Shown one piece after another: positions 1-30,800 of a stretch of 30,800 bases of DNA. A program made the position numbers and the translations under genes. Below the pieces are notes generated by a model. It was given only the letters and a program-made list of their open reading frames with translations. It did no database searches and had not been told where the DNA came from. Numbering within the stretch: position 1 is the stretch's first letter; each line of letters starts with the position of its first letter. This DNA comes from a virus: IMG/VR virus record IMGVR_UViG_3300047557_001009, positions 1 to 30,800 of that record; one strand, 5' to 3'.

Positions 1-20
1 GTGGGATGGAATGAGTGGAA

Positions 21-34
21 TGCTATGCATAGCA
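21..34. repeat. 14-bp perfect palindrome downstream of the small terminase gene
   Basis: TGCTATGCATAGCA reads the same on both strands. It lies about 20 bases beyond the stop codon of the leftward small terminase gene, so it may fall between the small and large terminase genes. It could be a protein-binding site; there is no U-tract to make it a terminator. Its function is not known from the sequence. Confidence 0.4.
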
Positions 35-52
35 CAGCACAGCGCACCCGGC

Positions 53-643
53 CTACTCCCCCTCCCCGCCCCCGGTGGGGGTGTCCGTAGGCGTGGTGTC
101 GTCTGAGGGTACAGGGTAGCAAGTTGTGTCGATAACTTCACTTACAGATATTTCATCGCCTAACATAGGCGTTGTAAGCCCAAGTAAACACGATAGCTTA
201 GCCTGAAGTGTCTGCGTCATACTCTCAGTTAATTGCTGATTCTGTTCATTTTGCTGTGGTTCTTCGAACACTGAACAATATTTCGTCTTCCCAATCAACT
301 CAAGCGCTTTCAGCTTAGTTATATCTGACTGTGTATCTTTTGCCGTATCTGTTAACCCGTCCATGACGAATTCTTGTAACTTGCGCTTACTTTCCCACCA
401 TCGCGCAGCTTTCTCCTCCCCCATAGTCTTTATCGCTAATGCAACATTAGGCTTCCGTGCCGTCTTTACCGCGTTCACTCTTAGCCCGTTCTCACTGCCG
501 TTCCAGACGTACGCTTCCCTATACGCCTGGGCCTTTGATAACCCGTTCAAAACTAACCCTTCTGCAAACTTGCGCTGTTTTGGCGTCAACCTTGCCACTA
601 CTTCCTTTACCGTCAACCGCTTCCCATTCTCATGTAATCCCAT
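53..643 (-). CDS. terS: terminase small subunit
   Basis: DNA-packaging recognition subunit: in tailed phages this protein binds the pac/cos region and hands DNA to the large terminase (ATPase-nuclease). The 196-residue protein has, near residues 17-45, the typical small-terminase start LTPKQRKFAEGL...SKAQAYREAY, a helix-turn-helix-like DNA-binding segment, followed by a predicted helical region with a Trp-rich patch and an acidic/Pro-Thr-Gly tail (PTDTPTGGGEGE). The ATG at 643 is the only sensible start because an in-frame TAG lies 12 bases upstream. The Shine-Dalgarno is weak (GGGGAT about 11 bases upstream). Transcription runs leftward out of the window, where the large terminase would be expected. 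The family assignment rests on the N-terminal motif; the C-terminal half is not recognisable. Confidence 0.8.
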   Translation of the reverse strand: MGLHENGKRLTVKEVVARLTPKQRKFAEGLVLNGLSKAQAYREAYVWNGSENGLRVNAVKTARKPNVALAIKTMGEEKAARWWESKRKLQEFVMDGLTDTAKDTQSDITKLKALELIGKTKYCSVFEEPQQNEQNQQLTESMTQTLQAKLSCLLGLTTPMLGDEISVSEVIDTTCYPVPSDDTTPTDTPTGGGEGE

Positions 644-664
644 GCAACTATTCTATCCCCAACA

Positions 665-676
665 GTGCATATGCAC
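665..676. promoter_or_regulatory. 12-bp palindrome upstream of the small terminase gene
   Basis: GTGCATATGCAC is a perfect palindrome 22-33 bases upstream of the terminase ATG on its coding strand. The position fits an operator over the terminase 5' region. No matching promoter hexamers are convincing. Confidence 0.35.
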
Positions 677-740
677 GCTTTCCATGCCCTCAATTCCACC
701 TTCGCTTTTTATTCGCCTTTACCAGATCGATCCCATCCCC

Positions 741-752
741 ACGCGCGCGCGT
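741..752. repeat. alternating GC palindrome (Z-DNA-prone)
   Basis: ACGCGCGCGCGT is a 12-bp perfect palindrome of alternating purine and pyrimidine, the kind of sequence that can adopt Z-DNA under negative supercoiling. It lies in the non-coding region close to the terminase gene. The function is inferred only from composition. Confidence 0.3.
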
Positions 753-952
753 TACCTTATACCCTGGAAGCCCGCTTTTATTAAGATCCATTCAGAAAAC
801 CTCAACATTAAAATACCTTAAACATCCGTAAGCCATTGAAAACAAACAACAATCGAGAGTTGAATAAACCTTCCACCGCTTGCTAGCCTAGTTGACGTAG
901 TGACCGCAGCCGCTCTTCGGGGCCGATAAACGTAAGCCGATCACAACAAATA

Positions 953-972
953 GTCCGGAGAGACAACCGGAC
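953..972. other. perfect 6-bp hairpin in the non-coding region
   Basis: GTCCGG (953-958) pairs with CCGGAC (967-972) across an 8-base loop. It is one of three closely spaced hairpins (953-1072) that together suggest a folded RNA or an extruded single-stranded origin structure. Confidence 0.35.
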
Positions 973-997
973 GACAACACGCCAAAACGACAGGGGC

Positions 998-1033
998 GGG
1001 TTCCGGCGCGTCAGCAATGACGGTCGGGAACCC
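998..1033 (+). ncRNA. nested hairpin with GNRA tetraloop (candidate structured RNA)
   Basis: Outer stem GGGTTCC/GGAACCC (998-1004 with 1027-1033, 7 bp) and inner stem CGTCA/TGACG (1009-1013 with 1018-1022, 5 bp) are separated by a symmetric 4x4 internal loop (GGCG and GTCG). The inner stem is capped by GCAA, a GNRA tetraloop. Such a symmetric stacked structure is typical of a folded RNA and less typical of a terminator, and no U-tract follows. GNRA loop on the plus strand favours that strand as the RNA. No known RNA family is recognised. Confidence 0.4.
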
Positions 1034-1057
1034 ACTGGAAGAAGGATGCGGTATTGA

Positions 1058-1072
1058 GTCCCACATAGGGAC
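1058..1072. other. perfect 5-bp hairpin in the non-coding region
   Basis: GTCCC (1058-1062) and GGGAC (1068-1072) pair across a 5-base ACATA loop, 25 bases after the nested GNRA hairpin. Together with the hairpin at 953-972 it makes a cluster of three stems within 120 bases. Confidence 0.3.
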
Positions 1073-1504
1073 GATATCAACCCGCCCTGGATATTCGACT
1101 ATAACGTGTCTCGAGCGAAAGCGACAGAGTGTCAGGGGAACGTACACTGCGCGCACAGTAAACCAAGAGTTGAAAGCGCGAAAGCCCGTCTAAATCCACC
1201 AACACCACCGTACCCGATAGGGAAGAACCTACGCGAAAGTAACATTCCATGCGCATGAACGCTTTACATGGATATCGTAACTAAAAGTCACACGTTTTGA
1301 GTAACACAGTGACGGCGTGTAATGTAGTGATACATGATACGTTTAAAGTGTAAACCGATACTTGAGGTATAGCGCATACGCGAGTGTAAGAGCAATAACA
1401 CGGTGATACATGGAGTGTCGCGTAGTGCAAGTAAGCCCATAACAGCGCGAAAGCGATAGCAAGCGAGTATGTGAGACGTGGGCGCTGATACATGGTCACT
1501 CATT

Positions 1505-1615
1505 AGTACGCCAGAGCCGAAATAGCAGTAAGCCAGTGCTGAAATAACAGTAACCACACAGGTGAATCCACAGTAAGCCAGAGTTGAATTAACAGTACGC
1601 CAGAGCTGAAACGAT
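1505..1615. repeat. five tandem 22-bp imperfect repeats (iteron-like)
   Basis: Units begin at 1505, 1527, 1549, 1572 and 1594. Each starts AGTAMGCCAGAG and continues YTGAAATAAC with few changes; the third unit (23 bp) is the most diverged. The 22-bp period, about two turns of B-DNA, is typical of iterons, the repeated binding sites for replication initiators in plasmid and phage origins. Degenerate copies occur upstream at about 1157-1179 (AGTAAACCAAGAGTTGAAA) and 851-869 (GAGAGTTGAATAAAC). The repeats are contiguous with no spacers, so this is not a CRISPR array. No initiator protein with obvious cognate specificity is recognised in the window. Confidence 0.75.
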
Positions 1616-1678
1616 ATCATGTATCAGGTGAAACGCGAAGAAGTTAAGTAGCGAGATAGTAGAAGAGCCGAATCTATG

Positions 1679-1705
1679 TAGGCGCATGGTTATGCTATGC
1701 GCCTA
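1679..1705. promoter_or_regulatory. perfect 9-bp inverted repeat upstream of the early genes
   Basis: TAGGCGCAT (1679-1687) and ATGCGCCTA (1697-1705) form a perfect inverted repeat around a 9-base centre. It lies about 100 bases upstream of the first plus-strand gene. The 18-base centre-to-centre arm spacing suits a dimeric repressor as well as an RNA hairpin. It is followed by TCACATTT, not a true U-tract, so a terminator is less likely than an operator or leader hairpin. Confidence 0.45.
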
Positions 1706-1803
1706 TCACATTTCAGAGACTACCAGCAATCTACAAGCGCAATGTGTGCGAGTGGGTTGCTATGTGGCTTTTGATACCACAACCAACCAACAAGGAGAAT
1801 ACA

Positions 1804-2481
1804 ATGCACACCTACCACATCACACTCAAGTCGTCTAACGGGAAGACCGGACCTATCCCGGTCACCACTACCAGCGGGGACACCTGCTTTACTGGCTGCG
1901 GCCAGTATGATAACTGCTACGCGAAACAGGGGCCGCTAGCCCTGCACTGGAATAAAGTTTCGGACGGTTCGCGCGGCATGACCCTCGAACAGTTCTGCGC
2001 CGCTATCGAGTCCCTGCCAGAGGGTACCTTGTGGCGACACAATCAAGCCGGGGATTTGCCCGGTACCGATGGCGAAATCGACCGCCGGGCGCTTGCCGAT
2101 ATCGTGATCGCCAACCTCAACAAACGTGGGTTTACCTACACCCACAAGCCCATGACGCAGGAGAACGCCGGGATCGTGAAGAACGCGAACGCGCTTGGGT
2201 TCACCGTGAACTTGAGCGCCGATACCGTGGCGCAGGCGGATGAGTATGTGTCGCTGGGCGTTGCCCCGGTAGTCCTCACAGTGCCGGAAGATACCCGCGC
2301 CAACTTCACTACCCCGGCGGGGAACAAGGTTGTAATCTGCCCCGCCGAAACCAAGGGCGTGACTTGCGCCGACTGCAAACTCTGCGCGTGGTCGGGCCGG
2401 AAAGCTATCATCGCTTTCCCCGCTCACGGCTCGAAGAAGAAGGCCGTCACCGCCGACAAGGTGTTCAACATCATCGCGTAG
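1804..2481 (+). CDS. Cys-rich phage protein resembling the DUF7227 / Gp37-Gp68 (radical-SAM-like) group
   Basis: A 225-residue protein of unknown function. Residues 14-45 carry KTGPIPV...TCFTGCGQYDNCYAKQGPLA, with C28, C32 and C38 in a CxxxCxxxxxC pattern, and a second cluster TCADCKLCAW lies near the C terminus. This resembles a phage family I recall as DUF7227 and, more distantly, the phage Gp37/Gp68 family, which is radical-SAM-like; an Fe-S or zinc site is therefore plausible. It lacks the strict CxxxCxxC radical-SAM triad, so catalytic chemistry is unproven. The start is the ATG at 1804, preceded by AAGGAG at a good distance; an in-frame upstream ATG at 1744 has no such site. It is the first gene after the non-coding region and ends in a hairpin (2481-2498). 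Confidence 0.7.
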   Translation: MHTYHITLKSSNGKTGPIPVTTTSGDTCFTGCGQYDNCYAKQGPLALHWNKVSDGSRGMTLEQFCAAIESLPEGTLWRHNQAGDLPGTDGEIDRRALADIVIANLNKRGFTYTHKPMTQENAGIVKNANALGFTVNLSADTVAQADEYVSLGVAPVVLTVPEDTRANFTTPAGNKVVICPAETKGVTCADCKLCAWSGRKAIIAFPAHGSKKKAVTADKVFNIIA

Positions 2482-2498
2482 GGGATGGCAACATCCCC
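2481..2498 (+). other. intergenic hairpin with GCAA tetraloop
   Basis: GGGGATG (2481-2487) pairs perfectly with CATCCCC (2492-2498) around GCAA, a GNRA tetraloop. The first G is the last base of the upstream gene's TAG stop. No U-tract follows, so it may be an mRNA 3'-end stabiliser or processing signal in the polycistronic message, not an intrinsic terminator. It is followed by a C/A-rich unstructured leader similar to those of other genes here. Confidence 0.5.
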
Positions 2499-2527
2499 AC
2501 AAACCAAACCAACCTGAAGAAAAACCC

Positions 2528-2809
2528 ATGCTCATCACAACCAAATACCCCGGCACCTGCTCATCCTGTAGCTGCGCCATCCCCGCCGGATCACGCGCCA
2601 ACTACCAGAAGCTGCTGGGCATCTACTGCCCAACCTGCCCCACGCCCAAGCGCAACGGGAAAGCGACAAGTCAACGCCGCCGCGCGTCCTATCGTCCCGC
2701 CGGGTACTACGCGTCCCTGCGCGACCCGCGTGGACTCTACGCGCCAGACGGTCGCATGATCGCCCGGGTGGCGTGCCGCTGTGAGGATTACCCGTGCTGC
2801 GGGTGCTAG
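2528..2809 (+). CDS. small Cys-rich zinc-ribbon-like protein
   Basis: A 93-residue basic protein with paired cysteines: GTCSSCSCAI near residues 10-18, YCPTCP near 34-38, and a C-terminal CRCEDYPCCGC. The first two knuckles are spaced like a zinc ribbon (CxxC...CxxC). The middle is Arg-rich. A nucleic-acid-binding or protein-binding role is possible, but no family is recognised. The ribosome-binding site is weak (GAAGAA about 8 bases upstream of the ATG). It lies between the DUF7227-like gene and the tandem paralogue pair in the early block, in the same transcription direction with short gaps. Confidence 0.6.
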   Translation: MLITTKYPGTCSSCSCAIPAGSRANYQKLLGIYCPTCPTPKRNGKATSQRRRASYRPAGYYASLRDPRGLYAPDGRMIARVACRCEDYPCCGC

Positions 2810-2818
2810 TGAGGAAAC

Positions 2819-3022
2819 ATGAAGCTATCCAGAGATATCTACCCCCAAACCGTCCACACAATCGAAACGTGGTTCGGCACAGATGCGCCGCGCCTGATAT
2901 CGGAAGCAGTTTGGTCCGAACTAATGGAATCGTGGTGCTTCGACTACAGGAAAGCGTTTAGCAGCACAGAAGATATGGTGACGTACTACGTTGACAGAGA
3001 CGGGTACATCACGTTTCTCTAA
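2819..3022 (+). CDS. small hypothetical protein, first of a tandem paralogous pair
   Basis: A 67-residue protein of unknown function. It aligns along most of its length with the next gene product: both have a hydrophobic/charged helix, then a W-SxxM/LM-xxCW-FD core and end in DGYI(T/H). This suggests a tandem duplication. The ATG at 2819 follows GAGGAAAC. Aromatic-rich composition for so small a protein is unusual. No membrane segment or metal-binding motif is visible. Confidence 0.6.
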   Translation: MKLSRDIYPQTVHTIETWFGTDAPRLISEAVWSELMESWCFDYRKAFSSTEDMVTYYVDRDGYITFL

Positions 3023-3038
3023 ATCGAAAGGAACCCCC

Positions 3039-3212
3039 ATGCATAAAACACCAGATCACACCGTGATCAACGCTATTCACCGCCGATTCGACCCTGAGAC
3101 GGCTGCCGATATCATCTCGAAGATGTGGTGGAGCGCCATGAACGGCTGCTGGCACTTCGACCACGCCGGGATGTTATTCGGTGTGGAGGCGGATGGATAC
3201 ATCCACACATAA
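3039..3212 (+). CDS. small hypothetical protein, second of a tandem paralogous pair
   Basis: A 57-residue protein of unknown function, paralogous to the preceding gene product (shared WxxxMNGCWHFDH-type core and DGYI C-terminal end). The start chosen is the ATG at 3039, which follows AAAGGAAC; an in-frame upstream ATG at 2991 would overlap the previous gene and has no ribosome-binding site. The gene's last 30 bases can form a hairpin (GTGTGGA 3181-3187 with TCCACAC 3202-3208). The final A of its TAA stop codon is the first paired base of stem I of the hammerhead ribozyme that follows. Confidence 0.6.
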   Translation: MHKTPDHTVINAIHRRFDPETAADIISKMWWSAMNGCWHFDHAGMLFGVEADGYIHT

Positions 3213-3263
3213 CCGCCTGATGAGTCCAGCAGGACGAAACACGGGGTGTCCCCGTGTCGCGGT
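3212..3263 (+). ncRNA. type I hammerhead self-cleaving ribozyme
   Basis: All parts of the hammerhead are present in order. Stem I: ACCGC (3212-3216) pairs with GCGGT (3259-3263). Core: CUGAUGA at 3217-3223. Stem II: GUCC (3224-3227) with GGAC (3232-3235), loop AGCA. Core: GAA at 3236-3238, with A3239 pairing U3257 (the A15.1-U16.1 pair). Stem III: CACGGGG (3240-3246) with CCCCGUG (3250-3256), loop UGU. Cleavage residue: C3258 in a GUC triplet, so self-cleavage is predicted between 3258 and 3259. Every invariant core base matches. Stems II and III are closed by loops and stem I is open, which is the type I topology. It is co-oriented with the early genes and lies between a stop codon and the next gene's ribosome-binding site, so cleavage would leave a 28-base leader with a 5'-OH on the downstream message and cap the upstream message with stem III. 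Stem I is short (5 bp) and I see no clear tertiary-contact bulge, so the rate in cells is uncertain. Confidence 0.92.
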
Positions 3264-3286
3264 ACAAACCAAACCCAGGAGCAATT

Positions 3287-3619
3287 ATGTACATCAAGAT
3301 CTTCGACGGCGTTGCCGTCATCTTCTGCGAGGAGCATGACCGTCCCTGCTCTAACCCTCAGGGTCACGACTTCAACCCTAACAACGGCGCGATGTTCGGT
3401 GAAAACGGCAACTGCTGCTCCCACTGCGGACACTTCGCCGGGGGGATCGAGTACTTCAGCGCGGCCAACGGTGCCGCAGAGGCCCAGGCCTATGCCCAGG
3501 TCATGCTGGGCGCGACTGGACCCGTTGAGGTGCGCCCTGGTGCCATCGCCCAGGCCAAGCTGCCCATTTGGGCGGACGATATCGAACTGGGCTGCACCAG
3601 TTATGAGGAGGTGGAGTAA
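3287..3619 (+). CDS. hypothetical protein, His/Cys-rich N-terminal half
   Basis: A 110-residue protein of unknown function directly downstream of the hammerhead ribozyme. The N-terminal half has possible metal ligands (FCEEHDRPC near residues 13-21 and NCCSHCGHF near 45-53), suggesting a small zinc fold; the C-terminal half is Ala-rich and acidic. The ATG at 3287 follows AGGAG at six bases. Its mRNA leader after predicted ribozyme cleavage would be only 28 bases and C/A-rich, leaving the ribosome-binding site open. Its stop overlaps the next start (TAATG). Confidence 0.6.
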   Translation: MYIKIFDGVAVIFCEEHDRPCSNPQGHDFNPNNGAMFGENGNCCSHCGHFAGGIEYFSAANGAAEAQAYAQVMLGATGPVEVRPGAIAQAKLPIWADDIELGCTSYEEVE

Positions 3620-3819
3620 TGCACACGATGACAGAGCAGGAGATGCTGTTGGCGGAACGCGCCGCCGACACCCTTGTGGACCTGATCCGGTCCCTTGAAT
3701 CCCGCGATCCCAATCACCCGGAGATCGCTACCCTTAACAAGCTGTACCAGAGGATTCTGCACGCCGCTGTGCGCTGCATTCTCCAGGTCAAAATCGAGGA
3801 GGTGCGCCATGGCGCATAA
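3619..3819 (+). CDS. small hypothetical helical protein
   Basis: A 66-residue, probably all-helical protein of unknown function (LAERAADTLVDLIRSLES... and a second amphipathic stretch from about residue 36). The start ATG shares a base with the previous stop codon (TAATG) and has GAGGAGG upstream, so it is translationally coupled. Its end overlaps the next gene by 11 bases. It resembles the small accessory proteins typical of phage early regions. Confidence 0.55.
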   Translation: MHTMTEQEMLLAERAADTLVDLIRSLESRDPNHPEIATLNKLYQRILHAAVRCILQVKIEEVRHGA

Positions 3820-4132
3820 CAACACACTATCTGTCGCGATCTCGCGAGACGAGGACGCGCAACACGATCTGATCCTGGGATTCGGCACCAAGGGGACGAT
3901 CATCTCAGGTCTGTCGGAAGCTGATCTGCTGGAGATCAGGTCCGCAATCGACTGCGCCACCAGCAGGGACGAGGTCGGCGCAGACTCCCGTCTGATCGCC
4001 GCCGTTAAGGCGTTGATGGAGATCTACAAGATCGTCGGGGTAGATTGGAATGACTATAAATCACGCGACGAATACCACAAGAAGGTTCTCGACGTGATCG
4101 CCAAGGCAACCGGGGGTACGCGCCATGCGTAA
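3809..4132 (+). CDS. hypothetical protein
   Basis: A 107-residue protein of unknown function, with a beta-rich first third (TLSVAISRDEDAQHDLILGFG) and a helical, charged remainder. The start at 3809 is supported by GAGGAGG eight bases upstream; in-frame codons further upstream would run deep into the preceding gene. It overlaps the previous gene by 11 bases and the next by 8, consistent with one polycistronic unit. Confidence 0.55.
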   Translation: MAHNNTLSVAISRDEDAQHDLILGFGTKGTIISGLSEADLLEIRSAIDCATSRDEVGADSRLIAAVKALMEIYKIVGVDWNDYKSRDEYHKKVLDVIAKATGGTRHA

Positions 4133-4352
4133 TCCACCTCTCGACGCTGAAGTCTGCCGCGAGATCGTGCGCGAGATCCTCGACGAAGAGGGTCCGCTCA
4201 CGGTCGGGCAGCTGGCAATCCGCATGGGGCGCGTGTTCCAGGTGAACAGCGCCTACCTAGCGATAACCCTGTGCAAAAAGCGCAGTGGGTTCGCAATCGA
4301 CAACGGCATCGTGTATGCCACAAGAAACATCAGCAAAAGAGGTGCGAAATGA
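4125..4352 (+). CDS. small winged-helix-like hypothetical protein
   Basis: A 75-residue protein. The pattern of helix (EVCREIVREILDEEG), second helix (TVGQLAIRMGRVFQVNS), third helix (AYLAITLCKKRSGF) and C-terminal beta pair (IDNGIVYATR) resembles a minimal winged helix-turn-helix DNA-binding fold. This is a fold inference from residue pattern only. It overlaps its upstream neighbour by 8 bases and its stop overlaps the next start (ATGA). A regulatory role is possible but unproven. Confidence 0.55.
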   Translation: MRNPPLDAEVCREIVREILDEEGPLTVGQLAIRMGRVFQVNSAYLAITLCKKRSGFAIDNGIVYATRNISKRGAK

Positions 4353-4468
4353 AGTGCAGGGTACTGAAAACGATGGCGCAGTACGACAGTGCCGTAAAAG
4401 ATGTGCTAGGGTATACTCTGTGGTCGCTGCTGTTCGCAGCAGTGATCTACATGAGCTTCAAGGCATAG
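4349..4468 (+). CDS. 39-residue single-span membrane protein
   Basis: A very small protein with a basic/charged N-terminal half and one hydrophobic C-terminal segment, YTLWSLLFAAVIYMSF, long enough to span a membrane. The ATG overlaps the previous TGA (ATGA), giving translational coupling; GAGGTGCGAA lies upstream. Such mini-proteins in early phage regions may inhibit host membrane functions or act in lysis, but no function can be assigned. Confidence 0.45.
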   Translation: MKCRVLKTMAQYDSAVKDVLGYTLWSLLFAAVIYMSFKA

Positions 4469-4477
4469 GAGAGTACG

Positions 4478-4672
4478 GTGAAACGAGTAAGAATCACGAT
4501 TCAATCCTGTGGGCGCTGCCCACACTACGGGGAGACGACCATCCCCTACCCCAACGGGCGCGGGTACTTGATGGAGTGCCGCAACTGGCCTGTCCCCGTC
4601 CTGATCCAGCGGCCCGACGAAGAACACGGGCCGTTCCCTGAGTGGTGTCCCTTGGAGGACGCCCATGTTTAG
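4478..4672 (+). CDS. small zinc-knuckle-like protein
   Basis: A 64-residue protein with CGRC near residues 11-14, a central C at about 34 and a C-terminal CPLED, a four-Cys arrangement that could bind one zinc. The start is GTG at 4478 with AGGAGAG upstream. It overlaps the next gene by 8 bases. No family is recognised beyond the general type of phage Cys-rich small protein. Confidence 0.55.
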   Translation: MKRVRITIQSCGRCPHYGETTIPYPNGRGYLMECRNWPVPVLIQRPDEEHGPFPEWCPLEDAHV

Positions 4673-4988
4673 CGCCACAGAACTCTTCGGCGCTATCAGC
4701 GCAATCGCCCTGCGCGATGGCTTCACCCAGCTATCCGCCCTCCGCAAGCGCCTGGAAGATCAGCCGGACCTCGCCTCTCAGGAGTGCTACATCATCCTGA
4801 ACGAGTTCGAGAGCGACATATTCCCCGTCACTGACTGCGAAGCCAAGTACACGGCTACGGTGAAGCCGTTCTTCATGAGCTTCGCGAAGAAGCACCAGAC
4901 CTACGTCTACAAACCCCAGGAGGAGTCCATCGATACGGTTGAACGTGAAACCATGGTCAACCAAATCATCGACGGCGCGAAATTCTAA
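4665..4988 (+). CDS. hypothetical protein
   Basis: A 107-residue acidic, probably helical protein of unknown function. The start follows TTGGAGGAC with good spacing, and its last base is shared with the next start codon (TAATG). No cysteine motif, membrane segment or catalytic motif stands out. It sits immediately before the papain-like gene and is probably co-translated with it. Confidence 0.55.
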   Translation: MFSATELFGAISAIALRDGFTQLSALRKRLEDQPDLASQECYIILNEFESDIFPVTDCEAKYTATVKPFFMSFAKKHQTYVYKPQEESIDTVERETMVNQIIDGAKF

Positions 4989-5395
4989 TGCGCCTAGTGA
5001 TTGACGATGCCGGGAGATCTGCATCCCGGCACCCTCAAGAACAGAACGACTGCTCTGTCCGCGCTATCGCAAAGTGCTTGGGCATACCCTACGACAAGGC
5101 ATACTCCATGCTGGTTCGGCAGGGCAGGGAGCAGGACAAGCCGTTCCATGTAGTCGCGTATCTCAAGCGTCACCGCAAGTTCGACGGCGCTCAACACAAA
5201 CTCAAGTACGGGTATCGAATCATCAAGCTGCATCAGTTTGCGGAGGACAACCCCGAAGGCTCGTATGTAGTCCTTGTCAACAGGCACGTCACAGCTTGCA
5301 TAGACGGGATCATATATGACGATCATACACTGGCACCCTATCGCAGAGTGTATGCATCCTGGAAGCTCAAACAACACAAGGTAGCCACCACTTGA
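4988..5395 (+). CDS. papain-like cysteine protease-fold phage protein
   Basis: A 135-residue protein of a phage family that looks like a small papain/C39-type fold. The putative catalytic Cys is C22 in NDCSVRAIAKCLGIPYDKA, at the start of a helix; the His is H100 in GSYVVLVNRHVTACIDGIIYDD, on a beta strand, and D111 follows as a third candidate. This C-H-D order is that of papain-like enzymes. The substrate is unknown; host-protein cleavage or peptide/amide transfer are both possible. It closes the early accessory block. Its C terminus overlaps the -35 box of the next promoter by four bases (5392-5395). Confidence 0.6.
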   Translation: MRLVIDDAGRSASRHPQEQNDCSVRAIAKCLGIPYDKAYSMLVRQGREQDKPFHVVAYLKRHRKFDGAQHKLKYGYRIIKLHQFAEDNPEGSYVVLVNRHVTACIDGIIYDDHTLAPYRRVYASWKLKQHKVATT

Positions 5396-5421
5396 CAACG
5401 TACTTGTCAGTGTGTTATCCT
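5392..5421 (+). promoter_or_regulatory. sigma70-type promoter for the MoxR-VWA operon
   Basis: A perfect -35 TTGACA (5392-5397), an 18-base spacer and an extended -10 TGTTATCCT (hexamer TATCCT, 5416-5421) lie 90 bases upstream of the ATPase gene. The predicted start is near 5428. It overlaps the stop of the preceding gene, so the following genes can be transcribed independently of the early block. Confidence 0.65.
5393..5409. promoter_or_regulatory. operator-like inverted repeat over the -35 box
   Basis: TGACAA (5393-5398) and TTGTCA (5404-5409) are perfect inverted halves with 5 bases between them, covering the -35 hexamer and the start of the spacer. A repressor dimer bound here would block RNA polymerase. 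The same TTGTCA word forms the -35 box at 11475, hinting at a common regulator; the RHH protein encoded at 11510 is one candidate. Confidence 0.5.
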
Positions 5422-5460
5422 GTAAACAAGTGGGCATGAGTCCACTGCAACTCAACAAGA

Positions 5461-5490
5461 TGTCCAATCGAAGATGTCTAAATTTGGACA
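5461..5490 (+). promoter_or_regulatory. 5'-leader hairpin before the AAA+ ATPase gene
   Basis: TGTCCAA (5461-5467) pairs perfectly with TTGGACA (5484-5490) across 16 bases. It ends just upstream of the AAGGAG ribosome-binding site at about 5496. It could modulate message stability or translation initiation. Confidence 0.35.
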
Positions 5491-5510
5491 CAAACCAAGG
5501 AGATAATCAC

Positions 5511-6539
5511 ATGTTCGCTCAACAGTTCAAGAAGGCCATCCAGGTCGCCATCAATGCTAACGTCCCCCTGTGGGTCTGGGGTCAGGCGGGTATCGGCAAG
5601 TCTGCCATCATCCGCACCGTCACCGCCGCCCTCAAGCGGGAACACATCGACGTGCGCCCCACGCAGATGGACCCCGTTGACATGGGCATCCCCTACGTCA
5701 AGGACGGAGTCTGCTACCGCGCCATCCCCAACTGGCTCCCCAAGGACGGCAACACCCTGATCGCCGTCGAGGAACTGCCGGATGCGCCGATGTCCGTGCA
5801 GTGCGCCCTCTACCAGCTGGTCCTGGAGCGCCGCCTGGGCGACTACTCCCTGCCTGACGGCGCGTACATCTGCGCCACGGGCAACCGCGCCAAGGACGGC
5901 GGCAACTACAACCAGCCCCCGGCACCTCTCATGAACCGCTTCCTGCACATCGAACTTGAGTCGGGCTACGACTCCTGGCTGGAGTGGGCGGCGGGTGGTC
6001 CGCAGAACGAAGAGGTGGAGGTCATCGCGCCTCGACCCATCACCCCGCACATCCGCCCTGAGATCCGCGCGTTCTTCGGCTACCGCAAGGAGCTTCTCGT
6101 GCAGCAGCCTGCGAAGAACGACTACGCCTTCTGCACCCCGCGCAGCGTTGAGTTCCTGTCCCGCATCCTCGACCAGCAACCCAGTGATGACGTGTCTGGC
6201 GATATGATCCGTGGAACCATTGGGCATGGGGTTGGCTACGAGTTCCTGGGCTTCCTGAAGACGTGGCAGAGCCTGCCGCAACTGAGCGCCATCATCCGTG
6301 ATCCGCAGTCCGTCCCCGTGCCGAAGGATCTGTCGGCCAACTACGCGACCGCGATCTACCTGTCCTCCAACTGGGACAAGCAGAACTCGAAGCCGCTCTG
6401 CACCTACATCCAGCGACTGTCGCCCGAGTACGGGTGCTTGTTCTTGAAGGATGTGTGCAAGCGCGACAAAGCTGCGCCCACGTCTCGACCGATTATCGAG
6501 ATGATCTCTCGCCCCGAATACTCGCAGTTAATGTTCTAA
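5511..6539 (+). CDS. MoxR-type AAA+ ATPase
   Basis: A 342-residue AAA+ ATPase. Walker A is GQAGIGKS (residues 24-31), Walker B is LIAVEE (83-88), and sensor 1 is N125 in ICATGNR, followed by PLMNRFLHIEL. The overall order matches MoxR-family ATPases, which act as protein-remodelling chaperones with VWA-domain partners (as in RavA-ViaA). The start is the ATG at 5511, with CCAAGGAGATAATCAC immediately upstream; the in-frame ATG at 5412 would lie in the promoter. It is the first gene of a three-gene operon with an unknown middle gene and a metallopeptidase-VWA gene. The target is unknown; assembling or activating a phage or host complex is the natural guess. Confidence 0.85.
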   Translation: MFAQQFKKAIQVAINANVPLWVWGQAGIGKSAIIRTVTAALKREHIDVRPTQMDPVDMGIPYVKDGVCYRAIPNWLPKDGNTLIAVEELPDAPMSVQCALYQLVLERRLGDYSLPDGAYICATGNRAKDGGNYNQPPAPLMNRFLHIELESGYDSWLEWAAGGPQNEEVEVIAPRPITPHIRPEIRAFFGYRKELLVQQPAKNDYAFCTPRSVEFLSRILDQQPSDDVSGDMIRGTIGHGVGYEFLGFLKTWQSLPQLSAIIRDPQSVPVPKDLSANYATAIYLSSNWDKQNSKPLCTYIQRLSPEYGCLFLKDVCKRDKAAPTSRPIIEMISRPEYSQLMF

Positions 6540-6563
6540 CACCAGGAGATACAGGAGAATACC

Positions 6564-7442
6564 ATGCTCAACAATAACGCTATCCTCGTTCGCTTCGCCG
6601 TCAGCCAGTGGACGGCCCGGAAGTACGACAAGAAGGCGACCTCTGAGGTCGAAGCCAATCACGGAACCAACGGGGAGGTCGGGCGCTTCAACAAGCAGCT
6701 TGCTGCGAAGAAGTACCTCCAGGAACTCTCGAGCAACATTGCCCTGGCGCGGAAGTTCCACTACGAGCAGACCCTGCCCTGGCTCGATGCGGACGGGGTC
6801 CGCATCCTGCCTACGGCGAACTTCAACAGCTACCAGGAGGGCATGTCTGCCTTCCACTCGAAGCATCAGGCGGCGCTCGACAAGTTCGTGCAGAACTACC
6901 CGGATGTGATCGAGGAGGCGCGGTATCGCCTCAGCGGGCTGTTCGATCCGACCGAGTTCCCCGATGTGCGGGATATCCGCAGCAAGTTCGGGTGGTCGGT
7001 CAGCTTCTCCCCGGTGCCTGAGGCCGGGGACTTCCGGGTGGATCTCCAGCAGTCCATCCTCGACCAGATGGAACGCGACATGCAGCAGCGACTGTCGGCC
7101 AACTACGACAGTGCCGTGCTGGATCTCTTCGAGCGCATCTACGTCCAGACCTCGCACGTTGCCGAGCGCCTGGAGAACTACACGGGTACCCGTGAGGGCT
7201 GCTTCCGCGACAGCCTGATCGAGAACACCGTCGAGCTTGCTTCCCTCCTGCCCCGGCTCAACGTCACGGGTAACACCAAGCTCAACGAACTGGCGCGGCG
7301 CATCGACCAGGAGTTGTGCCAGTACAAGCCTGTTGCCCTGCGAGAGAATGACGCCGCCCGTATCGATGTCGCTGCCCGGGCGAAGTCGATTGCCGAGGAC
7401 GCTGCCGCTATCGCGAAGAGCATGGGCGCTCTGTTCGCCTAA
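6564..7442 (+). CDS. middle protein of the MoxR-VWA operon (unknown function)
   Basis: A 292-residue, largely helical protein with no recognisable catalytic motif. It lies 24 bases after the ATPase gene and 24 before the metallopeptidase-VWA gene, each preceded by an AGGAGA ribosome-binding site. A helical third protein between MoxR ATPase and VWA genes is a recurrent arrangement, where it is thought to be a partner or adaptor. Residues 40-110 (FNKQLAAKKYLQELSSN...LPWLDADGVRILPTANF) look like the best conserved part. The name DUF3150-like is possible but not certain. Confidence 0.7.
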   Translation: MLNNNAILVRFAVSQWTARKYDKKATSEVEANHGTNGEVGRFNKQLAAKKYLQELSSNIALARKFHYEQTLPWLDADGVRILPTANFNSYQEGMSAFHSKHQAALDKFVQNYPDVIEEARYRLSGLFDPTEFPDVRDIRSKFGWSVSFSPVPEAGDFRVDLQQSILDQMERDMQQRLSANYDSAVLDLFERIYVQTSHVAERLENYTGTREGCFRDSLIENTVELASLLPRLNVTGNTKLNELARRIDQELCQYKPVALRENDAARIDVAARAKSIAEDAAAIAKSMGALFA

Positions 7443-7466
7443 CCAAACTACACCAGGAGAACTCAC

Positions 7467-8651
7467 ATGGAAGTCACGATCTACACCCCGTCCACCGATC
7501 AGCAGCGTGAAGCTGCCGCCAAGATCATCCGCCAGAACGTACGCATGGCAATCGGCAACGAACCCTTCTTCGGTTCCATCGCCCTGCGCCTGCCGTGGGT
7601 TGCTGATGACACCTGCCCGACCATGGCGACCGATGGCAAGTGCGTGATCTACAACCCCGCATTTGTCCTGGAGATGAGCGCCGAGGAAGTGAAGGCTGTT
7701 GCGATCCACGAGATCATGCACGTTGCCCTGCTCCATCCTCTCCGGCTGAACGGGCGCGACCCGATGCGTGCCAACATGGCGATGGACTACGCTATCAACC
7801 TCTTGCTGACTGATGCTCAGTACAAGCTGCCGCAGGGGGCGTTGATCGACCGGACGTACGCCGACATGTCCTGGGAGCAGATCTACGATCTCCTTCCTGT
7901 GCAGCCAAAGGGCAAGGGCAAGGGCAGCGGCGATGGCTCTGGCTCCGGTCGCGACTACAGCAACGGCGATGTCCTCGACCCCAAGGGTACTGTCGAAGAG
8001 CGCCAGAAGATGGAGGAGGAGATCAAGACCATCACGACCCAGGCTGAGTCCAACGCCCAGGCGGCTGGCAAGATGCCGGGTAACCTGCGAGACGTTCTCC
8101 TCAAGTCCCGCGAACCCGAGGAGGACTACCGCCACCTCTTCGAGAAGTTCGTGGCACCGATCTACCCCCGCGACTACACTTGGCAGCGCCCCTCGCGCCG
8201 CTTCATCGGGCAGGACATGTACCTGCCGAGCATCCTCAAGGATGGCGTGGGTGAGTTGATGGTCGCGGTCGATACCTCCGGCTCTATCTCGCATGACGTG
8301 CTGGAGAACTTCGTCGGCATGATCAACCACTTCCTGACTCGCGTCAAGCCCGAGAAGCTCCACGTTGTGTACTGCGATGCCTCCGTGTACAAGCATGACC
8401 AGTTCAAACCGGGAGCGCCGATGGAACTGGACGGGTGCAAGGTGCAGTCTGGCGGCACTCGCTTCTCTCCGGTGTTCAAGTACGCCCAGGACAACGAGAT
8501 CAAGCCCAAGTGCTGCGTGTACCTGACGGACCTGGAGTGCTACGACTTCGGGCCGGAGCCGGAGTACCCGGTGCTGTGGATGCAGTACGGCAGCTTCAGG
8601 GGCGAGGTTCCCTTCGGGCAGATTGTGAAGATCAAGACCGCCAGAGCGTAA
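7467..8651 (+). CDS. putative metallopeptidase with C-terminal VWA domain (DUF2201-like)
   Basis: A 394-residue two-domain protein. The N-terminal domain has the zinc-protease motif HEIMH (residues 81-85), H90 and D107 as further candidate ligands. A Gly/Ser/Lys linker (about 145-165) and a charged helix lead to a C-terminal von Willebrand A-like domain with the metal-ion-dependent adhesion motif DTSGS (269-273). This is the DUF2201 arrangement, known as the VWA partner of MoxR ATPases. The VWA domain probably recruits a target protein for the ATPase encoded two genes upstream. Whether the N-terminal site is an active protease or only a structural zinc site cannot be told. The start follows ACCAGGAGAACTCAC. 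Confidence 0.85.
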   Translation: MEVTIYTPSTDQQREAAAKIIRQNVRMAIGNEPFFGSIALRLPWVADDTCPTMATDGKCVIYNPAFVLEMSAEEVKAVAIHEIMHVALLHPLRLNGRDPMRANMAMDYAINLLLTDAQYKLPQGALIDRTYADMSWEQIYDLLPVQPKGKGKGSGDGSGSGRDYSNGDVLDPKGTVEERQKMEEEIKTITTQAESNAQAAGKMPGNLRDVLLKSREPEEDYRHLFEKFVAPIYPRDYTWQRPSRRFIGQDMYLPSILKDGVGELMVAVDTSGSISHDVLENFVGMINHFLTRVKPEKLHVVYCDASVYKHDQFKPGAPMELDGCKVQSGGTRFSPVFKYAQDNEIKPKCCVYLTDLECYDFGPEPEYPVLWMQYGSFRGEVPFGQIVKIKTARA

Positions 8652-8682
8652 CAACAAACACCAGGGGACTTCAGGAGACTTT

Positions 8683-9636
8683 ATGATTACCGACTACACC
8701 GCAATGCTATCCATGGGGAGGGCGCAAGTCCTCCTCCATGACGGGACCACCGTCGAAAGAGACATTGTGTACAGCAAGAAGTGTGCCGTGTTTATCCAAG
8801 GGAAGCGGTCTGACTTCTCATATCAGAGGATCTTGTGGGGTGGTGGGCATTGGGTGGCTGGAACCAACAACACCCCAAACGAGGGTGAGTTGCAGAGATT
8901 GCTTATCAATAGATTCTTGGAAACAATTCCCTCTTCTGATTGCGAGACTAGGATTCGGTCTTTAGTTTTCTTCAGTTCCCATGCATTCGGCTATGCCTCT
9001 TACGGCGGTTTAAGGGCAGACTTGGTCGAGAAAAGACTTGGAGCAATCAAGTCTGGCTACAAGAGGCTTGGGTTCAAGCCACACGCAGGGCGATACAATG
9101 CGCCGCACTACACCCTCCGCAAAGACCGCTTCACCCAGCGCCAGAGGGACTACCGAAGACTGAAAGCCAAGCGCAATGCAGGTCTGGCATCAATCGTGCA
9201 ATCCCTGGTCAACGCGTACAGCGGCAACTGCGCCGACTTCAGCCACGGCTCTTCGACCTCTCCTTCGGACTACTGCAAGGGCTGGACTCTGCGCTTCTCC
9301 GATATGAAGATCGTTGCGTACGGGGACGGCAGCTTGGTCAAGAGAGAGGTTGACCTCCTCCCCTTCGACCTCATGTCTCCCTCTTTTGTGGCGCTATTCG
9401 GAGTCCGCAATGTGTTCTGCGCCAACATCGTGGAGGAGACTGGTGATACGATATGCCTCCAGGTGTTCGGCAAGAACTCTAAGCCCAAGGGGTACGTCTG
9501 CGCCGAGAAGAACGGCAAGGGCCACATCTTCAAGCAAGAAGACCCGGCCAAGTGGATCAGCCTCCGCAAGTACGGGCTGGACGACATCGGCGCTACCAAG
9601 GCCGAAGCCTACGCCCGCATGCTTGCGAAGCCCTAG
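8683..9636 (+). CDS. hypothetical protein
   Basis: A 317-residue basic protein of unknown function. The N-terminal third looks beta-rich (AQVLLHDGTTVERDIVYSKKCAVFI...), the middle is Arg/Lys-rich (residues 125-165, RKDRFTQRQRDYRRLKAKR), suggesting nucleic-acid contact, and the C terminus is a mixed domain. The start has TTCAGGAGACTTT upstream. It lies 31 bases after the VWA gene and probably belongs to that transcript. It ends only 4 bases from the convergent primase-helicase stop codon, with no terminator between them. Confidence 0.65.
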   Translation: MITDYTAMLSMGRAQVLLHDGTTVERDIVYSKKCAVFIQGKRSDFSYQRILWGGGHWVAGTNNTPNEGELQRLLINRFLETIPSSDCETRIRSLVFFSSHAFGYASYGGLRADLVEKRLGAIKSGYKRLGFKPHAGRYNAPHYTLRKDRFTQRQRDYRRLKAKRNAGLASIVQSLVNAYSGNCADFSHGSSTSPSDYCKGWTLRFSDMKIVAYGDGSLVKREVDLLPFDLMSPSFVALFGVRNVFCANIVEETGDTICLQVFGKNSKPKGYVCAEKNGKGHIFKQEDPAKWISLRKYGLDDIGATKAEAYARMLAKP

Positions 9637-9640
9637 CGCC

Positions 9641-11443
9641 CTACAGTCCGAAGGTGTCTTCTTCACCAGCAAACATGTCCTGTATCGAAGCCCGCTCGTC
9701 CACTCTCGGAAGCTCGTAGTATGTACTCGTGGGGATGTCGTACTTCAGGCGCGTCATCCCTTGCTTCCCTACCCACTTGAAGCGGCACTTCCAGGAGTGA
9801 ATCTCGACGTACCCGTCCATGTCCTTCCGGTGTACAGTCAACCCGCAGTCAGTCTTGTTGTACCAATGTGCGCTTCCGGAGATGTCGTATCCAGTCGGCA
9901 CCGGGATTCTCCCTCCGTCCCGCATCATCTTCGCCGGATGCGCCACAAACCAGACGTGTACCTGATACGTCTTTGCAAACGCAGACACACGGGACAGCAT
10001 GTTGGACACAGCCTCTGTCTCGTTCGCATCTTTACTGCGCTGCACCTCGATACAGTTGTAGGGATCTATTACCAACCCGTTCACACCGAATCTAATCACG
10101 GCAGCGTATGCTCTATCCAGCAGACTGTCGAGCGTAGGCAGGTCCTTGGACGAGGCAAAGTCCAGGAAGATGAAGTGATCCTGGCACCACTTGTGCGCCC
10201 TCTTCGCTTCGTCGATTGTCATACACCCCGGCCATCCCTGAAAGAAAGGCTTCTTCATGTACATCTCAGACAGCTTCGCCAGATGCTTCGCAGGTTCGTT
10301 CTCCATGCTGGCAACCGCAAACTTCCACCCGTTGCGCTGCGCCAGATTCACCATGATCTGGTCGAGGAAGTTGCTCTTGCCGGATGAAGGTACACCAGTC
10401 ACCACCGTCATCTGTCCCGGCGCTACGGTATAGATCTCGTCCACGTTGGCGAACCCAGTACTCTCACCCTTACCGTCTCCTCGTAGGAATAGATCCATCA
10501 CCTGCTCGTAGTAGTGATCGGCAGTGTGCAGCGCCGTCAACGGAAGGGGCTTGGCTTTGTCCAGGATGTTCTGCAACGCATCCCTGCCGTGCTTCACAAG
10601 GACATCGTTCATGTCCTTGCAGTCTGAGGGGTACTCCAGGGTAAGGCACTTCGAGCGCCCAAACCTGCGGGTCAGTTCTTCTTGCAGTGCCTTCCCGGGG
10701 CCATCGTTGTCGGTCGCCAGGACGTAGGTCCTGAACCGCTCCAGGAAGTCCTGCAACTCTGCGAACCAGGAGAACCGCTGGCTGGAGTTCTTCTCCCCCT
10801 TCGCTGGCGCTCCAGAAGGGACAGACACCCAGTTGGAAGCGCCAACCTCAGCAATACTCAGGGCATCCATCTCGCCCTCGCAAATCACAAGCGGCAGTTC
10901 GTAGTCGAACTTCTGCTGCAACCCAAACAGCAACCCTCCAGCGCCAGGATCTTGTGTGAACTTCTTCTCCCTGACTGAGCGGTACTTGGAGGATATGAGA
11001 GTGCCGGATAGATCGTAGTAGGGGAAGGCGATACACCGTGTCTCTCCTCCCTCGCGGAAGAACTTGGTGACACTGAAGAGCTTTGCTTCGGTCGCCGTCT
11101 TCAGTGAGATACCCCGCAGCTTCAGGTACTCCAGGTGGTCAAGCTCCAGCCGAACCTCTCCAAGCACAGGCTGTGGCGCTGGCTCCTCCGCAAATAAAGA
11201 ATCGAGGTCTTCAATGTTCATGTCGTCGTCTCCCATATCTCCGATCACCCCACTCGCTCCGCAGTGGTGGCAGCAGTACACCGCGCCCCTGTCCCCGTGG
11301 GACCAGGACAGGACTGGCTCTTTGGAGTTCCTCCGGCTGGGGCTGCATGCAGGACAAGGTGTTCTCCATGATCCACGGTTCATCTCCATGAACTGCTCTG
11401 CCAGTCTTCGTAGTTCCTGCGTCTCCATCTCTAAAGGGTACAT
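9641..11443 (-). CDS. DNA primase-helicase (T7 gp4-like)
   Basis: A roughly 600-residue fusion of primase and hexameric replicative helicase. In order: a zinc-binding domain CPAC...CCHHCG (about residues 30-61), a TOPRIM primase domain with VICEGEMDAL (about 186-195) and LATDNDGPGK (about 242-251), and a RecA-like DnaB-type helicase with Walker A GVPSSGKS (350-357) and Walker B GLVIDPYN (about 456-463). It unwinds the fork and lays down primers. Starts at 11443 (MYPLEMETQ, weak GAGTG) and 11428 are both possible. It is on the minus strand while genes on both sides are plus, so it must have its own transcript, with a promoter near 11450-11510 overlapping the divergent RHH gene promoter. No clear minus-strand promoter was found. 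Confidence 0.92.
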   Translation of the reverse strand: MYPLEMETQELRRLAEQFMEMNRGSWRTPCPACSPSRRNSKEPVLSWSHGDRGAVYCCHHCGASGVIGDMGDDDMNIEDLDSLFAEEPAPQPVLGEVRLELDHLEYLKLRGISLKTATEAKLFSVTKFFREGGETRCIAFPYYDLSGTLISSKYRSVREKKFTQDPGAGGLLFGLQQKFDYELPLVICEGEMDALSIAEVGASNWVSVPSGAPAKGEKNSSQRFSWFAELQDFLERFRTYVLATDNDGPGKALQEELTRRFGRSKCLTLEYPSDCKDMNDVLVKHGRDALQNILDKAKPLPLTALHTADHYYEQVMDLFLRGDGKGESTGFANVDEIYTVAPGQMTVVTGVPSSGKSNFLDQIMVNLAQRNGWKFAVASMENEPAKHLAKLSEMYMKKPFFQGWPGCMTIDEAKRAHKWCQDHFIFLDFASSKDLPTLDSLLDRAYAAVIRFGVNGLVIDPYNCIEVQRSKDANETEAVSNMLSRVSAFAKTYQVHVWFVAHPAKMMRDGGRIPVPTGYDISGSAHWYNKTDCGLTVHRKDMDGYVEIHSWKCRFKWVGKQGMTRLKYDIPTSTYYELPRVDERASIQDMFAGEEDTFGL

Positions 11444-11474
11444 CAGGCACTCGAAAAAAGGAACACATTTGCGC

Positions 11475-11503
11475 TTGTCAGCATTCGCGCATTCCTGTAT
11501 CCT
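11475..11503 (+). promoter_or_regulatory. sigma70-type promoter with predicted leaderless start
   Basis: TTGTCA (11475-11480), 17-base spacer, TATCCT (11498-11503). The A of the RHH gene's ATG (11510) is 7 bases after the -10 box, exactly where transcription would begin, so the message would be leaderless. The TATCCT box is the same as in the promoter at 5416. Confidence 0.5.
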
Positions 11504-11509
11504 GTCTTC

Positions 11510-11764
11510 ATGGCGCGGCTCACAGTTGAAATCCCCGACAAGCTGCATCGGGATTTGAAATTAGCAGCGATTGATAGGAGTACTACAGTCAAGAGACTAG
11601 CAACAGATGCCATCTACAATGAGATCCTTCGCGAACAGACACGACCTGCCGGAACCAGTGTGCGCGGTGCTGACAGCGGACAGCTACGACCGGGGCCGTG
11701 CAAACATATCGGTCACGGGGTTGATTCAATCCCCACGGGTTCGGATCCTGAGCAAGAGTGGTAA
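11510..11764 (+). CDS. ribbon-helix-helix DNA-binding protein (possible repressor)
   Basis: An 84-residue protein whose first 45 residues, MARLTVEIPDKLHRDLKL followed by AAIDRSTTVKRLATDAIYNEIL, are a typical ribbon-helix-helix fold (Arc/CopG/MetJ class): one beta strand for operator contact and two helices for dimerisation. The remaining 40 residues overlap the next gene in another frame and look non-natural, so the protein may really end as a short domain or be joined to the exonuclease by frameshifting. The start codon has no ribosome-binding site but sits at the predicted +1 of the promoter at 11475. Placed between divergent transcripts (primase-helicase and recombination genes), it is well sited to regulate both. 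Confidence 0.65.
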   Translation: MARLTVEIPDKLHRDLKLAAIDRSTTVKRLATDAIYNEILREQTRPAGTSVRGADSGQLRPGPCKHIGHGVDSIPTGSDPEQEW

Positions 11765-12536
11765 CCGTTTCGACGTAGCAGACATGGTCTGGTCTTCGTT
11801 CGGGACTGCGTGGCACTCACATGCCCAGGCCGCGCTTCAAGACTACAACCCCGATTGGATCGTCGAAGAACGGTACTTCGTCGATGTCAACGGGTGGATC
11901 GTGTCCGGTCAGGCGGACCTCCAGACTACCAAAGATGACGGCACGATTCACCTCTGGGACTGGAAGGTTACGACCACCACGAAGGTCGCCAAGGGGCTGG
12001 CCGCAGAGTGGGAGCAGCAGTTGAACTGCTACGCCTATCTGATCCGGCGCTCTACGGGGAAGATCGTCACCAGCGCCACGGTCCTGGCAATCCTGCGAGA
12101 CTTCAAGCGCAATCTCTTCAAGAAGCAGGAGCATGGTCAGTGTGCCGTGAGTGTAATGAACATCAACCTGTGGCCCAAAGATCAGCAGGAGTCCTACATC
12201 AAGCAGCGTGTGGCGCTACATCAAGAGGTGGAGATGTCGCACGCAATGGGAGAGAAGCTGATACACTGCACTGACCTGGAGCAGTGGCGCAAGCCGAACT
12301 CTTTTGCGGTGATGGTCGAGGGCAAGAAGCGTGCCAAGATGATCTGCGAAACCGAGACGGAAGCAGAGTTCCAGGCAAGTATGGTGCAGGGCGGATACGT
12401 CGAGAAGCGGTTCGGAATCCCGCTCAAGTGCCAAGCAAACTACTGCGGGGTCGCCCACGATTGCGACCAGAGGCAAAAGGAAAAGCTGTACAAAATTGCA
12501 GGAGGAAAGGATTCAGATGACCAATACGGGGACTAG
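11619..12536 (+). CDS. PD-(D/E)XK exonuclease (Cas4/RecB-like)
   Basis: A roughly 305-residue nuclease of the PD-(D/E)XK superfamily. The catalytic core is D in SGQADLQ followed by WDWKVT, the DxK half of the motif, in the middle of the protein. The end has three Cys (KCQANYCGVAHDC); together with C near the N terminus (EPVCAVLT) they echo the four-Cys iron-sulphur site of Cas4/AddB-type nucleases, an inference. It would resect double-strand ends to give single strands for the ERF annealing protein encoded next, whose start it overlaps by 20 bases. The start is uncertain: ATG 11619 is used, with 11607 and an in-frame GTG further in as alternatives, none with a good ribosome-binding site. It overlaps the RHH gene by 146 bases. 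Confidence 0.85.
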   Translation: MRSFANRHDLPEPVCAVLTADSYDRGRANISVTGLIQSPRVRILSKSGNRFDVADMVWSSFGTAWHSHAQAALQDYNPDWIVEERYFVDVNGWIVSGQADLQTTKDDGTIHLWDWKVTTTTKVAKGLAAEWEQQLNCYAYLIRRSTGKIVTSATVLAILRDFKRNLFKKQEHGQCAVSVMNINLWPKDQQESYIKQRVALHQEVEMSHAMGEKLIHCTDLEQWRKPNSFAVMVEGKKRAKMICETETEAEFQASMVQGGYVEKRFGIPLKCQANYCGVAHDCDQRQKEKLYKIAGGKDSDDQYGD

Positions 12537-13212
12537 CAACATCACGAGCGCCATGCTCAAGGTGATGTCCGGTGTGTCGTTCGTACAGAAGGCCGGGAAG
12601 AATGAGTTCCACGGGTACAAGTACGCGACAGAGGGGGATGCTCTCGCGGCGCTGCGACCTCACCTGATTGCCAACGAGCTTGTCATCCTGTCGGATGTGA
12701 TCGAGCATACCTCGCCTGACGAGTTCGGGAACACGACCGTCAAGGTGCAGTACCGGATCATCCACTCCAGCGGGGAGGAGCTTGTCTGCCACTTCGTTGG
12801 GTGCGGCAATGACCGCTCCAGCAAGGGAGCGATTGGCGACAAGGGTATCTACAAGGCGCTGACCGGGGCGAACAAGTACTTCCTGCTCAAGACGTTCCAG
12901 CTTGAAACCGGGGACGACCCTGAGCGGGACGACACCAGTGCCGACAAGGGCGCAGACTACACGCCCCCTCAGCGCCAGAAGAAAGCGCCTGAATCCAGGC
13001 CTCAAGTGCAGGAGCAGGACGCGCCGGGGATTGATGTCGATGCGTTCATCTCGCAGGTCAAGGATGAGCTTGAACACTGCGCGACGAAGGATGAAGTGAA
13101 GCAAGTTTGGCGGCGCTATCAGAAAGAGATCGGCGTCATCAAGGTAAGTTTTGCGGACAGGGAGCAAGAGATTGTCTCTGTGTTCGCCAATGCAAACAAA
13201 CAAGCCAAGTAG
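12517..13212 (+). CDS. erf: ERF-family single-strand annealing protein
   Basis: A 231-residue recombinase of the ERF superfamily (P22 Erf type), which anneals complementary single strands for phage recombination and genome circularisation. The conserved N-terminal region is clear: GKNEFHGYKYATEGDALAALRPHL (split here: GKNEFHGYKYAT then EGDALAALRPHL, about residues 25-48), followed by the beta-rich core and KALTGANKYFLLKTF. A flexible Pro/Lys/Gln-rich linker (about 140-170) leads to a helical C-terminal domain. The start is the ATG at 12517 with AGGAGGAAAGG just upstream. It overlaps the exonuclease gene by 20 bases and precedes a probable ssDNA-binding protein, giving a typical recombination cassette. 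Confidence 0.9.
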   Translation: MTNTGTSNITSAMLKVMSGVSFVQKAGKNEFHGYKYATEGDALAALRPHLIANELVILSDVIEHTSPDEFGNTTVKVQYRIIHSSGEELVCHFVGCGNDRSSKGAIGDKGIYKALTGANKYFLLKTFQLETGDDPERDDTSADKGADYTPPQRQKKAPESRPQVQEQDAPGIDVDAFISQVKDELEHCATKDEVKQVWRRYQKEIGVIKVSFADREQEIVSVFANANKQAK

Positions 13213-13224
13213 GAGATAACTCAC

Positions 13225-13500
13225 ATGGAAAAACAGTACACTGACAGCGGCATTCTGTTCGCCAATCAGAAGCAGAGCGAAAAGGCCCCGGACTTCAAGG
13301 GCGACATCGAGTTCAGCGCCGAGGTTGTGAAGTACCTCGTGGACAACCTGAAGGCAGGCAAGCCCGCCAAGCTGGACCTTGCCGGGTGGCACCGCAAGAG
13401 CGCCAAGGGAACGCAGTTCATCAGCTTGAAGCCGTCGAAGCCGTTCGTTCGGGAAGGTGCGCCTGCGAATCGTGCCGCCTCGAAGAATCCCTGGGAGTGA
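13225..13500 (+). CDS. small ssDNA-binding-like protein (DUF736-like)
   Basis: A 91-residue protein beginning DSGILFANQKQSEKAPDFKG and containing LDLAGWHRKSAKGTQFISLK (residues about 52-71). This pattern (short beta strands with a conserved aromatic W and a KGT-F-SLK strand) resembles the DUF736-like or small phage OB-fold proteins suspected of binding single-stranded DNA. The ATG follows AGGAGATAACTCAC. Its place right after the ERF gene supports a role in recombination or replication. It could also be a general accessory protein; the binding role is inferred. Confidence 0.65.
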   Translation: MEKQYTDSGILFANQKQSEKAPDFKGDIEFSAEVVKYLVDNLKAGKPAKLDLAGWHRKSAKGTQFISLKPSKPFVREGAPANRAASKNPWE

Positions 13501-13502
13501 GC

Positions 13503-13727
13503 ATGGCCGAATACAAGGTGAGCAATCTAAGCAAGGAGATGGTGGATGTGCTTGCCCCAGAGCATGACAGAATCACTTGCTCAGATCTTTCTAGGATAAA
13601 CGGATATCCAAACTCAATCGGGTATTACCGCTGCAACAGGTGTGCATTGTTGAACGCTGTTGATGGTCATGAAGTTGATTACATGATTGTAGAAGTAACC
13701 GTGTCCACCAAGACCAAGGCAGTGTAG
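13503..13727 (+). CDS. small hypothetical protein with a CxxC-type knuckle
   Basis: A 74-residue protein of unknown function with CSDL near residue 27 and YRCNRCALL near residues 43-49, so a two- or three-Cys metal site is possible. The ATG at 13503 follows GGGAGTGAGC and is 2 bases after the previous stop codon, so it is translated in the same message. AT-content is higher than in its neighbours, which may indicate a separate acquisition. Confidence 0.5.
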   Translation: MAEYKVSNLSKEMVDVLAPEHDRITCSDLSRINGYPNSIGYYRCNRCALLNAVDGHEVDYMIVEVTVSTKTKAV

Positions 13728-13749
13728 TTAACCGAGGAGGTATTTATCT

Positions 13750-14604
13750 ATGATGGTGGGAGATGCTTGGGAGATTTACAGGAGAGAATGTAGCGACGAC
13801 ATTCTCTTCTGGAATCGACAGAGGCTGGCGCGTCAACACCTGAAGGCGCTGGACGGGATCGACATCGAAAGCCTGAAGCCCTCCGTAATTCGAGAGGCGC
13901 TGAAGGGATTATCGAAGTACTCCAGCAGCACCCTACGCCGGGATCTTCAGGCACTGAATGCGGCAATCAACACCTGCCGGAAGCTTGGGCTGATCACACA
14001 TCAGCCCTACATTCCGATGCCGAAGGAGTCAGCGCCACGGAAACAGTTCGCTACCTGGGAACAGATGCGAATGATTCTCAACGGCGCTGATCACTACGAA
14101 CCGTGGATGAAGACCATGGCAATGCTGCTCTGCTACACCGGGCAGCGCATGGGGATTATCCTGCGCCTGACATGGGGCGAGATCGATCTCCAGAACCAGA
14201 CGATCTGGTATAGCGCCAAGAGAAAGGATAGGCAGAAGGGTGCGCTGGATGTCTCCATGAACGCGGAACTCTACGCATACCTGTGGAACCTACGACAGCA
14301 GCTTGGGCATCCGCATGACGGCAGGCTGGTAGTCAGCGACGAGTATGGTCGGCGTCCCGGTTCACCCAACTACTGGTGGCGCAAGTTGCTCAACTCAGTC
14401 GGGCTGGACAAATCCTTCAGCCCTCACATTATGCGGCACTCTGTCGCCACGAACTTGGTTCGGGATGGCGTGCCGTTGATCAAGGTCAGCAAGTTGCTGG
14501 GACATTCCAGCACTGCCATAACCGAGCGGGTATACGCGAAGTTCTCGCCGGGATTCACAAAGGATGCAGTCGATGCGATTAAGCCACACAGTTCTAGCAA
14601 TTGA
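13750..14604 (+). CDS. int: tyrosine integrase
   Basis: A 284-residue site-specific tyrosine recombinase that would integrate the phage into, and perhaps excise it from, the host chromosome. The N-terminal SAM-like core-binding domain covers residues 1-90. The catalytic domain has R133 in CYTGQRMG, K157/K164 in SAKRKDRQKG, H226 and R229 in SPHIMRHSVAT, H252 in LLGHSS and nucleophile Y262 in TERVYAKF, so all six active residues are present. The start is preceded by GAGGAGG. It lies inside the replication/recombination block and its end overlaps the RuvC-like gene by 32 bases. A temperate or formerly temperate lifestyle is implied; no attP was identified. Confidence 0.93.
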   Translation: MMVGDAWEIYRRECSDDILFWNRQRLARQHLKALDGIDIESLKPSVIREALKGLSKYSSSTLRRDLQALNAAINTCRKLGLITHQPYIPMPKESAPRKQFATWEQMRMILNGADHYEPWMKTMAMLLCYTGQRMGIILRLTWGEIDLQNQTIWYSAKRKDRQKGALDVSMNAELYAYLWNLRQQLGHPHDGRLVVSDEYGRRPGSPNYWWRKLLNSVGLDKSFSPHIMRHSVATNLVRDGVPLIKVSKLLGHSSTAITERVYAKFSPGFTKDAVDAIKPHSSSN

Positions 14605-15055
14605 TCCAGGCCCGGTGCAGTCTGCCTATGCCGTCATCCGGCGCAAGGACCTGTACATCGAAGAGTTCGGGATACTGGAGAACAAGCAATTGATACCACG
14701 GTTGCTTGAGATTTGTCAGGATACCCGTATTGACATCGCAGTAGAAATGATTGCATCATATGGCATGGCAGTTGGTGCCACGGTGTTTGAGACGTGTGTG
14801 TGGATAGGGCGGATACTCCAAGCCGTAGATCCAAACGGTATCAAGAGTGTCCGCATCTACCGCAAGGATGTGAAGATGAATCTCTGCGGCGCTACCAAAG
14901 CCAAGGACGCAAACATCCGGCAGGCTATCATCGACCGATACTCCGCACTGTACGGAGAGAACTGTACGAAAAAGAACGGGATGCTGTACAAGGTATCGAA
15001 GGATTCGTGGGCAGCAATCGCCGTAGGATTAACCGCAATCGATAAGGAGATGTGA
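14573..15055 (+). CDS. RuvC-like Holliday junction resolvase
   Basis: A 160-residue endonuclease of the RuvC / RNase H-like superfamily, which cleaves branched DNA during replication and packaging. The first acid is D11 in VLAIDPGP, the second E58 in AVEMIASYG, and the C-terminal D144 in KDSWAAIAVGL; the segment GATKAKDANIRQAI is the usual family helix. The start is the ATG at 14573, 8 bases after AAAGGA; an ATG at 14564 is an alternative. It overlaps the integrase gene by 32 bases. Confidence 0.8.
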   Translation: MRLSHTVLAIDPGPVQSAYAVIRRKDLYIEEFGILENKQLIPRLLEICQDTRIDIAVEMIASYGMAVGATVFETCVWIGRILQAVDPNGIKSVRIYRKDVKMNLCGATKAKDANIRQAIIDRYSALYGENCTKKNGMLYKVSKDSWAAIAVGLTAIDKEM

Positions 15056-15056
15056 C

Positions 15057-15275
15057 ATGGAGATAATTACAAACATCGTCGTCATAGGCTTGCCTCTGCT
15101 GATGGGGGCAGGGGTCATGAAGTACTACCACAAAATCCCGAGCCGCGAAGGTCTGTACCACTATGGCTCGGCTTGGTGCGCGGCGAACCGGGATGCCTGT
15201 GTGTTTCGTAAGGAGCGCATGAAGGAATACCTGAAGACAAACGCGCCGGAGGCGGGCAATGCAACCAACGCCTAA
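15057..15275 (+). CDS. small N-terminally anchored membrane protein
   Basis: A 72-residue protein with one N-terminal hydrophobic segment (IITNIVVIGLPLLMGAGVM), then a soluble basic/charged tail. The topology could suit a lysis accessory protein or inhibitor of host membrane functions, but there is no match to a holin or spanin. The ATG lies 1 base after the previous TGA; it has AAGGAGATGTGAC upstream. It overlaps the next gene by 17 bases. Confidence 0.5.
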   Translation: MEIITNIVVIGLPLLMGAGVMKYYHKIPSREGLYHYGSAWCAANRDACVFRKERMKEYLKTNAPEAGNATNA

Positions 15276-15486
15276 GTCAAACAACACCCAGCCAATCCAC
15301 GAGCAGGTGATCGAGGACATCAGGCACCGGGCCGAAGTGGGGAAGCAGAACTACGGCACCTATCTCCAGGTCAACAACGGCAGGGATCCCCTGCTGGATG
15401 CATACGAAGAAGCACAGGACTTGGCGCTGTACCTAAAGCAAGCAATTCTGGAACGAGAAGCGACAAAGATGGACGGTGATAAATGA
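15259..15486 (+). CDS. small conserved phage protein, MazG-like helical fragment
   Basis: A 75-residue protein typical of phages: IEDIRHRAEVGKQNYGTYLQ then NNGRDPLLDAYEEAQDLALYLKQAI. The Y-G-x-x-L-x-x-x-NGRD-x-L-D-AY-EA pattern is a recurrent family often found near dUTPase or nucleotide-pool genes; its all-helical EAxDLAxYL stretch is reminiscent of the MazG/dUTPase-like nucleotide pyrophosphohydrolase helices but too short for a full enzyme. The start has GGAGGCGGGC upstream. Its stop overlaps the next start (ATGA). Confidence 0.55.
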   Translation: MQPTPKSNNTQPIHEQVIEDIRHRAEVGKQNYGTYLQVNNGRDPLLDAYEEAQDLALYLKQAILEREATKMDGDK

Positions 15487-15686
15487 GAACGGTAACAATT
15501 CAGTGCAACATGTGTGGCAAGGATAACGACATAACCGCACCCGAGCAAGAGTTCATGGCATGGGAATCTGGCGAATTGATTCAAAGGGCGATGAAGTCCC
15601 TAGACAACGCGCAGCGAGAGCTTCTGATATCCCAAACCTGTGGTCCTTGCTTTGACTCGCTTTTCTCCGAAGACGAGGAAGAATAA
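15483..15686 (+). CDS. small four-Cys zinc-ribbon-like protein
   Basis: A 67-residue acidic protein with CNMCG near residues 8-12 and CGPC near residues 53-56, a CxxC...CxxC pair that would bind zinc, and a strongly acidic end (SEDEEE). The ATG overlaps the previous TGA. Function unknown; it lies between a MazG-like fragment and the dUTPase gene. Confidence 0.6.
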   Translation: MRTVTIQCNMCGKDNDITAPEQEFMAWESGELIQRAMKSLDNAQRELLISQTCGPCFDSLFSEDEEE

Positions 15687-15691
15687 AGAGA

Positions 15692-16144
15692 ATGATCGTC
15701 AAACTTAAGACAACAAGCGCGTCCGTGAAGATCCCCGTCTACGCGCACGGGCCGATGGAAGACGCAGGCATGGACCTGCATGCCGACGAGGAGGTATTCC
15801 TGCGCCCCAATGAACCGCAGGTGGTGAAGACCGGGCTGCATGTCGAGCTTCCCCCTGGCTGCGAAGCGCAGATCAGAAGCCGCTCTGGCTTGGCGCTGAA
15901 GCATGGTATCGTAGTCCTCAACTCTCCCGGCACAATTGATCCGGCCTACCGTGGGGAGATCGGGGTGATCCTCTGTTGGAACGGGTACAAGCAGATCGGG
16001 GATCAGCCGTTCGTCGTAGAGAAGGGCATGCGTATCGCCCAGATGGTGCTGTCCAGGTACGAGCCTATCGCCTTTGAAGAGGCCAAGAGTTTATCGGAGT
16101 CCATGCGTGGCTCCGGCGGGTTTGGTTCTACCGGAACTCGGTAG
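15692..16144 (+). CDS. dut: dUTPase (deoxyuridine 5'-triphosphate nucleotidohydrolase)
   Basis: A 150-residue trimeric dUTPase, hydrolysing dUTP to dUMP and pyrophosphate, which keeps uracil out of phage DNA and supplies dUMP for thymidylate synthesis. All five motifs are present: DAGMDLHA (24-31), RSRSGLA (62-68), GTIDPAYRGEIGV (80-92), GMRIAQMVL (112-120) and RGSGGFGSTG (139-148). The length is normal for the family. The start has TAAAGAGA upstream. It follows the four-Cys protein gene by 5 bases, and precedes a 149-base non-coding gap. Confidence 0.95.
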   Translation: MIVKLKTTSASVKIPVYAHGPMEDAGMDLHADEEVFLRPNEPQVVKTGLHVELPPGCEAQIRSRSGLALKHGIVVLNSPGTIDPAYRGEIGVILCWNGYKQIGDQPFVVEKGMRIAQMVLSRYEPIAFEEAKSLSESMRGSGGFGSTGTR

Positions 16145-16293
16145 ACATCAGACGGTCAAGAGACCGAATTCAAGCAGAAAGGAATGAGGAATAGAGAAAC
16201 GCTAAACTAGCAATCCACAGAGACTCCCCAGGTGACCCCTGGGGCCACTGTACTCAAGATTGAGTGCCGTGACGCGAGGGGTTATCATGTAGT
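16145..16293 (+). promoter_or_regulatory. intergenic region with two hairpins and an endolysin promoter
   Basis: Two perfect hairpins lie here: CGGTC (16153-16157) with GACCG (16162-16166) around AAGA, and CCCCAGG (16226-16232) with CCTGGGG (16238-16244) around TGACC. Neither is followed by a U-tract, so rho-independent termination is doubtful. A promoter follows: -35 TTGAGT (16260-16265), 17-base spacer, -10 TATCAT (16283-16288). The ATG of the endolysin gene at 16294 sits only 5 bases past the -10 box, at the expected transcription start, so its message may be leaderless. The gap could also hold attP, but no core is evident. Confidence 0.5.
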
Positions 16294-16725
16294 ATGCAGA
16301 CTACACAGCAATCTCCGTCGTCGTGGATGGTGTCCAAGAACTTCAAGTTATCTGAGGTGACCTGCAAGCACTGCGGCAGGCACGGGATGCAGAAGGAATT
16401 CATCGATCTCCTCCAGCAGTTCAGGGATTTTCTTGGAGCGCCAGTCGTAATCACGAGCGGGTATCGCTGCGCTAGTCACCCCGTCGAGGCCGCAAGAAAG
16501 GGCAGGATGGGAAGGCACAGGATGGGCGTGGCTGTAGATATCCACAGCCCGGGCATGAGCTTGAAAGATCTCTACAGGAGAGTAGAGGACTTCGGGCGCT
16601 TCCTGGGTGTCGGAGTATCCCTCGAAGGTGGGTTCATACATTGCGACCGAAGGGAGACTAGAGCGAGATGGAAATACAGGGACGGCAAAGACGTGGCCTG
16701 GGACGGGAAGTGGGAGACGTTGTAG
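16294..16725 (+). CDS. endolysin, peptidase M15 (zinc D-Ala / L-Ala-D-Glu peptidase type)
   Basis: A 143-residue cell-wall peptidase. The M15 family residues are all visible: SGYRC (55-59), zinc ligands H75 and D82 in HRMGVAVDIH, and H116 in GFIHCDRR with the family HxD pattern. It would cleave peptidoglycan cross-bridges or stems to release phage. There is no signal peptide or membrane anchor, so a holin would be needed; no obvious holin gene lies next to it. The N-terminal CKHCG (24-28) is an extra feature. The start is used as the ATG at 16294; the upstream GAGGGG is too far for a good ribosome-binding site. Confidence 0.85.
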   Translation: MQTTQQSPSSWMVSKNFKLSEVTCKHCGRHGMQKEFIDLLQQFRDFLGAPVVITSGYRCASHPVEAARKGRMGRHRMGVAVDIHSPGMSLKDLYRRVEDFGRFLGVGVSLEGGFIHCDRRETRARWKYRDGKDVAWDGKWETL

Positions 16726-17159
16726 CGGAAGAGGGGTCCAGGGGCGCACTACTCAAGCCGCTGAAGCTGACGATCAACGACCCGGCCTTCCCGATATCGA
16801 TGTACCTGAAGAACGAACGCGGGGAGACTGTATCAAATCCTAGCGCCAGTAAGGATCTGTATCGGGTAGCGCAGCAGATCTCAAAGCAGATCCGGTTCTT
16901 GCCTGTGGAGGGCGTTGCTCTGAAGGTGGAGTATCACGACAAGAACAAGCTGAAGGATTACCCGGCGCTAATGGACTGCGTGTTGAGGGTGCTGTACCGT
17001 GCTTGCATAATCGAGTGCATGTCCAGCAACTCGGTTGAGGACATAGAGATCAAGCATGTGAAGGGTGATAGGCGCAAGGTTGTTATCAACATTACGCCTA
17101 CCAGATTGCCAGAGCCAGAGAGCAAACCTACCGAAGCCGAAGTGGAACTTCCTTCTTGA
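16668..17159 (+). CDS. possible RusA-like resolvase (degenerate) or hypothetical protein
   Basis: A 163-residue protein. The middle, ALKVEYHDKNKLKDYPALMD then CVLRVLYRACIIECMSSNSV, and the end, EDIEIKHVKGDRRKVVINI, match the RusA layout (beta strand, acidic metal-binding stretch, helix, I-x-x-D, beta pair) in outline, but the usual DLDN-type aspartates appear replaced and the final D region is SNSVED. It may be a diverged or inactive RusA-like protein. Start is uncertain: ATG 16668 overlaps the endolysin by 58 bases, and GTG at about 16710 is an alternative. Its last 32 bases overlap the convergent giant virion gene. Confidence 0.45.
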   Translation: MEIQGRQRRGLGREVGDVVAEEGSRGALLKPLKLTINDPAFPISMYLKNERGETVSNPSASKDLYRVAQQISKQIRFLPVEGVALKVEYHDKNKLKDYPALMDCVLRVLYRACIIECMSSNSVEDIEIKHVKGDRRKVVINITPTRLPEPESKPTEAEVELPS

Positions 17160-20100
17160 ACTCTTGGGCTTCCTTGGAAAGAGAGATGATCTCCTGTTGG
17201 ATCTCGTTGAGTTCGTCTCTCTTTTCAGCGGGAGTCATGTCGGGGTCAGATTGGATAGACCGTTTTATGCTGTTGAGCGCCTGAACCCTGGAGAGTATCG
17301 GGCGGATCTGCTTGGAGACAAGGGCAAGTTCCCTGAGTTCCTCAGCCTTCTCTTCCGGCAATTCCCGCTGCCCCTTCGAGTAGGACCTGAGGGTACTCAC
17401 AGCCATGTTTGCCGCTTGATCTATCTGGTAAAGCTCTTCCGCGAACTTCCTTCCATCAGGAGACTTGAACAAGGGGCCGAGTACCGGGATGAGATATGGT
17501 TCGGAAAGACGTAGCCGCTCCGGCTTGGGGATAGACTGGCCTTGCTCAATGATCTGCCCAACCACGTCTGCGGTATACGCCCCCATAGTGCCGAAATACC
17601 CACGAATGAGGTGGTCGATTTTTGTAGGCGAAGTACCAGTCAACTGACCAGCCGCCTTTGCTACCCCGGTCGTGTACTCCGTGTACCTTTCTTCTGGAAG
17701 GAGATTTCTGAGGTACTCGTTTTCTATATTTCTTTGCGCGTAGTAATCAAAGTTTGACGACACCTCAAACGCGGGAAGAAATACCTGGGGGATCGGATTG
17801 AAGGACAAGGTATCGTACACCGTTCGCTGTATGGCATCGATGTTGTCGGCAAAGTCAGTCTTCCCCATCAAGTACGAAACCATTCTCTCCGGAAACATCT
17901 TGGTAACGATGCCGATTTCCTGAGGGATAGGGAACTTGACGACAGTCCCTTCCTTGATACCAAGCTCTTCCGCAAAAGGGAGAGGGATAAAGAGATTGGA
18001 GTCCTTCTCTTCTTCCGTAGCGTTCTCCCATGCCGGGTGATTCGCCATCATCAACGCATAGAGAGTAGATAAGCCAGCAGCGTAAGCCATGCGGGTCATG
18101 GCATTCTTCTTTGCTTGGACTCCCATCTGGCTGGGCATCATGCTGTCGCCACGCACTGTCCGGTAGAAGACATCAAGGCCTTGGATTCGGGCATTGAAGA
18201 ATGGGATCAGCGCCATGCCAAGCTGAAGGCCACGGGAACTCCCCTTGCGGGAGAAGTTGATAGTCTCCATAGCGGCGAATAGAGCCTCAGCTTGATCACC
18301 TGTCTTATCCAGGACTTCCTTATATACCTTGGCCCTCGTGATAGATTCAGACTTATCTGCCAGCTTCGACAGGTAGTCGTATATCTTCATCAGGGCATTC
18401 TCCTGGCCCTGTCCAATCTCTCGGCGCACAGCAGCGGCTGTCTCTTTGATGGTTCTCTCTCGCATGCCAGAGGTGGCAATGCCAGCCTTCTTTAGCGCCT
18501 GATATTCGGGAGAGTTCTTGGCAACCAGCGAGATCCCGTCCGTCAGTTCAGAGATCGGAGGCGTGAAGTCCTTGCCGTACCCGCCCTGCATCCAGACCTG
18601 GACCGTGTCTCGAACCGCGTTGCGGATGATGAACGTGGGGGAGAGGGTCACGCCCTTGCGGAGCGCCTGGGTAAACCACCCCATGCCCTTCAGAACGTCC
18701 TGGACAGGGAAGCCAGACTTCGCCACAGCATCGTAGAGCAAGGGGTCGGTGACATAGAAGTACCGCTTCTCTCCCTTCTCCCGGACAGTGATGACGGAAT
18801 CCTTTTCTGGCGCGTCAGAAGGCTTGGCAACCTCCTGCATGTAGTTGGTTTCCAGGCCATCCCTTGCCACCTTCTGCGCCGCGATGTTCTTGGCCGCATT
18901 GCCGACGATGTAGTAGGTGTTGGCGATGATGTTCTCCATCGCATCATTGACGCCCAGCTTCCTGCCGCTCAGGCTCTTGATCCCCGACAGGTTGGTAACC
19001 TGACTGGTCAGCGTGGGCCAATCAACCTCTCCGGTGTCAGTGCCAGTGGAGGGATCCACCATAGTGGGGATGCGATAGAAGGGGATGTAATAGGCCTGCT
19101 TCCATGCAGCGGCTTGCTTGGCAGAGATCATGCCGCTCTTCATCATCACATCCGCTAGGTTGTCGGTGTAGCCCTTGAAGTCAGTAAGTGCGCTCTGTAT
19201 GTCTTCATCGCCGCTGTACTTGTCCCGCTCTGCCTTTACCTCCTGCTCAGAGAAGAGGCCACCAGGGTCTTTCCCTTGAGCCTTCAGGTCCATATACCTC
19301 TCGGCATACGCGGCATCAAAGAAGGATTCAAGTTTCCCTTTTTCAGACAGGTCCCTGAAGATGCTTAACGGAGATCTCCTGGCGCTCTCGACTGCCTGGA
19401 TGATGCCGTTCTTTATGCCGCCACCACCGTACTCCAGCCAAGCCAGTGCCACATCCTGTGCTTTGTCGGCAAACAGAAGTGAATGATAGGCACCCTGGGA
19501 TGCGCTCAATCTCTTCTCGGCTTCTGCACGGTAGGCCTCGTTCCCGGTTTCCCGGTACTTCTGCATCTGCTGTTCGTATGCCCTGATCGCATTGACCCTG
19601 ACCGGATCGTACCTATCGATCATCTTCTGCCGGAAGACGCCCTTCTTCAAGGACTCCGTAATCCTGTCGAGCAGGTTCTTCTGACCAGACTGGGCAAAGA
19701 ACTTGGACTTGCCAGCGTCATCGGTCCTGGTCATGGGGTCAGCTTGGGCGGGAGCCGGGGCAACAGCACCCTCAACTTCGGCTACGGTGGATTCGGTCGG
19801 CACTGCGGGCTGAGGCTGGGCTTCCGCTGTAACCGGGGCGACGGTAGAAGGAGGAAGGATTGACTCCGCGCCGGGTTCAACGGGGGAAGGCGGCGGGGCA
19901 ACTTGCGCCCGGGGAGCAGGGGGAGCTTTCGGGGCAATCTCTCTCGGCTGGACTCGCTCGACCTTCCCGGCAACCCTCTCGAAAGCAGGAGAGAATCTTC
20001 TCTTTGCAATCTCTCCCGACTTGATAGCGGAGAGAATGTCCTCGGCGCTATCGTACCCGAGAGCAGCAGACTTGCGCCCGAAGTTCAGGTAGAAGTTCAC

Positions 20101-22773
20101 CTTGTTCTTGAGGGAAAGGGATGTCGGATCCAGTCTCTTGGGATCGGCAGTGCTGGCCTTCCTGGCTGCATCGGCAACAGCTTCCTCGGTAATGAGATCC
20201 TTGTACCCAGGGCGACCCTTATACCGCTCCTCGTAGGATTTCCTTCGGCGCTCGTCCATCGTGTTGACGTTGAACTTGGTAGTCAGCATCTGCCATTCGG
20301 CATCACTAAACAGACCAAGCCTACGCATGCCGTGGATAATCTCGTGGTCAACGGTTCCCTGCATATCTTCCAGGGTCCTGACGTTTCCATCCGGCGCAAC
20401 AGCAACCCGGATTACCCTGTCGAGATACGCGCCACGATCCTTCCCAGCGCCAATCTTCCCAGACAGGCCGACAAGGAACAGGTCCTCTACATTCCTGCGC
20501 TTGATCGCCTCCCGAATCGGGGGCGCAATCTTCGGCTCAATCTCTTGCTTGATGAACTGCTCGTCGAACTTGAACTGCTGCTCTGCTTCCGGGGTCGCCG
20601 GAGTGGAGACCTCAGCTTCTTCGTACATCGGCAGGCGCTGGCCTTCGTTGAGGTACGTCTTCCCCTCGATCTCTACCAGATTGCCCCTGTCGATCATGTG
20701 CCGGTACATGGTGTCAGCAGCTTCCCTGGAGCGGACAAGGGAATCCGCAGCAGTCCTGGGGTCCAGCCTTGCAGTCTTGATGGCAGAGAACATCTTCCGC
20801 TCATCGACGGGAATCATGCCGGTGTTGTCGGGTTGCGTAGATCTCAGGGTCGAAAGAACAGAGCGGAACCCATCGGTATTGTACGGCTTGTCAGAGAACT
20901 CCCGCTCTTCAAGGATCTGCTCTGGAGCTACATCTGTCCCAGGTTCCTTGTTGGCTTGCTCAAGTGCCGCACGATACTGCTCCTGCGGAAGCCTTTCCCA
21001 GTTGGGAGTGCCGAACAACTTGGAGGCTGCTCTGCGGGTTCTCTTCTCCGCGTCATCGCCAACCTGCGGCATCTGGCGGTTGATCTGGGTCTGGTAGTCG
21101 GCTTCTTCTTTGGCGGAAGCGGCTTGCTCCTGTAGGCGCAGCTTCTCGGCGGAAACCATGTCGGCCAGATCGATCTTCTCTTGATCGGTCGTCAGGCCAA
21201 GTGGCTTGCCAAGTTCCTTCCTGGAGATATCGGAGGCAATGCTGAAGTTCTGTTCAATAACAGGAAGTGCGGCTGACTTCTTCTGCTGGAACTCCTCCAG
21301 CAAAAGCCTCTGGGTCTCGGCGTTGTCGAACTCTTCAGCAAGCCTAGCCTTCTCGGAAGCATGCCAGCGCATAATGTCAGCAAGCGCCGGTAGATCTTGC
21401 TTCTTTACCTGTAGCCTTGATTTGTAACCAAGTAGCTTGGAGACTTCGTTAGCAAGTCCTGGATCAGCCTTGACAAACAAAGCATCTTCCTGTTCTTTTT
21501 GCTTTACCTGATTATCGTATTCCTGCTTTGCTAGGGCGTTTCTTTCTTGCTCCAGCATTCTGAGTTCTTCGATCTTCTTGTAATCCTCAGGAGACTGAGC
21601 GCCTTCTGCGGCTGCAAGTAGTTTGACCTCAGGATTACTGGCGCGAACCATCTGCTCCTGTGCGGCGGCAATTCCAGCTACTTCCTCCTCAGCCCTTCTT
21701 GCCTCAGCTTCTCTGGCCTCCCGCTCAATGCGGCCCTCAACAGTAGAGACCCCCTCGGGAGTAATGAAGGCAGTCGTCTCCTCGACATCCGTGGGGATAG
21801 CGACAGGCTGCAGCTTTAGTCGCTCTGCTTCTGCCCTGGCTTTGTTGAGTTGTCTGTTTACCTTGGCCCCGGTGTAGAGATCGATACCACCCTGAAGAAC
21901 ACCGCCAGCAATGCCACCAACTAAAGCAGCTTGACCGACATTCTCCATCACCGCTTGCTCTGGATTGTATCCATACTTCTCGATGATATTCTGGAGTGCT
22001 TCCTGTCCTGCTTCAATCGGCGCTTCCGCGAGGCCAGACTTGATCGCCTCTCCAGCGATGCGACCAAGGGACATGTCGTATGCCTTGGCTAGATTCTCGG
22101 CCTCAATCGATCTCACAGGGAACTTGCCAAGCGCCCTTGCCAGGGGAGTCATCTCAGCAAGTCTCCCAATCGGGAGCGCCTCAAGAGCAGCAGTTCCAGC
22201 GCCAGCCAATGCGGAGTACAGGGACCGTTCCGGTTGAGAGATCTCTTGCCCCTGTGCTTCCTGTTCCCGGATCCTTTCGATTTGCTCACCAGCGCCCTGC
22301 AATGCAGAGGTTCCAAGGCTCAGTCCCTTGGCGACCTTGCCGGTAGTCCCCAGAACCTTCGCAGCAATACCGGGAGTAAAGAACGAAGCGATGCCGCCGA
22401 TGGTCCTGCCAGCCTGAGCGCCAGTAGTTCCCATCAGTTCTTCACCGATGATCTCCTTAGTGCGCTCCTCTGCCCACTTGTTTACATCAACGCCAGCCTC
22501 TTCAAGCGCACGGATGCCAGTCAGGCCACCGATACCCTCAAGGGTAGTGCCAACTAAGCCAGAGACCAAGCCCTGCGGGATAGATGCCAAAGCAGCGCCA
22601 GCCTGCTTGTACATCGGCACCTCGGGCTTCTTTCCTTCTCTGACTTCTGGCGCGGCAGGAAGCGAGAGCTTGTCTGCCTCTTGATTCGCGTACCGAACAA
22701 GGGCATCCCCTTGGAGTTCAGAGGGGACTTCTACGAGTCCAAACCCCTGAACATAGACAAACTTGGTAGCCAT
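17128..22773 (-). CDS. giant internal virion / polyvalent protein with HExxH motif
   Basis: An 1881-residue protein, by far the largest in the window. In order: a Gly/Ala-rich hydrophobic N-terminal region (about 48-90 and 120-170, with LVSGLVGTTLEGIGGLTG), a long charged helical region (about 310-600), a candidate zinc metallopeptidase site HEIIH (810-814, after QGTVD), a Pro/Ala-rich linker (about 940-1010), and a conserved C-terminal half with NFSRKGSSRGLQ near 1505 resembling the large-polyvalent-protein domain 38. Phage internal virion proteins of this size are ejected with the DNA into the host, forming a channel and carrying enzymes. The start follows AGGGAGGCGC. It is the last gene of the leftward virion block and overlaps the convergent gene at its stop. 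The metalloprotease call is by motif only. Confidence 0.8.
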   Translation of the reverse strand: MATKFVYVQGFGLVEVPSELQGDALVRYANQEADKLSLPAAPEVREGKKPEVPMYKQAGAALASIPQGLVSGLVGTTLEGIGGLTGIRALEEAGVDVNKWAEERTKEIIGEELMGTTGAQAGRTIGGIASFFTPGIAAKVLGTTGKVAKGLSLGTSALQGAGEQIERIREQEAQGQEISQPERSLYSALAGAGTAALEALPIGRLAEMTPLARALGKFPVRSIEAENLAKAYDMSLGRIAGEAIKSGLAEAPIEAGQEALQNIIEKYGYNPEQAVMENVGQAALVGGIAGGVLQGGIDLYTGAKVNRQLNKARAEAERLKLQPVAIPTDVEETTAFITPEGVSTVEGRIEREAREAEARRAEEEVAGIAAAQEQMVRASNPEVKLLAAAEGAQSPEDYKKIEELRMLEQERNALAKQEYDNQVKQKEQEDALFVKADPGLANEVSKLLGYKSRLQVKKQDLPALADIMRWHASEKARLAEEFDNAETQRLLLEEFQQKKSAALPVIEQNFSIASDISRKELGKPLGLTTDQEKIDLADMVSAEKLRLQEQAASAKEEADYQTQINRQMPQVGDDAEKRTRRAASKLFGTPNWERLPQEQYRAALEQANKEPGTDVAPEQILEEREFSDKPYNTDGFRSVLSTLRSTQPDNTGMIPVDERKMFSAIKTARLDPRTAADSLVRSREAADTMYRHMIDRGNLVEIEGKTYLNEGQRLPMYEEAEVSTPATPEAEQQFKFDEQFIKQEIEPKIAPPIREAIKRRNVEDLFLVGLSGKIGAGKDRGAYLDRVIRVAVAPDGNVRTLEDMQGTVDHEIIHGMRRLGLFSDAEWQMLTTKFNVNTMDERRRKSYEERYKGRPGYKDLITEEAVADAARKASTADPKRLDPTSLSLKNKVNFYLNFGRKSAALGYDSAEDILSAIKSGEIAKRRFSPAFERVAGKVERVQPREIAPKAPPAPRAQVAPPPSPVEPGAESILPPSTVAPVTAEAQPQPAVPTESTVAEVEGAVAPAPAQADPMTRTDDAGKSKFFAQSGQKNLLDRITESLKKGVFRQKMIDRYDPVRVNAIRAYEQQMQKYRETGNEAYRAEAEKRLSASQGAYHSLLFADKAQDVALAWLEYGGGGIKNGIIQAVESARRSPLSIFRDLSEKGKLESFFDAAYAERYMDLKAQGKDPGGLFSEQEVKAERDKYSGDEDIQSALTDFKGYTDNLADVMMKSGMISAKQAAAWKQAYYIPFYRIPTMVDPSTGTDTGEVDWPTLTSQVTNLSGIKSLSGRKLGVNDAMENIIANTYYIVGNAAKNIAAQKVARDGLETNYMQEVAKPSDAPEKDSVITVREKGEKRYFYVTDPLLYDAVAKSGFPVQDVLKGMGWFTQALRKGVTLSPTFIIRNAVRDTVQVWMQGGYGKDFTPPISELTDGISLVAKNSPEYQALKKAGIATSGMRERTIKETAAAVRREIGQGQENALMKIYDYLSKLADKSESITRAKVYKEVLDKTGDQAEALFAAMETINFSRKGSSRGLQLGMALIPFFNARIQGLDVFYRTVRGDSMMPSQMGVQAKKNAMTRMAYAAGLSTLYALMMANHPAWENATEEEKDSNLFIPLPFAEELGIKEGTVVKFPIPQEIGIVTKMFPERMVSYLMGKTDFADNIDAIQRTVYDTLSFNPIPQVFLPAFEVSSNFDYYAQRNIENEYLRNLLPEERYTEYTTGVAKAAGQLTGTSPTKIDHLIRGYFGTMGAYTADVVGQIIEQGQSIPKPERLRLSEPYLIPVLGPLFKSPDGRKFAEELYQIDQAANMAVSTLRSYSKGQRELPEEKAEELRELALVSKQIRPILSRVQALNSIKRSIQSDPDMTPAEKRDELNEIQQEIISLSKEAQEFKKEVPLRLR

Positions 22774-22804
22774 GCGCCTCCCTTAGAACTATGGTAGATG
22801 ATGG

Positions 22805-24028
22805 CTACTTCTGCTGACCAATCTGAGGGATTCTCGGGAGAACAGGGATTCCCAGCCTGGGGGCCATAGCCGACTGCATCATGTTCAGAACAGATGTCTT
22901 CTGGCTTGTCAGTTCCTTGATCCTGTTCTGGATGGGGGGAGCGTCCTGCCTTCTTGTCGTCTCAAGAACTTTATACAGAGAGTCGATTTCTTTCTGGAGC
23001 ATCCCTGCGTAGTTCTGGTAGTCGTCAATCGTAGCGCCGACAGAGTCCCTGGATCCGGTCGGGGCAAACCGCATAGAGGCGGCTTTGAGTTGAGTCGCCC
23101 TATCCTTGGCCCCTTCTTCTGTCTTGAACTTAATCTCAGCGGCCTGCTGCGCCATTCGGAAAGCCTGCTCATCCTCTCGCGCCGAGTTCTCGTACTGCAT
23201 CCGGCGCTGGGCATTCCTCTCCTGGGTGGCAGCTTCGTACTTGGCTCTCGCGTTGGCTTCAAGCGTGGTGGCAAGGGTTTGCAATTGACCCGAATCCATC
23301 CGCATCAATTCCATCATTGCCCCAGCCTTCTTCTCTTTGTCCTGCTGGCGCATTCTCTCCAGAGACATCTGCGCCATCATCGCGGCGTTGATGTCCTTCT
23401 GCTGTTGTTCCTTTGCAGCCTGATACGTCTGAGAACCGGCACCAATTCCTTGAGCCAGGATACTGGCAAGCCCAACCCTAGGATCACGGTTAGCAGCCAT
23501 CGCAGCGCCAGCGGCAATCAGCGCATCACCAAGCCTGGGCTTCTTCGCCTGAGCCTGCTGTAGCTGCTGCTGGAGGAGTTGCTCATACCGGGAATAATCC
23601 GGAGCGCCAAACATCTGCTCCACGGTTGAGGAGATCTCCTGCGGCGCACGGGTGGCACCCTTGTACCTCTCCCTGAATCCCTCTGCCGTGGTGACAAGGT
23701 CCCCGTCCGCATACCGAGCAACATGACCTCCACCTGCCATACCCACGGCACCCTGCGGCATCGCCTGCATAATGCCCTGCGCCTGAGGTTGCTGCTGCTG
23801 CGGCTGCTGAGGCTGACCCTGCACCAGATTCTGCGCCACCTGTTGAATCACAGGCTGCTGCTGTTGCTGGCCCTGCTGCGCCTTGGCATACTCAGCCCTC
23901 AACTGTTCACGGCGCTTCATCTCCGCAAGTACAAGATAGGGAGGCACCGCAACAGGATTCTGACCAGCCGACATCAGTTGCTGATCAGAGAGATTCTTGA
24001 GGTCGTCTGCTGCTTTAACGAGGTTCAT
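22805..24028 (-). CDS. internal virion-type protein, Gln-rich
   Basis: A 407-residue protein with a poly-Gln stretch (about residues 50-85), then MAGGGHVARYADGD (about 93-106), then a long charged coiled-coil-like region (about 195-330). The MAxGG motif is shared with two neighbouring virion genes. Such low-complexity, helical proteins between the tail genes and the giant protein are typical ejection-type proteins of aquatic podoviruses. The start follows TTAGGTGAAGC. The gap to the upstream 933-residue gene is 18 bases. Confidence 0.6.
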   Translation of the reverse strand: MNLVKAADDLKNLSDQQLMSAGQNPVAVPPYLVLAEMKRREQLRAEYAKAQQGQQQQQPVIQQVAQNLVQGQPQQPQQQQPQAQGIMQAMPQGAVGMAGGGHVARYADGDLVTTAEGFRERYKGATRAPQEISSTVEQMFGAPDYSRYEQLLQQQLQQAQAKKPRLGDALIAAGAAMAANRDPRVGLASILAQGIGAGSQTYQAAKEQQQKDINAAMMAQMSLERMRQQDKEKKAGAMMELMRMDSGQLQTLATTLEANARAKYEAATQERNAQRRMQYENSAREDEQAFRMAQQAAEIKFKTEEGAKDRATQLKAASMRFAPTGSRDSVGATIDDYQNYAGMLQKEIDSLYKVLETTRRQDAPPIQNRIKELTSQKTSVLNMMQSAMAPRLGIPVLPRIPQIGQQK

Positions 24029-24046
24029 GCTTCACCTAACGGAGTG

Positions 24047-26848
24047 TTATCTATTCAACTGGTTCATCAGAAGACCAGCGCCGGAAGTAAGGAGACCGCT
24101 CAACCCGCCGCCAGCAGGACGCTGGAACTGGACAGACTCAGCCTGCATCCCAACTGGCACTCCCGACAGAATCCCCTGCAAGAAGTTCATCTGCTGATAC
24201 GGGAAGTTCTGCTGATTGATGAAGTCCTGATACGCCAGATCCATAGCCTGACGAGTGAGAGCGTCAACCGCCCCGCCGCCCTGCTGCATCGCAGCAAGCC
24301 GCTGGAGTTCAAGCTGCTGGGCAAGACCAGGAACACCCATCAAAGTCCCGCCCAGACCAGCGAGACCCGCAGCGCCAGACTGCGCCTGCTGTAGCGCCGC
24401 AAGCCTGTTCGCAAAGCCCTGCTGTCTAGCCTGCTGCTCTTCCGCCGAGGCACGCATGATTGCATCAAGCTGCATCTGGCTGATCCCAAGCGCCGCAGCC
24501 TGATTAGCCCTGGCCGCTTCCAGCCCAGCCTGAGTGCCAAGCTGCTGAGTACCGAGAGCAGCGCCGAGATTTGCCTGACCAGCCGTGAGGCCAGCCTGCT
24601 GATTCGCCAACTGCGCCTCAAGAGCAGCACGAAGGTTGGCCTGCTGAGAAGCAAGAGAAGCAGCACGGTCACGCTCAAACTGAGCCTGCGCCGATTCAAA
24701 CGCCTTCTGCCTGCCGACAGCTTCGATGTCACCCAACTGGCGCTGGAGTGCTTCTTCCGCCATGCCTTCCTGCACAGCCTGCCTGGACCCACCGAATGCA
24801 CCTGCGCGTACAGCGGCAGCACTCCGGCCAGCCTTGAGCATCGCGGCCTGACGCTGGGCTTCCCGCTTCTGCGCTTCCGTAACAGCCTGCTGATACGGAG
24901 ACATGTACTGTTCAGCTTCCGGCGTGCCGAACTCACCGACCTGGGTACGGCCAGCCGTGATCCCAGTGGGCATAGCCATCTGCGGGGTAGTCAACTGAGA
25001 GATCGAGATGGGGGTGCCGATACCCATGCTCTTAATCCCTTCCATCTGGCTCATCAGGTAACCAGGAGCCATGGGTTGACCAGCCTGACCAATCAACCCA
25101 GTGCCAGCCTCAGCAACTTCACCTGCAATATCGGCGGCGCGATTGATGGTCTGGACACCCTTGCCGAAGTCAGTGCCAGGAAGGATCCCGGTGTACTCTT
25201 CGCCAGTCGGGCCAACCATCTTGCCGTACACACTCGGAAGATCGCCGAGATTCCCGAGAGCGCCACGAGTCAGGTTGCTGACCGTGTACCCGATCCCAGG
25301 AGTGTACTGGCCGAAGTCCCCACCCATCAACAGGTTTCGCTGACCACCGTACACAGGCGGCGCGTTGAACATGGAGGTGCTGGCAGGGGCATTCGGATTG
25401 GCCGTATTCCAGAAACTAGCCAAACCTCCGGCACCGCCAATCCCACCAGAAGCGGGGGTCTGCTGAGTGCCAAACCCACCAAGGTTCTGAGGAGGAGGAG
25501 TGCCACCAAACTGCAAGCGAGTGACGCCACCCTTGCGGTAGTTCTTGACCTTGCCATCGTCACCGATATCGAACTGAGCGAGGCTCCCACCACCAGCCAC
25601 CCGGCCCACCGGGGATACAGTAGCGCCAGAAGCGTAGGCCTGATTGTTCTGTTCAATCAGCCTGTCGATCTGGGAGGTATCCCCGCCGCCAGCAGCAATC
25701 TCTGCACGAAGACCGGCAAGAGACTGCGTCATCTCGCTAGGAGTCCTGGCGCGAGAGGTTCCGTCAACCGTGATGTTCCCCAGAGCCTGCTGGACAAGAC
25801 CCGCATTCAATTGAGCGCCATCACCGAAGTCCAGGATGTTCTGCGGAGGAGGAGCAATAGGACCAATCGGGTTAGTGCTGGATACTCCGGCACCAAGAAG
25901 CGAAGCCAAGCCAGCGGCCTGCTGGTCGGTCGCATACTGCAACGGGTTGTACCCACCTGCGCCACGAGATTCAGCGGTAGTGCCAGCGGCACCGGGGGTA
26001 AACTGAGGAAGCACAGCAGCCGAAGCAGGAGTTCCAACAGGAGGAGCGCCAGCAACCTGGCGAGAAGGAGGAAGAATTGTTCTCTCTCCGGTCGCAGGAG
26101 CAGCGCCTCTAGTTCCAGTCGCAGCGCCAGCAGGCGTAGCAAGGATCGGGCCTCTAGCGCCAGTCCCGACTCCACTCCCAACCCCGCTAGAGATATTCGG
26201 CGCAGGCTGGGTGGTCGTGATGGTAGAAGGAATAACGCCAGGAACATTCCAACTAGAGGCCGTGCCGCCTCCAATGACTTCCCCAAACGGCCCACGGATC
26301 CTGGGATTCTGGACGGTGCCGCTAGGAAGAACCTTCAAGCCGTAATCTTCCGCCAGTGCTGGCTCAGAGTACGCCATCACATCGCCCTTGAGGTTGGCCG
26401 GGGCTTCCTGGCGGATAGCCGCATACTTCTCGATCAACTCACCCAGGTCACCACCATTAGCCATAGCCACAACGGGCTTGTAGCTCTCCGGCATGTAGGT
26501 CCTGGTCTTCGGATCCCAGGTGTAGCCAGGGATCTTCGGCATCTGGCCGGAAGCCATAGCAAGAGCGCCAGCGATTCCACGAGCAGCCTTGTCGGCTTCG
26601 GTGTTAGGGGCCTGCGTGTCGATACGAGTGTCGCCGCCACCACCACCAGCACCAGCGCCGGATACAGGAGCGGGAGTGGAGGGAGCCTGCGTCCCACCGC
26701 CATACCAAGTAGCGCCAGGGAAGCTTCTCTCCAGATGTGGCTTGCTGAAGACGGTCTGGAAGGCAGCATTAAGCAGGGCCGAGCGGTAGTCCCGAAGGTA
26801 CTCGGGGATATCCTGAACCTGAACTTGAGTCTGAAGCGGATCTGCCAT
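24047..26848 (-). CDS. large Ala/Gln/Gly-rich internal virion-type protein
   Basis: A 933-residue structural protein. Regions: a helical start (about 1-45), Pro/Thr/Gly-rich low complexity (about 45-330), a MANGGD motif near residue 129, a central KGGVTRLQFGG and FGTQQ region, then AGRSAAAVRAGAFGGSRQAV (about residues 675-695), characteristic of a virion protein family in aquatic podoviruses. From about 730 to 800 it has near-11-residue helical repeats (QANLRAALEAQ, LANQQAGLTAGQ, ANLGAALGTQQ, LGTQAGLEAAR). These make a long amphipathic helix, suited to crossing a membrane during DNA ejection. The start has GGAG 5 bases upstream. No enzyme motif is seen. Confidence 0.7.
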   Translation of the reverse strand: MADPLQTQVQVQDIPEYLRDYRSALLNAAFQTVFSKPHLERSFPGATWYGGGTQAPSTPAPVSGAGAGGGGGDTRIDTQAPNTEADKAARGIAGALAMASGQMPKIPGYTWDPKTRTYMPESYKPVVAMANGGDLGELIEKYAAIRQEAPANLKGDVMAYSEPALAEDYGLKVLPSGTVQNPRIRGPFGEVIGGGTASSWNVPGVIPSTITTTQPAPNISSGVGSGVGTGARGPILATPAGAATGTRGAAPATGERTILPPSRQVAGAPPVGTPASAAVLPQFTPGAAGTTAESRGAGGYNPLQYATDQQAAGLASLLGAGVSSTNPIGPIAPPPQNILDFGDGAQLNAGLVQQALGNITVDGTSRARTPSEMTQSLAGLRAEIAAGGGDTSQIDRLIEQNNQAYASGATVSPVGRVAGGGSLAQFDIGDDGKVKNYRKGGVTRLQFGGTPPPQNLGGFGTQQTPASGGIGGAGGLASFWNTANPNAPASTSMFNAPPVYGGQRNLLMGGDFGQYTPGIGYTVSNLTRGALGNLGDLPSVYGKMVGPTGEEYTGILPGTDFGKGVQTINRAADIAGEVAEAGTGLIGQAGQPMAPGYLMSQMEGIKSMGIGTPISISQLTTPQMAMPTGITAGRTQVGEFGTPEAEQYMSPYQQAVTEAQKREAQRQAAMLKAGRSAAAVRAGAFGGSRQAVQEGMAEEALQRQLGDIEAVGRQKAFESAQAQFERDRAASLASQQANLRAALEAQLANQQAGLTAGQANLGAALGTQQLGTQAGLEAARANQAAALGISQMQLDAIMRASAEEQQARQQGFANRLAALQQAQSGAAGLAGLGGTLMGVPGLAQQLELQRLAAMQQGGGAVDALTRQAMDLAYQDFINQQNFPYQQMNFLQGILSGVPVGMQAESVQFQRPAGGGLSGLLTSGAGLLMNQLNR

Positions 26849-26856
26849 CTCTACTC

Positions 26857-27891
26857 CTACGCAGGTAAAACCCTGCTGTCTTTAATTTTTCCGGGTTGCT
26901 TGGTGGTGCCTGTCCTGTCTTGGCGAACACGATCCATCATCGCGTACAACTTTCTGGCACCAGCTTCACTGCTGCCATCCCCAAGCCCTGACACTACATC
27001 AGCAGGTATGATAAACTCGTCATTCGACAGGAGAACTTTCTGACCACCATGCGCCATACGAGCGGTAGCCATATCGTCCATTCCATTGCCGGGGCCTTTT
27101 ATCATTCCCTCTGGTGGACCGTTTTCCTCTTCACTCTCGGCGTTGTCTTCCTGTTCACCTTCGCCCGACATGCGCTTGTACAGATCCTGAAGCGCGTCTT
27201 TCCCGTAGTAGGCAAGGTAGGTATTTAGAGCGCCCTCGGGGTCCTCGCCTTCCCCACGGATGGCATCCATAGCATCACGGATGATCTGTTGAGCCTTCTG
27301 CTCTTCGGGTTCCAGGCTCCCGCCTTCAGCCATATTCACAGCGCCAGAAGGAAAGAAGGGGTTCATGCCGAGTGTGGTGGCAATCCCGGTAGGTTCAGTC
27401 GGCGCTTGCTGCTGCGGCGCGGGGGCATATGCATCAGCCATGAAACGCTGCCTAGCATACTCACGCTTGTTCATATCTTCGATGTACTTGCGTGCATCGC
27501 TGAGTTGCTGCTGGGCCTGCTTGTTTTGGTCAGGCATGGCGGCTCCGACAGCTTGACTAGAAGCGCCAGCAATTAAAGCAGGTATAGCGGCCTTCGTGAG
27601 CAACAGCTTTGGCAATCCAGCAGACAAAGCCTTTACCCCAAGTCCAGTGCCAAGCCCACCCGTAAGCGCCGTTACACCGACAGCAGCAGCCCCAAGCCCA
27701 ATAGCACCCAGCAACTTCTTCCACGAGAATGCTTCAGGCAGGCCCGTCTCCGGGTTGATCGTCAGATCCTCGCCCAGAAGAGCAGCAATACCGGCAAGCT
27801 CTTCGGGCTGTACATGCAGCAGGGTGGAGTCGCCCTTCCTGCCTTTCGAGGCAACCTGCTCCGCAAGAGCGCCGATACCTTTATTCTTCAT
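26857..27891 (-). CDS. virion-associated protein with conserved LSNDEFIIPADVVS motif
   Basis: A 344-residue protein. A hydrophobic Gly/Ala segment (about residues 58-120, GAIGLGAAAVGVTALTGGLG) could be membrane-active. Two MAxGG motifs (MAEGGSLEP near 190, MAHGGQKVL near 280) flank an acidic region, and the C-terminal part is a highly conserved family block: LSNDEFIIPADVVSGLGDGS then SEAGARKLYAMMDRVRQDRTG. This block recurs in podovirus structural genes beside ejection proteins. It is probably virion-associated or ejected. Its ATG overlaps the stop of the previous gene (ATGA), giving translational coupling. Confidence 0.65.
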   Translation of the reverse strand: MKNKGIGALAEQVASKGRKGDSTLLHVQPEELAGIAALLGEDLTINPETGLPEAFSWKKLLGAIGLGAAAVGVTALTGGLGTGLGVKALSAGLPKLLLTKAAIPALIAGASSQAVGAAMPDQNKQAQQQLSDARKYIEDMNKREYARQRFMADAYAPAPQQQAPTEPTGIATTLGMNPFFPSGAVNMAEGGSLEPEEQKAQQIIRDAMDAIRGEGEDPEGALNTYLAYYGKDALQDLYKRMSGEGEQEDNAESEEENGPPEGMIKGPGNGMDDMATARMAHGGQKVLLSNDEFIIPADVVSGLGDGSSEAGARKLYAMMDRVRQDRTGTTKQPGKIKDSRVLPA

Positions 27892-28187
27892 GTGATTGAT
27901 ACCGTAACCGTTCCCAGTTTGACACGGAACTGATTGGTTGGGGCGTATGCCTCTCCTGCTCTAACCATTTTCAGAAAGCCGTTTGCATCAACAAACACTG
28001 CTCCAACTCTCAACCCATACCCAGATTCGCTTGGGTTGATTATAAGGAGAGAGCTACCTACTATGTCGCCAGGGTTGGCGTTATCCAACACGAAGAGGTT
28101 AAGCGCCCTGACAACAAGGTCCAGGTAGTCCTTTCTGTATTCAGATGGCGCTGTGGGTATGAGTTGATTAGGTGTCTTCTTGTTCAC
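27888..28187 (-). CDS. small conserved virion-block protein
   Basis: A 99-residue protein starting KKTPNQLIPTAPSEYRKDYLD and having a VRALNLFVLDNANPGDIVG stretch followed by beta strands and ending KLGTVTVSI. It resembles small tail-associated proteins found beside this podovirus tail gene, but no function is known. It starts with GTG at 28187 inside the previous stop (GTGA overlap) and its own stop overlaps the next ATG, so three genes form a coupled unit. No convincing ribosome-binding site is visible. Confidence 0.6.
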   Translation of the reverse strand: MNKKTPNQLIPTAPSEYRKDYLDLVVRALNLFVLDNANPGDIVGSSLLIINPSESGYGLRVGAVFVDANGFLKMVRAGEAYAPTNQFRVKLGTVTVSIT

Positions 28188-30052
28188 TTCAAGCCATCCG
28201 GTTGGATCTGGAACCTGTTGGCACCAAGCCTCCAGCCAACCTGAGTGCCGTTGGAAGAGACCTTAAAGGCAATCTGCCTGCCCCTAATTCGGATACCCTT
28301 CTGCGTATCGCCGTTCGTGACCGTGACCGTGGGGCCGTTCGACAGCGGCTCCATCGGATAGTTCCGGTACTTGAACTGCATGCTGATCGAAGGAGTCTCG
28401 GACGTTCCCCTGAACATCACGTCAGGGATTACCCTGCTTACGAAAGAGAACTGCTCACCATCGTCGATATCAAGATCACTGGACTCAACGTAGGATTCCA
28501 TAGCGACACCATCAGCATCGTAGCCAGTCTCGTGCTGGTAGACATAGCCAGCCGTGTTCAGGTTGGCATCGTCCAGGACGAAGCGATCCGTAGCCAGAGG
28601 GTAGTTATCGTAGCCAGAGTCCAACCAAGCGGTGCGGTTCATCGTGCCGACAGACCACACCTGCTCGTCGTAGTTGTAGATGACGTACCGATCCACGTCT
28701 TCAGAAGCGCCGGAAGGATAGAACCAGAACACCTCGTTGTAGAGGGAGTTGACCCCGGCGAATACCTTGTACCGCTGCTGGAGGTTGATGTCCTTGAAGA
28801 TGTAGTCACGAACAGGACACGGAAGGATCTGGATAGAGCCAGAGTACTGGTAGAAGTTATTCACATCCATCCAGAACACAATACTCCTGGCGTCTACGGC
28901 AGCATTGGGAGAAATGATGGAGGCAGAGTCACTGATCTGGTTGATAGAGAACGTGTAGGGAGGACCAGTGTACGCCATGACGTGAGTGCTTACGTCAGTC
29001 CACAGCACAATCTGCTGCTGTGTTTCGTGGCACCCGATAATCTCTGATCCACTGGACAGCCTAAAGTCGCCAGCAGTGTTGTCCGTGCGAGGTTCCCAGT
29101 CCAGGTAATCTTCCTGCGAAGCCCACCGGACCAGCATGGGATCCTGCGTGGAACCGAAGATCGGGTTAGCGCCGATAGCAATGACATGACGATCAATGTC
29201 GCTTACCAGCACCTTGTTGGCAACCGTAGGACACTCGTTAGCGCCAGAGATGCTGGACAACTCTACGGCGCGGTTGTTCTCTGGGGTAGCACCAGACGTA
29301 GTCCAGAAGTAGATCCCGCCGCCTCTGATATTGGCAATCAGATCTTCTCCGTAGTTGTCCTGTGACCACAGTCGGATCTGTTGGGACGGGATACCGATAG
29401 AGTAGCCAGAACCCCACGAACCACGGCTCCAAGGACCAGCACCCCAACCACCGCCCAGGACCTGAGTGTCCAGGCCCGTGTTGATCTGGTATGTAGCGAC
29501 GACAGCAGCGCCGCCACCAGAGATGCTGCCACCAGAAGCGCCAGCAGAAGCGCCGCTAACGAGGATCTTGTATTGGCTAGAGCTGATAACTTCCGTGACC
29601 TGGAACTCCGCATTCAGAAGCGCCGCCGTGAAGTTGGTATCGAATGTCGTAGCGCCAGAGAACGTGACGAAGTCGTTCAAGACAACCCCGTTGGCCGCAT
29701 CCGTTACGATCAAATACTTGCTACCAGCCGCAACCGTGGTGAATGGATTAGTGCCAAGCGTAACGGTTCTCCGGGCAGGAGTGATGTCGTAGATCGTGCT
29801 GGCCTTCTCGACGTAGAGCTTGAGGTTTGTGCCGATCCCAAGATAGGTAGTCAGGTCCAGAGTGAACCACTGATGCAGGCTACGGCACGTTCCAAGGAAG
29901 TAGTTCTGAACGAACTTCACCCATCCGCCGATCTGCTCCGGAAAGCCGAGACGGAACCTTACCTTGTCTGAGTCGTACCAGCCGCCCTCACTGGCATATC
30001 TGGTGAGATCTTTTACGATGCCCTGCCTGGGCTGGATCTTGACGAGCGGCAT
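28184..30052 (-). CDS. tail/DNA-stabilisation protein (P22 gp10-like)
   Basis: A 622-residue tail protein of the family related to P22 gp10, the DNA-stabilising, propeller-shaped part of the tail nozzle that closes the portal after packaging. The N terminus (PLVKIQPRQGIVKDLTRYAS then EGGWYDSDKVRFRLGFPEQIGGW) is the signature of this family in aquatic podoviruses; the body is beta-rich with an inserted Gly/Ser/Ala-rich loop (about residues 180-205), and the end (GVGWRLGANRFQIQP-like) closes the propeller. The start is the ATG at 30052, 10 bases after GGAG, not the in-frame TTG at 30061 that lies nearly on the ribosome-binding site. It is in the virion operon, 14 bases after the preceding gene. 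Confidence 0.75.
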   Translation of the reverse strand: MPLVKIQPRQGIVKDLTRYASEGGWYDSDKVRFRLGFPEQIGGWVKFVQNYFLGTCRSLHQWFTLDLTTYLGIGTNLKLYVEKASTIYDITPARRTVTLGTNPFTTVAAGSKYLIVTDAANGVVLNDFVTFSGATTFDTNFTAALLNAEFQVTEVISSSQYKILVSGASAGASGGSISGGGAAVVATYQINTGLDTQVLGGGWGAGPWSRGSWGSGYSIGIPSQQIRLWSQDNYGEDLIANIRGGGIYFWTTSGATPENNRAVELSSISGANECPTVANKVLVSDIDRHVIAIGANPIFGSTQDPMLVRWASQEDYLDWEPRTDNTAGDFRLSSGSEIIGCHETQQQIVLWTDVSTHVMAYTGPPYTFSINQISDSASIISPNAAVDARSIVFWMDVNNFYQYSGSIQILPCPVRDYIFKDINLQQRYKVFAGVNSLYNEVFWFYPSGASEDVDRYVIYNYDEQVWSVGTMNRTAWLDSGYDNYPLATDRFVLDDANLNTAGYVYQHETGYDADGVAMESYVESSDLDIDDGEQFSFVSRVIPDVMFRGTSETPSISMQFKYRNYPMEPLSNGPTVTVTNGDTQKGIRIRGRQIAFKVSSNGTQVGWRLGANRFQIQPDGLK

Positions 30053-30066
30053 GTGCCACAAACTCC

Positions 30067-30387
30067 TTAGAGAGAGTCTTTGGCCTTCATCTGCTGATAG
30101 GCTGCTTCAACGGCACGGGCCAAGACTTCAACTGGAACATCTTTGAACTTCTTCTGAGCAGCCTTGATCGCCACTTCCTTCAAGGCATGGCCGGTGTCTT
30201 TGGGATCGACTGTGAGGAAATCACGAACACCAAGAGCATTGGCGCAAGAGATGATCTCGTCGTCTGCCTTCGTCGGCGTCATCCTGGCGACAAGCTCGAC
30301 AATCGGGTAGACAGAACCAACAAGACCCCGAACGGCGTGGAGCTTCGACGGGGAGAAGACAGACTTCAATGCCTTGATGAATTTCAC
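30067..30387 (-). CDS. small hypothetical protein of the virion operon
   Basis: A 106-residue protein starting at a GTG, 8 bases after AAGGAG; in-frame codons upstream lie inside the preceding gene, so a longer version is unlikely. It starts with a basic helix (KFIKALKSVFSPSKLHAVRG), then a moderately hydrophobic stretch, the motif MTPTKADDEII and a helical C-terminal half (KKFKDVPVEVLARAVEAAYQ). The general layout recalls the LLH-type holin family, but the membrane segment is weak, so this is only a suggestion. It lies between the Dps-like and tail protein genes. Confidence 0.55.
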   Translation of the reverse strand: MKFIKALKSVFSPSKLHAVRGLVGSVYPIVELVARMTPTKADDEIISCANALGVRDFLTVDPKDTGHALKEVAIKAAQKKFKDVPVEVLARAVEAAYQQMKAKDSL

Positions 30388-30398
30388 TACGGCGCTCC

Positions 30399-30761
30399 TT
30401 AAGCGAGGTTTTCGAGCTTGTACTTGGTGGTCGCCAGCAGCGTGAGGATGCTGTCGATAGAGTTCTGGATGTGGCTCTCGTCGCCCATCTGGCTCCGGTT
30501 CCTGGTCACATACTCGTACAGTTCCGATACGAATTTGACAGGCTCCTTGGGGCAGACGAACTTCTCGCTGGGGAACGATGTAGGCACACCGTGAACACCG
30601 AAGCATTCTTCCGCAAGGGAATCCACAGATTCAGAGAGGCCCTCGTACAGAGAGCCAAGCGCCTTGTGCCGAGCATAAGCACCGGGTCCCTTAGTCATGA
30701 GGTGCAGCATGTGCGCTGCGGTTACACCGTGAAGGATTTTGGAGATGAAGTCTGCGTGCAT
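30399..30761 (-). CDS. Dps/ferritin-like protein
   Basis: A 120-residue helical protein related to Dps, the DNA-binding ferritin-like protein of starved cells (the phage family DUF5856 is one description). The segment HLMTKGPGAYARHKALGSLY (residues 20-39) followed by EGLSESVDSLAE (40-51) matches the Dps signature H-x(3)-KGP-x(4)-x-H...D...E. Candidate ferroxidase ligands H20, H32, D47 and E51 are spaced 12, 15 and 4 apart, exactly as in classical Dps (H31, H43, D58, E62). At 120 residues it is shorter than cellular Dps (about 160) and probably lacks the terminal helix. It is preceded by AAGGAA and starts the small-gene cluster upstream of the tail gene. It might bind iron or DNA, or be part of the virion. 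Confidence 0.75.
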   Translation of the reverse strand: MHADFISKILHGVTAAHMLHLMTKGPGAYARHKALGSLYEGLSESVDSLAEECFGVHGVPTSFPSEKFVCPKEPVKFVSELYEYVTRNRSQMGDESHIQNSIDSILTLLATTKYKLENLA

Positions 30762-30782
30762 GTTAAATTCCTTGCCAGTAAA

Positions 30783-30800
30783 CTACGCAATACCCAGAGC
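30783..30800 (-). CDS. C-terminal end of an upstream virion gene (partial)
   Basis: The last bases read, on the minus strand, GCT CTG GGT ATT GCG TAG, encoding ALGIA then stop. Their position 21 bases upstream of the Dps-like gene fits the end of the preceding virion gene, perhaps the major capsid gene. The identity is inferred from context only. Confidence 0.35.
   Translation of the reverse strand, partial: ALGIA

Follow-up and report, generated by a model that had tools for sequence, protein, structure and literature searches.

A type I hammerhead ribozyme in contact with a stop codon between co-directional phage genes and its probable role in transcript cleavage

The stretch of DNA analysed here in full, in the following referred to as the window, is a virus contig of 30.8 kb (IMGVR_UViG_3300047557_001009), which encodes a terminase small subunit, an exonuclease, an Erf-like annealing protein, an integrase and a Holliday junction resolvase as well as a dUTPase, an endolysin and structural genes. 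A primase/helicase-like gene (PHROG 239, E 1.6e-85) occupies positions 9641-11548 on the minus strand, with plus-strand gene blocks on either side. No plausible gene is apparent in the region 650-1740, which spans about 1.1 kb and features many short repeats (for instance GATACATG, AGTAAGCCAG and CAGAGC/TGAA); it is partly conserved in the related contigs L122, L127 and L130 and possibly represents an origin or promoter region. Two small plus-strand genes form a tandem paralogous pair (30% identity, E 0.001), the first encoding 67 amino acids (2819-3022) and the second 57 (3039-3212, TAA stop at 3210-3212). Further downstream on the same strand, the gene P0001 (3287-3619) encodes a protein of 110 amino acids from a small Cys/His-rich protein family, for which neither a match to Pfam or a known family nor a relative in named phages was found; likewise, a megablast search for related phages yielded none.

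Between these genes, positions 3212-3263 of the plus strand form a complete type I hammerhead ribozyme with an intact core. Base 3212 is both the last base of the TAA stop codon and the first base of stem I, as a first-pass annotation of the sequence had already recognized together with the sense-strand location. The same annotation had placed the ribozyme between two gene blocks, and it does separate the tandem paralogous pair from a run of same-strand small genes. The leader of 28 nt with a ribosome-binding site which had been proposed there was recovered as well: it extends from the predicted cut to the ATG at 3287 (3259-3286) and includes the segment ACAAACCAAACCCAGGAGCAATT (3264-3286, +) with the Shine-Dalgarno sequence AGGAG at 3277-3281. 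That the transcript is an early one, as in the proposed "early operon", we infer from the gene content. Neither a promoter-like nor a terminator-like site was found within 3213-3286, nor was any terminator-like site on the plus strand between 600 and 5600. Accordingly, the reading of 3213-3286 as a promoter was rejected, and so was that as an intrinsic terminator, given that stem III is followed by CGCGGU and not by a U run. An inverted repeat resembling GUCCAAAUUUGGAC recurs in this phage group shortly before the ribosome-binding sites of several genes (at about 1471 in L122, 3977 in L124, 1486 in L125 and 5485 in the window).

All parts of the element lie on the plus strand. The 5' strand of stem I (ACCGC, 3212-3216), located by fold, motif and covariance model, is followed by the core segment CUGAUGA (C3-A9, 3217-3223; motif and covariance model) and by the stem II hairpin GUCC-AGCA-GGAC (3224-3235), whose strands 3224-3227 and 3232-3235 enclose the loop AGCA. 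The second core segment GAA (G12, A13 and A14, 3236-3238) was again assigned by motif and covariance model. It leads to the stem III hairpin ACACGGGG-UGU-CCCCGUGU (3239-3257; strands 3239-3246 and 3250-3257, loop UGU) and further to H17, a C at 3258, where the cut is predicted at 3258/3259 from the place in the hammerhead consensus. With the 3' strand of stem I (GCGGU, 3259-3263), the downstream RNA would begin, carrying a 5'-OH. Thus, the element features the CUGANGA core, G12-A14, the A15.1-U16.1 pair and H17 of type I hammerheads as well as three helices around the core with an open stem I. The perfect stems of 5, 4 and 7 bp described by the first-pass annotation were confirmed, with stem III amounting to 8 bp when the A15.1-U16.1 pair is counted (5/4/8 bp).

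The identification as a complete type I hammerhead, with all core elements at the places proposed before, is borne out by the motif, by RNAfold and by a covariance model. The minimum free energy structure is exactly that of a type I hammerhead (-25.1 kcal/mol, z -2.3). The core pattern alone is expected by chance 0.03 times per window. When 20 Mb of sequence were simulated with the dinucleotide content of the window, no complete type I motif arose, even with loose stem limits. An independent model, for which 43 type I hammerheads of other phage loci were used and the family of the window was excluded, scored the element with 41.9 bits (E 1e-11).

The search with Rfam hammerhead models suggested by the annotation did list the element, but below the gathering scores: 21.6 bits for RF00163 (Hammerhead_1, type I; gathering score 34) and 26.1 bits for RF03152 (RAGATH-1; gathering score 56.3), the best Rfam model by bits. 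At gathering score, no match to Rfam was obtained anywhere in the window. This result is uninformative because phage hammerheads mostly score below the threshold; an Rfam score was reached by only 1 of 30 structurally complete phage type I/III hammerheads from 12 loci. That the element falls short of the RF00163 gathering score reflects the threshold set in the database and not the RNA itself. With Hammerhead_1 it shares the core, the three stems, the open stem I and an NUH cleavage triplet. RAGATH-1 resembles the element in being a type I-like hammerhead, but it requires that stem I be preceded by a conserved hairpin, whereas the corresponding stretch of the window is coding and unrelated in L122 and L125; together with the low score, this led to the rejection of a RAGATH-1 identity. 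Nearly all of the phage hammerheads examined were missed by the curated scores of RF00163, RF00008 and RF02276, and published hammerhead counts that rely on Rfam annotation may be considerable underestimates.

The ribozyme is kept in two relatives, L122 and L125, in which the downstream protein is 88% and 69% identical, respectively, to that of the window. The leader at 3264-3286 is kept there as well and is absent in L123, L124 and L126. DNA similarity to L122 and L125 starts exactly at 3212, the first base of stem I; the upstream gene of both is unrelated to that of the window and ends within the hammerhead core, whose UGA serves as its stop codon. The differences are confined to loop II (AGCA in the window, AGAG in L122, GCA in L125), to loop III and to position 7 of the core, a free position occupied by C in L125, the core of the window and that of L122 being the same. 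The pairing strands are invariant in all three and thus provide no covariation within the family. For fast cleavage at low Mg2+, hammerheads require that loop II engage stem I or its flanks in a tertiary contact. By eye, no base-pairing partner of loop II was seen in the constant stem I flanks of the window, L122 and L125, and since loop II varies while the flanks are constant, a pseudoknot between both is not supported, as far as Watson-Crick pairing is concerned.

At the equivalent position, L127 (ATPase 96% identical) carries a type I hammerhead (4262-4316) directly after a TAA stop, with stem sequences different from those of the window and the core change U4C. This change lowers activity in vitro and still sustains viroid infection (PMC3088659), and its pattern is accompanied by full stems in 15 of 16 viral matches. 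Phage hammerheads with U4C and otherwise complete stems were seen in L290-L300, L302-L304, L112 and L127 (4262-4316). Judged by the ATPase, L123, L124 and L126 are close relatives too (L126 with 94% identity) and have no ribozyme directly at the downstream gene of the window, so that the ribozyme is dispensable in these phages.

The copy of the window is of type I, while relatives feature the circularly permuted form (type II, RF02276 Hammerhead_II) at an equivalent kind of junction. In L219, L223 and L274, which are more distantly related, a type II hammerhead lies directly before a relative of the downstream gene (45-49% identity over 51 residues); the three upstream genes are unrelated, and the UAG stop of each overlaps the ribozyme. 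Altogether, eight contigs were found to contain the downstream gene family, three of them with a type I and three with a type II hammerhead directly in front, and the remaining two (L123 and L124) with a type II copy two small genes upstream of the family gene. Further type II copies occupy neighbouring borders of the same early region in L122 (before a DUF7227 gene), in L123, L124 and L126 and in L130. In all of these, loop I is complementary to the 3' tail, which matches the report on type II hammerheads by Perreault et al. (2011; PMC3088659), and the copy of L123 and L124 passes the RF02276 gathering score (38.8 versus 37 bits). On account of the full type II layout and this complementarity, the copies of L124 and L130 were rejected as decayed type I remnants. 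Weak matches of the type I model in L123, L124 and L126 (13.9 bits), situated just upstream of the type II copy and overlapping its stem III, were not accepted as type I either. The stem III sequence GAAACACGGG...CCCGUGUC occurs in the type I copy of the window and likewise in some of the type II copies. Judged from these sequences, it may reflect common descent of the segment through recombination; a coincidence of 4-5 bp is possible as well. L239 and L219 contain two similar type II copies each.

The arrangement is not as singular as it had first been taken to be, given that the core pattern CTGATGAGTCCNNNNGGACGAAAC matched in at least 120 viral stretches and that clustered phage hammerheads were described in 2011 (PMC3088659). 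Among the matches listed, 108 complete type I and 80 complete type III hammerheads were recognized by script, and a second pattern yielded 79 of type II. Placement statistics were based on about 190 phage hammerheads after removal of similar upstream sequences; sense ORFs were considered from 60 codons upwards, and their stop was counted if no more than 12 nt separated it from the hammerhead 5' edge. Within a survey framed by fixed search patterns (with a fixed stem II), mechanical ORF calls and partly removed shared descent, such a stop was present in 58% of the type I and in 85% of the type II hammerheads (among the matches listed); for the antisense strand the figure was 11-14%, and for randomly chosen positions 6-8%. 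Part of this closeness could stem from the dense arrangement of genes in phages. In type III, the upstream stop lies about 35 nt from the 5' edge, with 3% found within 12 nt (among the matches listed), and the gap is filled by a separate strong hairpin; the 40-nt upstream stretches fold below -10 kcal/mol in 83% of type III, 20% of type I and 9% of controls. The cut is predicted after stem III in types I and II, and near the 5' edge, not after stem III, in type III. Owing to this type-specific placement of cut and hairpin, the predicted upstream product consists of stop codon, hairpin and 3' end in all three types. Distances from cut to ATG in the survey are approximate, as the mechanical choice of starts gave 77 instead of the true 28 nt for the window.

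Several observations were made alongside the survey. A recurring GUGUCUUCAAAGACAC hairpin lies directly upstream of type III hammerheads in L008, L012, L017, L025, L026, L029, L042, L043, L051 and L052, contigs whose leaders are mostly devoid of a Shine-Dalgarno sequence; in the loci scanned, it matched no Rfam family at gathering score. In L041, six type I hammerheads with near-identical stem I sequences are located on one strand within about 5.3 kb (6752-12067). L125, a relative of the phage of the window, contains a candidate HDV-like ribozyme at 1420-1481 (+; RF02682, 38.8 bits, gathering score 44, E 0.001), which follows a TAA stop together with a GGGGCAAUGCCCC hairpin. Paenibacillus hammerheads were rejected as relatives by a contig scan with stem I and core, the motif alone being in common.

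The sequence itself shows the complete motif, its conservation in two relatives with changes confined to free positions, its contact with the upstream stop codon, a leader behind the predicted cut that looks functional, and a type II hammerhead before the corresponding gene of three further relatives. The type I hammerhead of the window likely cuts a co-directional phage transcript at 3258/3259 and would thereby constitutively split it into units. After transcription, the ribozyme would fold and cleave itself. The upstream RNA would then end in the stop codon, stem II with GAA, the 8-bp stem III hairpin and a 2',3'-cyclic phosphate, and the downstream RNA would begin with a 5'-OH and carry the 28-nt leader with its own ribosome-binding site. 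The hairpin would provide a terminator-like 3' end without a terminator and should slow 3' exonucleases. That stem III would cap the upstream RNA had been predicted before, and the relatives and about 190 other phage hammerheads agree with it. In consequence, the early transcript would be divided constitutively into units whose levels can differ. Because a terminating ribosome would cover the 5' strand of the stop-contacting motif, the cut would occur after the ribosomes have left, which suggests that ribosomes leaving the upstream gene time the folding of the ribozyme; this timing and the stabilizing effect of the hairpin end are what we infer from the arrangement. Cleavage in vitro has been published for tandem hammerheads of phages, and for one set of them also cleavage in E. 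coli (PMC3088659). As a generalization, phage hammerheads of any topology might be stop-codon-anchored devices for making mRNA ends, with a type I/II swap at one junction keeping the function; we give this view about an even chance. Cut by such an anchored device, the upstream mRNA would terminate in its stop codon and a hairpin.

The hammerhead repeats could instead be cassette borders, i.e., DNA recombination joints by which small early genes are exchanged, with cleavage being tolerated or secondary. The break of homology exactly at the 5' edge of the ribozyme, the one ribozyme-plus-gene unit behind three unrelated genes in L219, L223 and L274 and the two similar type II copies in each of L239 and L219 would fit such joints. 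Nevertheless, recombination alone would neither keep core and pairing intact in copies that have diverged widely (pairing in 99.8% of cells, with covariation, the type I/III survey copies being preselected for pairing) nor give type-specific stop distances (types I and II versus type III), and joints of this kind are therefore an unlikely explanation. Gene shuffling by repeated ribozyme sequences alongside cleavage is possible. A regulated switch, in which a ligand, a protein or translation controls cleavage so that the timing of expression differs between the upstream and the downstream genes, seems quite improbable. As read from the sequence, the stop contact would let ribosomes of the upstream gene delay folding; however, there is no extra domain, loops are 3-4 nt in the window, L122 and L125, and no conserved alternative pairing partner was found. 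Likewise, neither a match to a riboswitch family nor a conserved sensor domain joined to a stem of the element was detected. Constitutive cleavage is the simplest reading because loops II and III of the window comprise 4 and 3 nt and a sensor domain is lacking, and the "post-transcriptional switch" of the first-pass annotation was abandoned on the same grounds. Very improbable is an inactive remnant or plain 3' hairpin whose stem III matters and whose catalysis does not, for which the U4C core of L127 at the equivalent position and the missing pairing contact of loop II might speak, but against which stand the core, which L122 shares with the window and from which L125 departs at the free position 7 alone, the permuted yet complete hammerheads of other relatives and the viroid infectivity retained with U4C (PMC3088659).

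With constitutive cleavage as the preferred reading, the element belongs to a published kind. Clustered hammerheads of types I, II and III between co-directional genes of phages and prophages were described by Perreault et al. (2011; PMC3088659), who proposed a processing of long phage transcripts; the setting and the proposed role are the same as here. In the haloviruses HF1 and HF2, a hammerhead variant precedes an early helicase gene by 13 nt (PMC3088659). In the main text of that publication, a text search found no mention of stop codons, and the upstream stop contact, the companion hairpin of type III and the exchange of types I and II were not found described. A search of the open-access literature for hammerheads, phages, stop codons and upstream genes returned general reviews only; within this literature, neither the anchoring at stop codons nor the exchange of topologies at a single junction seems to have been reported. 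The role of hammerheads in bacteria and phages is a stated open question (review PMC6155905). The stop contact and a hairpin always just upstream of the cut make this role concretely and cheaply testable. Moreover, two hammerhead topologies, type I and type II, serving one orthologous gene border point to selection on the cut itself.
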